64,000 nt of DNA, taken from positions 1 through 64,000 of the forward strand of contig JAJZTQ010000011.1 of assembly GCA_021848825.1 (NCBI GenBank), given 5' to 3'. Made by a program: the position numbers and the translations under genes. Shown in pieces: positions 1 to 64,000 of this stretch (its first letter is position 1; each line of letters opens with the position of its first letter). The notes under the pieces were generated by a model. The model saw nothing but the letters and a program-made list of their open reading frames with translations. It ran no database searches and was not told the DNA's origin. The DNA comes from Pseudomonadota bacterium (lineage in GTDB: Bacteria > Pseudomonadota > Gammaproteobacteria > Burkholderiales > JABEVD01).

Positions 1-1137
1 TAACAGTGAATCACACCTTTCCTGCGTTAATTCTAGATAGCGGCGCGATATGTCAATTCCTACAGACTTACGTCCAAGATTGCTCGCTGCAACAAGGGTT
101 GTCCCCGTCCCACAGAATGGATCAAGAGCAATCCCTCCCTCGGGGCATGTGGCGAGCAATGGAATGCGGCAGAGGTCGATTGGATAGGGTGCGAAGTGAG
201 CTTCCCTGCGCTGGGTATCTTCCGGGATAATGTCCCATACATCAAAAGGCTTGCTCCCCTTGGGATGGTATTTGAGAAAATAGAATCCTTTGTCCCTAAG
301 CTCCTTGGCTCGTCCTGATACCTTTTCGCTATCCGAATGTGTCGTTCTCTGTTGACCACGGATAACCATGCGAAAGTCAGATACGAGCCCAGCAGAGACA
401 TCCGCCAGCATCTTCTCTAGAGCCAAAAACGCGGCCTTCTTCTCGGAATCATCAAGGGCGGTCGATAGCTCGATCTGCCGCCTGTACCGGACGCCAGAAA
501 CACCTGTCGCGGATACAACGGCCCCATTTACAACTCTGGCCTCACGAGGCTTAGATCGGATCGCGTCGGCATCGTAGTAGTAGCCCTTGGCTTGCTTCAC
601 GAAGTGAAAGACGTTCTCGTGCACATTGCCGAGGCGATCTTTGCTGTTATCCATCCCGCCCTTGAGCTTGTTCCACACAACACTGTTACGAAGAATCCAG
701 CCTTGATTGTCGATCAACTCGAAAGCTACCCGCCAAGGAATTCCGACTAATCCCTTGTCGCTGTAGGTATCCCCGAGATTCAACCAAAAGGAGCCAGTCG
801 ATTTGAGTACCCTTCTCAGCTCCAAGAAGATCGCAGCCAAGTTTTTCACGAAGTCTCGGCAATCATCCTCTAGCCCGATTCCTCCACTCTCGTACTCCCT
901 CTTCCCCCAATAGGGCGGAGATGTCATAGCAAAGTCGATTGATTCAGAGGGCATCGCGCGCAACACCTTCAATGCATCGCCAGCCAAGAGAAGTGGCGTG
1001 GTTGTGTTGCGCTCGACGTAGTCCGAGAAAGCCTCGCCGTATTTGCTGGCAACAATGTCAAGGTCGCCACCGCGAGCGGCCATCCGACGACTCGGTGAAT
1101 CGGTCAATGCGAATGTAGCGGCCACGTCAACCGTCAT
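1..1137 (-). CDS. Site-specific DNA methyltransferase, beta class (C-terminus cut by window edge)
   Basis: I translated this frame by hand; it is open to base 1, which explains its absence from the ORF track. At least 379 residues are present. The amino-methylation motif TSPPYWG (motif IV, about residues 72-78) comes before the SAM-binding motif DPFCGTGTT (motif I, about 339-347), which is the beta-class order, with the target-recognition region between them. SPPY is commonest in N4-cytosine enzymes, but N6-adenine cannot be excluded. The family transfers methyl groups from SAM to exocyclic amino groups. No restriction gene is visible, so it may be an orphan protecting the element from host restriction; a partner could lie to the left. 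The ATG at 1137 is the first good start after an in-frame stop. Confidence 0.85.
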   Translation of the reverse strand, partial: MTVDVAATFALTDSPSRRMAARGGDLDIVASKYGEAFSDYVERNTTTPLLLAGDALKVLRAMPSESIDFAMTSPPYWGKREYESGGIGLEDDCRDFVKNLAAIFLELRRVLKSTGSFWLNLGDTYSDKGLVGIPWRVAFELIDNQGWILRNSVVWNKLKGGMDNSKDRLGNVHENVFHFVKQAKGYYYDADAIRSKPREARVVNGAVVSATGVSGVRYRRQIELSTALDDSEKKAAFLALEKMLADVSAGLVSDFRMVIRGQQRTTHSDSEKVSGRAKELRDKGFYFLKYHPKGSKPFDVWDIIPEDTQRREAHFAPYPIDLCRIPLLATCPEGGIALDPFCGTGTTLVAASNLGRKSVGIDISRRYLELTQERCDSLL

Positions 1138-1300
1138 TGGCAAGTTCCCGCTCAATCAAACAAAGGCCGGATTGTTGATGCATTTCGTCTCAACATTCAT
1201 AGGCGCGGCGTGATAACGCCGATGTGTTTGTAAAGTGTTGTACGTGAGGCGATCTCGCAAAACGAAATCAATCCGGTTTCAAGGCTCATGAGGTCTTCTC

Positions 1301-1426
1301 CTATCGGCGAGTAACCAGAGATTCGGTTGTATCGTAAAGTAGACACCAGACGGCAATTGCCGGAGCAAAAAATATGCGCGGCGTTTCCTTGGCACCCTTG
1401 ATGAATCCTTCGATAAAATCACTCAT
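1301..1426 (-). CDS. Tiny membrane protein, 41 aa
   Basis: Unrecognised. It starts MSDFIEGFIKGAKETPRIFF and has one hydrophobic segment (about residues 18-31), so it is probably a single-span inner-membrane peptide. Its ATG lies 1 nt beyond the stop codon of the upstream 40-aa ORF, which suggests translational coupling. The track shows a 67-aa version, but the extra N-terminus lies within the neighbouring ORF in another frame. It is the last of four tiny ORFs in a row on this strand. Confidence 0.5.
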   Translation of the reverse strand: MSDFIEGFIKGAKETPRIFFAPAIAVWCLLYDTTESLVTRR

Positions 1427-1427
1427 A

Positions 1428-1550
1428 TCAGACGCCCTCATCTTGATGTTTCTTTCGATGGTCTTCTGCGCGATGGCTTGATGCATACCAGGACAACCCG
1501 ACAAGGAATGCCGTCGCCAAAATCAAAACGACTTGGGATTCAATCGCCAT
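1428..1550 (-). CDS. Tiny membrane protein, 40 aa, paralogue of the ORF at 11746
   Basis: Too short for the track. It reads MAIESQVVLILATAFLVG and ends with a charged tail containing HRAEDHRKKHQDE. The 43-aa ORF at 11746-11877 has the same plan, with HRAEDRHGKKHQDD at the C-terminus and MATDS at the N-terminus, so the two are related. One hydrophobic helix followed by a basic/acidic cytoplasmic tail is predicted. The function is unknown. Confidence 0.5.
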   Translation of the reverse strand: MAIESQVVLILATAFLVGLSWYASSHRAEDHRKKHQDEGV

Positions 1551-1573
1551 TTTCGTTTCCCTCCTTCACTCAA

Positions 1574-1705
1574 TCAGGCTTGTGGCCGATCAGCATCTTC
1601 GTCTTTGCTGCGAATCCATAGAGCAAATCCGACAAACGCAATTGCACCGAGCGATAGTTCGACACACATCAGGATCAGTCCAGTAGCGAGCGTCATATCA
1701 GGCAT
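1574..1705 (-). CDS. Tiny membrane protein, 43 aa
   Basis: Too short for the track. One hydrophobic stretch (about residues 6-31) is followed by the charged tail RSKDEDADRPQA. Its ATG lies within the last codons of the upstream 45-aa ORF in a different frame, so translation is probably coupled. The function is unknown. The layout (hydrophobic helix, then short charged tail) matches its neighbours. Confidence 0.45.
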   Translation of the reverse strand: MPDMTLATGLILMCVELSLGAIAFVGFALWIRSKDEDADRPQA

Positions 1706-1835
1706 GCCTCACGTCTTGTTGCGGTTTATTTCTAGCCCCATCGCGTTTCTGTAACCAAATCAGAAAGCCAGCAATACTGGCACCTCCATAGGCGATAATG
1801 GCCACCGACAGTATCATTCCGAGTGCAAGGCTCAT
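1698..1835 (-). CDS. Tiny membrane protein, 45 aa
   Basis: Too short for the track. It starts MSLALGMILSVAIIAYGG and has one hydrophobic helix (about 4-29) followed by LQKRDGARNKPQQD. A strong ribosome-binding site (GAGGAGG) sits 7 nt before the ATG, the best of the cluster, so this is probably the first gene of the tiny-ORF group. It overlaps the next ORF by 8 nt. Confidence 0.55.
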   Translation of the reverse strand: MSLALGMILSVAIIAYGGASIAGFLIWLQKRDGARNKPQQDVRHA

Positions 1836-1901
1836 GACTTATCCTCCTCATGACTAACCGATTCTAGCTTGATGGCCGCTTGTTGTAAAAGACAGGTAAG
1901 C

Positions 1902-2186
1902 TCAGTTGCGACATTTTGGCTGCATGTCTGCCAAACCCTTTCCCGGTTTGAAGCGCGGAACGAATTTCCCCGGCACGTCCACAGAATTCCCGTTGGCCGG
2001 GTTGCGACCTTTTCGTGGATTTCGGAAAGTCACCCCAAAAACTCCGAACCCCCGAATTTCGACGCGCCTTTGCTCAGAGATGGTGTTGGCAATGGCATCA
2101 AGAATGCCGTTCACGGCTAGACTTGCATCTCCCAGGCTAATTTCCTGCCGGTCGGCAATAATCTGGATTAGTTCGGATTTGGTCAT
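1902..2186 (-). CDS. HU/IHF-family DNA-binding protein, 94 aa
   Basis: HU-family proteins bind and bend DNA as dimers. The start at 2186 gives MTKSELIQIIADRQEISLGD, the normal family N-terminus, and the arm region has the expected RNPRKGRNPANGN followed by PRFKPGKGL. The track's 137-aa version adds an unrelated N-terminus. The last residues, DMQPKCRN, replace the usual family ending, and the DNA encoding them recurs at 12231-12250. In a conjugative element such a protein could assist recombination, origin architecture or silencing. The tiny ORFs lie downstream on the same strand. Confidence 0.88.
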   Translation of the reverse strand: MTKSELIQIIADRQEISLGDASLAVNGILDAIANTISEQRRVEIRGFGVFGVTFRNPRKGRNPANGNSVDVPGKFVPRFKPGKGLADMQPKCRN

Positions 2187-2903
2187 GGGAATTGATGATA
2201 ATCGAATATATTGTTTTCTGCACCTGTAGGGTTCAGGCGATCCTGCACTTTCCAGTATTCCGTGAAACCTCAACCACCAAATCAGGACGGAACTGACTGT
2301 TTTCCATACTCCCACTCTGCATCATGTAGCTCCTGGGATTGCAGATTACCCGCGTCACTTTGGGATGCTTATAGCCGATGGAGGCCACAACAATCAAAGC
2401 AGCCAGAAACGGGCGAGAAACGCCATAGAATCGATTTTAAGGCTCCACCCCACCGAACCATACCCAGATCAGCAAATCACCCCAGAACAGCACAAAACGC
2501 GCCGAACCATTCCGAAACCCCGCCGACGCATCACCATCAAAGAAGTGATCTACTCGACAAAATCAGGTAAACATGGAATGAAGGAGAATTGGTTACTTCG
2601 CCCCGTACCTTTCCAGGTGCCTTGCCATTGAGTCAGCCGCACACCGTTTACATCAGATAGCAATAACACGCCCCTAGTATGCCTAGACGGAGGCAGGTCA
2701 ACCTCGCTGACCGGTATGTGCTCACGCCCGCAGGGCCGTACTGCCCTAATCCAGTTTATTGGGAACAACAAAGTCTACAATAACCCCGGAGAAACGTGGT
2801 TGATATACTATATCTTGTGCTTTGACAATAACTCAGAATACATATATAGTTTTATCACTCTCGGTGGCAGAGTGCTAATAGCCTGCCATCAATCCCAATC
2901 GAA
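2187..2903. other. Intergenic region with cargo-operon promoter
   Basis: About 0.7 kb separates the divergent HU gene and the cargo operon. The listed ORFs here show no recognisable protein pattern. The right end is AT-rich and holds the promoter annotated at 2822-2850. I see no RNA gene or mobile-element end. Confidence 0.5.
2822..2850 (+). promoter_or_regulatory. Sigma70-type promoter of the E2-E1-JAB/MBL operon
   Basis: TTGACA at 2822-2827 and TATAGT at 2845-2850 are separated by exactly 17 bp, close to the sigma70 consensus. Transcription would start near 2857, giving a leader of roughly 50 nt before the first gene. This is among the strongest-looking promoters I found in the window and implies that the cargo is expressed from its own promoter. 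Confidence 0.75.
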
Positions 2904-4070
2904 ATGGGAGGTGCTGTGGCAGATATCCATCACGCAATTTTCTATCCGGTCGGTAACGGAGACACGACCCAAATCGTCCTAGCGAAAGGACGTCGCGTTC
3001 TGTTCGACTTCTGCAACCGCGACAAATCTGAAGACGCCCACACGCCGGAAATCGACCTCAAGGCTCGGCTGAAGGAAGACCTGAAGGCCGCCAACCGCGA
3101 CTACTTCGATGTCGTCGCATTCACGCACGCCGACCTCGATCACATCCAAGGCAGCACCGAGTTCTTCGAGTTGCAGCACGCGAAGAAGTACCAAGGCGAC
3201 GGGCGGATCAAGATTCGAGAGTTGTGGGTGCCGGCGGCGATGCTGCTTGAAGAAGCGGACAACGATCATCAGACCGAGGAATACGTTCTGCTTCGCCAAG
3301 AGGCGCGGCACCGTCTGCTGGAGGGCAAGGACATCCTCGTCTTCTCGAAGCCGCAGGCATTGGTCGATTGGCTGGAGCCGCTGCTGAAAGCCCGCGGCGA
3401 ATCGGCATCCGCGCGCGATCACCTCTTTATCGACGCCGGCACGATCGTGCCCGGCTTCACGCAGGCGAAAGATGGCGTCGAGTTCTTCTGCCACTCTCCT
3501 TTCATCAAGCACTGCGACGGCGGCGACATCATCCGCAACAGCGCCGCCTTGGTGTTCAACGTGCGGTTCAATGCCGACGGCGCCACCTACGACTATCTAG
3601 AGATCGGCGACGCGGAATACGGTGATCTGGAAGACATCGTTAGCACGACGCGCTACCACAAGAACGAGGATCGCCTGGCGTGGGACCTGTTCAACATCCC
3701 GCATCATTGCAGCTATCGCGCATTAAACGAGGACAAGGGCAAGGACGAAACGGTCCCCGCGCCGCTGGTGAAGGACCTGCTGCTGATGGGAAAATCCGAT
3801 GCCTACATCGTCAGTTGCAGCAAGCCGATCCCGGATGTCAAGGATTCGTATGAGCAGGTCCAACCCCCGCACATCCAAGCCCGCAAGGCGTATGAGCGCT
3901 ACTTGAAGGAAGTCGGCGGGCGCAAGTTCCTGGTCACGATGGAGGAGCCGAACGCCAACAAGCCCGAGCCGATCGTCTTCGAGATCGGCAGCGCCGGCGT
4001 GACCTGGAAGCGTTCGGCAACCATCGGCGCGCCGGCCATTTTGGCATCGAGGCCCCCGCGAGCTGGCTGA
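2904..4070 (+). CDS. MBL-fold protein 1 of the E2-E1-JAB operon (ComEC/Rec2-like hydrolase fold)
   Basis: A metallo-beta-lactamase-fold protein of 388 aa. Metal-binding motif HADLDH is at residues 75-80 (the HxDxDH form seen in ComEC/Rec2-like members), and a later IPHHCSY motif is near residue 267, so the metal site looks intact. The family includes nucleases, phosphodiesterases and thiol-ester hydrolases; the substrate here is unknown. The C-terminus is RPPRAG, ending in glycine. The stop overlaps the next start as TGATG, indicating coupling. A GTG at 2916 preceded by GGGAGG is an alternative start. There is no signal peptide, so it is presumably cytoplasmic. Confidence 0.85.
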   Translation: MGGAVADIHHAIFYPVGNGDTTQIVLAKGRRVLFDFCNRDKSEDAHTPEIDLKARLKEDLKAANRDYFDVVAFTHADLDHIQGSTEFFELQHAKKYQGDGRIKIRELWVPAAMLLEEADNDHQTEEYVLLRQEARHRLLEGKDILVFSKPQALVDWLEPLLKARGESASARDHLFIDAGTIVPGFTQAKDGVEFFCHSPFIKHCDGGDIIRNSAALVFNVRFNADGATYDYLEIGDAEYGDLEDIVSTTRYHKNEDRLAWDLFNIPHHCSYRALNEDKGKDETVPAPLVKDLLLMGKSDAYIVSCSKPIPDVKDSYEQVQPPHIQARKAYERYLKEVGGRKFLVTMEEPNANKPEPIVFEIGSAGVTWKRSATIGAPAILASRPPRAG

Positions 4071-6316
4071 TGACCGATGCGTACCACGAACTGGCAAATG
4101 TCACAGAGGTCGGAAGCGCCGACGCACTGACCATTCCGCGTGCGCGCGCGCTGCTCGATGCCGTCCAGCGGCAACGCGACTATTCGTTAATCCAGCTTCT
4201 GCGGCATCCCGCAGACGGCGCGGCGACGCTCGAATGCTTGATCGTCGAAGTTGAGTGCGATGGCATCCCTCCGAAGAATCCAGTCGGCATCTGCTACCGG
4301 GAACGCTTGGCGCTGTGCGTCCCCAACGACCCCAAGCGGCTAATCGAAGTCCTGGCGCTGCGTCAGGATTTTCCGATTCTGATGCACCAGAATCAGGGTG
4401 TACACGGTGCGCCGGCCAGTCTGTGCCTGTACTTCGATCCGCCTGCTGCGGTGCTGCGCACCTGGACACCTGCGGCGTTCCTGCGCCGCATCCAGTGGTG
4501 GCTGGAAATGAGTGCTCGTGACGAGTTGCACCCGGCTGACCAGCCGGTTGAGCACCTGTTCTTCGCCAGCAAGTACGAACTGGTCCTGCCGTGGAATCTG
4601 GCCGAATTGCGCAAGAACCCGGCGTTACGCTTCATGGTGCTGCGGCAGGAAGAACGCCCCGATCAAGGGTTCACTTGCTTTCTGCAACCGATCTCGAAAG
4701 GTGCGCCGCAGGCAAAGACCTTTGCCCATATCGAGTTGACGCTGCCGCCCATCGTGCATGGCTTCGTTGAGCGTGATCCCGCTACCCTCGGGCAGTTGGC
4801 AGACCTGCTGACACAGCGCAATGTGGATCTCATCACGCCGCTGCGAGCAAAGCTACAAGACAGCGTTGGCGAATCCGGTGCTGCCGCTTCGGCCGATGAC
4901 AAGGCCACGGTCATCTTGCTTCACATTCCGATCAAACGGAGCGCCGACGCGGAACCCGACGGCATCACGCACCGGGCGTTCCTCGTGCCGATCGGCGCAC
5001 TTGAACTCGGCGTCGCCACCGGCGCACTGCTGATACACCAAGGGCGTTACTTCAAGGACGTGATGAACCAGCAGCCCTCGACGGCGTGGCAAAACCAGCC
5101 CGTCTTGCCGATGGACGTACTGGTGCAGAACGATGCGGCGGCCGCGAGACGCCAGTCGGGCATCTTTGACGAAGGTCCGAAGGCCGTCCTGATCGGAGCC
5201 GGATCGCTCGGCAGCGCATTGCTCAACCTGTGGGGACGCAGCGGTTGGGGGCGCTGGACGGTCATCGACAAGGATCACATCAAACCCCACAACCTCTCAA
5301 GGCACGCCGCCTACATACAACACATCGGCGAGACGAAAGCGACGGTCGTCGCCGGACTGCACGCTGGTGCGACGGAAGGCGCGACCGAAGTAGTGCCTAT
5401 CGTCGCCGATGCCACCGACCTTGCGCTGGAGTCAGTCGCGCACGCGCTCGCCGCCGCGAGTCTTGTGGTCGATGCCTCGACAACTCTCGAATATCCGCGT
5501 GCGGCAAGTGGGGTCGATACGCTGCCGCGCCATTGCTCGGCATTCATCACACCCGACGGCAACGCGGCAGTGCTGCTTGTGGAGGATGCCGAACGCGCGC
5601 ACCGCCTGCGCACGCTCGAAGCCCAGTATTACCGCGCCCTGATTCAAGAGGACTGGGGCAGAACTCACCTCAGCGGTCACGCCAACACGTTCTGGAGCGG
5701 CGCGAGTTGCCGCGACATCTCGGCGGTTCTGCCGTACTCGCGCATCCTGGGCCAAGCGAGCACGCTGGCCGAACAGGTTCAGGCCGCGACGACCAATAAG
5801 GACGCCCTTATACGCACGTGGCAACGAGACCCGGCGAGCGGCGCCATCACAGTGCATGATGTCCCCGTTCTGCCAGAGAGGCGCATCCCGCTCGACGACC
5901 TTGACGTGTTCATCGACGATGGCGTCGAACAACAACTACGGGAGCTGCGCCGCCAGGCTTTCCCAAACGAGACCGGCGGCGTGCTGCTCGGCTACTACGA
6001 CTTCAACATCAAAGCCGTGGTGATCGTCGCCGGACTGCCGGCTCCGCCCGACAGCAAAGCCAGTCGAGATTCCTTCGAGCGCGGTATCACTGGCTTGGCC
6101 GAAGCGGCGAAGGATGCCAGCTTGCGCACGGCCGGCATGGTCAGCTACATCGGCGAATGGCACAGCCACCCACCCGGCCACTCCGCCTCGCCCAGTGGGC
6201 ATGATCTGATGCAACTCATTCAGTTGGCGCTTGGGATGTCCGACGACGGCCTGCCGGCCGTCCAGCTCATCGTCGGCGAGCACGATCTTCAAGTCCTTCA
6301 GGGCGAGGTGAAGTGA
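4070..6316 (+). CDS. Fused E2-like / ThiF E1-like / JAB (JAMM) deubiquitinase-like protein
   Basis: A 748-aa multidomain protein. The N-terminal part resembles prokaryotic E2-like domains of Cap2 type, with candidate cysteine C119 in ASLCLYFDPP and a following tryptophan. The middle is a ThiF/E1 adenylation domain with nucleotide motif LIGAGSLGS (about 374-382), an NLSRH arginine-finger region and candidate catalytic cysteine C547 in SGASCRD. The C-terminus is a JAB metallopeptidase with the complete JAMM set E634, H698, H700, S709 and D712. CBASS type II splits these activities between Cap2 and Cap3; here one chain could both conjugate and cleave. It is coupled to MBL genes on both sides (overlap upstream, 1 nt gap downstream). 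No ubiquitin-like gene is adjacent. The domain calls are firm; the pathway is inferred. Confidence 0.9.
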   Translation: MTDAYHELANVTEVGSADALTIPRARALLDAVQRQRDYSLIQLLRHPADGAATLECLIVEVECDGIPPKNPVGICYRERLALCVPNDPKRLIEVLALRQDFPILMHQNQGVHGAPASLCLYFDPPAAVLRTWTPAAFLRRIQWWLEMSARDELHPADQPVEHLFFASKYELVLPWNLAELRKNPALRFMVLRQEERPDQGFTCFLQPISKGAPQAKTFAHIELTLPPIVHGFVERDPATLGQLADLLTQRNVDLITPLRAKLQDSVGESGAAASADDKATVILLHIPIKRSADAEPDGITHRAFLVPIGALELGVATGALLIHQGRYFKDVMNQQPSTAWQNQPVLPMDVLVQNDAAAARRQSGIFDEGPKAVLIGAGSLGSALLNLWGRSGWGRWTVIDKDHIKPHNLSRHAAYIQHIGETKATVVAGLHAGATEGATEVVPIVADATDLALESVAHALAAASLVVDASTTLEYPRAASGVDTLPRHCSAFITPDGNAAVLLVEDAERAHRLRTLEAQYYRALIQEDWGRTHLSGHANTFWSGASCRDISAVLPYSRILGQASTLAEQVQAATTNKDALIRTWQRDPASGAITVHDVPVLPERRIPLDDLDVFIDDGVEQQLRELRRQAFPNETGGVLLGYYDFNIKAVVIVAGLPAPPDSKASRDSFERGITGLAEAAKDASLRTAGMVSYIGEWHSHPPGHSASPSGHDLMQLIQLALGMSDDGLPAVQLIVGEHDLQVLQGEVK

Positions 6317-6317
6317 C

Positions 6318-7196
6318 GTGTCCGGACAGATGATTCTGAAAATATGGGATGTGCAGCATGGCGCATGTGCCATGCTCACGCACCTCTCGGTCCAGGGAAT
6401 CGAAGGCCGGCTCGCGATGATCGACTCCGGTCACAATCAAGAAACGGGCTGGAAACCGAGCACCTACATCCGGCACTACTTGAAGCGGAGCGTGCTGGAC
6501 TACCTGTTCGTCACCAATGCAGACCTCGATCACATCAGCGATCTGAACAATCTGTGGCGCGAGGGAATCGCGGTCTCCACCTTCATTCGCAACCGCAGCG
6601 TGTCGCCCGAAGTGATGAAAATAATCAAGGAGGTCGGTGGCGAGTTGACCGACGACATCCAGCGATACTTGGACCTTCACGCCAACTACGTCTATCCGGT
6701 CGATACTCCATTCGATCAGAACATGGGCGGCATCACGGTAAAGACATTCTGGAACTCGACGCCACGCTTCTACGACACGAACAATCTAAGCCTGGTTGCA
6801 TTCTTCAAGTTCGGAACCTTCAAGATTCTGTTCCCTGGCGATCTTGAGGAGGACGGCTGGCTCGCGCTGCTGGAGCAACCGGACTTTCGTGCTGAGTTGG
6901 CCGGGACGACCGTGCTCGTGGCCTCTCATCACGGACGCGAAAACGGCTATTGTGAGGCGCTATTCAACTACATCCATCCTCTCGCCATCGTGATGTCCGA
7001 TAAGGCGATCGTCCACGACACGCAACGCATGACGCAGACGTATCGCCAGCGCGTGGTCGATCATTGGCCGAACGGCGTTTCGGTCAAGACGACAGGCAAG
7101 CAGCGGCATGTACTGACGACGCGGCGCGATGGGTGGATTCAATTCGTCGTCGATGAATTTGGTAACTTCGACATCTACACCGAGAACAACGGATGA
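6318..7196 (+). CDS. MBL-fold protein 2 of the E2-E1-JAB operon, altered metal motif
   Basis: A second metallo-beta-lactamase-fold protein, 292 aa, starting at GTG 1 nt after the previous stop. The loop corresponding to HxDxDH reads NADLDH (67-72), so the first histidine is asparagine. A downstream SHHGRENG (about 202-209) keeps the double histidine. Metal binding may be reduced, or one site lost, compared with MBL protein 1, and a structural or regulatory role is possible. The C-terminus is DIYTENNG, also ending in glycine. Its stop overlaps the following ATG. The fold is clear; the substrate is unknown. Confidence 0.83.
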   Translation: MSGQMILKIWDVQHGACAMLTHLSVQGIEGRLAMIDSGHNQETGWKPSTYIRHYLKRSVLDYLFVTNADLDHISDLNNLWREGIAVSTFIRNRSVSPEVMKIIKEVGGELTDDIQRYLDLHANYVYPVDTPFDQNMGGITVKTFWNSTPRFYDTNNLSLVAFFKFGTFKILFPGDLEEDGWLALLEQPDFRAELAGTTVLVASHHGRENGYCEALFNYIHPLAIVMSDKAIVHDTQRMTQTYRQRVVDHWPNGVSVKTTGKQRHVLTTRRDGWIQFVVDEFGNFDIYTENNG

Positions 7197-7873
7197 GAGA
7201 CCCCAAAGACTACAGCAGCAAGACGTTGAAGGGTCGCAACCTTGCATGGCTCGTAGCGACGCTCGTTCTCGATGTCCTGATCCTCCTGGTACTCGCCTTT
7301 CATACGGCGATCCAAGACTTGACGCCGACCTCCATCGCGGCCGTCCGAACCAGCCTCTCGGTCCTGCTGCCGATTCCGGTCTTGATCCTGTCGTCACTGA
7401 TCTCGGCCGACCACAAGGCTATCTTGGTTTTCTGGCGCCTCAAGTTCCCGCTTCCCGGATCGCGCGCGTTCTCCGTGTACGCGCCAGCGGATCACCGCAT
7501 CGACTTGGCGAAATTGAAGAAGAACGTTGGAGCGTTTCCCGCAGAGCCGCACGAACAGAACGCCAAGTGGTACGTCCTGTACAAGCAGGTCGATTCGGAC
7601 CCCTCGGTCGCAGACAGCCACAAGAACTATCTGCTATTCCGCGACATCGCGGCAATGTCGCTATTGCTGGTGCCTGTGCTGCCCATTGCCATGTACCTCA
7701 TAGGCATTGATGCGACACGCATTCTGATATCGGCGGCAGTGTTCCTTTGCCAGTATCTGATTACCGCATTCAGCGCACGGACGACAGGCATACGCTTCGT
7801 GCAGAACGTGCTGGCCGTGCACGCCAGCCGGAAAGTGACTGCCTCACGGCCAACAGGGACGGCAAAGGCGTAG
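7193..7873 (+). CDS. Four-TM membrane protein, last gene of the E2-E1-JAB operon
   Basis: A 226-aa protein with predicted membrane segments at about 17-37, 53-71, 152-171 and 175-194 and a soluble stretch of about 80 residues between the pairs. I do not recognise the family. Its start overlaps the stop of MBL protein 2 (ATGA), so it is a genuine operon member. In many bacterial defence operons a small multi-span protein is the membrane-acting effector. That is only an inference here; a sensor or anchor role is equally possible. The C-terminal tail (ASRKVTASRPTGTAKA) is basic and probably cytoplasmic. Confidence 0.75.
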   Translation: MRDPKDYSSKTLKGRNLAWLVATLVLDVLILLVLAFHTAIQDLTPTSIAAVRTSLSVLLPIPVLILSSLISADHKAILVFWRLKFPLPGSRAFSVYAPADHRIDLAKLKKNVGAFPAEPHEQNAKWYVLYKQVDSDPSVADSHKNYLLFRDIAAMSLLLVPVLPIAMYLIGIDATRILISAAVFLCQYLITAFSARTTGIRFVQNVLAVHASRKVTASRPTGTAKA

Positions 7874-8125
7874 CCCGCACCAGACTCGCCCTTCTATGCC
7901 GCAACAAGTTGTCGAATTAGGTACTGACTGCTCCTGGCCAACCGCGGGCATAATGTTCAGGGCGAAAGAAAACTCCGCTGCAATTTACTCAGCGGGGTTT
8001 ATTCTAGTTCGTTTTGTACATCAACTACCACATATCGCTACTTCACTTGATAATCCACACACCCTTCGCCAACGGCTAGAACCTCAGGTGCGGGCGAATG
8101 ACTGTGATGGCAGAGCCGCCCATCG

Positions 8126-8575
8126 TCAAGCTACCGCCCGACGCTTGCTCTCTGCCTGCATCGCAAAGCCAACCGACAACAGCGCCCTTGTCAGGTGATA
8201 TGCCTCCTGTCGAATCCCGACCAGGCGATTCTCCGTTTCCTCGACTATCTCCTTCTCCCACTCATGTGCGTACTTGTGCAGCTTGCTGATCGTATAGCCA
8301 AACGACCTGGCAGGTTTCGTGATCGCCTCCTTCTTGTCGAAGAATTTTCCATCCTTCCCCTTCCCTACCCATGCTACCGCATACCATTCAGACCGTACCG
8401 AATTCCCATCCTTGATGCTTCTCAACCTGAGCCTGTTCCGGTTCTGCACACCTGGCCTCTCCCCTTCCATGCGTAGCACCGCCGCCCAGTATCGTTCTGC
8501 TATACTCTCAACCTCATGGTGCAATTCTTCCATGCGCCTTTCCAGGGCTTCCTTGATTTCGGGATTTGTTGTCAC
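8126..8575 (-). CDS. mobI: MobI-like conjugative transfer protein
   Basis: About 149 aa from GTG 8575, which has GGAGG upstream; ATG 8584 is an alternative with poor spacing. The pattern RNRLRLR, then SEWYAVAW, then a basic linker and a C-terminal SKLHKYAHEWEKEIVEETE helix resembles the MobI family of SXT/R391- and IncA/C-type elements, where MobI is needed with the relaxase for transfer initiation and lies beside oriT. Consistent with that, three long direct repeats lie just upstream. The assignment rests on pattern recognition only. Confidence 0.6.
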   Translation of the reverse strand: MTTNPEIKEALERRMEELHHEVESIAERYWAAVLRMEGERPGVQNRNRLRLRSIKDGNSVRSEWYAVAWVGKGKDGKFFDKKEAITKPARSFGYTISKLHKYAHEWEKEIVEETENRLVGIRQEAYHLTRALLSVGFAMQAESKRRAVA

Positions 8576-8984
8576 CGCCCACATTCCTCCGTAAAGATTC
8601 ACAGCTCAATTGGTAGCCTGTCCAGGGTAGCCAATCCCAACACTCTTACTCCGTTGCAATCTGCCAGCAAATCACAACTATCATTCCAGAATGATCGTTG
8701 AGTAACACTAGCATTTTTCCCCGTTATCGTGTTGGTATTCCATGAATTTCATCACGATCAGCACGAGTTCAATACCCAAATAATTATCGTTGAGTAATAC
8801 TAGCATCTTTCCCCGTTATCGTGTCGATACATGGTATCATCGCAATGATAGTTGAGTAATGCCATTATTTTTCCCCGTTATCGTGTTGGTATTTCCAAAA
8901 TTATATCGGCTTGGAAAAAAGCATCCTGGCACCGCATGAATAAAGTGCCAGGAAAATCGGCCTGATTCCCCAGTGGGAGGGATT
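8576..8984. other. Intergenic region upstream of mobI with repeat cluster
   Basis: About 0.4 kb without a convincing gene. It holds the three direct repeats annotated at 8691-8896 and an AT-rich flank. It is divergently flanked by the MobI-like gene and the WGR-like gene. This is the most likely place in the window for an origin of transfer. Confidence 0.5.
8691..8896 (+). repeat. Three imperfect ~50-bp direct repeats, candidate oriT or operator array
   Basis: The copies start near 8691, 8782 and 8845 and share GTTGAGTAA, a variable centre and then TTTCCCCGTTATCGTGT. The GTTGAGTAA cores lie at 8697, 8789 and 8851, so spacing is uneven (92 and 62 bp). This is unlike a CRISPR and more like protein-binding repeats. 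The position next to mobI fits an origin of transfer; iterons or regulator sites are alternatives. Confidence 0.7.
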
Positions 8985-9200
8985 ATGTTGGTGAAATTCG
9001 AGACCAGGAAACGCGGCTATATTTTGCAGCTTGAGCACGATCTGCTCGGCGATCTTGTGTTGACCCGTTACTGGTACGGACTGCAAAACAACCGGCATGG
9101 CTCCTGCATGCAAGTGTTCCTCAACGAGGAAGATGCGCACCGTCAGTTCGAAAAGGTTGTGCGTATGAGACTGAGAAATGGGTATGAAATCTCTGAATGA
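8985..9200 (+). CDS. Small WGR-domain-like protein, 71 aa
   Basis: The ATG at 8985 follows GGGAGGGATT; the track start at 8973 is a GTG inside that ribosome-binding site. The protein (KRGYILQLEHDLLGDLVLTR, then YWYGLQNNRHG) resembles a stand-alone WGR domain, although the WGR triplet itself reads WYG. WGR domains occur in PARP and DNA ligase-associated proteins and bind nucleic acid. Small stand-alone versions are common on mobile elements with no known role. It is convergent with the antirepressor gene, 2 bp away. Confidence 0.6.
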   Translation: MLVKFETRKRGYILQLEHDLLGDLVLTRYWYGLQNNRHGSCMQVFLNEEDAHRQFEKVVRMRLRNGYEISE

Positions 9201-9202
9201 CC

Positions 9203-10180
9203 TCAATGCGCCCCCTCTTTACGGCCCCGGTAATATTGGGCGATATCGCGCTTGAAAAGACCCCACAGCATCGCCATCGCGCCACCGGCGATAAGCGCGT
9301 TTTCGTCCTCTATCGCTGGGCTGATTGCAACCACCGCCTTGTAGTGCTTCACCAAATTCTTCACCATGAGCATGCCAACTTCGTCATCGATACCTTCAAT
9401 CGTGAAATTTGAAGCGCCCGTTACGGCGGAATCCAGCTTCTGCACAACCCTGTTGCGTCCAACCAGGATCGGCTCAAATACGGCCTTGATGTCGGCGAAG
9501 GTCGCGCCATAGAACTCGTACTTCGCCGGCATGTTTACCTTTAGAGCGAGTATTTCACAGCCCATCCGGCGAAATTCATTGTATCCCCCCATCGCCTTGG
9601 TGAGCAAAAACACCGCGTCACGGTCGAAATTACTTTCCCGTGCGATATAGACGCCGATCCGGTTGCTCGACTTGACCTTTATCTTGCCATCGCGTCGCTT
9701 GATGAAGCAAATGTACCCATCCCGCCATCCCTGGTTGGATGATACGGCAGCAAGCGCCCCCGCCGCCCCGCCCTCGTAAAGCCAAACATTATCAAGCACC
9801 TGGCCATTTGTCAGCAGGTATGCAGCCGACGACTGCTGTGACCGGCGCTCACAGTCCAGAAAATACTTGCGAACCGCTCGCCCCTTCTCATTCCTCTCCA
9901 CCATGGCAAGCTCTTTTGCCATGTCGAGAGTGATGCAGTATTCAACGGAACGACGGTCTCCTCCGCGCCCCTCGGTTTGATTCCCCCGTTTGGGGGAGCG
10001 CAGTTCGAAGTCCTTTCCTTCCTCGAATCCGTATGCCTTGATCCGATTCTTGATCCAGTCGGTAAAGTCCTTCCCAACCTCCAGCACGGAATGCAGCTCA
10101 CGCGCATCCACCACCAGCATTGACACACCCGCGATCTTTCCTTCCATCACTGGAACGAGTTGTTTATCAGCTTCGCTCAT
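9203..10180 (-). CDS. AntA/AntB-family antirepressor
   Basis: 325 aa from ATG 10180, which has AGGAGG 7 nt upstream; the track's 13 extra N-terminal residues lack such a site. Residues about 15-115 form an AntA domain (MLVVDARELHSVLEVGKDF, SVEYCITLDMAKELAMVERN, RKYFLDCERR). These domains occur in phage antirepressors that inactivate repressors by protein contact. The C-terminal two thirds is not recognised. On the same strand, the RecE-like gene lies upstream, separated by a terminator-like leader RNA, so expression is probably switched by attenuation. The role may be derepression of transfer or recombination genes. Confidence 0.85.
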   Translation of the reverse strand: MSEADKQLVPVMEGKIAGVSMLVVDARELHSVLEVGKDFTDWIKNRIKAYGFEEGKDFELRSPKRGNQTEGRGGDRRSVEYCITLDMAKELAMVERNEKGRAVRKYFLDCERRSQQSSAAYLLTNGQVLDNVWLYEGGAAGALAAVSSNQGWRDGYICFIKRRDGKIKVKSSNRIGVYIARESNFDRDAVFLLTKAMGGYNEFRRMGCEILALKVNMPAKYEFYGATFADIKAVFEPILVGRNRVVQKLDSAVTGASNFTIEGIDDEVGMLMVKNLVKHYKAVVAISPAIEDENALIAGGAMAMLWGLFKRDIAQYYRGRKEGAH

Positions 10181-10225
10181 GTTGAATCCTCCTTGTTTGT
10201 TCAAGATTGCAAGCGACAAATTGGC

Positions 10226-10283
10226 AAAAAAATGGGCACCAATTCCCTTGCGGGAAATGATGCCCCCCTCGTATGGGTTGAAA
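10226..10283 (-). promoter_or_regulatory. Leader terminator/attenuator RNA, copy A (before antirepressor)
   Basis: On the minus strand GGGCAUCAUU pairs with GGUGCCC, enclosing UUCCC-GCAA-GGGAA with a GNRA-type loop, followed by a run of Ts. It ends about 46 nt before the antirepressor ATG. The same design occurs at 11618-11671 and 11969-12018. An upstream CCCAUACG stretch could form a weaker alternative pairing. Confidence 0.7.
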
Positions 10284-10298
10284 TTACTTCACTTTCAC

Positions 10299-11591
10299 TT
10301 ACTCGTCATCGAAGCCATCCCATTTCGCCAGATCGATTTCCTCGATGTCACCGAACGGTTGATAGCCAGGATACTCGCCATGCTCGCGGCACCATTGAAG
10401 AAGCTCCAATGCTGCGCGATACTTCTTTCGGCCCGTCTCGATCATTGCTGCGCTTGCCTTGTACACCGCGGCCTCGTGAGGTCCGTTTTTCTCGCTGGGC
10501 AGGAAGTAGAAAGGCAGAGTCAAACCCGTCAGTTCCTTTACAGCATCAGTGTAGAAAGCTGCTTGCAGATCGTAGCTGTACTTCCCGATTGATCTGGCAA
10601 ACCCGGTAATACTGGCATCCAGTGTGGATTTGACATCCAGAATGCCGGTCAAGGTTTTACCATCGTCCATCAGAAAATCCAGCCTGCACTTGCAACGAAT
10701 CCCAGTTACCGGATCGTCCCAGTATGCAGTCAGTTCCGGCTTTCCCTTTTGAAGCAACTTTCGCGCTCCTTTATGGGATAGGGCTTTTTGCCGCATTTTG
10801 ATGATGGCCTGCATATGCTCGTCCGTGAGGATGATCTTTTCGCCGTAAACCGCCTCGAAAACATCATCCCTGAAGCGAAACTCGGAATTTGCATCAGCAG
10901 CCTTGATCGCCGCCTTCAGCTCGTCCTTTGTCAGCGCCTCGACACGAATGCCCAAGGTAATTGCCGCTGCCTTGTAATCGTCAAGCGATTGCAGGGCTCC
11001 TGCAAGTTTCTCCTGGGTCATTGCGGCAAGTTCAGCCTGCACATCTTCTTTGAAGCGAAACTCGGAATTTGCATCAGCAGCTTTGATCGCCGCCTTCAGC
11101 TCGTCCTTTTTGAGTTTGGCATCAACCCCCAAGCGTGCCGCCGCTGCCTTGTAGTCATCCATCGACTGCAAGGTATTTTCGAAGGCACCAAGGGAATACC
11201 GCGCCATTTCAGCCTGAACATCGTCCTTGAAGCGAAACTCGGAATTTGCATCAGCGGCCTTGATCGCCGCCTTCAGCTCGTCCTTGCCAGGCACGCCGTA
11301 AGCGACACCCAACTTGTCCGCCGCTGCCTTGTAATCGTCAAACGATTGCAGGGTTCCAGCGAACACTTCTTCCTTGACGACATCATAGGTGGTCTCGAAC
11401 AGCCACGGCTCAAGGATAGCGGCATGAACCGCTGTCCCGAACTGCATAGCCTGTGTGGGTTCGATCTTCTCGTTGATGTATTCCGCGAAATGAGCAGGCG
11501 ACCGGAGCATACGCACCAAGGCTGAATGCCCTACCGCCGTCTTGTCCGCGTGATATTCGTCGGCTGAAATATTGATGAATTTGTCATGCAT
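10299..11591 (-). CDS. RecE-like exonuclease (PD-(D/E)XK) with triplicated insert
   Basis: 430 aa from ATG 11591 (AAAGGAG upstream). The N-terminus SALVRMLRSPAHFAEYINEK and AMQFGTAVHAAILEP match the RecE/exodeoxyribonuclease VIII-like family. The C-terminal nuclease motif is RLDF...GILDVKST, preceded by ELTAYW. Such enzymes resect double-stranded DNA 5' to 3' and usually pair with a single-strand annealing protein, which is not seen here. Residues about 81-258 hold three copies of a roughly 59-residue unit (LQSxDDYKAAAxxLG, then KDELKAAIKAADANSEFRF) inserted between the N-terminal motif and the active site, which is unusual. Confidence 0.85.
   Translation of the reverse strand: MHDKFINISADEYHADKTAVGHSALVRMLRSPAHFAEYINEKIEPTQAMQFGTAVHAAILEPWLFETTYDVVKEEVFAGTLQSFDDYKAAADKLGVAYGVPGKDELKAAIKAADANSEFRFKDDVQAEMARYSLGAFENTLQSMDDYKAAAARLGVDAKLKKDELKAAIKAADANSEFRFKEDVQAELAAMTQEKLAGALQSLDDYKAAAITLGIRVEALTKDELKAAIKAADANSEFRFRDDVFEAVYGEKIILTDEHMQAIIKMRQKALSHKGARKLLQKGKPELTAYWDDPVTGIRCKCRLDFLMDDGKTLTGILDVKSTLDASITGFARSIGKYSYDLQAAFYTDAVKELTGLTLPFYFLPSEKNGPHEAAVYKASAAMIETGRKKYRAALELLQWCREHGEYPGYQPFGDIEEIDLAKWDGFDDE
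10818..11351 (-). repeat. Three in-frame tandem repeats (~177-180 bp) inside the RecE-like gene
   Basis: The DNA string GAAGCGAAACTCGGAATTTG recurs at 10872, 11052 and 11229, a period of 177-180 bp. Each unit encodes about 59 residues ending in DANSEFRF. Near-identical DNA in parts of the units indicates recent duplication or homogenisation. Confidence 0.85.
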
Positions 11592-11617
11592 GATGTATCT
11601 CCTTTTCGATGAAACGT

Positions 11618-11671
11618 AAAAAAAAGGGACACCATGCCCCTTGCGGGAAGTGATGTCCCGCAAGGGTTGAA
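11618..11671 (-). promoter_or_regulatory. Leader terminator/attenuator RNA, copy B (before RecE-like gene)
   Basis: On the minus strand GGGACAUCA pairs over 9 bp with UGGUGUCCC, enclosing a CCC-GCAA-GGG hairpin and followed by eight Ts. The upstream CCCUUGCGGGA can instead pair over 11 nt with UCCCGCAAGGG, which would break the terminator, so a switch between terminator and antiterminator is possible. The T run ends 27 nt before the ATG. Confidence 0.75.
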
Positions 11672-11745
11672 CTACGAAATACTGGGATCGATTGAAGATC
11701 AACCGATCTGGATGATGCCGGTTTCCCGGCGATGGTTAAACGCAA

Positions 11746-11877
11746 TCAGGCGTGATTTACGTCATCCTGATGTTTCTTGCCATGACGATCTTCAGCACGA
11801 TGATGCTTTGCGTAGATCGAGATCAACAGCAAAATGAAGGTTGCCAGACCAAAGGCTACCAGCGAATCAGTTGCCAT
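11746..11877 (-). CDS. Tiny membrane protein, 43 aa, paralogue of the ORF at 1428
   Basis: The ATG at 11877 has GGAAGG upstream; the longer track ORF is not supported. The peptide MATDSLVAFGLATFILLLIS has one hydrophobic helix and a charged tail HHRAEDRHGKKHQDDVNHA. The 40-aa ORF at 1428-1550 shares the tail motif and overall plan. Its ATG lies inside the end of the upstream 24-aa ORF, implying coupling. The function is unknown. Confidence 0.6.
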   Translation of the reverse strand: MATDSLVAFGLATFILLLISIYAKHHRAEDRHGKKHQDDVNHA

Positions 11878-11941
11878 TGCCGCTACCTTCCTTTCGCAGA
11901 TAGATACCAGTAACAATACACAATATGAGCATAATGAGCAT
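11867..11941 (-). CDS. Very small hydrophobic peptide ORF, 24 aa
   Basis: Too short for the track. MLIMLILCIVTGIYLRKEGS has a strong AGGAGG about 10 nt upstream and overlaps the next ORF by 11 nt. It is the first ORF after leader copy C. It may be a membrane peptide or a leader peptide controlling the downstream gene. Confidence 0.45.
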   Translation of the reverse strand: MLIMLILCIVTGIYLRKEGSGNGN

Positions 11942-11968
11942 AACAAGGTGCCTCCTTTTTGAAACAAG

Positions 11969-12018
11969 AAAAAGGGACACCATGGCCCTTGCGGGAAATA
12001 GCGTCCCGCTTGGGTGAA
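11969..12018 (-). promoter_or_regulatory. Leader terminator/attenuator RNA, copy C (operon leader)
   Basis: On the minus strand GGGAC...GUCCC encloses UUUCCC-GCAA-GGG and is followed by TTTTTC. No gene lies upstream on this strand within the divergent region, so it is a leader element and not a terminator for a preceding gene. It ends 28 nt before the 24-aa ORF, similar to the spacing of copy B. Confidence 0.7.
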
Positions 12019-12230
12019 TATCAACTACATTCGATCAGCCTGACGACTGAAGTGGTCCTGGGCGACTTGTCCCAGGTCTGCTTGTTTTAGAAGGCCATCT
12101 ACCTTCGTCAACACTGCAATAAGCAAGTGAATTGATAGCAATAGGCTAAATCTGATCCCTATGTTTGTCAACAAGCAAAGAAGAACCAAAATTTACCGCC
12201 CCGGATGCCCCGGTAATGCTCCAGGAACAA

Positions 12231-12250
12231 TTGCGACTTTTTGGCTGCAT
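12231..12250 (-). repeat. 20-bp segment shared with the 3' end of the HU-like gene
   Basis: TTGCGACTTTTTGGCTGCAT differs at one base from 1906-1925, inside the last codons of the HU-like gene. On the minus strand both encode MQPK(S/C)RN. It may be the trace of a small dispersed repeat or of a lost gene. Confidence 0.6.
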
Positions 12251-12322
12251 ACCAAGCTTGGCTTGTCATACGCTTTACAGGCTTATCCTGACGATGAGCT
12301 TTCGGAGTGCCTATTCATTGAT

Positions 12323-12382
12323 TACATTACTTTTACAGTATATTGATACTATTTTTACGTAATTGTGATACTATTAATACGT
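12323..12382 (+). promoter_or_regulatory. Direct repeats upstream of parA (candidate parC/operator)
   Basis: GATACTATTTTTACGT at 12345 and GATACTATTAATACGT at 12367 are 22 bp apart, with a weaker copy about 22 bp earlier (12323). They end just before the parA ribosome-binding site. Ribbon-helix-helix partition proteins bind such repeats both as operator and as centromere. Confidence 0.65.
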
Positions 12383-12403
12383 CAATCATGCATTGGAGCG
12401 ATT

Positions 12404-13036
12404 ATGATAGTGTCATGCCTGAATACCAAAGGTGGCGTTGGCAAAACGACAGCATCACTTAATCTCGCTGTTTCTCGCGCTCTCGAAGGCCGCTCCGTGC
12501 TTGCCGTCGATGGAGACCGACAAGGTTCACTGATCACGGCCTTGGCAAACAGGGAATGGGAGCCCGCCATTGCTGCCGCTCATTACCCTGACGGTCAGAT
12601 ACTTCGCCAACAAGTCACAATGGCGAAAGGTCGATACGATGACATCATCATCGATGCTGGTGGAAGGGATAACACGGCACTCCGGGCTGCGCTGATGCTT
12701 GCCGATCTAGTTCTGATCCCGTTTCTCCCGCGCTCGTTCGACGTATGGGCACTGGAAGACATGGCACGACTGCTCGAAGAGGCCAGGGCAACCCGAGATA
12801 TCCGTGCATTGGCATTTCTATCCATGGCTGACAGCCGTGGGAATGACAATGCAGAAGCGGCAGAATCCATACCAGAAGGAATCGAGTACCTGGGCACATC
12901 CATCGGTAGACGGAAGGCGATTGCCGATGCGGCAGGAAGAGGTAAAGGGATTCTGGAAGAGCCTAATCGAGACCTAAAGGCTTCTGATGAGATAAGGCGG
13001 TTTGTTGCGTCAATATACCGTTATGATAATCTCTAA
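12404..13036 (+). CDS. parA: ParA-family partition ATPase
   Basis: 210 aa from ATG 12404 (GGAG upstream). The protein starts MIVSCLNTKGGVGKTT with the deviant Walker A, then DGDRQGS and IIIDAGGRDN for Walker A'/B functions. It is the short type without an N-terminal HTH, as in ParA/ParG or VirC1-like proteins. Such ATPases pattern on the nucleoid and distribute plasmids or recruit conjugation components. The next gene is a ribbon-helix-helix protein, and upstream repeats could serve as operator and centromere. This implies that the element spends time as an autonomous replicon. Confidence 0.92.
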   Translation: MIVSCLNTKGGVGKTTASLNLAVSRALEGRSVLAVDGDRQGSLITALANREWEPAIAAAHYPDGQILRQQVTMAKGRYDDIIIDAGGRDNTALRAALMLADLVLIPFLPRSFDVWALEDMARLLEEARATRDIRALAFLSMADSRGNDNAEAAESIPEGIEYLGTSIGRRKAIADAAGRGKGILEEPNRDLKASDEIRRFVASIYRYDNL

Positions 13037-13066
13037 AATCAGTAAACTTTACGGAATAACTACATC

Positions 13067-13303
13067 ATGGCTATTACCCCCCCAAAGAAACCTGCAACGG
13101 CTGATGAATTCATTGCCGGAGCGCCCGATGGCAAATCTGCTGAACCATCCAAGCAGATCAAAACGGCGGGGAGGAAAGCCATCATAACGCTCTCCATCGA
13201 TCACGCCCTGCTTGCCAAAGTCGATGCCTGGGCAAAAGCGCGAGGCATGAGCAGGGCTGCCGCGATCAGTTTTGCCGTCAGCAATTTGTTTCTGAGTGAA
13301 TGA
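13067..13303 (+). CDS. Ribbon-helix-helix partition partner (ParB/ParG-like), 78 aa
   Basis: A flexible N-terminus of about 35 residues (MAITPPKKPATADEFIAG) is followed by a ribbon-helix-helix fold: strand AIITLSID, helix LLAKVDAWAKARG, turn MSR and helix AAAISFAVSNLF. ParG-like proteins of this plan stimulate ParA ATPase through the unstructured N-terminus and bind centromere repeats as dimers of dimers. It lies 30 bp behind parA, presumably in one transcript. Confidence 0.78.
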   Translation: MAITPPKKPATADEFIAGAPDGKSAEPSKQIKTAGRKAIITLSIDHALLAKVDAWAKARGMSRAAAISFAVSNLFLSE

Positions 13304-13343
13304 TTGTTCCAGAAGTACTACGTCCACTACCGAGGAGAAAAAC

Positions 13344-13535
13344 ATGAGTCAAGACCTGATCGACATCATCGACCGTGAAGAGCGCGTTTTCAAATCCTTC
13401 CAGGCGGCCATCGAACTGATGGAAGGTAGCCCGTCTCAGGAAGTCCGCGAAGCGCAAACGCTTCTCGCATTGCTGGTCGATGAATATCAACCTTGTCGAG
13501 CCGCCATGCGGCAACAAGTCGAGGCCCGGTCATGA
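13344..13535 (+). CDS. Conserved small protein, 63 aa, paralogue of the ORF at 22674
   Basis: The ATG at 13344 follows GAGGAG. The peptide SQDLIDIIDREERVFKSFQA is predicted all-helical. The 64-aa protein at 22674-22868 has the same DxxDREDRLFRQLSSAI start, a LLxLLxDE core and a CR near the end, so the two are paralogues within the element. The function is unknown. Its stop overlaps the start of the next gene (ATGA). Confidence 0.7.
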   Translation: MSQDLIDIIDREERVFKSFQAAIELMEGSPSQEVREAQTLLALLVDEYQPCRAAMRQQVEARS

Positions 13536-14404
13536 ACATGCCCTTTAAAAAGGGCCACACGGCGCTCGTATTGGCCGGATTCGGAATCCAGGCACATGCC
13601 CAAATCCAAAACACCATCATAAGCGACAGCTACCGTTTGCAGTCAGCAGATATACAGAACTTCTCCAAGGAAACACCCTGTTATCTTAGAGGCATCGAAA
13701 AACTCAATGACGCTTTTGGGAAGAAGGTCTTGCAGCTATTCAAAGACGAAGGGTTCAAAATCACGGACGATAAAAACGCCGAATGCGAAATAAATGTCGG
13801 CGGATGGATAAATTCTGACTCCGGTGGCAAATCGTTCTATTCGGATGAGCCTGACAAATGGGCGGAAAAAGAGGTCAATCCAAATCCGAAGGTTGCGGCG
13901 GCGATCAATGAAGCCCAAAATAAAGCTACTGCGGCCCGTCAGGGCGAGCCCATCGGCGGAAACGGTATAAACCTGCTCACACAAGCTGGTGGGCTATTTG
14001 GCGGTAACGGGGCTGCAATTGCGGGTGGAGCTGGTGTCGTGATCAATCTTCTCAGCATTTTCAACGGCGGCAACTCAAGTCCAAGTGGGGTGGCCGAAGT
14101 CAACGGGACAATGAGGTTTGGCCGGTACTTCCCAACAACGCAAGTGAGCGCCGAGATTTATACGGCTTCGAACGTTCCAGAAAAGCCGGAGGATTTGTTC
14201 TATGCCGGATACAAGGCTGTTATCGAGGATATGAAACTATGCATCTACAAATACCATGTGAAAAATAATCTGCCGTTTGATATGCCGGTTTCTGCCGATA
14301 TGGCGGCAAAAGGGAAGGAATGGGCACCCCATCCCCCAGCGGCGGTTTCGGCATCGCCTGGCACGAGCTCTTTTGTCGCTGCAAAACCTGATGCTACTCA
14401 GTGA
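13532..14404 (+). CDS. Exported protein of unknown function, 290 aa
   Basis: Starting at ATG 13532 gives a signal peptide (FKKGHTALVLAGFGIQAHA, cleavage after AHA), so export to the periplasm or outer membrane is likely. There is a central glycine-rich hydrophobic stretch (GLFGGNGAAIAGGAGVVINL, about residues 150-185). I do not recognise the family. A TraT-like surface-exclusion role is conceivable from the plan of N-terminal domain, hydrophobic middle and C-terminal domain, but no lipobox is present, so this is weak. It is coupled to the preceding small gene. Confidence 0.65.
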   Translation: MNMPFKKGHTALVLAGFGIQAHAQIQNTIISDSYRLQSADIQNFSKETPCYLRGIEKLNDAFGKKVLQLFKDEGFKITDDKNAECEINVGGWINSDSGGKSFYSDEPDKWAEKEVNPNPKVAAAINEAQNKATAARQGEPIGGNGINLLTQAGGLFGGNGAAIAGGAGVVINLLSIFNGGNSSPSGVAEVNGTMRFGRYFPTTQVSAEIYTASNVPEKPEDLFYAGYKAVIEDMKLCIYKYHVKNNLPFDMPVSADMAAKGKEWAPHPPAAVSASPGTSSFVAAKPDATQ

Positions 14405-14419
14405 GGAGTGAATAGGGTC

Positions 14420-14707
14420 ATGAAAGACATTATTTCAGTGAATAGACAATTTTTCATTCTCGCAAGAGAGCGGGCGAGAAACAAGCCAGCAGACGTGTCT
14501 TTCGATGTTGTGACAGGCTTAAGCGCATCGGCTTTGAACAGGATCGCTCAACTCGATATGGAAGAAATCGAGGTATTGGCTCAATCCGAAATAGGGCTTT
14601 TAACCCTCAGAATCTCCGAAAAGCAGATTGACACTATCTTGTCTGACATGCGTGAGAAGAAACGCACTGCCTACCTTGTCGCATCCTCACAATTGCAAAA
14701 ATCATAA
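14420..14707 (+). CDS. FlhD-like transcriptional activator subunit
   Basis: About 95 aa from ATG 14420 (GAGGAG 11 nt upstream; the GTG at 14408 is too close to it). VNRQFFILARERARNKPADV, SASALNRIAQLDMEEIEVLA and LLTLRISEKQID follow FlhD's pattern. In SXT-family elements an FlhC/FlhD-like pair (SetC/SetD) activates all transfer genes. Here no FlhC-like partner is adjacent; it may lie outside the window, or the protein may act with host FlhC. It is a likely master regulator of the tra genes. Confidence 0.6.
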   Translation: MKDIISVNRQFFILARERARNKPADVSFDVVTGLSASALNRIAQLDMEEIEVLAQSEIGLLTLRISEKQIDTILSDMREKKRTAYLVASSQLQKS

Positions 14708-14718
14708 CTGGTGACAAA

Positions 14719-15174
14719 ATGACGATGATACTGATACTGATGGCCATAAGCTTTATCGTGATTCAATCGATCAATGAAAGCCCCCGCAAGAAGCAGCATA
14801 TTGCATTATGGTTATCGTACTGCTGCACGATTCTGGGCATCACCTTGATCACCAATGCCAGAGTCGGGCTCCTTCTCTCGGTATTGACCTTCCTGATCGC
14901 CCAGCTATTCCCGCAAATCCGGGCCGCTCGTAGACGAGTAATCGCCAAAATCTTATACCCAACAGGTAGGCATTCAGTCAGAAGAAAGCGAATTCAGAGA
15001 TGGCCCCATTTCTTACATTCTATAGATACACCTAGTACGAATTCCAATATTGAGTTCGATTCTTCCTGCATGAATTCGAATTTTGGTCATGATTTCGCCC
15101 AGGGATATGGAACAGGCGTCTCTGACGGCTCGCTCGGTTCAACAATGGGGGCTGGTGCCAGTCACAAGTGGTAA
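14719..15174 (+). CDS. Small membrane protein of unknown function, 151 aa
   Basis: Hydrophobic segments at about 2-14, 28-45 and 49-66 are followed by a basic stretch (RAARRRVIAKIL) and a serine/glycine-rich tail (FAQGYGTGVSDGSLGSTMGAG). Not recognised. It lies 11 bp behind the FlhD-like gene, but its sequence gives no support for FlhC. It converges on traG with only 16 bp between the stop codons. Confidence 0.55.
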   Translation: MTMILILMAISFIVIQSINESPRKKQHIALWLSYCCTILGITLITNARVGLLLSVLTFLIAQLFPQIRAARRRVIAKILYPTGRHSVRRKRIQRWPHFLHSIDTPSTNSNIEFDSSCMNSNFGHDFAQGYGTGVSDGSLGSTMGAGASHKW

Positions 15175-15190
15175 TTGGCTTGCCGTTCGC

Positions 15191-18100
15191 CTAATTGCTT
15201 GGCGGCGGCAGGTCTCCATCATCTTTCGCTTCCACATCCCCATGCACTTGCTGTTCGCTTGGCGGCACGTATGCCTGGCCGCTTCCAAGCAAGTTTCCGA
15301 GATTTGATTTCCCAAGCGAGCTTGCCAGCTCGTCACTGACACCACTCTGTGAGCCCTCCATGTGCGATCCTGCCGGGACGGGTTGCGCTGGCATGGCAGC
15401 CTGCACTGGCGCTTCTGGCTCTGGTTGCTTCACGGCTTCCGGCGATCCTGCCGGGACGGGCTGCGAGGGCATGGCCGCCTGCACTGGCGCTTCGGGCTCG
15501 GGTTGCTTCACGGCTTCCGGCGATCCTGCCGGGGCGGGCTGCGAGGGCATGGCAGCCTGCACTGGCGCTTCGGGCTCGGGTTGCTTCACGGCTTCCGGCG
15601 ATCCTGCCGGGGCGGGCTGCGAGGGCATGGCAGCCTGCACTGGCGCTTCTGGCTCGGCGGTTTTGCCTGAGCCATCCAAAGTGTCAGTAATCAGTTTGTC
15701 GGCTTCCGAAGTCCCGACACCCACCAAGACTTGCTTGCTAAAATCCGTTTTGGCAACATTATCTGCCGTCACTTCAGCGGCTTTCTCTGCTGTGGGTTCG
15801 GCTTCTTTCACAGCAAAACGCCCTACAGCTCCAACCTCAGCCATACCGTCGCCTACAGCGAGCAAATCGATGCCTGTTTCTATCAATGCCTGCGTGTCGC
15901 TTCCCTTAAACCGTTCTGCCGCCTTCTGTTCGAAATAAGCACCACTCTCTATACCCAATTTATTTTCGGCTTCTTCGGCTAAATGATTGGTTGCATCCGG
16001 TATAACGGATGAAGCTGCATTGTGGAATGTTCTCATCACTGTGCCCGGATTATTCAGTTCTCCCAAAACGGTTCCAGAGACAGTATCCGCTGGCATACCG
16101 CCAGGCATAACCGGGTCTGTCGATGGTTTGGTGCTCGTCGTTGGCTTTGTGGCACTTGAAGTCTGATTCAGCATCCCGCCCACAGAACCAGCTATCGGAT
16201 TGGCCACATGCTGGCCAGGCGTAACCCCTGCGTCTGTTTGATCGGCCTGCACAGCGCCCTGATTACCGGCATTTGCTCCGAAAACAGCCGCTTTCCCATT
16301 TGCTGCCAGGGAATTCTTGTCGAAATCGGCCTTGATCCCCTTTTCTGTCTGCATTTGGCCGTTCACAAGCGCCTGTACATCTGCATCCATCAACTTCTCG
16401 GAAAACGCTCTCACAGTGTTCTGCATGTCCGGGTCGCCCTGGCGCATCAGCTTATCTATGTCCTGGGCGGCCATGTTGTGATAGGTATGCCCGCCGAAGG
16501 TCAGACCACCCGGTTCGCGGCTTGCCGCAATGATGCTGTTTACCACTTGCGTTGTCCGGTCATTGGTCAGGCTATTCTGGTCAGACCTGACCAATTCCGC
16601 CTTGTTCGCCAGTTCTTCCGACCGGCGCAGCTCGTTCGAGGCCGAGTTCTGGTATGTTTGAGCCTTCGCAAATCCGGCGCTGATGTCATGCGCCCCGCGA
16701 GCACCGCTGCTGTTCTTGTCGCTAAACTGGAGACCCCTGATTGCGTTGAGCGCATTGCTGGTCTGTTGAGTCAGGCTATGCTGGGTTGCATAATCGCTCG
16801 CTTCCTGCGCCACATGATCGGCTTCAGTCTTACTCATGCCTTGTGCCCTCAGTTCCGCGCTGATTATTGGCGTGGCCAACCCAGCCGATGCCATTGCGGT
16901 AACGGTCGTCGCCTGAGATTGGGTGAGCCCGTTGGCAGTCGTTAGTTTATGGGTCATCGTTTGCATCGCCTGGTTAGCGTTGCTGATGGTTCCCATCCTT
17001 TGCAGGTTGTCTCCACTGATCAGATCGGAGTCATGGCCATGCTGCTGAATGAAGCTGCTGATGTCGTTCCAATTCGATGCCCACTGGGTTCCGGCCTGCT
17101 GCCCGGATGAAACGGCACTGGAAAATGCCGTCTTCGATTCCGTTGCCAGTTTCGCTGCATAGGCGGAACCACTTTCCGCCTTGAAGTTCATGCTGTCGCT
17201 GGCAACGCCCTTGTCATAGGTGCGTGTCCCATTAGCAGCGATGTTTGTGATCGATCCATTGTCGTTGACATGCTGTTGAAGCCCTGCGCCAGCCGTGACA
17301 TGAGGGGCGGCATTCACCTGCCCGTTCTGGAAGTTTCCCTCGGCCATCTGGGTGGCCAGCTTCTCGACGGAATGGGGCGGGCTGGCCAGGCTGCCAATGG
17401 CCTGAAGCCCTATCTCCCCACCTTTCACGATTCCCCAGGCAATGGGCGGAATCGCCACCACCAGCATGCCCGCAATGGCCTGGTCGGACACGCTGCTCGA
17501 CGTAATCCACTGCTGATACTGCAACGCCATCGCGTTGCCCTGCGTGGCATTTCCCCAATATGCCGCATGGACGTTCATCATATAGTTGACCACGGCATAG
17601 AGCGGCGGCCAGAGCTGAATCCACACCAGGCTCTTCACGTATCCTGCGAGGACGGCAAGCGCCTTGTGCCCGGCAACCACGATGAAGATGAGGATGATCG
17701 GGAAAATCGCATACTGGATCAGCTCAATGGCATTCCTGACTTTCGGCATGGAGCTTTGGGCAATGTTCGCCATGGCGATATAGCTGGAATTGGTTTGCCG
17801 GAAGCCTTCCGATTGGGTCAGGCATTCAGTGGCCAGCGCTGTATTCGAGGTTTGCGCAAGCATGTTGCAGTGCGCGTCGATGATGGCATTTGACACCATC
17901 CCCTGCTGCACGGCGGCATTGGCTGATGTTGCAATACCATAGAAATAGCTTGCCGAATCGACGATGGTGTTGCTCATGGAATTCACTGCAAGAGCTTGCG
18001 AGGTCGTCTGAGATAATTCCGATACCGCAAGCTGCTGAAGCGTGGCGGGCACTTCAGATGTCGTCAGCCTTGTGTTCAGATCGTTGTACGCTGCCGGGCA

Positions 18101-18730
18101 ATTTACAGTCCCAACCGTGGAGAGCGTCACATAGAGGCCAGGATTGGTGTTTCCCAGCAAGCTCCATATATTGCTCGATGAATTGATCTGATCTTGCGTG
18201 AGGGTGCCGTTCAGGATGTCCGGGACCAGGCATTGCGAATAATAGTTGTTGAAATCGTTCTGCCAGGCAACGGTTGCAGGTTTGAGGTAATCGAGTTCCT
18301 TCTGAACACGTTGGCCGAACATCATGCCGTTCGCCTCGAAGTTCAAGTCGCTTGGCAAGGCATAGACCGTTTCATAGGCTGACGTGAGCCAATAACCAAT
18401 TGTGCTGACACTGGAAGCGATGGCCGCGAGCCCGATGGGGACATTGGAAATGACGGCAGGCGGATTCGTTCCTGTCTTATCGACAAGTTGCACTGTGGCC
18501 TTTGGCGCGAGCAGGAATCCGTTGAAGAGTGCCGCCATAAGCGTCCACTGCCAAAATTCGTCCATTCTGCCCCGACCGGACAGCACTGCCATGGCGAGAG
18601 CCATCATGGCAACCAAGGCAAGAAACCTGATTGCTCCGCCGTAATCAGCGCTCCCAACCAAAGCGGCGATGGCGTTGAAGACGCCTGTGAGTTCGGTGAT
18701 GTTCCAGTAGCTGTAGATGGTGTAGATCAC
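15191..18730 (-). CDS. traG: TraG, F-type mating-pair stabilisation protein
   Basis: 1179 aa, larger than F TraG (about 940). The N-terminal 450 residues hold several membrane spans (ALVAMMALAMAVLS, AIFPIILIFIVVAGHKALAV) matching the TraG N-terminal family required for pilus assembly. The long hydrophilic C-terminal part would act in mating-pair stabilisation and, in F/SXT types, entry exclusion. Near the end there are four copies of a 26-residue Pro/Ala-rich repeat. It is the last gene of the traN-orf-traH-traG operon, 11 bp after traH. Confidence 0.9.
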   Translation of the reverse strand: MIYTIYSYWNITELTGVFNAIAALVGSADYGGAIRFLALVAMMALAMAVLSGRGRMDEFWQWTLMAALFNGFLLAPKATVQLVDKTGTNPPAVISNVPIGLAAIASSVSTIGYWLTSAYETVYALPSDLNFEANGMMFGQRVQKELDYLKPATVAWQNDFNNYYSQCLVPDILNGTLTQDQINSSSNIWSLLGNTNPGLYVTLSTVGTVNCPAAYNDLNTRLTTSEVPATLQQLAVSELSQTTSQALAVNSMSNTIVDSASYFYGIATSANAAVQQGMVSNAIIDAHCNMLAQTSNTALATECLTQSEGFRQTNSSYIAMANIAQSSMPKVRNAIELIQYAIFPIILIFIVVAGHKALAVLAGYVKSLVWIQLWPPLYAVVNYMMNVHAAYWGNATQGNAMALQYQQWITSSSVSDQAIAGMLVVAIPPIAWGIVKGGEIGLQAIGSLASPPHSVEKLATQMAEGNFQNGQVNAAPHVTAGAGLQQHVNDNGSITNIAANGTRTYDKGVASDSMNFKAESGSAYAAKLATESKTAFSSAVSSGQQAGTQWASNWNDISSFIQQHGHDSDLISGDNLQRMGTISNANQAMQTMTHKLTTANGLTQSQATTVTAMASAGLATPIISAELRAQGMSKTEADHVAQEASDYATQHSLTQQTSNALNAIRGLQFSDKNSSGARGAHDISAGFAKAQTYQNSASNELRRSEELANKAELVRSDQNSLTNDRTTQVVNSIIAASREPGGLTFGGHTYHNMAAQDIDKLMRQGDPDMQNTVRAFSEKLMDADVQALVNGQMQTEKGIKADFDKNSLAANGKAAVFGANAGNQGAVQADQTDAGVTPGQHVANPIAGSVGGMLNQTSSATKPTTSTKPSTDPVMPGGMPADTVSGTVLGELNNPGTVMRTFHNAASSVIPDATNHLAEEAENKLGIESGAYFEQKAAERFKGSDTQALIETGIDLLAVGDGMAEVGAVGRFAVKEAEPTAEKAAEVTADNVAKTDFSKQVLVGVGTSEADKLITDTLDGSGKTAEPEAPVQAAMPSQPAPAGSPEAVKQPEPEAPVQAAMPSQPAPAGSPEAVKQPEPEAPVQAAMPSQPVPAGSPEAVKQPEPEAPVQAAMPAQPVPAGSHMEGSQSGVSDELASSLGKSNLGNLLGSGQAYVPPSEQQVHGDVEAKDDGDLPPPSN
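15366..15660 (-). repeat. Four 78-bp tandem repeats in traG
   Basis: CTGCACTGG recurs at 15401, 15479, 15557 and 15635, an exact 78-bp period. Each unit encodes EAPVQAAMPSQPAPAGSPEA plus VKQPEP. The copies are nearly identical, so the copy number is probably variable. Confidence 0.9.
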
Positions 18731-18741
18731 ATTACCCCCTG

Positions 18742-20154
18742 CTATCGGCTGAATTTCATGACGGAGCTTTGAATTGATGGCGATAATGCACCCATCATTT
18801 CATCGTTGATCTTCTTCATGTTTTGCTGAAGAGTGATGGTCGATGCAATCCTGGTGTATTCGGCCTGATACTTGATGGTGGCGAGCTGCAACTGTTTATC
18901 GATTTGCGCGGTCAGGAGTTTGTTGGCATCAATTACATCCGTTGCGTGGGCTGTCGTGGAATTTGTCGCAAGCACGGCCTGGATGTTTTGCAGAACGGAA
19001 ATCATCCACTTGTAGGCGAGATCAATGGCGATCACCTGTGAATAGTCAGCCGCGAGCGCCGGATTATTGTTCATCGCGGCAATCCTGGCCAGCTTGTACA
19101 GCGGAATCGTCGTATTCGTGAACAGCGTCATGTCGCTGGTGCTGAAGTTCTGGGCTGCCCGATTCTGAATATTGATCATCCCTGCCGTGATCGTCTTGCT
19201 GACCTCATAGGAAAGCGAATCGGCATTTTTCGCTTGTGCCGTAGGATTCATGCAACCAGGCGATGGATCGCATTGCAGCACCATCAGCGATGTCGTTGTC
19301 TGAACGGACGGATCGCCAATAAAATCGTCGAGTGACAAATTGGTCGGCGGCACATAGGACCATTGTGCATCATGACCCGGATTCGATGCATCCCCGGCAG
19401 GGCGAATGATTATGGCTCCCGTCAGTCCCATCATGAGAGGATACAAATCGGTTGGAACGTTCGACTTTTGCAGAGCGGCATAGACGATGTTCCCCGGATT
19501 CAATTCGGCGCTCAGATTCGGATCGGCGGCAGAGGCCGCTTTCCTGGCCTGAATCTTCGCCTGTTCAGATTGATTCCATTGGTTCAGCGCATCGGCTGCA
19601 TCCTGGAAAAGATTTGTAGAAGCCGCTGTTCCCTGGGCTGTGGCCTGTTCCTTGTTGTCGGTGATCGCCGAGCCAACCGCGTTGACGATGCCCTCGGCGG
19701 CATGACATGAAGTGGTATTCAGGCTGTTTATCTTCGCAGCCGCATCTTGAAGATATTGCAGCAGATCGGCCATTTCGCCCGATGCCGACTTGATGGCCAG
19801 CATGAAAGCATAGTTGACGGCGTTGTTTCCAATGTTTCGGAAAAGAGCGGTCAACTGAGAGGAATTGATGAAAGAGAACGACCCGGCAAACGCATCAATG
19901 CCGCCGCAACCTGCCGTAATGCTGGGCGGGGCAAATGCGGCAATCTGATAATTTTGATTCGGCGTGCGGACGAACAAATTGCCCCCCGTGTAGGTGGTCG
20001 AAGTCTGGCCGTTCACCACCTGAGCCCCGGTAACATTGCTGTATCCGCCCATGCTGTTGAACCAAGACTGCATTTCAGACTGCACGTCAGCGGTGGCGAT
20101 AGAGCTTGCAAAAAGACCGGCGATGAGAGTTGCGGTAAGCGTTTTCTTGAACAT
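18742..20154 (-). CDS. traH: TraH, F-type conjugative pilus assembly protein
   Basis: 470 aa with signal peptide MFKKTLTATLIAGLFASSIATA. The motif region GCGGIDAFAGSFSFINSSQL is characteristic of TraH, as is the position directly before traG. TraH is a periplasmic/outer-membrane component needed for pilus extension in F-type type IV secretion. The C-terminal third is rich in helices likely to form coiled coil. It lies 18 bp after the small exported protein gene. Confidence 0.92.
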   Translation of the reverse strand: MFKKTLTATLIAGLFASSIATADVQSEMQSWFNSMGGYSNVTGAQVVNGQTSTTYTGGNLFVRTPNQNYQIAAFAPPSITAGCGGIDAFAGSFSFINSSQLTALFRNIGNNAVNYAFMLAIKSASGEMADLLQYLQDAAAKINSLNTTSCHAAEGIVNAVGSAITDNKEQATAQGTAASTNLFQDAADALNQWNQSEQAKIQARKAASAADPNLSAELNPGNIVYAALQKSNVPTDLYPLMMGLTGAIIIRPAGDASNPGHDAQWSYVPPTNLSLDDFIGDPSVQTTTSLMVLQCDPSPGCMNPTAQAKNADSLSYEVSKTITAGMINIQNRAAQNFSTSDMTLFTNTTIPLYKLARIAAMNNNPALAADYSQVIAIDLAYKWMISVLQNIQAVLATNSTTAHATDVIDANKLLTAQIDKQLQLATIKYQAEYTRIASTITLQQNMKKINDEMMGALSPSIQSSVMKFSR

Positions 20155-20172
20155 GATTTTTCCTTTTCAGAT

Positions 20173-20592
20173 TTACATGCCTTGTTTAAGCATCGGCACA
20201 ATCTTGCCAATGTCCATCCCTTCAAGCGGTGGCTCGCCGTTCTTGCAGTAGTTGATCCCGATGTTCATGGCAAAAGTAATCGGCTTTACTTTTATGTCGA
20301 GGACATTTGCCTGTTCAAATCGAAGATTAAGTCGGCTGCAACCAGGCTGATTGAATTGCCTGATGGTGGTCACGGTTGCGATCACAGGTGCGGTAGACCT
20401 GGTAGTTGCCCTGAATTTCCCTGCAATGGGGCCGATCATTTCGCCCTGGATCGTCGCGCCCGGATTATCGAGCGCCTGAAGCAGCAATGGCTTCACGCTG
20501 GCGTACTGATCAAGGTTAGATGCAAGGGATATGCTGCTAGCCATAAGCAGCCCTATTCCAAGCACGATCATTGTTAACGGTGATTTGTTCAT
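20173..20592 (-). CDS. Exported protein of the transfer operon, 139 aa
   Basis: Signal peptide MNKSPLTMIVLGIGLLMASS with likely cleavage after LAS. The mature domain (ATIQGEMIGPIAGKFRATTR) looks beta-rich and has two cysteines, but no thioredoxin CxxC, so it is not a TrbB/TraF-type disulfide protein despite occupying the slot between traN and traH. Not recognised beyond its operon context; it is probably an accessory mating-pair or pilus-assembly protein. Confidence 0.7.
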   Translation of the reverse strand: MNKSPLTMIVLGIGLLMASSISLASNLDQYASVKPLLLQALDNPGATIQGEMIGPIAGKFRATTRSTAPVIATVTTIRQFNQPGCSRLNLRFEQANVLDIKVKPITFAMNIGINYCKNGEPPLEGMDIGKIVPMLKQGM

Positions 20593-20621
20593 GTCGCTGT
20601 CCTTTCAAATGATTCGAAAAA

Positions 20622-22409
20622 TCACTGGTGCCCCAGGTTGTAGTAGTTCTGGATTTTTTGCTGGATCACGCCGGTCGCGTTCTGGGTGATTCCGGCCTGG
20701 TTCGGCCCCGTGACTGAGGCCATGATTTGCGCGGTGAACTGTGACAAATCGATCTTGGAGAAATCGATTTGCTGGAACTGCGCCGTGGTCAGGCCGGAGC
20801 AATCCGGCGACTGGGCGCTGCCATACCCCTTGCCGATCTGCGCCCTTCCCTGCTCTTCGATGATCTTGGCCAGGAGGCTGTTGTAGCAGCAATAGGAATT
20901 GGTGTTCTCGATGCAGATCGAACCGACAAGCAGGTTCAAGCTTTGCGAGCAATACGTCCCGACATAGGTGCAGAGGTTTTGTCCCTGCTTCAACCCAAGC
21001 ATCTGTTCGTCATTGTTACAGCTCGTCAAATCCTGAATGACGGCGATCACAACCACGGCGGCGAAAGCGTAGGGGTTGAAAGATACTGTAAAATTTGCCC
21101 CCAGCGTCCCTGGAGCACCCAAAGCGGTGCTCATAGTTGCTGAGTTGTACGCACTAGTGAGTGACGAAAATAAACTCGGAGCAATCGTGGTTGTCGTCGT
21201 AGTGCTCACTGCCCCAACCGCAAAACCCGTATAGGAAATTGAAACCCCATACAATCCAAGCGATGGCGTGAAGCTGCTTAGGGTATTTCCAGCAGCCCCC
21301 GTCAGCGCCTTGAAACCGTTCTGGAGCATTTGCGGTGAATTGTTGTAAAGCGAGTCATATGTGTACCTGCTCCCAGCTGACAACGCTTCACCGCCAACAT
21401 TTAGTGCCAGCCCCAGGACCGCATTGTTGCTGTAACCCGATCCCCCGCCATTCGTCTTGCAACAATTGGCGAGCCCGAACAAGCGAATTCGGCAGCTATC
21501 GGCCTCCCCTGAGAAAATCACCCCGTTCTGGTTGTAGACACCACCCTGCCGACCGGCTTCCATGAGGGCTGTTGCCGTGGCAAAGGCGGTATCGTTCGGG
21601 TGGCCCGTGTTGAAGCAGTTTCCGCCCTGACAAAATGATGTTCCACTGCAATCGGCTGTCGTGGTCGTCGTCGCTGGCGAAGTCATGCAGTTATAGGTTT
21701 GCTGGTTTACCGCGCATGATCCATTCGGCAGGGTGTTGACGCAGTTCGATGACTGAGGCGAGCAATTCGGATTTGAGGAATACTGGCCGCAATCGCTTGT
21801 GGTGGTTCCGTCAGTGCAGGCATAGGTGGTTGTCTGCTGGTAGCAGCCATCGGGAGCTGCGGCAGTCGGGCTGATCCCTGGCGGCAGTGGCGGCGATGGC
21901 GTTGTGGACGTGCAAGTTGACGATGCAATTGAACAATTCGAACTCGTCGCAGATGGGCAGGTAGACGTGTCATAGCCTGTCGAGACAAGCGTATAGGTAT
22001 CGGCGAGCTGCACGGTATTCGTCGGAGCAGTTGGCATGGACGAGCTATTGCACTGATAAGACTGCGTGTACTGCATGCAGCCGGTGCCGAAAGTGACATC
22101 CATCTGCGAGCAAACGGAACTGGTTTGCCAGCATGCAGGAGCGGCATTGATGAGCGGTTGACAGTAGTTCACCGCGTTAGGTTTGATGCAGTTGTAGGTA
22201 TCCTGGTATTTCCAACAAGTTGCTGAGGTTGGAATGGCTCCTGCGGGTAACGGCACGCCTGCAAGACAAACCTGATATCCTGAAATCGTTTTACATGGCG
22301 TCGAGTCCACGCAAGTTGTGCCGGTTTTCTGGCACGTGGCCGCATCAGCGGCTACGCACCACAGAAGCCCCAGTGCCACGAGTGCGGCGAGAAAGCGAAT
22401 CATGGCCAT
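20622..22409 (-). CDS. traN: TraN, mating-pair stabilisation adhesin
   Basis: 595 aa from ATG 22409, which restores a signal peptide (MIRFLAALVALGLLWCVAAD); the track's 22 extra residues overlap the upstream gene out of frame. It is very cysteine-rich, with repeated motifs such as CQKTGTTCVDSTPC, a low-complexity Thr/Ser/Pro region and a conserved CCKTNGGG and CYNSLLAKIIEEQGR-type end. TraN is the outer-membrane protein that recognises recipient surface structures. The start overlaps the stop of the 74-aa ORF. Confidence 0.9.
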   Translation of the reverse strand: MAMIRFLAALVALGLLWCVAADAATCQKTGTTCVDSTPCKTISGYQVCLAGVPLPAGAIPTSATCWKYQDTYNCIKPNAVNYCQPLINAAPACWQTSSVCSQMDVTFGTGCMQYTQSYQCNSSSMPTAPTNTVQLADTYTLVSTGYDTSTCPSATSSNCSIASSTCTSTTPSPPLPPGISPTAAAPDGCYQQTTTYACTDGTTTSDCGQYSSNPNCSPQSSNCVNTLPNGSCAVNQQTYNCMTSPATTTTTADCSGTSFCQGGNCFNTGHPNDTAFATATALMEAGRQGGVYNQNGVIFSGEADSCRIRLFGLANCCKTNGGGSGYSNNAVLGLALNVGGEALSAGSRYTYDSLYNNSPQMLQNGFKALTGAAGNTLSSFTPSLGLYGVSISYTGFAVGAVSTTTTTTIAPSLFSSLTSAYNSATMSTALGAPGTLGANFTVSFNPYAFAAVVVIAVIQDLTSCNNDEQMLGLKQGQNLCTYVGTYCSQSLNLLVGSICIENTNSYCCYNSLLAKIIEEQGRAQIGKGYGSAQSPDCSGLTTAQFQQIDFSKIDLSQFTAQIMASVTGPNQAGITQNATGVIQQKIQNYYNLGHQ

Positions 22410-22624
22410 AGTCCCATCACGATGGCTTCGACGATGACGCAAATCGTCATGGTGCCTATCCCTCGCCACATCCATAAATTGAATGCCTCATCGAATCGGC
22501 GAGATACACCTTCCGGGTCGGCCTCCCATTCCGCATTTGCGCGGTCCAAATAGTCATGAAATCGCCGGATTTCCGCTGCAATGGCCGACCCGACTGCCCA
22601 GGCTGATTGTTTGAGTTTTTTCAT
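22400..22624 (-). CDS. Small membrane-anchored protein, 74 aa
   Basis: ATG 22624 follows GAGAGG. The soluble N-terminal part (RRFHDYLDRANAEWEADPEG) is followed by a C-terminal hydrophobic segment (TMTICVIVEAIVMGLW). The stop overlaps traN's start, so it belongs to the transfer operon. The function is unknown. Confidence 0.6.
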   Translation of the reverse strand: MKKLKQSAWAVGSAIAAEIRRFHDYLDRANAEWEADPEGVSRRFDEAFNLWMWRGIGTMTICVIVEAIVMGLWP

Positions 22625-22673
22625 GGTTTTTCCTCTCAGTTTTCAAATGGACAAGATGCTTGTTGGCAAACGA

Positions 22674-22868
22674 TCAATGAACCTTTCTCGAAAGCTCGAT
22701 CAAAATATCGATACGACACATGACCAACTCATCAAATAGCAAATCCAAAAGTTCGGCCACCATACGTAATTCAGGGGATGCGCTGGTTCGCATCCGGGTG
22801 ATGGCACTGCTTAACTGTCTGAAGAGTCGATCTTCGCGGTCGAGGGTATCAAGTGGGTCAAGCGCCAT
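22674..22868 (-). CDS. Conserved small protein, 64 aa, paralogue of the ORF at 13344
   Basis: ATG 22868 gives the best spacing from AAGGA. The peptide is all-helical (DPLDTLDREDRLFRQLSSAI) with LLDLLFDEL and MCR, like the 63-aa protein at 13344. One paralogue opens each of the element's two oppositely oriented gene clusters. The function is unknown. Confidence 0.65.
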   Translation of the reverse strand: MALDPLDTLDREDRLFRQLSSAITRMRTSASPELRMVAELLDLLFDELVMCRIDILIELSRKVH

Positions 22869-22901
22869 GATCATTCATCCTTGGTCGGCAAAAAGAACAT
22901 T

Positions 22902-23148
22902 TATCCACTAGGGCATCGCCTCCAACTATCGGGAAAGATAGAGGGAAAAACCTAACGGCATAACCTATCGGTTTAGGGGGGGGCCAAAATAACGAATCCC
23001 GGTGGACCGATTTAACGTAATTTCGAGGCGTGCGGTGGCCCGATTTAACGAAATACGGGGGTCGGAAATAACGTGGATAACTTCCGCCGCCCACAGCCTT
23101 GTTCACATTCTTGATAGGTGAATGCATAGGGGGTCCGATTTATCGATC
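22902..23148. other. Candidate vegetative origin: iterons and DnaA boxes
   Basis: Five 20-bp iteron-like repeats start near 22975, 23001, 23034, 23057 and 23129; on the minus strand they follow CGTTAAATCGGNCCNCC. The last one overlaps the stop codon of the initiator gene. DnaA-box-like TTATCCAC occurs at about 22907 (plus strand) and, on the minus strand, at about 23072-23080 in GTGGATAA. Iterons downstream of a RepA-type gene are a standard plasmid origin layout. Confidence 0.72.
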
Positions 23149-24018
23149 ATTTTTGTGTGGAATTGGGGGTGGTGACGGCATCAGCAGCAAACCGCCTGTG
23201 ATCTGCCTCACTTTTGCTCGCGGATAGACTGCTAGCACGTCACTTAAGGCATGCCGGAATTTTTTTTGAAAATCTTTGCCTGGTTCTTTGCCTTTGTATT
23301 CCTGACCGAACTGCTCTCGTAAAGCTTTCCAGTGCACTGTTACTGGCCGCCCCTCGATGCGATAAAGCCTATGCGAAAGCCACGTATAGACATCGAGGGC
23401 TAGAGACGAGCCGCGAAGCGCCATCAATGCTCGGTTATCCAGCGGGACACTATAATGTTCGAGCTCCGAGAAGTAGTGCTCGGACAGCACCAGGTGCCCT
23501 GGCCATAACGCTCGCTGACTCGATTCCCGATTCGTCACCCATGCGTCGAATTGTTGGATAGGCGTATCACTGAAGGTGCGCCCCTTGAAGCCCAGTTGTA
23601 GACGACATGCAGCAAGTGCATGCATTTGACGGCGGAGGGTAACATAGCGCGCTCCCTGATGGTCCATGCCCAATTTCCTTAAAAAATCAGCGGCACTGTC
23701 TCCAATCGGAATTTCTCGCGTGCCCTTCTGCTTCGCATAAGTAGACAGCCAAGCCATGGCTAACCGAGGCATTGCCCCGTAGGGGATGGGTTGCGGGACC
23801 GGCCCACGCCCCTCATCTATACTTCCTGCCTGCACGCTGATCCATGCCTCGCCGGAGGTCCTTATGAATCGATCGCCGTCAAATCGTGATCGCGGTAACC
23901 CGACCTGGCATAGAACCGAATGCGTAAAAGCGATATTGTCACTTCCCGCAGACTCAGCAGAAATCTGATATCCGGCTTCGATGAGCTTGTTATTTTTTCT
24001 CGGTGTCACGATTTCCAT
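23140..24018 (-). CDS. repA: RepA-type plasmid replication initiator
   Basis: 292 aa from ATG 24018, which overlaps the stop of the upstream HTH gene (TGATG). The C-terminal part (SLALDVYTWLSHRLYRIEGR, FQKKFRHALSDVLAVYPRAK, GGLLLMPSPPP) matches the RepA_C family of plasmid initiators. It would bind the iterons found directly downstream and open the origin with DnaA. Its presence on an integrated element argues for an autonomous, replicating circular phase. No frameshift or truncation is seen. Confidence 0.82.
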   Translation of the reverse strand: MEIVTPRKNNKLIEAGYQISAESAGSDNIAFTHSVLCQVGLPRSRFDGDRFIRTSGEAWISVQAGSIDEGRGPVPQPIPYGAMPRLAMAWLSTYAKQKGTREIPIGDSAADFLRKLGMDHQGARYVTLRRQMHALAACRLQLGFKGRTFSDTPIQQFDAWVTNRESSQRALWPGHLVLSEHYFSELEHYSVPLDNRALMALRGSSLALDVYTWLSHRLYRIEGRPVTVHWKALREQFGQEYKGKEPGKDFQKKFRHALSDVLAVYPRAKVRQITGGLLLMPSPPPIPHKNDR

Positions 24019-24374
24019 CACGCCATCCCCTCAGCCTGGCGCTTGGCGATCTGCTCGGCCTTCGTCAAGCCGCCTCGCCGTCGAGGTATATTTTGGCGCT
24101 CCAACCGATTAATATGCTCTTGTTCTTCCAAGAAATTTGCCAATCTCTGGACATGAATTACCAGTTTTCCGCTGAGCTTGAAGAATCCAGCGTTTTTGAT
24201 TGGGTGGTTTTTTTTCTTGTCTGAAAGTTGATTGTGGATCGTCCCTGGCTCGCTCTTTAAGTGCTGCGCTGCTTGCGCCAACGTCAAATAGATATCTTGG
24301 TGCAGGTTGGCAAAAACGAGCGCGTCTGGCGAGAGGCCAAGGTCGCCTTCGAATTTCGGTTTTGTGAGATCCAT
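24018..24374 (-). CDS. HTH DNA-binding protein upstream of repA, 118 aa
   Basis: ATG 24374 follows GAGGAG. The middle section (LTLAQAAQHLKSEPGTIHNQ, FFKLSGKLVIHVQRLANFLE) resembles an excisionase/MerR-like helix-turn-helix that reads a site and then a wing. The C-terminus is basic (IPRRRGGLTKAEQIAKRQ). It is translationally coupled to repA, so it may regulate replication or act as a recombination directionality factor. The family assignment is uncertain. Confidence 0.6.
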   Translation of the reverse strand: MDLTKPKFEGDLGLSPDALVFANLHQDIYLTLAQAAQHLKSEPGTIHNQLSDKKKNHPIKNAGFFKLSGKLVIHVQRLANFLEEQEHINRLERQNIPRRRGGLTKAEQIAKRQAEGMA

Positions 24375-24459
24375 GTCGCTCTCCTCGAGGGCAGAAGGGC
24401 GACCGAATATTGCTCGCGGCCATCCTTCTCCCGCGAATCGTCAAAATACAAATTGTTAT

Positions 24460-24939
24460 TTAACTTTTCGGGGGGAATACAGCCAGGGTGCGAGGAAAGG
24501 AAGGAGCGAACGTGAGAGCGCGAAGGGCCGCGCCGAGGTGGTTGATGAGTTTATTTTTTTTTGCCGAACTGCGGGGCAAAAATAATTTTGGAAATTTCGG
24601 GAGTAGGATTTCGACTGGCAGTGGTGGGGGCGAAGCTAGAAGTTCATCTACAACATTTTCAGCTGCAATCGAATCAATATCCTTTTTGATTTTTTTGCGC
24701 GCAGCCACCCGGACGGCTTTCTCCACAAATATAGCCGAGAGCCATGCCGCAAGAATCGAACCGAAAAAAATCTCGAAGGGCAGCGGATTGCCGAAAACCG
24801 CAAAAACCATCATAAGCACACCCAAACCAACAATTCCAAACCGCATTTCCAATTTTTGCGCTTTCAGGAAATGTCGTCCGCTCCACGCCCAATCCTGGGT
24901 GGCGGAAAGTCTTTCGAGTGTTTTACGATTAAAGCGCAT
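24460..24939 (-). CDS. Membrane protein of unknown function, 159 aa
   Basis: Two hydrophobic segments (about 36-52 and 57-72; FGIVGLGVLMMVFAVFGNPL) are followed by a basic helix (VRVAARKKIKKDI) and a proline-rich, basic tail. No good ribosome-binding site precedes the ATG. The 3' part is compositionally odd (poly-A/T runs), so the gene may be degraded. Its promoter region carries a phased ATCATT array. Confidence 0.45.
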   Translation of the reverse strand: MRFNRKTLERLSATQDWAWSGRHFLKAQKLEMRFGIVGLGVLMMVFAVFGNPLPFEIFFGSILAAWLSAIFVEKAVRVAARKKIKKDIDSIAAENVVDELLASPPPLPVEILLPKFPKLFLPRSSAKKNKLINHLGAALRALTFAPSFPRTLAVFPPKS

Positions 24940-24990
24940 TCTACAAATTTTAGTGCGTTGATGAAAAATGTCAATAAATTATTATTTATT

Positions 24991-25027
24991 ATCATTGAAC
25001 TATCATTCTTTATCATTCTGCATCATC
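24991..25027 (+). promoter_or_regulatory. Helically phased ATCATT/ATCATC array
   Basis: ATCATT-type hexamers begin at 24991, 25002, 25012 and 25022, i.e. every 10-11 bp on one face of the helix. The array lies between the integrase gene and the start of the 159-aa ORF. It could be a regulator or recombination-protein binding site. Confidence 0.45.
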
Positions 25028-25113
25028 TAGTATTGTCCGCGACGCCGCTCTCGCTTTTTGATGCTAAGGTTTAAGGTGTTCAATCACCATCGTGCGTTAC
25101 TTCTAAACAAGTG

Positions 25114-26151
25114 CTAACCCAGCATCTTCGCCAAATCTTCAACCTTGGGATGATAATAGCGTTTCAGCATCTGCAAATCCTTGTGACCGGTGATTCTGGC
25201 GAGCATTAGGACATTCGGGATTTTCATGGCTAGACGGCTGGTCGCTTCGTGCCGAAGATCGTGGAAATGCAGATCGCCCAGAAAACCTTTTCTCGGCTTA
25301 TTCTCTGCTTCCTTGCAGTCATCCTCGTACTTCTTCAAAGCTCTGGCAATAGTGCGCGACCAGGACTGCTTGACAGCATTTGTGGACATTGGAAACACCC
25401 TGCCGCCGATTGATCGGGGCATTTCCTTGAGGATGGAAACCGCCTTGGTGGACAGTGGCACGGTTCGGGAATCACCGTTCTTTGTCTTGGGAAGATGGGC
25501 AGAAGGCGCGGAAAGATCGATATTATCCCAAGTCAGGGTGCAAAGCTCACCTTGTCGCATAGCAGTTTCAAGGGCGAATTCGATCATGGGACGAAGCCAC
25601 GGGGTCTGGCAAGCGCCAGTGGCTTCGAACAAGTATTTTTCCTCAAGCGGTTCAATGCGGCGCTCCCTGGCGTTATCCAGTCGAGGACGGGATACCAGCT
25701 TTACAGGGTTATCGTGCAGGTTGATCCCCCATTCACGTCTTGCTTGGTCGAGCACTTGCTGAAACAGCCCGAGCTCCCTATGGACGGTTGCTGCCGCGAC
25801 TTTCTTTAGTCGCGAATCACGGTATGCCGCAAAGTCGCTGGAGGTGAGGCTGGCTGCGGTTTTCTTGGCGATGTCCCTCACGGCCATGGCCTTCAACCGA
25901 ATCGATTCGGATTCGTACCCCCTGTGGGTAGGCGTTACTTCCTGGATGTATCGATCTATGAGTTCTTTGAGCGTTGTCTTCTCCGCTGCTGCTCTGGAAA
26001 CAAAGACTCCTCTGCCGATCTCGGATTCAAGCGTTGCCGCCCAGAGCTCTGCATCAGCTTTATTCTCAAACGTCTTTGTTTGGTCAGGGTAGCCCTTTCT
26101 CCGAACCCTGGCCCGCCATTGGTAATCCCCCCTTTTTTCGATCTGCGCCAT
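25114..26151 (-). CDS. int: Tyrosine site-specific integrase
   Basis: 345 aa, phage-type integrase: N-terminal arm-binding domain (KRGDYQWRARVRRKGYPDQT), SAM-like core-binding domain, and catalytic domain with R (ETAMRQGEL), HxxR (HFHDLRHEA), GH (TGHKD) and the nucleophile Tyr in KRYYHPK. It integrates the element into the 3' half of tRNA-Pro(CGG), whose fragment lies 97 bp from the gene start. The gene is intact. The gap to the att site is AT-rich with short inverted repeats (ATTGGCCCAAT) that could be arm sites or the int promoter. Confidence 0.93.
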   Translation of the reverse strand: MAQIEKRGDYQWRARVRRKGYPDQTKTFENKADAELWAATLESEIGRGVFVSRAAAEKTTLKELIDRYIQEVTPTHRGYESESIRLKAMAVRDIAKKTAASLTSSDFAAYRDSRLKKVAAATVHRELGLFQQVLDQARREWGINLHDNPVKLVSRPRLDNARERRIEPLEEKYLFEATGACQTPWLRPMIEFALETAMRQGELCTLTWDNIDLSAPSAHLPKTKNGDSRTVPLSTKAVSILKEMPRSIGGRVFPMSTNAVKQSWSRTIARALKKYEDDCKEAENKPRKGFLGDLHFHDLRHEATSRLAMKIPNVLMLARITGHKDLQMLKRYYHPKVEDLAKMLG

Positions 26152-26247
26152 ACCGCCTCCAAGTATATTAGCGTTAGATTATTGGCCCAATAATGACCCA
26201 ATGAATGCTAATATAGCTATAATAACGCATAAATACTAGATAGATAA

Positions 26248-26298
<51 letters not shown>

Positions 26299-26332
26299 TC
26301 CATCATACAAGTGTCTTGTCGATCTGCTCATG

Positions 26333-26397
26333 AAACCGGTCGGATTGCCGTCGGCTGGGCAAGGCGTCACATTGGATCCCATCATCAACCGGTTTTT
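26333..26397 (+). terminator. Possible terminator downstream of the ancestral tRNA-Pro
   Basis: AAACCGGT (26333-26340) can pair with ACCGGTTT (26388-26395), followed by TTTT. The loop is long (47 nt), so the call is weak. Its position after the tRNA-Pro 3' end fits an original tRNA terminator left behind by integration. Confidence 0.35.
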
Positions 26398-26524
26398 TCG
26401 TCATGCTCTCCCCGGGAAACCCGTCCGTCAGAGTTTGACAATCGGCCACCATGCAGAAACAATATGATTAATTGTTTTTAATATGCTGTGCCTGCGGCGC
26501 GCTTTCTTGATTCTGGAGGAATAA

Positions 26525-27658
26525 ATGTTCTTTGGCAGCAGTAAGAAAATCGATGAGTTGTCCGGTCGGGTCCGGGAGCTCGAAAACCAGATCGAATCGC
26601 GAGACAGGAAGATAGATGATCTGACAAGCCAGCTGAAATCGGCGCAGGAAAGGGAACAGGAACTGCGTTCCGAAGTCGAACGACTCAGCGGGCTGATACA
26701 GCAGCTGCAGGCTTTCGGCCAATCCCTGTCCGATGTTCAGGCAAGCCTGATGACTTTGGCCAACGACATGCGCACGGAAAAGGACCATGCGATCGATGCC
26801 CAGGGCGTATCTTTGACCACTCGCAGCGCAATCGAGAGCATCGCGGCAAACCTTTCGGAGCTTGCCGACGGTTCCCGGAATGCAGCCTCCAAGGTAGGCG
26901 AACTCGACGGACGCGCCCAGGAAATCAGCAGGATTGTGCAGCTGATCAAGGAAATAGCGGACCAGACCAATCTGCTCGCGCTGAATGCGGCCATCGAAGC
27001 GGCCCGTGCAGGCGAACAGGGTCGCGGATTCGCGGTTGTTGCCGACGAGGTCAGAAAGCTTGCAGAGCGCACAGCCAATGCAACCGAGGAAATCTCGGCG
27101 CTGGTGGGAAAAATACGTGACGATAGTTCATCCAGCTACGATCAGATCAAGTTGTTGGCTGAGCATTCCGGTGAATTCAGCCATGACGGACAAAAAGCGG
27201 CTGAAACCATGCGCGAACTCCTCAATCTCTCCGAGGGAATGGAAAAAGCGATTGCGGCATCGGCGCTGAGAGGATTCTGCGAACTGGCGAAAGTGGATCA
27301 CCTGATTTACAAGTTCCGGATCTACAAGGTGCTGTTTGGTCTGTCGGACGAAACGGAAGACAAATTCGCCAGCCACACTTCCTGTCGTCTCGGAAAGTGG
27401 TATTACGAAGGGGAAGGACGCGACTGCTTTTCGCAACTGCCGGGATATCGGGATATCGAGGCGCCCCATATGGAGGTTCATCAGGCAGGTCTGGATGCGC
27501 TTCGCGCCCACTTCGAAAAAAATACGGCCAGGGTGCTCGACGGCATGAAGCTCATGGAAAGCGCCAGCCTTCGCGTGCTTGAAGGACTGGAAAAAATGGC
27601 AAGAAGCGGCGAAGAAAACAGCAGCCTGTTGTGCAGCAGCGCGACGCAGCCTGACTGA
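26525..27658 (+). CDS. Cytoplasmic methyl-accepting chemoreceptor with CZB zinc-binding domain
   Basis: 377 aa, no membrane segment. An N-terminal coiled coil (about 5-65) is followed by the chemoreceptor signalling hairpin ([40 protein letters not shown]) and a C-terminal CZB domain with [18 protein letters not shown] domains bind zinc through three histidines and a cysteine and sense zinc or oxidants such as HOCl, as in Helicobacter TlpD. A good ribosome-binding site (GGAGGAA) precedes the ATG. It is the first chromosomal gene after the att site and presumably signals through CheA/CheW encoded elsewhere. Confidence 0.88.
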
Positions 27659-27666
27659 AAGACGGC

Positions 27667-28098
27667 TCAATCGTCGAAGGCATGGAGCATCATGACGATC
27701 ACCGTGATCAGGACGGCGAATGTGCCCAAAGTGATGCGAAGCGCCCGCTGCTGTCCCGGCGTATCCGGCAATTCCTCATTCGTTCCCGCATAAGCCAGGA
27801 TCATATCTGCAGAAAGCGTGATGAATCGGTCGTCGTCCAGCAGGATTTCACGGGTGGCACCCAGAGGATCGGGCTTGAATCGCACGACCACGGAACAGCC
27901 CGAAGTCTCACGCTTCAGGGCAAGCCCGAGATTCGAGATGTCTTTGCAGCCCTGCTCCGTCAGAAACAGCTTGTGCGGACTCATGCCCAGAAACCGATGC
28001 TGTTGAAATATGACGAGCATGCAAACAAGCGCGACGAGCAGGCCGGCAAGGGCCATTCTCAGTTTCTTCGGCGTAATCGCGTCTTCGTCCAGCTGCAT
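27667..28098 (-). CDS. Two-TM membrane protein of unknown function, 143 aa
   Basis: Membrane segments at about 15-34 (LRMALAGLLVALVCMLVIFQ) and 121-140 flank a soluble, presumably periplasmic domain with two cysteines (GCKDI, SGCSVVV). Not recognised. It converges on the chemoreceptor gene with 8 bp between the stops and lies downstream of the purA terminator. Confidence 0.6.
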   Translation of the reverse strand: MQLDEDAITPKKLRMALAGLLVALVCMLVIFQQHRFLGMSPHKLFLTEQGCKDISNLGLALKRETSGCSVVVRFKPDPLGATREILLDDDRFITLSADMILAYAGTNEELPDTPGQQRALRITLGTFAVLITVIVMMLHAFDD

Positions 28099-28143
28099 GG
28101 ATTTTCCCCTTTCATCGCTGCCTTAAGAATAGAAACACAAAAG

Positions 28144-28171
28144 AAAAAAGGCCCCCGGGATACCGGAGGCC
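28144..28171 (-). terminator. Rho-independent terminator of purA operon
   Basis: The minus strand reads GGCCTCCGG-TATC-CCGGGGGCC followed by TTTTTT, 23 bp past the purA stop. It would end the long hfq-to-purA gene string. Confidence 0.88.
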
Positions 28172-28194
28172 TTGAAGCGCGAACATATTGAAAT

Positions 28195-30644
<2,450 letters not shown>

Positions 30645-30686
30645 TTCAATCGAATGGAAAGCCCAGGAAAAACAGTTTTCAACATG

Positions 30687-31559
30687 CTAGGGCTTGCTTC
30701 CCGAATGCCTGAAATACTTGAAGAACTCGGAATCGGGTGAAAGCAGCAGCGTGCTGTTTTTCCCGTCAAAGCCCTTCCTGTAGGCTTCGAGGCTCCGATA
30801 GAAGGCATAGAATTCAGGATTCTTCGAAAAAGCCTGGGCATAGATGGCAGTCGCCGAGGCATCGCCCTGCCCCTTGATGGTCTGGGCCTGCTTGTAGGCA
30901 TTGGCGACGATCACTTCACGCTGCCTGTCGGCATCCGCCCTGATCTGCTCCGATTCCGCAGCACCTGTCGACCTCAGTTCGTTCGCCACGCGCTTCCTTT
31001 CCGCCTCCATCCGCTTGTAGACGGAATCGCTGACCTGCTGGGGAAGATCGACCCGTTTCAGCCGGACATCGATGACCTGGACGCCGATTTTCCGGGAATC
31101 GAGGTCGGATTTGCGCCTCATCATATCCGTGATCATGTCGCGCTGCTTCGAAATGACGTCATGAACCGTCAGGTTGCCGATCTGGTCCCTGAGGCTGGAA
31201 TTGATCGTCTGGGAAAGCCTGATCTGCGCCCTCGCTTCGTCCCCGCCGGTGCTGATGTAGTACTGTTTCGGATCGACGATGCGCCACTTGACGAAGGAAT
31301 CGACGAGCACGTTTTTCTTCTCCGAAGTGATGTAGCGCTCGGGCTCAGGCGACTCGAAAGTCTGGATCCTGTTGTCGAAATAGCGCACATTCTGGATGAG
31401 CGGAATCTTCCAGTAGAGACCCGGCGATGTCTTGACCGAGACGATCTCCCCGAGCTGCAGCACGATTGCGCTCTGCCTCTGGTCGACAATATAGAGGCTC
31501 GAGCTCAGCAGGGCGATCGCCACGATCGCGGCGACGATGTAACCTGTCAGATTCTTCAA
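30687..31559 (-). CDS. hflC: HflC, FtsH modulator subunit
   Basis: 290 aa, N-terminal membrane anchor (about 5-24) followed by an SPFH/prohibitin domain (QSAIVLQLGEIVSVKTSPGL) and a C-terminal coiled coil (AESEQIRADADRQREVIVAN). With HflK it forms a large periplasmic-facing cage around FtsH that restricts proteolysis of membrane substrates. Its start overlaps the hflK stop (ATGA-type), consistent with stoichiometric production. Confidence 0.96.
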   Translation of the reverse strand: MKNLTGYIVAAIVAIALLSSSLYIVDQRQSAIVLQLGEIVSVKTSPGLYWKIPLIQNVRYFDNRIQTFESPEPERYITSEKKNVLVDSFVKWRIVDPKQYYISTGGDEARAQIRLSQTINSSLRDQIGNLTVHDVISKQRDMITDMMRRKSDLDSRKIGVQVIDVRLKRVDLPQQVSDSVYKRMEAERKRVANELRSTGAAESEQIRADADRQREVIVANAYKQAQTIKGQGDASATAIYAQAFSKNPEFYAFYRSLEAYRKGFDGKNSTLLLSPDSEFFKYFRHSGSKP

Positions 31560-32725
31560 GGCCTGTCCTCCCTTTCCCGACTCCTGAACGCATCTCTCGA
31601 TCTTGCCGCATCGCTTTCAGGCTGGGCCGCCTTGGCCGCTGCATCTTCCTGCGGCTGGGGCGAAGAAGTCGTCGCGCTCTTCTGCATCAGCTTGTCGAGC
31701 GGAAGATAAAGCAGGTTGCCGCTCTTTTGCTGGTCGATCAGCACCTTGTTGGTATTGCCGAGAATATCCTGCATCGTCTCGAGATAGAGCCTCTCCCTTG
31801 TCACTTCAGGCGCCTTGCTGTACTGCGCAAGGATTTGCTGGAAGCGGCTCGCATCCCCTTCGGCGTTGGAAATGACGCGCTGCTTGTATCCTTCCGCACT
31901 CTGGACGAGGCGGGCGGCATCCCCCGCCGCACGGGGCACGACGTCGTTGGCATAGGCCTGCCCTTCGTTCTTCATCCTGGCCCTGTCCTGATTGGCCTTC
32001 ACCGCGTCGTCGAATGCAGCCTGAACCTGCTCCGGCGGCTGGGCATTCTGCATCGTGACCTTGCTGATCTCGATGCCTGTCTTGTAGAGATCGAGGATCT
32101 TCTGCATCAGCACGGCAGCCTGGTCTGCAACCTGTTCCCGCCCCTCGTACAGAACGAAATTCATCTGGCTCTTTCCGACCACCTCGCGGATCGCCGCCTC
32201 GGCGATCTGCCTCACTGCATCCTCGGGAGAGCGATTGTTAAAAAGAAAGGCTTCGGGGTTCTTGACGATGTACTGGACCGCGAACTGCACGTCGACGATG
32301 TTCTCGTCGTCGGTCAGCATCAGGGACTCCTGAAGGATCTTGCTCTTGATGTTATTCCTGTAGCCGATTTCAACTGTCCTGACCGTCGAGACATCGACGA
32401 TCTCGGCACTTTCTATGGGATAGGGAAGGTGCCAGTGGGGTCCGGGCATGGTCGTTTCGACGTATTTCCCGAAGCGCAAGACGATGCCCCTGTCGCTCGC
32501 ATTGACGATATAGAAGCCGCTGGCGAGCCATACGACGAAAGCGATGGCGATGAAGAGCCAGATTCCCCCGCCGAGACTGAAACCCGGTTTCTGCCCGGCA
32601 GGAGTCCCGCCTTTCTTGCCGGAAAAAAGCGACTCGAGCTTCTGGCTGAAATTCCGCCATAGCTCATCCAGATCAGGCGGACCTGATTTGCCGCCCCCTC
32701 CCCACTGTGGATCGTTTAATCCCAT
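31556..32725 (-). CDS. hflK: HflK, FtsH modulator subunit
   Basis: 389 aa from ATG 32725 (MGLNDPQWGGGGKSGPPDLD), the conserved Gly-rich cytoplasmic start; the track's 25 further residues are not supported. A single membrane span (about 55-75) is followed by the SPFH domain (SDRGIVLRFGKYVETTMPGP) and a Gln/Ala-rich tail. It partners HflC to control FtsH. It follows hflX by 11 bp. Confidence 0.96.
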   Translation of the reverse strand: MGLNDPQWGGGGKSGPPDLDELWRNFSQKLESLFSGKKGGTPAGQKPGFSLGGGIWLFIAIAFVVWLASGFYIVNASDRGIVLRFGKYVETTMPGPHWHLPYPIESAEIVDVSTVRTVEIGYRNNIKSKILQESLMLTDDENIVDVQFAVQYIVKNPEAFLFNNRSPEDAVRQIAEAAIREVVGKSQMNFVLYEGREQVADQAAVLMQKILDLYKTGIEISKVTMQNAQPPEQVQAAFDDAVKANQDRARMKNEGQAYANDVVPRAAGDAARLVQSAEGYKQRVISNAEGDASRFQQILAQYSKAPEVTRERLYLETMQDILGNTNKVLIDQQKSGNLLYLPLDKLMQKSATTSSPQPQEDAAAKAAQPESDAARSRDAFRSREREDRP

Positions 32726-32736
32726 TTTTAAACCTG

Positions 32737-33855
32737 TCAAAATGATGCTGCCAGCCCGACCTCGACGGGCTTGTCCCGGTCGAGGAATTCGCCAAGGCAT
32801 TCCCTCACCAGATCCAGACCCTGTCCCGTTGCTGCACTCAGACGAATTCCGGAAATTCTACCATACTCGTCGCGATCCAACCCCGGCGACAGTCCATTTA
32901 TGTCTATTTTGTTATAGATCAGCACCTGCGGAACGTTATCCGCGCCGATTTCAGCGAGGACACGATTGACTTCGGCGATCTGCTCTTCCCTGGCCGGATT
33001 GCTGGTATCCACGACATGGAACAGCAGATCGGCACGGACGGTCTCTTCGAGGGTGGCGCAGAAGGATTCGACCAGCGTGTGAGGAAGCTGTCTGATGAAG
33101 CCGACCGTGTCGGAGAGCACAACCTGCCCGTGACCGGGAACGAACATTCGGCGCGAAGTGGTATCCAGCGTGGCGAAAAGCTGGTTTGCAGCATAACTGT
33201 CGGCATGCGTCAGCGCATTGAAGAGCGTCGATTTTCCGGCATTGGTATAGCCCACGATGGATACCGAAGTGACGTGCCCTCTCGCCCTGGAGCGTCTCTG
33301 AACCTCGCGCTGGCGTCTGAGCTTCTTCAGCCGCTCCTTCAGCAGCTTGACTCTTTTCCCGATCAGCCTTCTGTCCGTCTCGAGCTGGGTTTCTCCAGGC
33401 CCCCTGAGTCCTATGCCGCCCTTCTGTCTTTCCAGGTGGGTCCATCCCCTGATCAGCCGCGTCGAAAGATGCTCGAGCTGGGCGAGTTCGACCTGGAGCT
33501 TTCCCTCGAAGCTCTTCGCTCGCTGGGCAAAGATGTCGAGGATGAGGCTCGTCCTGTCGATGACCCTGCACTTCAGCCTGTTTTCGAGATTTCTCTGCTG
33601 CGCCGCCGAAAGTTCGTGATTGAATATGACGATCCCGGCGCGGGTTTCGGCCAGCATGGCCGCGACTTCATCGAGCTTGCCGCTGCCGACATAAGTTGCG
33701 GAATCGGGCGATACCCTTTTTCCGGTCACGCAGCCAAGCGCGTTGACTTTCGCGCTGGATGCGAGCTCTTTCAATTCTTCCAGACTCTCGGAAAAACCGG
33801 GCTCGCCGAAATCCACCGCGACGAGCACGGCCTCGTTACCCGAATTTTCTATCAT
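32737..33855 (-). CDS. hflX: HflX ribosome-associated GTPase
   Basis: 372 aa: N-terminal HflX domain ([20 protein letters not shown]), helical linker ([20 protein letters not shown]) and a GTPase domain with G1 [10 protein letters not shown]3 DTVGF and G4 NKID. HflX splits stalled or vacant 70S ribosomes after stress. It overlaps the hfq stop by 4 nt. Length is slightly shorter than the E. coli protein (426). Confidence 0.95.
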
Positions 33856-34091
33856 CCAGCTGAATTGGATTCGAACGGGATGGAAACCGGACGGGATGGC
33901 ACGACAGTGGATATCGCATGCTTGTAGACCATTTGCGTGACCGTATTCTTGAGCAGGATCACATACTGGTCGAAAGACTCGATCAGGCCCTGCAGCTTGA
34001 TGCCGTTGACCAGATAGATCGAGACAGACACATGTTCCTTACGCAAGGTATTCAGAAATGGGTCTTGTAACAGTTGCCCTTTTGCGCTCAT
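33852..34091 (-). CDS. hfq: RNA chaperone Hfq
   Basis: 79 aa from ATG 34091 ([20 protein letters not shown]) with GGAGA upstream. The Sm1 region ([20 protein letters not shown]) and Sm2 [10 protein letters not shown] are intact. It forms the hexamer that pairs sRNAs with mRNAs. The tail is short, as in other betaproteobacteria. It is the first gene of the hfq-hflX-hflK-hflC-hisZ-purA string; the 118-bp gap before it is AT-rich and presumably holds the promoter. Confidence 0.97.
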
Positions 34092-34209
34092 AAACTTCTC
34101 CAAATTTTATTATTGCCGTTCCACATTTTAGACCAGTGCATCCATTTGTGTATAAGACATTTTGAAAATACTTCAAGAATTTTGACATGCCGGCAGAAAA
34201 TAGGTTCGC

Positions 34210-35607
34210 CTATCCGTATCTTTTTCTGCCCATGATGCGCTTTCTGTGAGCCGCCCGCTTTTCGCTTTCGGTCTGCGGAGCAGGCCTTTTCCCGGCAAAA
34301 GGATTCTTCCCTCCCTTGAATTCGACGCGCAGCGGCGCCCCCTTGAGATCGAAGGCATCCCTGAATGTCTTTTCGAGATAACGCTTGTAGCTTTCCGGAA
34401 CCTGGTCCAAGGACGTGCCATGGATGATGATGAGCGGGGGATTCATTCCCCCCTGATGCGCATAGCGAAGCTTGGGTCTCAGCATGCCTGACCTGGGCGG
34501 CGCCTGCTTTTCCACTGCGGCGATCAGGAGCCTGGTGAGCTTCGGCGTGGAAAGCTTGGCCATCGCCGCTGAATAGGCCTCGTCCACCGACCTCATGAAC
34601 GGGTCGAGGCCGGTTTTCTGCAGGGCCGAAATGTAATGGATGGCAGCAAAACCGGCGAAATTGAGCTTCCTGGAAATGTCCCGCTTGACTGCTTCTCTTG
34701 CAGAACCTGAAAGACCGTCCCACTTGTTGACAGCGATGACGAGCGATCTTCCGGCTTCCAGCACGAAGCCTGCGATATGCGCATCCTGATCCGATATTTC
34801 GGCGCTCGCATCGAGCACCAGCACGACCACATTGGCTTCCTCGACCGCCTGCAGCGTCTTGATCACCGAAAACTTTTCGACCGCCTCGAAAACCTTTCCC
34901 TTTCGCCTCAGTCCTGCGGTGTCGATCAGCGTATAGGCCTTGCCGCCTCGCTCGAACTCGACATGGATGCTGTCCCTGGTGGTCCCTGGCTGATCGAAGG
35001 CGATGACGCGCTCCTCCCCGAGAAGCGCATTGACGAGCGTCGATTTCCCCGCATTCGGCCTGCCGACGAAAGCGATCTTGGGCCCCTCATTGAGCTCGAA
35101 ATCGGATTCTTCGGAAGGGAAAGGCGCCAGCACGATCTCGACGAGATCCCGAACGTTGTCGCCATGCGCCGATGAAATGGGCAGCGGCTCGCCCAGTCCG
35201 AGCTCGTGAAACTCCGCCGAAACCACATGGCGCATCATGCCTTCGGTCTTGTTCACGACAAGATGGACAGGGCGCCCCGATTTCCTCAGTTGCTCCCCTA
35301 TGATCCTGTCCTGCGCAGTCAATCCCTCCCTGCCATCGACCATGAAGAGGATGGCATCGGCCTCGTCTATCGCCTGGAGGGTCTGCCTCGCCATCTCGTG
35401 GAGGATGCCTTCCTTGGCGACAGGCTCGAAACCGCCGGTATCGACGACAAGGAAGGGTTTCTCCCCTATCCTGCCGTGGCCGTAATGCCTATCGCGCGTG
35501 AGCCCGGGAAAATCGGCGACGATCGCGTCCCTGCTTTTCGTGAGCCTGTTGAAAAGAGTGGACTTTCCGACATTGGGTCTGCCCACGATGACCAGTGTGG
35601 GTTTCAT
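34210..35607 (-). CDS. der: Ribosome-assembly GTPase Der (EngA)
   Basis: 465 aa with two tandem GTPase domains: G1 [11 protein letters not shown] (about 8-18) and [11 protein letters not shown] (about 185), G3 DTGGF and DTAGL, and G4 NKTE and NKWD. A C-terminal KH-like domain follows, with a basic tail. Der is essential for 50S maturation. Its start overlaps the bamB stop by 1 nt. Confidence 0.97.
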
Positions 35608-36740
35608 CAGGGCACGGCCATGGCATAAAGCTCACCCTTCCTGGTCTGAACCAGGAACATGTCGCTGTTGAGATAGACCGGGTGGGAAAGGATGGGGCTG
35701 CCGTCCGTCTTGATCCTGGCAACGATCTGGCCATCGCTCCTCCTCAGGAAATGCACCACGCCTCCGGCATCGCCGACGACGACATAGCTTCCCTGGATGT
35801 AGGGCCGGGTAATCCGCCTGCCCTCTAGATCGGACTGCTTCCAGACCGTCGCGCCGCTCGTGCTGTCGAGGCTCAGCACGTCATCCTGATCGTCGCTCAA
35901 GAAGAAGTTGCGCTGACTCACGATCATCCCGGCATAGCTGGAAATGTTCTTGGACCAGATCAGGTCGCCCTTGCTAAAATCGAAGCAGGCCAGCCTCCCC
36001 TGGAATGCGGCGGCGCATACCTGAAGTTCGTCAACCACGGGAAGACTGGTGACATCCGCTATCCTTTCAAGCTCCGTCGTGCCATGCGGCTGGGCCACGG
36101 CCGACTCCCAGTTGACCCCGCCTGTCTTCAGATCAAGCGATACCATCTTGCCGCCGGCAAATCCGGCAAATACGGTTCCCTGAAAAACGACGACACCTGC
36201 ATAACTCCTGACGGAAAGGGCAGGCGTGGTGTACTGGTAAACCCATAGCTGCTTTCCATCCTTTTCATCGAGACCGAAGACTCTGCCGTCTCCAGTTCGC
36301 ACTACCGTAACCCCATCTGCAATCCTCGGCATGCTCAGCAGCTCGCCCTTTACATGATGCTGCCAGAGCGGCTTGCCCGACTCGTCGTAGGCCAGCACAT
36401 CGCCGTTTTCCGCGCAGACGACGATGATGTTGTCGCCGATTCCCACGCCCGCAGAAAGCGCATGCTGGGTATCGATCTTCCAGACCCGCTCGCCCCTCAG
36501 GCTTTCCAGTTTGGACAGCGTGCCATCGTGAGAAGCCGCGAAGACGGAACCATGATCCACGGCAGGAAGCAGCATCGCATCGTCTGCGGAGCCGACGTCG
36601 GCGTGCCAGAGCACCAGCGGCTTGAATGCTTCATGGATGTCATGGAGCTCGGAAAGCGATGCCTTCTTGCCGAAAACGCTCTCGAACGTGGAGCAGGCCG
36701 AAAGCGACGCGAATAGCAGGATGAAGGCGATCTTCCTCAT
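35607..36740 (-). CDS. bamB: BamB, outer-membrane assembly lipoprotein
   Basis: 377 aa, lipoprotein signal [12 protein letters not shown] (Cys at about 16), then PQQ-like blades of an eight-bladed propeller ([40 protein letters not shown]). BamB is an accessory of the BAM complex that inserts beta-barrel proteins. The order yfgM-bamB-der is widely conserved, and the start overlaps the yfgM stop. Confidence 0.95.
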
Positions 36741-37369
36741 TTCCCTCCTCCCGTCGAATCGAGCTTGATGCTGACAAGATCGCGGTAGGGGCTCGCCTTG
36801 TCGATCTTCACGAGCGCAAGAAGATAGGCGCTCCTTGCCTGATCCTTTTTCCCTTCCGCCAGGAAAATGTCTCCCTTCAGGTCGGAATAGAGGCCGTCGA
36901 ACGAATCGCCATGCTTTTCATCGAGTGCTGCAACCGCGTCGCCGTATTTCTTCTGATCGAAAAGCACCCTCGCGAGCCTCAATCTCGCCACATCCTTGAG
37001 TTCAGGCTCCTGGCTGTGGTCGAGCACCCATTGCAGCTGGATTCTGGCGTCATCCATCTCGCCGGAATCGAAGTCCCTGGCCGCAGCGTAGAGGGCAGCC
37101 CTTGCAGCATAGGGCGTCTTCCCGAAATTTTCCATGATGTTCGATGCCGCAAGCCTTATCTTCTTGACGTCCTTTTCATCCTTCATTTTCGTCAATTCGG
37201 CATAAAGCATGGATGCTTTTTCATCCTGCTTGTGCTCATAGCGCTGGTACCCCGCAAATGCGCCCCCGGCAATCGCGGCCACAAGCAGGGCCGCAGCCAG
37301 CTTGTTGCCATGGCGCCTCAGCCAGGCCTTGATGATTTCCAACTGCTGCTGTTCATCCAGATCGTACAT
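36737..37369 (-). CDS. yfgM: YfgM-like ancillary SecYEG/periplasmic chaperone protein
   Basis: 210 aa, UPF0070/TPR_21 family: short cytoplasmic N-terminus (LDEQQQLEIIKAWLRRHGNK), one membrane span (about 22-41, AAALLVAAIAGGAFAGY) and a periplasmic TPR-like helical domain. In E. coli it links the Sec translocon and PpiD; a ppiD gene is present in this window (57223). It lies 7 bp after hisS. Confidence 0.92.
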   Translation of the reverse strand: MYDLDEQQQLEIIKAWLRRHGNKLAAALLVAAIAGGAFAGYQRYEHKQDEKASMLYAELTKMKDEKDVKKIRLAASNIMENFGKTPYAARAALYAAARDFDSGEMDDARIQLQWVLDHSQEPELKDVARLRLARVLFDQKKYGDAVAALDEKHGDSFDGLYSDLKGDIFLAEGKKDQARSAYLLALVKIDKASPYRDLVSIKLDSTGGGK

Positions 37370-37376
37370 TTTTTCC

Positions 37377-38645
37377 TCAATTTGATTGTGAGCGCAGCCA
37401 GGCCACTGCTTCTTCGGGATGCATTCTGAATTGCCCCAATTCTTCCCGCAAGGGCTTCACTGTCAACTGGCGAGATTGCGCCTCTTCATCGCCTATGATG
37501 GCAGAGAATCTTGCGCCGCTCGCGTCCGCCTTTTTCATCTGCGACTTGAAGCTTCCTCCGCCGCAATGGAGGATGACGGAAAAGCCGTTATCCCGCAAAT
37601 ACTCTGCAGCGATCACGGCGAATCCAGAAGCCACCTCTCCCTGATGAACGACGTAAATGTCCGTCCTCTTCGGAGAAATATCCTGATGATCTTCCTGGAT
37701 CAAAGCCAGGATCCGCTCGATGCCGATGGCGAAACCGCAGGCAGGGGTCGGCTTTCCCCCTATCTGCGAAACGAGACCGTCATATCTTCCGCCGGCACAA
37801 ACCGTTCCCTGGGCACCCAGCCTGTCCGTCACCCACTCGAAAACCGTCCTGTTGTAATAATCCAGCCCCCTGACGAGCCTCGGATTGATTTCATAGCCGA
37901 TGCCGAGCTGTTCCAGCACCGCCTTGAGGCCTTCGAAATGGGAGGCGGAATCCGGATCGAGATCATCATACAGCTTCGGCGCATTTTCCACGATCTCGCG
38001 CATCGATGGATTCTTGCTGTCGAGTATCCTCAAGGGATTGCTGTGAAGGCGCCTTTTCGCATCCTCGTCGAGGCTCTCCATGTGCTCCTCGAAATGCCTG
38101 ACGAGCTTTCCCCTGTGTCTCGCGCGGGAAGCCGCATCGCCCAGGGAATTGATTTCCAGCCTGACATCCCTGAGCCCGAGCTTCTTCCAAAGCCTTGCCG
38201 CCATGGCGATCTGTTCGGCATCGACATCAGGCCCCTCGAACCCCAAGGCCTCCACGCCGACCTGATGAAACTGCCGGTAGCGCCCCTTCTGCGGCCGCTC
38301 GTGCCTGAACATCGGGCCCGTGTAGGAAAGGCGCAAGGGCCCCGGATAGAGCAGATTGTGCTGCAATACCGCCCTCACGCAGGAAGCGGTCCCCTCCGGC
38401 CTCAGCGTCAGGCTCTCGCCGTTCAAGTGATCGACGAAGGTGTACATCTCCTTCTCGACAATGTCCGTCACTTCCCCTATGGAGCGCTTGAAAAGCGCAG
38501 TCTGCTCGACGATGGGAAGGCGAATCCTGCGATAGCCGTAGGCATCGAGCCAGTCATTTATCGTCTCTTCGAAATAATCCCACCAATGTCCTTCATCCGG
38601 GAGAATGTCGTTCATTCCCCTGATTGCCTGAATCTTATCGTTCAT
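37377..38645 (-). CDS. hisS: Histidyl-tRNA synthetase
   Basis: 422 aa from ATG 38645 ([20 protein letters not shown]); the track start adds 7 residues inside ispG. Class II motifs are [17 protein letters not shown] (motif 1 area), [16 protein letters not shown] (motif 2), the HisA motif [13 protein letters not shown], and GFAIGIERI (motif 3). It charges tRNA-His. It overlaps the 3' end of ispG by 11 nt, so the two are coupled. Confidence 0.97.
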
Positions 38646-39849
38646 TCCCGTACCGCGTTCTGACATAATCGTCTATGATCAACTGGAATTCCTGGGCGAT
38701 GCGCTCGCCCTTCAAAGTCACCGTCTTGACGCCGTCGACATAGACGGGCGCGACGGGATTCTCGCCTGATCCAGGCAGGCTGATCCCGATGTTGGCAAGC
38801 CTGCTTTCCCCGGGACCGTTCACCACGCAGCCCATCACCGCCACACTCATGTTTTCCACGCCCTGGTAGCGGCCCCGCCATTGCGGCATGCTGTCCCTCA
38901 GATAAGCCTGTATGTCGCGCGCCAGCTCCTGGAAAAAGACGCTGGTCGTCCTGCCGCATCCCGGGCAGGCCGTGACCATCGGGGTGAAGGAGCGGAATCC
39001 CATGGTCTGCAATATTTCCTGGGCAACGACGACTTCCTGCCTCCTCTCTCCGCCCGGCTCAGGGGTAAGCGAAATACGGATGGTATCCCCTATGCCAGAT
39101 TGAAGCAGCACGGCGAGCGCAGCAGTGGAGGCGACGATGCCTTTCGACCCCATTCCCGCTTCGGTGAGGCCGAGATGAAGCGGATAATCGCAGCGCTTGG
39201 CAAGATCAGCATAAACCTTGATCAGGTCCTGCACCCCGCTCACCTTGCAGGAAAGGATGATCCTGTCAGGCGGCAGGCCGAGTTCGACAGCGCGCTCCGC
39301 GCTCGTGAGCGCAGAGGCGATGAGCGCTTCCCGCTGAAGCGCTTCCGCTTCCAGCGGTTCTGCAAGCCTGCCGTTTTCGTCCATCATTCTGGCAAGGAGA
39401 TCCGGGTCCAGACTTCCCCAGTTGACGCCTATCCTGACCGGCTTTTCATAACGGCAGGCCATTTCGATCATGGTCGCGAACTGCTCATCCTTTTTTCTTC
39501 CGGCACCGACATTGCCGGGATTGATGCGGTATTTGTCCAAGGCTTTGGCGCAATCCGGGTATTGGGAAAGCAGCTTGTGTCCGTTGAAATGGAAATCTCC
39601 GACCAGCGGCACATTGCATCCCTTGCCGTCGAGCAGATCCCTTATTCTCGCAACCTGGCTCGCCGCCTCCATGGTGTTCACGGTGATGCGGACGATTTCG
39701 GATCCGGCTGCGGCGAGCTCGGCAATCTGATTGGCCGTGGATATTGCATCGGCCGTATCGGTATTCGTCATCGACTGGACGACAATCGGCGCGTCTCCTC
39801 CGACTGCGACATGCCCTACCCACACTTTCCTGCAGTTTCTTCTCGCCAT
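38635..39849 (-). CDS. ispG: IspG, 4-hydroxy-3-methylbut-2-enyl diphosphate synthase
   Basis: 404 aa, non-mevalonate isoprenoid pathway; it reduces ME-cPP to HMBPP using a 4Fe-4S cluster. The N-terminal TIM barrel has [20 protein letters not shown] and RINPGNVG; the C-terminal iron-sulfur part has [12 protein letters not shown] and [11 protein letters not shown]. Length is normal for the two-domain form. It starts 3 bp after the rodZ stop. Confidence 0.97.
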
Positions 39850-39852
39850 GAT

Positions 39853-40647
39853 CTATTTCAGCGTGACATGCGCCACTTCGGCCTTGACGTAAGGGGAAAG
39901 ATCGACAGGCTTGCCTTCATACCGCAGCACGACATGCCTGGCATTGCCTATCGTCATGGAAAATGGCGCCTGCCCGGAAATCGATTGAGTCGACCCCGCA
40001 GGGCTCAACTTCGAAAAAATCAGCTTCCCGCTTCCATCCTTGACCTCGACCCAGGAAGGGGCGTCGAAAGAAAGCACGATCGGAGCGGATATCGAAGCAG
40101 ACGGCGCGGAAAGCGGCAGCGGTGCGGAAAGCGGCAGCGGCGCCGAAGCGGCAGGTGAAGATTCGGGCGCAGCAGCAGGAAGCGGCGCTGAAACGGGCAT
40201 GGGCTCAACAGCTGCCGGCTTCGCCTCGGGTTTCACGGCAGGCGCCTTGACGGGCTTGACAGCAGGTTCCCGATGATTTTCCCTGTACATCTCGAACATC
40301 AGGATGAAAAATGCCGCCAGCACGAAAAGGATCGCGTAGTGAAAACCCGTCTTCTTTTTCCCGGAAGGAAAAGGGATGCCCTCGTCCTCGATAGGCGTGA
40401 TCGATTCCTTGGGCGTGCCGATGTTCTCGAGCAGGCCTGCCGGATCGATCTGAAGCAACTTTGCGTAATTCCTGATGAACCCCCTGACGAAAACGATCCC
40501 CGGAAGCGCATCGTAATCGTCAGCCTCGAGCGCCTCCAACTGGCTTCTCGTCAGCCTCATCTTGCTTGCCACTTCTTCCGTGCTGAGCCCCCTCCTTTCG
40601 CGTTCCAGACGCAGGATGAGGCCGGGGCTTTTCCTTTCATCCGTCAT
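39853..40647 (-). CDS. rodZ: RodZ, MreB-binding cell-shape protein
   Basis: 264 aa: N-terminal HTH (about 8-75; LRLERERRGLSTEEVASKMR) that contacts MreB, a membrane span (about 100-118), an Ala/Pro-rich low-complexity linker (about 130-175) with repeated SAPLP units, and a C-terminal beta domain (PSWVEVKDGSGKLIFSKLSP). RodZ couples MreB to the elongasome. It overlaps pilW by 4 nt in the conserved pilW-rodZ-ispG order. Confidence 0.93.
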   Translation of the reverse strand: MTDERKSPGLILRLERERRGLSTEEVASKMRLTRSQLEALEADDYDALPGIVFVRGFIRNYAKLLQIDPAGLLENIGTPKESITPIEDEGIPFPSGKKKTGFHYAILFVLAAFFILMFEMYRENHREPAVKPVKAPAVKPEAKPAAVEPMPVSAPLPAAAPESSPAASAPLPLSAPLPLSAPSASISAPIVLSFDAPSWVEVKDGSGKLIFSKLSPAGSTQSISGQAPFSMTIGNARHVVLRYEGKPVDLSPYVKAEVAHVTLK

Positions 40648-41390
40648 TGGAATTTTCCGTCGTTGAGTTGCTGCGCTTCTCTCGACTCGGGAAAACGATG
40701 CTTCAACTGGGTTTCGTAATCCGATTCAAGATCCGATCCGCCGAGCGCATGTTCAATCCTGACGCCCAGCCAAAGGCTCTCGGCGGTGGGTTCGCCCATC
40801 AGCATGTACCTCGAAAGATAGCGGCGCGCCAGACCGTACTGTTTTTCTCCGAAATAGATTCTCGCCAAACCGAGATTGGCTTGCGGAATGCTGGGCTGGA
40901 TCTGAAGGGCATCGCGGTAGTATTTTTCGGCGTTCGATTGCTCTCCCATCTTTTCCGAGCAGATTCCCGCATTGAGGTAAGCCTTCTCGGGGGTCGAATA
41001 GAGGGGGTTCGCGACCGCGGTCAGGAAATGCCGGATGGACTGGACCTCGCGATGGGTCTGACAAAGGAACCAGCCGTAATTGTTGTTGATGTCGGAATCC
41101 TTGGGGCTCAGACTGTATGCATGTTCGAAATTCTGCCCGGCCTCATCGTCCTCCTTCAGCGTCATGTAGACCAGGCCGAGCACATTGTAAGCCTGGGCGT
41201 AGGTCGGATCGGCCTTCACCGCATCCTTCAGCTCCTGGATCGCCACCGCATACTGCCCCCTGCCATAGTAGCCTGCCCCGAGTTCGGTATGCACCGAGGC
41301 GCTGTTCCTAGCATCTTTTGCAGTATCGAGCTGGGCTGGCTGTGAAGCGCATCCCGCCAACAGCAGAAAAAGCACGATCAGTTTTCTCAT
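40644..41390 (-). CDS. pilW: PilW (PilF), type IV pilus biogenesis lipoprotein
   Basis: 248 aa with lipobox [10 protein letters not shown] (Cys at about 14) and six TPR-like repeats ([60 protein letters not shown]). The protein helps the PilQ secretin insert and multimerise in the outer membrane. It lies between rlmN and rodZ, overlapping both neighbours, as in other beta- and gammaproteobacteria. Confidence 0.94.
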
Positions 41391-42457
41391 GCCGCTTCCC
41401 TGCTCCTTTTCGTCCTGTCATGCACCTTGCCCGCGAGCTGGCCGCATGCCGCATCGATATCGTCCCCTCTCGTCCTCCTAGTCGTAACGATGAGGCCCGC
41501 ATCCGTCAAGACCGCCTTGAAAGCCGCAATGGCTTCGTTCTTCGAACGGCCGTAGCCGGAATCGGGAAAGGGATTGAAGGGAATGAGATTGAACTTGCAC
41601 GGCACCTCCTTCACCAGCTTCACGAGCTCCCTGGCATGAGCAATCGTGTCGTTCACCCCGTCGAGCATCACATACTCGAAAGTGATGAAATCCCTTGGCG
41701 CGTGCTCGACATAACGGTTGCATGCCGCCATCAGCTCCTTGAGCGGATATTTCCTGTTGAGGGGCACGAGCACATCGCGCAATGCGTCGTTGGGTGCATG
41801 GAGGGATACGGCAAGCGCCACCGGACAGCGCTCGGCCAGCCTGTCCATGGCCGGGATCACGCCGGACGTGCTGACGGTCACTCGCCTGCGCGAGAGACCA
41901 TATGCAGAATCGTCGAGCATCAGATTGAGCGCAGTCACCAGATTCTCGAAATTGAGCAGGGGTTCGCCCATGCCCATCATGACGACGTTGCTGATGATGC
42001 GCTCCCCGCCAGGCTCACGCCCGAGCGCCCGATTCGCCCACCAAAGCTGGCCGATGATTTCGGCAGCGGAAAGGTTGCGGTTGAATCCCTGCCTGCCCGT
42101 CGAACAGAAGCTGCATTCCAGCGCACATCCGACCTGACTCGATATGCAAAGGGTGCCCCGCCCTGATTCGGGAATGAACACGGTTTCCACCGCATTGCCC
42201 TCTCCCACGGACAGCAGCCATTTCCTTGTCCCGTCGGTTGCATCGAGTTCCCTGACGAGGCTGGGCACCCTGATCTCTGCCCTTTCCCTGAGCTTTTCCC
42301 GGAGGCTTTTGGCGAGATCGCTCATGTTCGAGAAATCATTTTCGCCGAAATGATGCATCCACCTCATCAGCTGCCTGGCGCGAAAAGGCTTCTCGCCGAT
42401 TTCCGAAAAAAATCCGGCGAGCTTGCCAGCATCGAGATCAAGCAGGTTTACCGTCAT
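41387..42457 (-). CDS. rlmN: RlmN, rRNA/tRNA adenine-C2 methyltransferase
   Basis: 356 aa from ATG 42457, which overlaps the ndk stop as TGATG. Radical SAM motif [11 protein letters not shown], the GEPL region ([20 protein letters not shown]) and the C-terminal cysteine (DAACGQL) are present. It methylates A2503 of 23S rRNA and A37 of some tRNAs. It is the second gene of the ndk-rlmN-pilW-rodZ-ispG-hisS operon. Confidence 0.97.
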
Positions 42458-42882
42458 CAACGGGTATATACATCCAGTGCTGGAAAGAAATAGGCGATTT
42501 CAGTCGCAGCCGTGTCCGGACCATCCGATCCGTGAACCGCATTGGCATCGATGCTTTCCGCGAAATCAGCGCGTATCGTGCCTTTGTCGGCTTTCTTCGG
42601 GTCGGTTGCGCCCATCAGGTTGCGGTTCTGCGAAATGGCGTTCTCGCCTTCGAGCACCATAATCATGACCGGACCGGAAATCATGAATTTCACGAGATCG
42701 TTGAAGAAAGGGCGCTCACGATGCACGGCATAGAACCCTTCCGCTTCCTTCTGGGAAAGCAGCTTCATGCGCGCCGCCGCGATCCTGAGGCCATTGTCTT
42801 CGAAACGGGAAATGATCTTTCCGATGACATTCTTAGCCACGGCATCCGGCTTGATGATGGAAAGGGTGCGTTCGACAGCCAT
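42457..42882 (-). CDS. ndk: Nucleoside diphosphate kinase
   Basis: 141 aa from ATG 42882 ([20 protein letters not shown]). The catalytic histidine lies in [33 protein letters not shown] is the nucleotide-binding region. It equilibrates nucleoside triphosphate pools by phosphohistidine transfer from ATP. Length matches the bacterial family (about 141-143). Confidence 0.98.
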
Positions 42883-42951
42883 GCGTTTCTCCAAATATAG
42901 TCAAGAAATCCGATATTTTATCAGGGATTGCGGGCAATGTCGCATTCAGGA

Positions 42952-44259
42952 TCAAATCGGTGCCCACCTTGGGAGAAGTCCCGGTTTTCCGGGCACAGCC
43001 CGATAATCCGGATCCGTCCCCAATCCGGGCACCCAGACAAGCCGGTCGCGGCAATAGAGAAGCGGAATTCTTTCCCTTTGCCAGGGCGGCACGCCTTTTT
43101 CCTGGAAAGCATGCTTGAGGCGCTTGGTCGGACGTTGCGCATGGAAACGGAAATGTTCCCCGCCGCACCTTCCCCTGACATTGACCTCGAAAAGCTTTTC
43201 CGGATCCAGCCCTTCCTCGCCTTTTTCGAAATGAAGGATGCCGCCGAGCTCGGGAATGGCCATCGATGATTCACCCGCCCAGCTCTTTCTGAAGTCGACT
43301 GAAACGGGAAGCGCCTTAACGACATGAACGAAGCCCCGGTAGCACCTGATCTCGCAGCCGTCATGCGCAACGCATGCGCTTTTCGAGGCAAGCTGCTTCA
43401 GCATTTCCGCAAGACGCCTGCTGGAAGGCATTCTCAGTCCTTTCAAGGCGAGATAATGCCGAAGCAGATTCCCTGCTCTCGAAGCGGAAAGCCGATCGAG
43501 AACCGAGAGATCGAGACAGCCCTCCCTTATCGCCCCGGATGCATCGATTTTTGCGAGTTCATCGAGAAGTCTCGCGCTTTCAGCAAAATGAAGCGCCGAT
43601 CGGGAGACCGTTTCCCTGAATGCCGGAAACCGCTTCTCGATCACCGGAAAGAGCATGTGACGGACATAATTCCTGTCGTAGGCGGGATCTGCATTGCTCT
43701 CGTCCTCTATCCATTCAAGCCTTTTTTCCAGCGCATAATTTTCTAATTCTTTCCTGGAGAGCGAAAGGAAAGGCCTAAGGAGAATCTTGTCCCCGAAAGG
43801 CATGCGCTCGCCCATTGCCGCAAGGCCGTCCGGCCCCGCCCCCCTGAAAAGCTGAAGCATGACGGTTTCGGCCTGGTCGTCCAGATGATGGGCGAGCGCG
43901 ATATGGTCGGCCTCAAGCCTTTCGAAAACCGCATATCTTGCCATGCGCGCAGCCGCCTCGATTCCCGAAGACAGATAGGGAAAAATGTCCACTTCCTCGA
44001 TCAGGATGGGAACATCGAGCATCCTGCACTGATTTTCGCAAAATCCGACCCAGCTTTCCGCGTTCCTGCTGAGTTTGTGATTGACATGCACGCAAGCAAG
44101 CGAGAAACCGATTGCCGATTCGAGATTCTTCAGGACATGAAGAAGAACGATGGAGTCCAGCCCGCCGCTCAGGCCGAGGAGGACGCGGCTTCCCTTTGCA
44201 AGGAGCCCCCGTGCGGCTACGACGGAATCAGGAGAGCGCGACTTCCTTGAATTTCCCAT
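42952..44259 (-). CDS. tilS: TilS, tRNA-Ile lysidine synthase
   Basis: 435 aa with the PP-loop [15 protein letters not shown] (about 28-42), [13 protein letters not shown], and substrate-binding [20 protein letters not shown]. The C-terminal domains are intact. It modifies C34 of tRNA-Ile(CAU) to lysidine, so AUA is read as Ile. The ATG chosen lies 32 nt inside accA in another frame; no better start is seen downstream, so the overlap is probably real. Confidence 0.95.
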
Positions 44260-45196
44260 AACCCATCAGGCGCTCGTATCTTTCCTTCAGCAAGATGTCG
44301 ATCGCCTTCGACTGCGCCTGGCTCAATGCATCCCTCAACGCGGACTTGAGCGTTTTCATCATCGCATCGTAGTCGCGATGCGCCCCGCCGAGCGGTTCGG
44401 GGATGATCTTGTCGACGAGCCCCAGCGTTTTGAGCCTCGTCGCCGTGATGCCGAGCGTTTCGGCCGCCTCGGCAGCCTTCTCGGCGCTTTTCCACAGGAT
44501 GGATGCGCAACCTTCAGGGGAAATCACGGAATAGGTCGAATACTGGAGCATCAGCAGCGCATCGCCTACGGCGATGGCCAGCGCGCCCCCCGATCCGCCT
44601 TCCCCTATCACCGTGCAGATCACGGGCACCTTGAGCTCCGCCATGACGTAAAGATTTCTCCCTATCGCCTCCGACTGGCCGCGCTCCTCTGCACCTATCC
44701 CCGGATAGGCGCCTGGCGTGTCGATGAAGGTGAAGATGGGAAGATTGAATTTTTCGGCAAGCTTCATCAGCCTCAGCGCCTTCCTGTAGCCTTCCGGGCG
44801 GGGCATGCCGAAATTGCGATAGATCTTTTCCTTGGTATCCCTTCCCTTCTGATGGCCGATCACCATGACCGATTGGCCGTTGAATCTCGCCACCCCGCCC
44901 ACGATCGCATGATCGTCGGCGAAAGCGCGGTCTCCGTGAAGCTCCTCGAAGTCAGTGAAGAGATGCTGGATGTAATCGAGGGCATAGGGTCGCTGTGGAT
45001 GCCTTGCGACCTGTGAAATCTGCCAGGCATTGAGCTTCGAGTAGATTTCCTTCGTCAGCCCGAGATTCTTTTTCTGAAGGCGGTCAATTTCCTCTGAAAT
45101 ATCGACTGCGGATTCGTCCTGAACAAAACGCAGCTCCTCTATCTTGGCTTCAAGTTCTGCAATCGGTTGTTCGAAGTCGAGGAAGGTGATTTTCAT
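44228..45196 (-). CDS. accA: Acetyl-CoA carboxylase carboxyltransferase subunit alpha
   Basis: 322 aa from ATG 45196 ([20 protein letters not shown]). The crotonase-like carboxyltransferase core has [20 protein letters not shown] and [20 protein letters not shown]. With AccD it transfers carboxyl from biotin to acetyl-CoA to make malonyl-CoA. Length matches the family (about 320). It sits just upstream of tilS. Confidence 0.97.
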
Positions 45197-45256
45197 AAGC
45201 AAGGTTTGAATGAAATGGCGTAATCATACCCGATTTTCATGCCAATTTCTTATAAA

Positions 45257-45937
45257 TCAGGTCAACTTCCAGACACACGACCCCTTGCTCGCCTTGTCTA
45301 TTTCTTCAAGCTGCGCAGCATGGGCCGCGAGCTCGTCCGCATCCGCGCGATGAACGATGAGGCGCCGTTCGAACATGCCGATGTCGTCCGGAGCAGCGTC
45401 CTCGAGTTCCATTGCCAGGCTTTCCTGCCCTCTCGTCATGGCGAGATACACTTCGGCCAGCAATTCCGCATCGAGAAGCGCGCCATGCAGGGTTCTCTTG
45501 GCATTGTTGACGGCGTATCTTTCGCAAAGCGCATCGAGATTGTTGCGTTTGCCAGGATGGCGCTCCTTCGCCATCACCAGGGTATCGATGTAAGTGCAGT
45601 AGCTCGTCATGCCGGGCAGACTCATCAATCCCAGTTCGGCGTCCAGAAAGGAAAGATCGAACGGCGCATTGTGGATGACGAGTTCGGCACCTTCCACGAA
45701 ATCCAGGAATTCGGCGGCTATGTCCCTGAATTTCGGCTTGTCTTCAAGAAACGCAAGGCTCAATCCGTGGATTTCCTGGGCCTTTTCGTCGATCTCCCGC
45801 TCGGGATTGAGATAGCGGTGAAAACGCTTGCCCGTCAGCCTTCTGTTCTGCATTTCAACGGCTGCAAGCTCGATCACCCTGTGGCCGAGCTTCGGGTCGA
45901 GCCCGGTCGTTTCAGTATCGAGCACGATCTGTCTCAT
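45257..45937 (-). CDS. dnaQ: DNA polymerase III epsilon subunit (proofreading exonuclease)
   Basis: 226 aa from ATG 45937 ([20 protein letters not shown]); the 61 extra track residues overlap rnhA. DEDDh exonuclease residues are in [21 protein letters not shown] and [17 protein letters not shown]. The C-terminus is the polymerase-alpha binding tail. The rnhA-dnaQ pairing with 4-nt overlap is common in proteobacteria. Confidence 0.97.
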
Positions 45938-46386
45938 TTCATCCCTTTCTCGATCACGCTCTGAACGCCCAGGTTTGCGAGTCTGTCCGCGGTCTCGTTG
46001 CCCTCGTGGCCGCTGTGTCCCTTGACCCACAGCCATTCTATCTCGTGCCTGGCGACGAGCTCGTCGAGCTCCCGCCAGAGATCGACATTCTTGACAAGCT
46101 GGTTGGCAGCCGTTTTCCATCCCCGCCGCTTCCAGTCGTGAATCCAGCTAGTGATGCCCTGCTGCACATATCTGGAATCGGTATGGACCCTTACCCTGGC
46201 CTGACGCTTCAAGGCTTCCAGCGCCCTGATCACCGCCATCAGTTCCATTCGATTGTTGGTGGTGTCCCTCTCTCCGCCGAAAAGCTCCTTGCGGTGTATT
46301 CCATGGCGAAGAAGCGCGCCCCATCCGCCTATGCCCGGGTTGCCCTTGCATGCGCCATCCGTAAATATTTCAACTTGTTCCGTCAT
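45934..46386 (-). CDS. rnhA: Ribonuclease HI
   Basis: 150 aa from ATG 46386 ([20 protein letters not shown]). The catalytic carboxylates are D in [12 protein letters not shown] in [10 protein letters not shown] in HTDSRYVQ and D in NETADRLAN. It cleaves RNA in RNA-DNA hybrids. It overlaps the preceding methyltransferase by 17 nt and dnaQ by 4 nt. Confidence 0.97.
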
Positions 46387-47083
46387 TCGTTTTCCTGCAC
46401 GGCGGTTTATTGTATTCCCTGACAGCGAGGGGGTTCGCAGCCAGCCCATTCCAGCTCGGCATGATGATCCGCATGCCCCTGACTCGCTTGATTGCAACAA
46501 GGCAGTATACCCCGCCCGATACCGGCCACCATCTATCCCCGGCCTTTTCCATGAAAGAAAAGCGGTTGAGCCATTTTTCCTGATCGAAAGGCGGGATGTA
46601 GCAGCAGAGCTTGCCTGCAGCCACCTCGAATCCAAGCAGCGCGAGCCAGTCCTTCAGCCGGGCAAGCGAAATGAAGTCGCCATGCCAGGGCGCGGAAGCG
46701 GAGCGCGATGCAAGGCGCCTCAAGCCCCAAAGACTGAAAGGATTGAATCCGCTCAGCATGATCCTGCCTTCCGGACGCATCACGCGACTCACTTCCCGCA
46801 ATATCTGGTGAGGATTGCCGCTGAATTCGAGAAGATGGGGCAGCACTGCAAGATCGATGCTGCAGGAATCGAAAGGCAGATTGAAGAAATCCAGCGCGAC
46901 ATCCACATCGCTTCGGAGCTTGAGCTGCATTCTGCTCGCTCTCAGGAAGTCGAGGCTTCCCAGCCCGAGCTGGAGGGCATGATAGCCAAAAACATCCCCC
47001 ACGCTCTGGTCGAACCATGCATATTCCCGCTCGAGGAGGTATTGCCCGGCGGGCGTTTCAAGCCAGTGTTCGAGTCCTGTCAT
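46370..47083 (-). CDS. Class I SAM-dependent methyltransferase
   Basis: 237 aa of the type 11 methyltransferase kind commonly found between rnhA and gloB in betaproteobacteria. [20 protein letters not shown] and [20 protein letters not shown] are the post-motif II/III part; motif I is degenerate ([17 protein letters not shown]), as is usual in this subgroup. The substrate is unknown. It is divergent from gloB, with 35 bp between the starts. Confidence 0.85.
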
Positions 47084-47087
47084 AAGC

Positions 47088-47093
47088 TATAAT
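47088..47093 (+). promoter_or_regulatory. Probable -10 element of gloB
   Basis: A perfect TATAAT lies 25 bp before the gloB ATG, inside the short divergent gap. No good -35 is found at 16-18 bp upstream, so this is a -10 match only. Confidence 0.35.
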
Positions 47094-47118
47094 TTCGATT
47101 TGAACCGGGATTCCCGTC

Positions 47119-47883
47119 ATGACAACGATCGAAGCCATTCCCGCATTCAGGGACAATTATATCTGGGTGGCGGGAAATAAGCAGTATGCCGCCGCAATCG
47201 ATCCGGGAGACGCTGCGCCTTTGCTCGACTATCTGGAGAGCAAAGGGCTCGCGCTCGTCGCGATCCTCAATACCCATCATCATGGCGACCATGTCGGCGG
47301 CAATCTTGAGCTGAAGAAGAAATTTTCCTGCCCGATTTACGGCCCCGCAGCCGAAATCATACCCGGAATGACCCATCCCGTATCAGGAGGCGATACCGTC
47401 TTCCTGCCTGAAATCGAGATGGCATGCGAAGTGATGGACATACCCGGTCACACATCGGGCCATATCGCTTTCCTCTCGAAAGACAGGCTGTTCTGCGGGG
47501 ACACGCTTTTCGGATGCGGTTGCGGCAGGGTTTTCGAGGGGACCATGAAAGAGATGCAGCATTCGCTCGAAAAGCTCGCCAGCCTTCCGGAAGAGACTCT
47601 CGTCTACTGCGCCCACGAATACACCCTTGCAAACATCGCCTTCGCGAGGGAAGTCGAACCTTGCAACGACATGCTTCGCGAGCGGGGGGAAAAGGCGCTC
47701 GAAATCAGGAAGCGCGGCATGCCCACGATTCCGTCTACCATAGGACTGGAAAAGATGACCAATCCCTTCCTGAGATGCGGCATCGAAGAGGTCGCAGAAA
47801 GCGCGTCACGGCATGAAGGCCGACCGCTCAGAGACAGGCTGGACGTCTTTTCCGCCCTGAGGATATGGAAAAACAGCTTCTAG
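47119..47883 (+). CDS. gloB: Glyoxalase II (hydroxyacylglutathione hydrolase)
   Basis: 254 aa. The MBL-fold zinc motif THHHGDHVGG (about 54-63) is followed by the GHTSGH and FCGDTLFGCGCGR motifs and the C-terminal HAGH domain with CAHEYTLANIAFAREVEP. It hydrolyses S-lactoylglutathione to lactate and glutathione in methylglyoxal detoxification. Its stop directly abuts the stop of manC, with no bases between. Confidence 0.96.
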   Translation: MTTIEAIPAFRDNYIWVAGNKQYAAAIDPGDAAPLLDYLESKGLALVAILNTHHHGDHVGGNLELKKKFSCPIYGPAAEIIPGMTHPVSGGDTVFLPEIEMACEVMDIPGHTSGHIAFLSKDRLFCGDTLFGCGCGRVFEGTMKEMQHSLEKLASLPEETLVYCAHEYTLANIAFAREVEPCNDMLRERGEKALEIRKRGMPTIPSTIGLEKMTNPFLRCGIEEVAESASRHEGRPLRDRLDVFSALRIWKNSF

Positions 47884-49305
47884 TCAGCCGCGACCGTAGA
47901 CATCGTCGAACCTGACGATGTCGTCTTCTCCCAGATATTCCCCGCTTTGCACCTCGATCATGACGAGATCGAGCACACCCGGATTGATCAGCCTGTGCGG
48001 CGTTCCTGCGGGAATGAAAGTGGATTCGTTCGTTCTGACAAGATGTTCCAGTTCCCCGTTGACGATTTTCGCTGTTCCCGAAACCACAACCCAGTGCTCG
48101 CTCCTGTGGTGATGCATCTGCAGCGAAAGGGCCGCCCCCGGCTTGACCTCTATCCGCTTGATTTTGAATCTTTCCCCTTCCTCGAGGACGGTATAGGTTC
48201 CCCATGGCCTGTGGACGGTCCTGTGCAGCTTGTAGGCGTCATGCTCGGCAAGTCTCAACCGCTGCACGACCTGCTTCACTTCCTGCGACCGGTTCTTGTC
48301 TGCAACGAGCAGCGCATCAGGCGTGTCGATGACGAGGAGGTTGTCCACCCCGACCGTCGCAACGAGACGGTCTTCGGATTGAATGTAGCAATTTCCCGAA
48401 TCCACCATCACGGCCGTGCCGACTATCCTGTTTCCGGCCTCGTCTTCCGGAACCAGTTCGCTCACGGCGCTCCAGGACCCGATGTCGTTCCAGTCGAATT
48501 CCCCTGCAACCACGGCAACCTTGCGTGATTTTTCCATGACGGCATAGTCTATGGAAATGTCGGGAATCGCGGAAAAACTCGCTTCATCCAGGGTGACCGG
48601 AAGCTCGTTTCGCCTGGATTTTTCCCAGCAAGAAAGGGCTGCCTCGAACACCTCCGGGGAGCAGCCCTTCAGCGCCTCGATCAATGTCCCCGCCTTGAAG
48701 CAGAACATGCCGGAATTCCAGAGGAAATTCCCTTTCTCGAGATATTCCGATGCGAGTTCGAGCGAGGGCTTCTCGAAAAAGCTGGATACTTCGCCCACCC
48801 CCTCCCCGAACGGATTGCCGTATTCTATATAGCCGTACCCCGTCTCGGGGTAGGTCGGGCGGATGCCGAAAGTGACGAGGTAATCCTGAAGGGCATACTC
48901 GCATGCAAGCGAGACTGCTTCGGAAAAAGCCTGCTGGTTCTCGATCAGGTGGTCCGCCGGCAGCACCAGCATCAGCGTATCTTCCCCGCGGTTTTCCATC
49001 AGGCTGAAGGCGGCCATGGCGATGGCGGGAGCGGTGTTCCTGCCGCAAGGCTCGAGCACATAATCGAAACCGAGCGCTTTTCCCTTCCTGGAAGAAGCAT
49101 ACTCGTCCCTCGTCGTGAAGAAATATTCCCTGTTGGTCACCGTGAGGATGTCCGAGACCCCTGGAATGCCCGCAGCCCTCGCAAGTGTTTTTTTGAGCAG
49201 GCTCTCCCCGCACGGGAGCTTCATGAAAGGCTTGGGAAAACTCTCCCTGGAAACAGGCCATAGCCTCGTGCCCGCCCCACCTGAAAGGATGACCGGTACC
49301 AGCAT
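47884..49305 (-). CDS. manC: Mannose-1-phosphate guanylyltransferase / mannose-6-phosphate isomerase
   Basis: 473 aa, bifunctional type II PMI/GMP. The N-terminal nucleotidyltransferase has LSGGAGTRLWPVSRESFPKP and FVEKP-like FFEKPSLE; the C-terminal cupin isomerase has QMHHHRSEHWVVVSGTAKI. It makes GDP-mannose for exopolysaccharide or LPS. It lies downstream of a UDP-glucose dehydrogenase, suggesting a sugar-nucleotide supply pair. Confidence 0.95.
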   Translation of the reverse strand: MLVPVILSGGAGTRLWPVSRESFPKPFMKLPCGESLLKKTLARAAGIPGVSDILTVTNREYFFTTRDEYASSRKGKALGFDYVLEPCGRNTAPAIAMAAFSLMENRGEDTLMLVLPADHLIENQQAFSEAVSLACEYALQDYLVTFGIRPTYPETGYGYIEYGNPFGEGVGEVSSFFEKPSLELASEYLEKGNFLWNSGMFCFKAGTLIEALKGCSPEVFEAALSCWEKSRRNELPVTLDEASFSAIPDISIDYAVMEKSRKVAVVAGEFDWNDIGSWSAVSELVPEDEAGNRIVGTAVMVDSGNCYIQSEDRLVATVGVDNLLVIDTPDALLVADKNRSQEVKQVVQRLRLAEHDAYKLHRTVHRPWGTYTVLEEGERFKIKRIEVKPGAALSLQMHHHRSEHWVVVSGTAKIVNGELEHLVRTNESTFIPAGTPHRLINPGVLDLVMIEVQSGEYLGEDDIVRFDDVYGRG

Positions 49306-49341
49306 GTTAATCTCTCTCCATTCGAAATGAATGCATGGATT

Positions 49342-50673
49342 TCACCTCCCCACGCCGTAATAATCGAAGCCGAGCTTCCTGACCTTCTCGGGCTCATAGA
49401 CATTTCGCCCGTCGAAAATCACTTTCTGCTTCATTACCTGCTCCATGAAAGAAAAATCGGGCGTCCTGAAAGCCTTCCATTCCGTCACGAGAAGAAGCGC
49501 ATCGACCGCCAGGAGCGCATCGTACTGATGATTGACGAGCTCGAGATTGCCCGAATCGAACCATTTCGCAGGCAGCTCCCGCTTTGCCACAGTCATCGCC
49601 ACAGGGTCATAAGCCTTGACTTTCGCCCCCTTCTCCATCAGATATTCGAGCAAAACGATGCTGGATGCTTCCCGCATGTCGTCCGTCCTGGGCTTGAAGG
49701 CAAGACCCCACAATGCGAAAGTGAGCCCTGAAAGATCTTCCCCGAAATGCAAGGCGATCTTTTTCGAAAGATAGCGTTTCTGCTCGGCATTCCTGTCCTC
49801 CACGGCATTCAATACCAGGGGATCGAGCCCGCAATCCTTCGCCATCTGGATGATCGCCTTGACGTCCTTCGGAAAGCAGGAGCCGCCGTAGCCGCATCCG
49901 GGATAGATGAAGGAATAGCCTATTCTGGCGTCAGACCCGATTCCCAGCCTCACCTTCTCCACATCCACGCCCATCCTGTCGCAGAGATTGGCTATTTCGT
50001 TCATGAAGGATATCTTCGTCGCAAGCATCGCATTGGCGGCATACTTCGTCATTTCCGCTTCCTTGATGCCCATCAGGCAAAGGCGTTCGTGGTTCCTGAC
50101 GAAAGGAAAATAGAGTTCCCTCATCACTTCCAGGGAACGCTCGGTGTCGCAGCCGACGACGATGCGGTCAGGCCTCGTGAAATCCTCGACGGCAGCCCCT
50201 TCCTTCAGGAATTCGGGGTTGCTCACCAGATCGAACGAAACGGAAACTCCCCTTTTTTCGAGTTCCGACTTGATGGCTGATCTCACCTTTTCGGCCGTGC
50301 CGACAGGAACAGTGGACTTGTCCACAATGACGCAGTAATCCTTGAGATTCTCCCCTATTTCCTTCGCCACCGCGAGCACATGCTTGAGATCGGCAGATCC
50401 GTCCTCGTCAGGCGGCGTGCCCACCGCAATGAAGCAGGCTGCCGCGCCTTCCAGCGATTCGGGCAGCGAGCTGGTGAATTTCAGCCTGCCTTCCCGGTAA
50501 TTGTTGACGACGATATCCTCGAGGCCGGGCTCGTAGATCGGAAGAATCCCGTTTTTCAGATTCTCGATCTTTTTCTCGTCTATATCCACGCAGGTTACGA
50601 TGTTCCCCATCTCGGCAAAACAGGCACCCGTGACCAGGCCGACATAGCCTGTCCCTACAACCGACAGTTTCAT
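49342..50673 (-). CDS. ugd: UDP-glucose 6-dehydrogenase
   Basis: 443 aa. NAD-binding MKLSVVGTGYVGLVTGACFA, catalytic Cys in YPGCGYGGSCFPKDVKA, and GLAFKPRTDDMREASSIVLL in the C-terminal UDP-binding domain. It oxidises UDP-glucose to UDP-glucuronate for surface polysaccharides. A 145-bp gap upstream separates it from the yej operon and should hold its promoter. Confidence 0.96.
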   Translation of the reverse strand: MKLSVVGTGYVGLVTGACFAEMGNIVTCVDIDEKKIENLKNGILPIYEPGLEDIVVNNYREGRLKFTSSLPESLEGAAACFIAVGTPPDEDGSADLKHVLAVAKEIGENLKDYCVIVDKSTVPVGTAEKVRSAIKSELEKRGVSVSFDLVSNPEFLKEGAAVEDFTRPDRIVVGCDTERSLEVMRELYFPFVRNHERLCLMGIKEAEMTKYAANAMLATKISFMNEIANLCDRMGVDVEKVRLGIGSDARIGYSFIYPGCGYGGSCFPKDVKAIIQMAKDCGLDPLVLNAVEDRNAEQKRYLSKKIALHFGEDLSGLTFALWGLAFKPRTDDMREASSIVLLEYLMEKGAKVKAYDPVAMTVAKRELPAKWFDSGNLELVNHQYDALLAVDALLLVTEWKAFRTPDFSFMEQVMKQKVIFDGRNVYEPEKVRKLGFDYYGVGR

Positions 50674-50818
50674 TATTGAACTCCCTGATAGATATTAGCG
50701 GCCGATTTTAACCCGGAAAGGCATATTGATACCAAGTTCATCTTGTGAACGCATACAAGATTGTAATTCAATTGGAACGAAAAGCGTACCTGCATCAAAG
50801 CGCTCAAGAGAATCCTTT

Positions 50819-52414
50819 TCACGGGTCGCGAAACTGCACGCTCGCCAGCAACCGCCTGGTATATTCGTGATGGGGAGAGTGAACGATGCGTTCTGCAGGA
50901 CCGATCTCCAGAATTCGGCCCTCTTTCATCACGGCGATGCGGTGGGACATCGCCATGATCACTTCGAGGTCGTGACTGATCAGGAGATAGCTCATGTCAT
51001 GGGCAAGCTGAAGTTTCGAAAGAAGCAGCAGCACCTGTTTCTGCACGGAAGCATCGAGGGCACTGGTCGGCTCGTCGAGAACGAGCAGTTTCGGCTTGAG
51101 TATGACGGCTCTCGCAATGGCGATTCTCTGCCGCTGCCCGCCTGAAAACTCATGAGGATATCTGGTCAGCGCATCCGGCCCGATGCCGACTTCCTCCAAG
51201 GTCCGCACGATGAGATCCCGGCGCTCGGAGACGGGCATTCGAGGATGATGCAGGGCCATCCCTTCGCCGACAATTTCCTCTATGGTGAGCCTGGGAGAAA
51301 GGCTGGCGAACGGATCCTGGAAAACCACCTGCATCCTCGCGCGCAATGACCTCAGCTGAGCCCTTGAAGCCGTATTGAGAGAAATGCCCTCGAAACGGCA
51401 TTCGCCTCCCGCTACAGCCTGCAAGGCAAGCAATGCCATGGCAAGCGTCGATTTTCCCGAACCCGATTCCCCGACGATGCCGAGCGTTTCCCCGCGCTTC
51501 ACCGCAAGGCTGACATCTTCCAGGGCGGTGAATGTTTTTTTCCTGAACCATCCAGAGGCATAGGAAAATTCTACGCGCAGTCCATTTGCCTGCAGCAGAT
51601 CCTCGGAAGATTCGAATTCCGCCGGCAAGGGCTGAACGATGTTTCCCGGGCGGCTGTCCAGAAGGCGCCTGGTATAAGGATGTTCGGGATTCGTGAACAA
51701 TTGCCCCGTCTCCGCGATTTCCACGAGCTGCCCCATCTGCATCACGCCGACACGGTCGGCAAAATGGCGCACCAGATTGAGATCATGAGTGATGAGCAGG
51801 ATGGCCATGCCGAATTCGCGCTGCAGCTCGTCCAACAGATTCATGATCTGGGCGCGAATGGTGACGTCGAGCGCAGTGGTCGGCTCGTCGGCGATCAGGA
51901 GCTGCGGGCGACAGGCGAGCGCCATGGCGATCATGGCCCGCTGCCTCTGCCCGCCGGAGAGCTCGTGAGGAAAACTCGAATAGCGGCGCGAAGCCTCCGG
52001 TATGCCGGTTTTCTCGAGCAGGGAAATGGCGCGCGCTCGCGCAGCAGCCTCATCCATTCCTTCATGCAGCGCGAGCACTTCCCTGATCTGGTCGCCGATT
52101 TTCATGAGCGGATTCAAGGCGCTCATGGGTTCCTGGAAAATCATGGCGATATCCTTTCCCCTGATCCCCAGAATCTTCCGCTCGCTTGCCTTCAGGAGGT
52201 TTTCACCCTGGAAATTGATTTCCCCGCTTGTTTTCGCCGAAAGCAGGCGGAGAATGGAAAAGGCGGTGACGCTTTTGCCCGAACCCGATTCGCCCACAAG
52301 CGCGAACTTCTCCCCCTGATTGATGCTGAAAGAGACATCCTGAACGGCATGAAGCCTGTTTCCGTCATTTTCGAAGCTCACGCAGAGATTGCGCAATTGA
52401 AGCAGGGGGGTCAA
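50819..52414 (-). CDS. yejF: Oligopeptide ABC transporter, fused ATPase subunit YejF
   Basis: 531 aa with two complete ABC ATPase domains: Walker A GESGSGKS at about 40 and 317, signatures [20 protein letters not shown] and [20 protein letters not shown], and Walker B LLIADEPT and LVLDEPT. It energises YejABEF-type import of oligopeptides (microcin C in E. coli). It is the last gene of the yejABEF operon, overlapping yejE by 4 nt. Confidence 0.95.
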
Positions 52415-53442
52415 TTTCGCACCCTTCTCGTGTCATAGGCATCGCGCAATCCCTCCCCGATGAATACCAGCAGCAGAAGGGTGACGAAAAGAACCGTGAA
52501 TGCAGTGACCCCTATCCACCAGGCGTCGAGATTGTCCTTGCCCTGGGCGAGCAGTTCGCCCAGGCTGGGCGTCGACGGCGGAACGCCGAGCCCGAGAAAA
52601 TCGAGGCTGGTGAGCGCGGTGATGGACACGCTCATCCTGAATGGCAGGAAGGTAATGACAGGGGTCAGGCTGTTCGGCAGAATATGCCGCCACATGATCA
52701 TCGCGCTCGGGAGACCCAGGGCGCGCGCCGAACGGACATAATCGAGCTGGCGATTCCTGAGGAATTCCGCGCGCACGTAATCGGCGAGCGACAGCCAGCC
52801 GAAAAGGGAAAGCAGCAACAGCAGCAGCCCGATGCTCGGCCGGAATATGGAAGCGAATATCAGCAGGAGATAGAGTTCCGGAAGGGATCCCCATATTTCC
52901 GAAAGCCTCTGGAAATAAAGATCGATTCTCCCGCCGAAATAGCCCTGTACGGCCCCGGCCAGAATCCCCAGGAATACGCCGATTGCAGTCAGCGCCATGC
53001 CGAAGAGCACCGATACGCGAAAACCGTAAAGGGCGCGAGCCAGAACATCCCGCCCCCTGTCGTCCGTTCCCAGCCAGTTTTCCGCGCTGGGAGGAGCGGG
53101 ATTGGGCAGCGTGGCGAAATAATTGATGGTGTCGTAGCTGTAGACATTCGGGGCATAGATCGCCCAGTTTCCCGGTTTGGAAAACCGATCCCTGATATAG
53201 GGATCGAGATAGTCGGTCGGAGTAGGAAAATCCCCGCCGAAAGCGGTTTCAGGATAATCGTGGAAAAGGGGAAAATAATAGGAACCCTGGTAATGAACGA
53301 TCAGGGGCCTGTCGTTCGAGAGCGCCTCGGCGAAAAGGCTCGTCAGGAACAGCGCGGAAAAGATCAGCAGGCTGAAATAACCCAGCCTGTTCTCTTTGAA
53401 TCGCAGCCAGCGCTGCCTGTTCGGAGAAAGCCGCCCCCTCAC
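52411..53442 (-). CDS. yejE: Oligopeptide ABC transporter permease YejE
   Basis: 343 aa, N-terminal membrane segment, then a long periplasmic loop (PLIVHYQGSYYFPLFHDYPE, typical of YejE) and a DppC-like permease core with the EAA-type loop ARALGLPSAMIMWRHILPNS. It pairs with YejB. Both neighbours overlap by 4 nt. Confidence 0.95.
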   Translation of the reverse strand: MRGRLSPNRQRWLRFKENRLGYFSLLIFSALFLTSLFAEALSNDRPLIVHYQGSYYFPLFHDYPETAFGGDFPTPTDYLDPYIRDRFSKPGNWAIYAPNVYSYDTINYFATLPNPAPPSAENWLGTDDRGRDVLARALYGFRVSVLFGMALTAIGVFLGILAGAVQGYFGGRIDLYFQRLSEIWGSLPELYLLLIFASIFRPSIGLLLLLLSLFGWLSLADYVRAEFLRNRQLDYVRSARALGLPSAMIMWRHILPNSLTPVITFLPFRMSVSITALTSLDFLGLGVPPSTPSLGELLAQGKDNLDAWWIGVTAFTVLFVTLLLLVFIGEGLRDAYDTRRVRN

Positions 53443-54494
53443 CTCGACACCTCTTCGAATTTCACCCTGGGGTCGGCAAGCACATAGCTGATGTCGGTGA
53501 CGAGCTTCGCAGCCAAGCCGAGCAGCGTGTAAAGGTAGAGCGTGCCCATGACGACGGGGTAGTCACGCTGCATGATCGCCTGGTAGGAAAGCAGGCCCAG
53601 GCCATCGAGCGAAAAAATCGTCTCGATCAGCAGGCTCCCCGTGAAGAATGCCCCGATGAAGGCTGCAGGAAAGCCCGTCAGAAGCGGGAGAAGGGCATTC
53701 CTGAAGACATGCCGATAAAGCACCTTGCGCTCTGGCAGCCCCTTTGCATGCGCGGTCATCACATATTGCTTCCTGATTTCCTCGATGAAGCTGTTCTTCG
53801 TCAGCATGGTGATCACGGCGAAGCTGCCTACCACCTCTGCGAGCACAGGCAGGGTGATATGCCAAAGATAGTCGGTGATTTTTCCCCACAATGAAAGCTG
53901 AGCCCAGTTGTCGGAAACGAGCCCCCTCAACGGAAACCATTGCAGGAAACTTCCCCCTCCGAAAAGCACGAGCAGCACCACGCCCAGGACGAAGCTCGGG
54001 ATGGCATAGCCGCTCATGATCACGAGGCTTGTGAGCGTATCGAAACGCGAGCCGTTTCTGACCGCCTTGGCTATGCCGAGCGGAATCGATATCAGATAGG
54101 TGATGACGAGCGTCCAGAGTCCGATGGATATCGAAACCGGCAATTTCTCCTTGATCAGCGCCCATACCGATTCATGATGGAAAAAGCTCTTGCCCAGATT
54201 GAAGGTTGCGAATCCCTTCAGCATGATCCAGAAGCGCTCCGGCGCTGGCTTGTCGAACCCGTAAAGCGCCCTGATCTCCTTCATGCGCTGGGGACCGATG
54301 TCCTGGGCGCCTCGGTAGAGGCTCTGAGGTCCGCCGCCCGCTTCCTGAACCCCATGCCCTTTTCCGCGAAGCTCGCTCACCATCTGCTCGACGGGACCGC
54401 CGGGCACGAACTGGATGACCGTGAAAGTGAGAAGAAGCACGCCCAAGAGCGTGGGGATCATGAGGAGCAATCTCTTTGCGATGTAGCGGATCAA
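53439..54494 (-). CDS. yejB: Oligopeptide ABC transporter permease YejB
   Basis: 351 aa. I choose the TTG at 54494 (LIRYIAKRLLLMIPTLLGVL): it has GGGAG 8 nt upstream and overlaps the yejA stop as TTGA, whereas the track ATG reads 42 nt into yejA. The DppB-like permease has VQFVPGGPVEQM and the EAA-type loop THAKGLPERKVLYRHVFRNA (T/A variation). Confidence 0.93.
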   Translation of the reverse strand: MIRYIAKRLLLMIPTLLGVLLLTFTVIQFVPGGPVEQMVSELRGKGHGVQEAGGGPQSLYRGAQDIGPQRMKEIRALYGFDKPAPERFWIMLKGFATFNLGKSFFHHESVWALIKEKLPVSISIGLWTLVITYLISIPLGIAKAVRNGSRFDTLTSLVIMSGYAIPSFVLGVVLLVLFGGGSFLQWFPLRGLVSDNWAQLSLWGKITDYLWHITLPVLAEVVGSFAVITMLTKNSFIEEIRKQYVMTAHAKGLPERKVLYRHVFRNALLPLLTGFPAAFIGAFFTGSLLIETIFSLDGLGLLSYQAIMQRDYPVVMGTLYLYTLLGLAAKLVTDISYVLADPRVKFEEVSR

Positions 54495-56365
54495 TGCTTT
54501 TCTCCCTGCTTCATCCACCAGGTGGAAACCGACCATTCCTCTATGCTGTAATAAAGAGGCAGAACCTTCGGATAGGCCAGCGTATGCCGATATGAAACAC
54601 GGTATACGCTGCTGTAGAAATGGGGAACGATGTAATAGCCAAGGCGCAGGATGCGGTCCAGGACCCGAACGAGCGTCACGAGTTCTTCTCTGCTTTTCGC
54701 CTGACTGATGCGCGAAAGAAGCTCATCCACGACCGGATCCGAGACCCCCATGGCGTTGTCGGAGCCGGGCATGTTCCGGCTCTCAGAGCCGAAATAGCTG
54801 AAGAGTTCGCTTCCAGGTGTCTGGGAACCGGGCATCATTGCCCATACCATGTCGTAATCGAAATTTTCCGCCTTGCGCTGATACAATGCAGCGTCATAGA
54901 CCCTGTAGTTCATCTTGATCCCGAGCTTTTCCAGGTTGCGCGCGTAGGGGGCGGAGGCACGCTCCTGCATCTTGTCCTGAAGCATCATTTCGAACCGGAA
55001 TGGCTCTCCCTTCGCGTTTCTCAAGGCGCCGTCCCGGTATGTCCAGCCGGCTTCGGCCAGCAAGGTCTTGGCGCGCTTCAGGTTTTCGCGAAGAGAATGG
55101 GGCGGGGAAGTGGTGGGAGGCAAAGGGATCGAATCGAATGCTTCCTCAGGCACGAGTTTGCCGAAGCGTTTCTGCAACTGGTTCAGCACGTCGATTTCGG
55201 CTGCATCGGGCTTGCCCTTCGCCTCCATTTCCGTATTGGTGAAATAGCTCGGGCTGCGCTTGTAGAGGCCGAAGAAAAGCATCCTGTTCATCCACTCGAA
55301 ATCCATCGCCAATCCGAGCGCTTCCCTCACCCTTTTGTCCTGAAAAAGGGGACGCCTCGTATTCATGGCGAAGCCCTGCCAGCCTGCGCCATTCCGGTTG
55401 GGGAAGGTGGTCTTGATCAGCTCTCCATCGTCCCAGCGCTTGCCCTGATGGCTGCGCGCCCAGTTCTTCGAGGAATTTTCCTGAATGAGATCGATATCGC
55501 CCGCCTTGAGCGCCTCCATTCTTGCCAGGGTGTCCCTGTAGTAGCGATAGGTGATGCGCTCGAAGTTGAACATGCCTTTTCGGGTCGGATGATCGTTTCC
55601 CCAATAGGCGTGATTGCGGCGATAGGTGATGCGGCTTCCCGGATCATAGGACTCGATGACATAAGGGCCCGACGCGATCGGCGGATCGAGCGCGATCTGG
55701 TTGAAAGGTTTTCCGTTTCCCCATTTGTGCGAGAAAACGGGCAACTGACAGATGGCTGTCCTCAGCTCGCGGTTGTTTCTCCCGAATTCCACCCGCACGG
55801 TCATGGGGTCGACCACCACCATCCGCTTCACATCCATCCAATACTGGCGATAAACCGGCGCCGCGTTCCTGCTCATCAGCATATCGAAGGAATATTTCAC
55901 GTCCTCTGCAGTCACGGGATCACCGTTCGAGAATCTGGCCCTGGGATTCATCCTGAAAGTGATAGACATGCCGTCAGGGGCGGGTTCGATGTCTTCGGCG
56001 AGCAGTCCGTACATGGTATCGGGCTCATCCCAGGAAGGAACGGCCAAAGTCTCGAACACCAGATATTGCAGGCCGTCTGCAGCCAGCCCCTTGAGCGTGA
56101 AGGGATTGAATTTCTCGAAGTCCCCCATTCCTGACACGTAAAGCTCGCCCCCCTGGGGCGCATCGGGATTGACGTAATCGAAATGCTTGAAGCCGGCCTG
56201 GTATTTGAAATGATCGCCGTAAAGCGCGATCGCATAATCGGAGTAGGCAGTCCAAGGAAAAAAGAGTGAAGTGAGAAGGAGCAGCGTCCGGAAGATCTGC
56301 AGGCGTATCGATCGCCCCCCCTGCCGCAGGCGGAAGGAAGTACCGGAATGAAGGCATTTTTGCAT
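54491..56365 (-). CDS. yejA: Oligopeptide ABC transporter solute-binding protein YejA
   Basis: 624 aa, family 5 solute-binding protein with signal peptide (FRTLLLLTSLFFPWTAYS). The mature start YAIALYGDHFKYQAGFKHFD is typical of YejA, as is ADGMSITFRM-like PDGMSITFRMNPRARFSNGD. It captures peptides in the periplasm for YejBEF. First gene of the operon; divergent from fabI across 77 bp. Confidence 0.95.
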   Translation of the reverse strand: MQKCLHSGTSFRLRQGGRSIRLQIFRTLLLLTSLFFPWTAYSDYAIALYGDHFKYQAGFKHFDYVNPDAPQGGELYVSGMGDFEKFNPFTLKGLAADGLQYLVFETLAVPSWDEPDTMYGLLAEDIEPAPDGMSITFRMNPRARFSNGDPVTAEDVKYSFDMLMSRNAAPVYRQYWMDVKRMVVVDPMTVRVEFGRNNRELRTAICQLPVFSHKWGNGKPFNQIALDPPIASGPYVIESYDPGSRITYRRNHAYWGNDHPTRKGMFNFERITYRYYRDTLARMEALKAGDIDLIQENSSKNWARSHQGKRWDDGELIKTTFPNRNGAGWQGFAMNTRRPLFQDKRVREALGLAMDFEWMNRMLFFGLYKRSPSYFTNTEMEAKGKPDAAEIDVLNQLQKRFGKLVPEEAFDSIPLPPTTSPPHSLRENLKRAKTLLAEAGWTYRDGALRNAKGEPFRFEMMLQDKMQERASAPYARNLEKLGIKMNYRVYDAALYQRKAENFDYDMVWAMMPGSQTPGSELFSYFGSESRNMPGSDNAMGVSDPVVDELLSRISQAKSREELVTLVRVLDRILRLGYYIVPHFYSSVYRVSYRHTLAYPKVLPLYYSIEEWSVSTWWMKQGEKH

Positions 56366-56409
56366 AGCCTACAGTTTATCCCATTCGATGGCCCTATCAC
56401 CACCCATGA

Positions 56410-56415
56410 TATAAT
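56410..56415 (+). promoter_or_regulatory. Probable -10 element of fabI
   Basis: A TATAAT hexamer about 28 bp upstream of the fabI ATG in the 77-bp divergent gap to yejA. The -35 region is weak (TTCGAT-like). A GGAAGGAAA-type ribosome-binding site follows. Confidence 0.4.
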
Positions 56416-56442
56416 CGCCCATCCATCAACGAAGGAAAAAAC

Positions 56443-57222
56443 ATGGGATTTCTAGAAGGCAAGCGCATCCTGGTGACCGGTCTCCTGAGCAACCGTTCGA
56501 TCGCTTACGGCATCGCAAAGTCATGCAGGGAACAGGGCGCAGAACTCGCTTTCACCTACCAGAGCGAAAGGTTCCTCGAACGAACTCAGAAGCTCGCGGC
56601 CGAATTCGACAGCCAGACCGTGTTGCCATGCGATGTATCGAACGACCAGGAAATCTCGGCGCTTTTTACGGAACTCGGCAAGCATTGGCCTGCATTCGAC
56701 GGGCTTGTGCATTCCATCGCATTCGCGCCCAGGGAAGCACTTTCAGGCGACTTCCTGGAAGGCATGTCGAGAGAAGCTTTCAGGATCGCTCACGATATCA
56801 GCTCATACAGCTTCGCAGCCCTTGCCAAGGCAGCGCTTCCCCTGCTCAATGAAAACGGGGCGCTGCTCACCCTTTCCTATCTCGGCGCCGAGAAATCGGT
56901 TCCCAATTACAACCTGATGGGGCTTGCCAAGGCGAGCCTGGAGGCGAACGTCCGCTATCTCGCCCAGAGTCTCGGCAAAAAGGGCATTCGGGTCAATGCG
57001 GTTTCGGCCGGACCGATCAGGACGCTTGCAGCGAGCGGGATTGAAGGATTCGGAAAGATCCTGGATTTCGTCGAGAAGAATGCCCCGTTGAAGCGCAACG
57101 TGACCATAGAAGAAGTCGGCAATGCCTCCGCGTTCCTGCTCTCCGATCTCGCCTCCGGCATCACGGGTGAAATCACCTATGTCGATGCTGGATTCAACAC
57201 CACCCTGGGCGACATGGGCTGA
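56443..57222 (+). CDS. fabI: Enoyl-ACP reductase (NADH), FabI
   Basis: 259 aa, short-chain dehydrogenase of the FabI type: [20 protein letters not shown] (NAD site), [16 protein letters not shown], and the Tyr-x6-Lys active site around [20 protein letters not shown]. It carries out the last reductive step of fatty-acid elongation and is the triclosan target in sensitive species. Its stop directly abuts the ppiD stop. Confidence 0.97.
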
Positions 57223-59106
57223 TCACTTCCCGGAAATGAGGCTGCGATTGACGTTTATCTTGGCCCTGCCCTTGAGTCCCATGAAGTAGTCGGAGAGCTC
57301 TTCTTCCGCAGCCGCGTTTTTCATCTGGGTCTTGACTGCCTGGAGCTCCGGCGCAGAAGGCTCTCCAGCGTCGATCAGCTTCGAGATCCTGACGATGGTA
57401 TAGCCTGTCGGTCCTTCGACGCCGGCATAGAAAGGAAGCTTGGCGACGTCGGCCGACAATACCGCCTTCAGGATGTCCGGGGAAAGCCCCTGCCTTTCAC
57501 GCCTGCTCACATCCACTTCAGGCTGCCACGAAAGGGATGTCTCCCGTCCGGCCTGAAGCTGGACAAGCGTCGATTTTCCCTGCTGCATGGCGGCATCGAG
57601 CGCCTTCTGCTGGACGACCTTCTTCCTGATCTCGTCCGCGACTTCGGCAAGGGGCTTCGTGAAAGCGGGCTTCATGTCGACGACATGGGCCGAGACAAGA
57701 ACATTGGGCGAGACTTCGATGGCCTCGGTATTCCTCTTCTTTTTCATGGAATCATCGGAAAAGACCGCCTTCAGGAGCTTCTTGCTGGAAGGGAATGAAG
57801 GATTGCTGCCCGATTCATCTATCCAGCCGCTCGTCTGAACCTGCAGACCGAATGCATCTGCTGCAGGCTTGAGGCTCGAACTCTGCTCATAGACCATGTT
57901 GCTGAAATTGTCGGCATTTTCGCTGTACTTCTTCCCGGCCTGCTGCTTTCTGATTTCCTGGACGATATCGTCTTTCGCTTCCGCGAAGGTACGCGTCGTT
58001 GCCGGCTTGATCCCATCGAGCCTGATGACGTGAAATCCGAATTCGGAATGCACAGGTTCGCTTATTTCTCCCGGCTTCATGGAAAAGACGGCGTCGTCGA
58101 ACGGCTTGACCATCGTGCCCTGCTTGAAGAACCCGAGATTTCCGCCGTTGGCTGCAGAACCCGGATCTCCTGAATATTTCTTTGCCAGTTCGGCGAACTT
58201 GCCAGGGGATTTTCTCAGCTCAGCGACAATCTTGTCCGCCTTGTCCTTTGCCTCATCGATCTGGGCTTTCGTCGCATCCTTGGCCAAAGGGATCAGGATA
58301 TGGCTCGCGCTCCGCTCTTCGGGAATGCTGAATTCCGATTTGTGCGCATCGTAATACTGTTTCGCCTCGTCAGCGCTCACTGCTATCCCGGACTGAAGCG
58401 TTTCCGGAGAAAACACCACATAATCCACTTTCACCTCTTCCGGAACCTTGAATTCGCCTGAATGATCCTTGTAATACTTCGCCACCTCGTCTTCGCTGAC
58501 CTGCTGCCCCTTGAGATACTGCTCTGGCGTGAAGGAGACCAGGTTCACGACGCGTTTCTGATCGATCATCTTCACGAACTGCATTGCCGATGCCTGTGCA
58601 ACGAAGCCGTCCTGCGCCACTGCCCCCAGCAGCTGCTCCCTTGCGATGTCCTCTCTCACTTCGGATTCGAATCGAACGGCCGTCAGTCCCTGACCTTGCA
58701 GCAGTTTCTGATACCGCTCCTCCGAAAAAGCGCCATCCTTCTGGAAGATGGTCATGGCCCTGATCGCAGAAATCAGCTGATCGTCGGTGACCGCTATGCC
58801 GACCTTCTCGGCATCGTTCGTGAACAACTTTCTCTGGATCAGCCGCTCGAGCACGGCAAGCTTGAACCCGGGGCTGTCCAGCATGGACTGATCCGCACGG
58901 CTGCCCAGCTGTTGTCTCAGGTCCTCCTGCTGCTGCCTCAGCACGAGATCGAATTCGCTCATCGCTATCTTCGCGCCATCCACGCTCGCCGCGTCGTTCG
59001 CGCCGCCGCTCCTGTAAGACTGAATTCCCCAGAACATGAATGTCAGAATGACAAGCCCGAGTATGATTTGAACTATTTTTCTGTTTCTGTCTACGAAATC
59101 GAACAT
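57223..59106 (-). CDS. ppiD: PpiD, membrane-anchored periplasmic folding factor
   Basis: 627 aa. N-terminal membrane anchor (about 12-30, IVQIILGLVILTFMFWGIQS), SurA-like chaperone region (ASVDGAKIAMSEFDLVLRQQ), one parvulin domain (about 265-360; ASHILIPLAKDATKAQIDEA, GGNLGFFKQGTMVKPFDDAV, FGFHVIRLDGI) and a C-terminal region. It works at the Sec translocon exit with YfgM, whose gene is at 36737. The ribosome-binding site is weak. A promoter and an immediate terminator hairpin precede it. Confidence 0.95.
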   Translation of the reverse strand: MFDFVDRNRKIVQIILGLVILTFMFWGIQSYRSGGANDAASVDGAKIAMSEFDLVLRQQQEDLRQQLGSRADQSMLDSPGFKLAVLERLIQRKLFTNDAEKVGIAVTDDQLISAIRAMTIFQKDGAFSEERYQKLLQGQGLTAVRFESEVREDIAREQLLGAVAQDGFVAQASAMQFVKMIDQKRVVNLVSFTPEQYLKGQQVSEDEVAKYYKDHSGEFKVPEEVKVDYVVFSPETLQSGIAVSADEAKQYYDAHKSEFSIPEERSASHILIPLAKDATKAQIDEAKDKADKIVAELRKSPGKFAELAKKYSGDPGSAANGGNLGFFKQGTMVKPFDDAVFSMKPGEISEPVHSEFGFHVIRLDGIKPATTRTFAEAKDDIVQEIRKQQAGKKYSENADNFSNMVYEQSSSLKPAADAFGLQVQTSGWIDESGSNPSFPSSKKLLKAVFSDDSMKKKRNTEAIEVSPNVLVSAHVVDMKPAFTKPLAEVADEIRKKVVQQKALDAAMQQGKSTLVQLQAGRETSLSWQPEVDVSRRERQGLSPDILKAVLSADVAKLPFYAGVEGPTGYTIVRISKLIDAGEPSAPELQAVKTQMKNAAAEEELSDYFMGLKGRAKINVNRSLISGK

Positions 59107-59132
59107 GGGGTATCGCTTGTGATGGGATCATG

Positions 59133-59157
59133 AAAAAGGGCGAAACAGGTTTCGCCC
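59133..59157 (-). terminator. Terminator hairpin in the ppiD leader
   Basis: The minus strand reads GGGCGAAAC-CT-GTTTCGCCC followed by TTTTT, 27 nt upstream of the ppiD ATG and about 6 nt after the predicted transcription start. Such a position suggests attenuation or a very short RNA. Confidence 0.7.
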
Positions 59158-59170
59158 TCCAGGCCGAGTG

Positions 59171-59199
59171 ATTATACCTAAAAAATCCGTTATTGACAG
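59171..59199 (-). promoter_or_regulatory. Sigma70-type promoter upstream of ppiD
   Basis: On the minus strand CTGTCA (59199-59194) and a perfect TATAAT (59176-59171) are separated by 17 bp. Transcription would start near 59164 and run into the leader hairpin. Confidence 0.65.
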
Positions 59200-59210
59200 A
59201 CCCAAGAATA

Positions 59211-59242
59211 AAGCCCGTCACCTGGGCAGGTGACGGGCTTTT
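59211..59242 (-). terminator. Terminator behind the tRNA-Asp 3' fragment
   Basis: A 13-bp near-perfect palindrome, AAGCCCGTCACCT-GGG-CAGGTGACGGGCTT. On the minus strand it lies 5 bp past the displaced tRNA-Asp 3' end, so it is probably the original tRNA-Asp terminator. On the plus strand it is followed by TT and could act in both directions. Confidence 0.75.
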
Positions 59243-59247
59243 CCTTA

Positions 59248-59271
59248 TGGCGGAGTGGACGGGACTCGAAC
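59248..59271 (-). other. Displaced tRNA-Asp 3' end (24-bp direct repeat, att-like)
   Basis: TGGCGGAGTGGACGGGACTC plus GAAC is identical to the last 24 bases of the intact tRNA-Asp at 60485-60508, in the same orientation, including CCA. The rest of the tRNA is missing here. This is the signature of integration into a tRNA 3' end. Confidence 0.88.
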
Positions 59272-59307
59272 ACGGGGCGCCGGCCCGAGTGAAGCCGATG
59301 GAATCGA

Positions 59308-60057
59308 TCACGCCGAGCGTCGTCGCACTGCCATCACTCCAAAAAGCCCGATCCCGAACAGCGCCAGACCTGCAGGCTCAGGCACTACGGCACCCGGCCC
59401 TGCCGCGCCAGCATTGCCGGGAAGCACAGCCCACGAGTAGTAATAGCGATTACGGTTCTTGGCGAGCGTGCCCTGAGCGCCATTGAAGGTAGTGAATTCC
59501 CACGCGTACCCGGGATTGGAAGCGTCCTCCGTGCTGGACCAGTACAAGTCGTAAAAGACATTTGTGAACAGGCTGCTCGCTGGAATGACATGCCCTGCCG
59601 TTCCACCCAAAGCTGTATAAAACAACTCCCCCAGCATGCTGTTGGTGCAGTTATAACCGAAACAGCTCTGATCGTAGGTCGTTGGCAGTTCCCAGGTGTT
59701 GTGTCCCAGGTAATCGATGCTGTTGAGATAGCCCATGAAGGCCATCGCGCCCCACCAATCAGATGGACCTCCGCTTGAGTTGAAGTCACTTGCGCTCACA
59801 TTGTAATTGCCAGGGCCGGCATTATCAAAGGAATTGGGCGTATCGTGAATCGTAGGTACTGCAGCGATGATCTGGCTGATCAGATTCGCATTTCCCGCTT
59901 CCATTGTGCCAAGAAGGTTTGCGTCAGACGACCACGTCACGTTCGCCACGTTGTCATATACCAATCCCGGGCCCACGCTGATCAGGCTCGCCCGCGAAAC
60001 TTGCGCACCCAACAAACCCATCGCAAGCATCGCGCCTGCCAAAATCTTCCTCTTCAT
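59308..60057 (-). CDS. PEP-CTERM sorting-domain protein with Lcl/DUF1566-like domain
   Basis: 249 aa with signal peptide (KILAGAMLAMGLLGAQVSRA) and a C-terminal sorting tripartite tail VPEPAGLALFGIGLFGVMAV plus RRRSA. The body (VYDNVANVTWSSDANLL, TWELPTTYDQ, YWSSTEDASNPGYAWEFTTF) resembles the Lcl C-terminal/DUF1566 fold. PEP-CTERM proteins are processed by exosortase and exported together with exopolysaccharide; exosortase genes are not in this window. GGGAG precedes the ATG. It is the sole gene of the tRNA-Asp insertion. Confidence 0.88.
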   Translation of the reverse strand: MKRKILAGAMLAMGLLGAQVSRASLISVGPGLVYDNVANVTWSSDANLLGTMEAGNANLISQIIAAVPTIHDTPNSFDNAGPGNYNVSASDFNSSGGPSDWWGAMAFMGYLNSIDYLGHNTWELPTTYDQSCFGYNCTNSMLGELFYTALGGTAGHVIPASSLFTNVFYDLYWSSTEDASNPGYAWEFTTFNGAQGTLAKNRNRYYYSWAVLPGNAGAAGPGAVVPEPAGLALFGIGLFGVMAVRRRSA

Positions 60058-60425
60058 GTTTTTTCTCCCAAATGGTGAATTGTAAATGCCATTAAAAAAC
60101 GATCAATTCCAAAAAATGCGGACCCAAGTGCCTTATCGGGGCGTTATAGACCGCTCGAACCTGTTAATCGCTATTAGTTTTCACGCATCACTCTACCGCG
60201 TCGCATAGCATGCAATTATCATGCCTCAAGCTTGTCGGTAACGACATAACATTGATTTACTGAGATGTTTTTGATCAGGATAGGCAGATAGCCGGATGGA
60301 CTGACAGGCAGGTGTAAAATATCTCGACAGATATCTTCTCGGGCTCGCAGGACAAAACTTCGTTTGCGAGGCGCGGCCCGCCTAGTGCTTTGGGGGACCG
60401 GATTCACGCCGAAGCGCCGGACAGA
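60058..60425. other. Upstream region of the PEP-CTERM gene
   Basis: About 0.37 kb with no gene. It presumably holds the PEP-CTERM promoter. A 16-bp inverted repeat ATATCT-cgac-AGATAT at 60319-60334 could be a regulator site. No mobile-element ends other than the tRNA-derived repeats are seen. Confidence 0.45.
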
Positions 60426-60473
60426 AAAGAAAAACGCCTTGGGAAGTCCGTACAGAACGGAATCACAAGGCGT
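60426..60473 (-). terminator. Terminator of tRNA-Asp
   Basis: On the minus strand ACGCCTTG pairs with CAAGGCGT with an inner CCGTTC/TACGG hairpin, followed by TTTTTCTTTT, 12 bp past the tRNA 3' end. It lies inside the inserted segment, so the insertion brought its own tRNA terminator. Confidence 0.75.
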
Positions 60474-60484
60474 CCTTCAACAGT

Positions 60485-60561
60485 TGGCGGAGTGGACGGG
60501 ACTCGAACCCGCGACCCCCGGCGTGACAGGCCGGTATTCTAACCGACTGAACTACCACTCC
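60485..60561 (-). tRNA. tRNA-Asp(GTC)
   Basis: 77 nt, CCA encoded. The minus strand starts GGAGTGGTAGTTCAGTCGGT; the anticodon stem-loop CCGGC-CTGTCAC-GCCGG gives anticodon GTC. The T arm is CGGGTTCGAGTCCCG and the acceptor stem GGAGTGG pairs with CCACTCC. All stems are intact. The 3' half is the target of the adjacent insertion. Confidence 0.97.
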
Positions 60562-60749
60562 ATAACCTTTGAAACAGGGTCTAGCTGCAACAGAAGCGGA
60601 ATTCTACAAGAGAATGCGTTTCGCCGCAACTGTAGCCTGCAACAATGCTGTTACAAACAAGCAAGAACTTTTTTCGAAAATCCCGGGTCCACTGGAGGGA
60701 ATACGAAAAACAAGCGCATCGCGATATCAACCGCTGAGAGGAGATTTTC

Positions 60750-60980
60750 ATGAGAATCACTGCCATCATGCTTTTCGGCATGTTCGCCGCCTCGTCCATC
60801 GACGCGTCCGCCCAGCCGCCAGCCTGGTTTATCGCCAAGCATCCCGAGGTGAAACAGATGGAGAAGAGACAGGAACAACTAGCCGCCAAGGAAAGCGCCA
60901 GGAAGAAGCTGGCTTCCCGGCACGGCAAATCGCACCACACGACGTCCAGTCAATCCGGAAAGGAAACGCAGGGCAGCTGA
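60750..60980 (+). CDS. Small exported protein of unknown function, 76 aa
   Basis: GAGGAG 8 nt before ATG 60750. The signal peptide RITAIMLFGMFAASSIDASA has cleavage after ASA. The mature part is short, very basic and helical (PEVKQMEKRQEQLAAKESAR), ending in a Ser/His-rich tail. Not recognised. It sits alone between tRNA-Asp and tRNA-Val on the opposite strand. Confidence 0.65.
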   Translation: MRITAIMLFGMFAASSIDASAQPPAWFIAKHPEVKQMEKRQEQLAAKESARKKLASRHGKSHHTTSSQSGKETQGS

Positions 60981-61008
60981 AAAACAAAAACCCGCCATAG
61001 AGCGGGTT
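60981..61008 (-). terminator. Terminator of tRNA-Val
   Basis: On the minus strand AACCCGC-TCTATG-GCGGGTT is followed by TTTGTTTTT, directly after the tRNA-Val CCA end. On the plus strand it has no T run, so it serves the tRNA. Confidence 0.85.
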
Positions 61009-61084
61009 TGGTGGGTGCTGAGGGGATCGAACCCCCGACATTCGCCTTGTAAGGGCGACGCTCTACCAGCTGAGCTAAGCACCC
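61009..61084 (-). tRNA. tRNA-Val(TAC)
   Basis: 76 nt with CCA encoded. The minus strand starts GGGTGCTTAGCTCAGCTGGT; the anticodon loop CCTTACAAG gives anticodon TAC. The acceptor stem GGGTGCT pairs with AGCACCC and the T arm is GGGGGTTCGATCCCCT. It lies between hupB and tRNA-Asp as in related genomes. Confidence 0.97.
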
Positions 61085-61122
61085 TGTCACGATTTTGCGA
61101 AGCATTGCTTCGCAAAATCGCG

Positions 61123-61395
61123 TCAGTTTACAGCATCCTTGAGGCCTTTTCCAGCACGGAATTTCGGCGCTTTTGCGGCACTGATCTTGATTTCCGCGCC
61201 GGTGCGGGGATTGCGTCCCGTACGGGCAGGACGATCGCCTACATAGAACGTCCCGAATCCGACCAGCGTAACCATGTCGCCTTTCTTCAATGCGCCCTTC
61301 ACTGCATCGACGACCGCATCCAGGGCACGCCCGGCAGCCGCTTTGGAAATATCTGCGGAGTCGGCAATTGCATCAATAAGCTCAGATTTGTTCAT
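61123..61395 (-). CDS. hupB: HU-beta, nucleoid DNA-binding protein
   Basis: 90 aa, the standard HU length. [20 protein letters not shown] starts the helical body, [11 protein letters not shown] enters the beta arms, and [17 protein letters not shown] with [12 protein letters not shown] completes the family pattern. It compacts and bends DNA as a homo- or heterodimer. It follows lon, the conserved lon-hupB order, with a 151-bp gap. Confidence 0.98.
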
Positions 61396-61546
61396 GTAAT
61401 CCCCTTTACGTTCACTACACTATCGACAAACATCCCGCCTCGCCAAGCACAAACCTGAAAGGGTTGTTCATAGCATTGCAAGACGATTCTAATATGTTTT
61501 TTGCAGCCCTACAACAGGCAAAGCCAGTTTCCATGCGCTTTTCCCG

Positions 61547-63973
61547 TCAATGCTTGGTGACGACAGGCTGGGCTATCTCCTCGATCTTGGCCGGAATGGC
61601 CTCGACTTCCCCCTCCTCAGCCACCCCAGGAAGCGCAACAGGCTTGCTTTCTAGCGCAAAATCAATGACTTGATCTATCCATTTGACTGGATGAATGTCG
61701 AGCTTGCTCTTGATGTTGTCGGGGATCTCGGCCAGATCCTTGACGTTCTCTTCCGGAATCAGCACATGCTTGATTCCGCCGCGATGGGCTGCAAGAAGCT
61801 TCTCCTTGAGCCCGCCTATGGGAAGCACCTCGCCGCGCAGGGTGATCTCGCCCGTCATCGCCACATCCGCCCTGACCGGGATGCCGGTCAATATGGACAC
61901 GATGGCGGTGCAGATCGCAATCCCGGCGCTCGGACCATCCTTCGGCGTCGCCCCTTCCGGAAGATGGATATGGATATCCGTCTTCTGATAGAAGTCTTCC
62001 GCGATACCCAGAGACTTTGAACGGTTCCTCACGACAGAAAGCGCAGCCTGTATCGATTCCTGCATGACTTCGCCCAGGGTGCCGGTGGTGATGGTCTTGC
62101 CTTTCCCGGGCAGCATCACGCTTTCTATGGTCAGCAGATCGCCGCCGACTTCCGTCCAGGCAAGCCCGGTGACCTGCCCGACCTGGTTCTTCTTCTCGGC
62201 CATGCCGTAGCTGTACCTTCTCACCCCAAGAAACTTGTCGAGGTTTCTTGACGTGACGGTGATGGTTCGCTCGGTCTTCTTCAGAAGCAGCATCTTCACC
62301 ACCTTGCGGCAGATCTTCGCGATTTCCCGTTCGAGGCTCCTGACCCCTGCCTCCCTGGTGTAGTAGCGGACGATGTCGCGCACAGCGCTTTCGGATACCG
62401 AAAGCTCCGTTTCCTTCAGGCCATGGTGCTTCATCTGCTTCTTGATGAGGTAGCGCATGGAAATGTTGATCTTCTCGTCTTCCGTATAGCCCGAAAGCCT
62501 GATCACCTCCATCCTGTCAAGAAGCGGCGCAGGAATGTTGAGGGTGTTGGCAGTCGCGACGAACATCACATCCGAAAGGTCGTACTCAACCTCGACATAA
62601 TGATCGACGAAGGTGCTGTTCTGCTCGGGGTCGAGCACTTCCAGAAGGGCGGAGGAAGGGTCACCCCTGAAATCCGCCCCCATCTTGTCGACTTCGTCGA
62701 GCAGGAAAAGTGGATTCCTGACCCCCACCTTGCCCATGTTCTGCAATATCTTGCCCGGCATGGAGCCGATGTAGGTGCGCCTGTGGCCGCGTATTTCCGC
62801 CTCATCCCTGACGCCGCCCAAGGACATCCTGACGAACTTGCGGTTGGTCGCACGGGCGATGGACTGCCCCAGGGAAGTCTTGCCGACCCCGGGAGGGCCG
62901 ACGAGGCAGAGTATCGGCGCTTTGAGCTTGTCGACGCGCTGCTGGACGGCGAGGTATTCGAGTATGCGTTCCTTGACCTTTTCGAGGCCGTAATGGTCAT
63001 GCTCGAGTATATCTTCCGCAGCAGCGAGATCTCGGCTGATCTTGCTCTTCTTCTTCCATGGCAATTGAACCAGCGATTCGATGTAGTTCCTGACGACTGT
63101 CGCCTCTGCAGACATCGGCGACATCATGCGCAGCTTCTTCAGTTCCGATTCAGCCTTTGCGCGCGCCTCCTTCGGCATCTGCGCAGATTCTATCTTCTTT
63201 GCAAGCTCGTCGAGGTCAGCGCCTTCCTCTCCTTCACCGAGCTCCTTCTGGATCGCCTTCACTTGCTCGTTGAGATAGTATTCGCGCTGGCTTTTCTCCA
63301 TCTGGCGCTTGACCCGCCCGCGTATGCGCTTCTCCACCTGCAGGATGTCGAGTTCAGCTTCCAGCAGACCGAGCAGATGTTCGAGGCGCTTCTGCACGTC
63401 GAATATCTCGAGCACAGCCTGCTTCTGTTCCAGCTTCAACGGAAGATGGGCGACGACCGTATCGGCAAGCCTTCCCGATTCGTCGATGGAAGAAAGGGAA
63501 GTCAGCACTTCCGCAGGAATCTTCTTGTTGAGCTTCACATACTGGTCGAACTGCGCGAGCAGCGCGCGCCTCATCGCCTCTATTTCGTGATTCTCCGTCT
63601 CGTTCTCCGGAACGAGGGTAACGACCCCCTCGAAATGATTCTTCCTGTCGAGTATTTCGAGAATCTCGGCGCGATGAGAACCTTCGACGAGCACCTTGAC
63701 CGTCCCGTCCGGAAGCTTCAGCATCTGAAGGATATTGGCCACGTTGCCGATGCGATACATGTCTTCGGCTGAAGGTTCATCCTTGGCAGCGAATTTCTGG
63801 GCAACCAGGATGATGCTCTTTCCCGATTCCATCGCGGCATCGAGCGCCTGGATCGATTTGGCGCGCCCGACGAAAAGCGGAATGACCATGTGCGGAAAAA
63901 CCACGACATCGCGCAGCGGCAGAAGCGGCATGAGAAGTTGACTGGCTTTGTTCTCGACTAGATCGGACATCAT
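61547..63973 (-). CDS. lon: Lon ATP-dependent protease
   Basis: 808 aa. N-terminal LON substrate-binding domain ([20 protein letters not shown]), central coiled coil, AAA+ module with Walker [13 protein letters not shown] and Walker [11 protein letters not shown], and C-terminal serine protease with Ser in KDGPSAG and Lys in [15 protein letters not shown] (Ser-Lys dyad). It degrades misfolded and regulatory proteins. Two ATGs are adjacent (63973, 63970), with AAGGTGA just upstream. Its promoter lies beyond the right edge. Confidence 0.98.
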
Positions 63974-64000
63974 GGCTCACCTTGAAAGTTGTATGGTGAT

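Follow-up and report, generated by a model that had tools for sequence, protein, structure and literature searches.

The locus lies near one end of a 64,000-nucleotide stretch of a Pseudomonadota genome (hereafter the window) and reads, in minus-strand order, lon, hupB, tRNA-Val, tRNA-Asp, a terminator, a PEP-CTERM gene, a 24-bp copy of the tRNA-Asp 3' end, a second terminator and ppiD (Table 1). As an earlier note on this DNA had described, the 24-bp repeat (TGGCGGAGTGGACGGGACTCGAAC) is exact, occupying positions 59248-59271 and 60485-60508; the latter site comprises the last 24 bases of the intact tRNA-Asp, from CCA to T-loop, and is the tRNA-side attachment copy. The two copies bound an insertion unit of 1237 bp with one gene inside, and att-like sequence has thus been kept at both ends over exactly 24 bp. 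Past these bases the two tRNA-Asp ends diverge, with one mismatch followed by two matches. Allowing up to 3 mismatches, a search of the 2.74-Mb genome for further tRNA-Asp 3' copies, as the earlier note had suggested, returned just these two sites; the chance expectation of such a repeat is ~2e-8. The G+C content of the insertion is near that of the flanking DNA, giving no distinct compositional signal, and Rfam searches yielded no convincing RNA family at the locus besides tRNA. Between tRNA-Val and tRNA-Asp, a small ORF with a signal-peptide-like start lies at window positions 60750-60980 (+), and a similar ORF occupies the same place in one relative (G003).

Table 1. Features of the tRNA-Asp/ppiD interval, in window coordinates.
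Feature	Position	Strand	Basis
Intact tRNA-Asp(gtc)	60485..60561	-	ARAGORN; Rfam RF00005; exact repeat
Terminator (hairpin + T) directly behind intact tRNA-Asp, inside insertion	60430..60474	-	Sequence
Predicted sigma54-like promoter, GG-N10-GC (GGCATGATAATTGC)	60212..60225	-	Motif scan; 168 nt upstream of start codon
Sole gene of insertion: 249-aa Lcl_C (PF07603) protein with C-terminal PEP-CTERM anchor	59308..60057	-	ORF list, profile searches; own-genome paralog
24-bp copy of tRNA-Asp 3' end (T-loop to CCA), attR-like	59248..59271	-	Exact repeat; comparison with G002 and G005
Terminator (hairpin + T) behind 24-bp copy, taken as original tRNA-Asp terminator	59211..59244	-	Sequence; layout as in G002 and G005
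ppiD -10 box (TATAAT), kept on ppiD side of insertion	59171..59176	-	Comparison of ppiD upstream regions
ppiD, conserved gene bounding insertion site	57223..59106	-	Locus comparison

Comparison with relatives revealed the empty site that the earlier note had proposed to look for, in four members of the genus (G002, G003, G005 and G008). In G002 and G005, tRNA-Asp is followed by a terminator, the ppiD -10 box and ppiD, with no insert, and in G003 and G008 tRNA-Asp lies directly against ppiD. The distance from CCA to the -10 box is 68 bp in G002 and G005 versus 71 bp from the 24-bp copy of the window, an agreement which argues that the copy beside ppiD marks the original tRNA-Asp end. The layout likewise matches the earlier placement of this copy next to the original tRNA terminator, though the argument rests on position and not on sequence, since the similarity of the 59211-59244 hairpin to the terminator of G002 was not significant in alignment. 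Downstream of the PEP-CTERM gene, that hairpin is now the nearest terminator.

The order of tRNA-Asp and ppiD, previously called conserved, is present in G002, G003, G005, G008, G009, G022 and G058 but not in G006, where the two genes are 22.7 kb apart and a polysaccharide biosynthesis cluster fills the gap without a tRNA repeat (G006:C82, 157000-184500; L055, L056). In G001, tRNA-Val is directly followed by other genes. The G006 cluster marks the gap between tRNA-Asp and ppiD as a recurrent insertion point in the genus.

The terminator directly behind the intact tRNA-Asp (60430-60474) shares homology with the tRNA-Asp terminator of G004:C99 (alignment score 60 versus 26.6 +/- 4.3 shuffled, 0/5000), though a different terminator follows tRNA-Asp in G006, a close relative of G004 by ppiD. 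A homologous terminator in G004 and a different one in its close relative fit arrival with an element. The description of this hairpin as a replacement terminator brought in by the inserted DNA is therefore plausible, as judged from the sequences compared.

Within the insertion, Pfam searches (PF00589 included) detected neither a recombinase nor a remnant of one, in agreement with the earlier account of a single PEP-CTERM gene between the repeats and no recombinase. Nor did the 1.2 kb contain a detectable remnant of transfer genes, and the other reading frames tested gave no Pfam match. An integrase remnant was also considered in the 370 bp upstream of the PEP-CTERM gene and rejected, as this segment had no Pfam match; a phage or plasmid origin was rejected given no phage match, one 38% plasmid match and no viral-contig relative. 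That DNA with a single PEP-CTERM gene was inserted site-specifically at tRNA-Asp is well supported: relatives have empty sites, and no recombinase was detected inside the unit.

Elsewhere in the same genome, a 6.6-kb element at tRNA-Pro(ggg) has an intact integrase and a tRNA 3' repeat of at least 20 bp (G000:C13; L162:4453-11158), and an integrase C-terminal fragment lies ~170 bp downstream of tRNA-Pro(cgg) (G000:C9; L164:9957-10364). These two sites, one with an intact integrase element and the other with an integrase fragment, show stages comparable to the route described for CIMEs: integration, decay with att sites retained, and accretion of later elements (PMC5704250). The window itself contains a phage-type integrase ORF at 25117-26178 (-), 33 kb from tRNA-Asp.

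To gauge rarity, occurrences of the exact 24-mer were compared with those of a longer tRNA-Asp pattern across 399 genomes of the order; diverged copies would escape this comparison. Four genomes among those listed had an excess of 24-mers. The extra copies in G196, G264 and G274 were not insertions and came from tRNA genes cut by contig ends; the window's genome held the sole internal lone copy found by exact search among the matches listed. The 399 genomes yielded no autonomous element that uses the tRNA-Asp 3' end, and no integrase using this att, which the earlier note had hoped to trace, was identified.

Homologs of the window gene occur near tRNAs and mobile-element genes. In a tree of thirteen homologs, the window gene grouped with its own-genome paralog, a G004 gene, two G008 genes and a G203 gene (support 100/98). 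The G004 homolog begins ~870 bp after tRNA-Gly and the G008:C13 homolog ~550 bp after tRNA-Leu, both in the same direction as the tRNA; no second att copy was found at either place within the stretches searched. At tRNA-Met in G008:C1 (L144:3289-13528), two accreted elements are bounded by three copies of the 50-bp tRNA 3' half, the repeats being exact at L144:11213-11262 and 96% identical at 13477-13528. Between the first two copies stands an 8-kb element whose tyrosine integrase is intact (PF00589, PF13356); the second interval, a 2.2-kb unit, contains a PEP-CTERM homolog, a HicB-like antitoxin and, beside the last tRNA copy, a C-terminal piece of an integrase (PF00589 at E 4e-5, which falls short of the Pfam cut-off). 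With the window left out, the excess of homologs in proximity to tRNAs gave P ~0.002 to 0.01 in a rough binomial calculation whose distance cut-off was chosen post hoc. In G203, a member of another family, TrbJ (over cut-off) and a VirB1-like transglycosylase accompany the homolog on a 4-kb contig, a context that suggests transfer. Identity between G203 and the window's genome is 75% for Lon versus 68% for the PEP-CTERM protein, so divergence alone is no proof of transfer.

The reading that we favor, with a probability of about 0.75, is that the insertion is a decayed integrative element, att-flanked and CIME-like, whose integrase has been lost. We favor decay because the att-flanked, homologous 2.2-kb unit at tRNA-Met in G008 keeps part of an integrase and borders on an element with an integrase of its own. 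An integrative element, probably equipped with a tyrosine integrase, would have inserted at the tRNA-Asp 3' end. If its attP core was the T-loop-to-CCA segment, integration would therefore have restored a complete tRNA-Asp, now followed by a terminator belonging to the element, while the old 24-bp 3' end stayed on the ppiD side together with the terminator it had before. Loss of the integrase, and of whatever transfer genes there were, may have followed, either through internal deletion or because a neighbouring autonomous element excised from a tandem arrangement. The presumed remnant is one Lcl_C PEP-CTERM cargo gene, with its own putative sigma54-type promoter, between two att half-sites; any mobility left to it would depend on a tRNA-Asp-specific integrase, which could in principle mobilise it. 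Weighing against this reading are the failure to detect an integrase or transfer-gene remnant in the unit or an autonomous parent in the 399 genomes, the undistinctive G+C content, and the absence of a second att copy near the tRNA-Gly and tRNA-Leu homologs within the stretches searched.

The earlier note had instead proposed a minimal non-autonomous tRNA-targeted cassette. Its one-gene, site-specific insertion stands, but movement of the cassette as such, in the form of a 1.2-kb circle with an att core and one cargo gene served by a trans-acting integrase, seems unlikely. The compact layout (att, terminator, promoter, gene, att), the integrity of both att copies over 24 bp and the homologous genes near other tRNAs would all suit such a unit. 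However, no second copy of it is present, the own-genome paralog sharing the coding region only; the integrase fragment in the homologous unit at tRNA-Met in G008 points to decay; and the 399 genomes of the order yielded no tRNA-Asp-specific integrase. A decayed integrative element is the simpler reading.

Alternatively, foreign DNA bearing a tRNA-Asp 3' end could have been captured by homologous or illegitimate recombination, with no integrase involved. We think this improbable: the interval from tRNA-Val through tRNA-Asp to ppiD does behave as a recurrent breakpoint, as the repeat-free cluster in G006 and the different genes after tRNA-Val in G001 illustrate, but 24 bp is a short homology for RecA, the duplicated segment is one that integrases commonly use as att, and other tRNAs in the genus harbour site-specific elements. 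Erosion of a tandem tRNA-Asp duplicate, its second copy reduced to the 3' end, has very little to recommend it. Tandem tRNA-Asp genes are found in several families of the order, but each genus relative in which tRNA-Asp is detectable has a single one, and identity between the window's copies ends after 24 bp.

Read as a decayed element, the insertion belongs with known att-flanked remnants and not in a new class. It resembles CIMEs (PMC5704250) in its attL and attR flanks, its position at a tRNA 3' end and its lack of integration or transfer genes, its content being one Lcl_C/PEP-CTERM ORF. The likeness extends to tRNA-Met in G008, where a related unit is accreted beside an integrase-bearing element. 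CIMEs, however, are described as decayed ICEs or IMEs, whereas here one gene occupies 1.2 kb and no parent element was found. Tycheposons and tRNA-anchored flexible genomic islands also consist of accessory DNA bounded by a tRNA, with fGI-2 marked by repeats of a tRNA gene's last 20 bp, but the tycheposons there have a tyrosine recombinase and a described length of 4-200 kbp (PMC10872708); the window insertion has neither, lacking any PF00589 match. In the attR category of tRNA gene fragments, an isolated tRNA 3' end past a complete tRNA gene is likewise an integration scar, though the integrations there are ~9-23 kb (PMC9897764).

Att-flanked decayed elements are already known; what is new at this locus is the extreme reduction to one gene and a PEP-CTERM cargo that recurs, and we consider the recurrence of this cargo at tRNA sites of the genus the most interesting part. 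With empty sites in relatives, the locus offers a clean example of how far a tRNA-integrated element may shrink while still delivering a gene. Within one uncultured betaproteobacterial genus, a single clade of PEP-CTERM surface proteins keeps appearing at sites of tRNAs and mobile elements, which points to a link not found in the literature searched. Should the att sites remain functional, exchange of surface proteins would be directly testable. More speculatively, Lcl_C-type PEP-CTERM genes might spread in the genus within tiny tRNA-targeted units, holding as little as a single gene, with co-resident elements supplying the integrases in trans; tRNA loci would then be places where surface-protein repertoires are exchanged in the manner of integron cassettes. 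We regard this as a long shot. To our knowledge, tRNA-end duplication is not a feature of integron gene cassettes.

The product of the window gene combines a lectin-like Lcl_C domain (45.1 bits; cut-off 34.9) with a PEP-CTERM motif (PF07589, 26.1 bits, cut-off 20.7; TIGR02595, 22.2, cut-off 16), and its N-terminus, read by eye, is signal-peptide-like. The genome carries three exosortases (PF09721 matches over cut-off). Motif and exosortases together suggest the surface or biofilm role ascribed to the protein earlier, a putative function based on sequence. The gene may be expressed from the sigma54-like promoter, and a stricter form of this motif, TGGC-N8-TGC, lies upstream of 5 of the 12 other homologs, at 67-149 nt. 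In Aquincola, the PEP-CTERM gene pepA is RpoN-dependent, with a -24/-12 promoter mapped experimentally (PMC9850573). The two genes are alike in pairing a PEP-CTERM protein with a -24/-12 GG/GC promoter, predicted by motif in the window, but the match of the NCBIfam PepA model to the window protein is confined to the C-terminal part and scores far below cut-off. The own-genome paralog on C30, a 20-kb contig with no tRNA genes, is 72% identical to the window protein; a repeated mobile unit in this genome was rejected, as the two genes share coding sequence but not the rest of the 1.2-kb unit. In G008:C54 (8551-12119; L146), four Lcl_C PEP-CTERM genes ~50% identical to the window protein stand in tandem.
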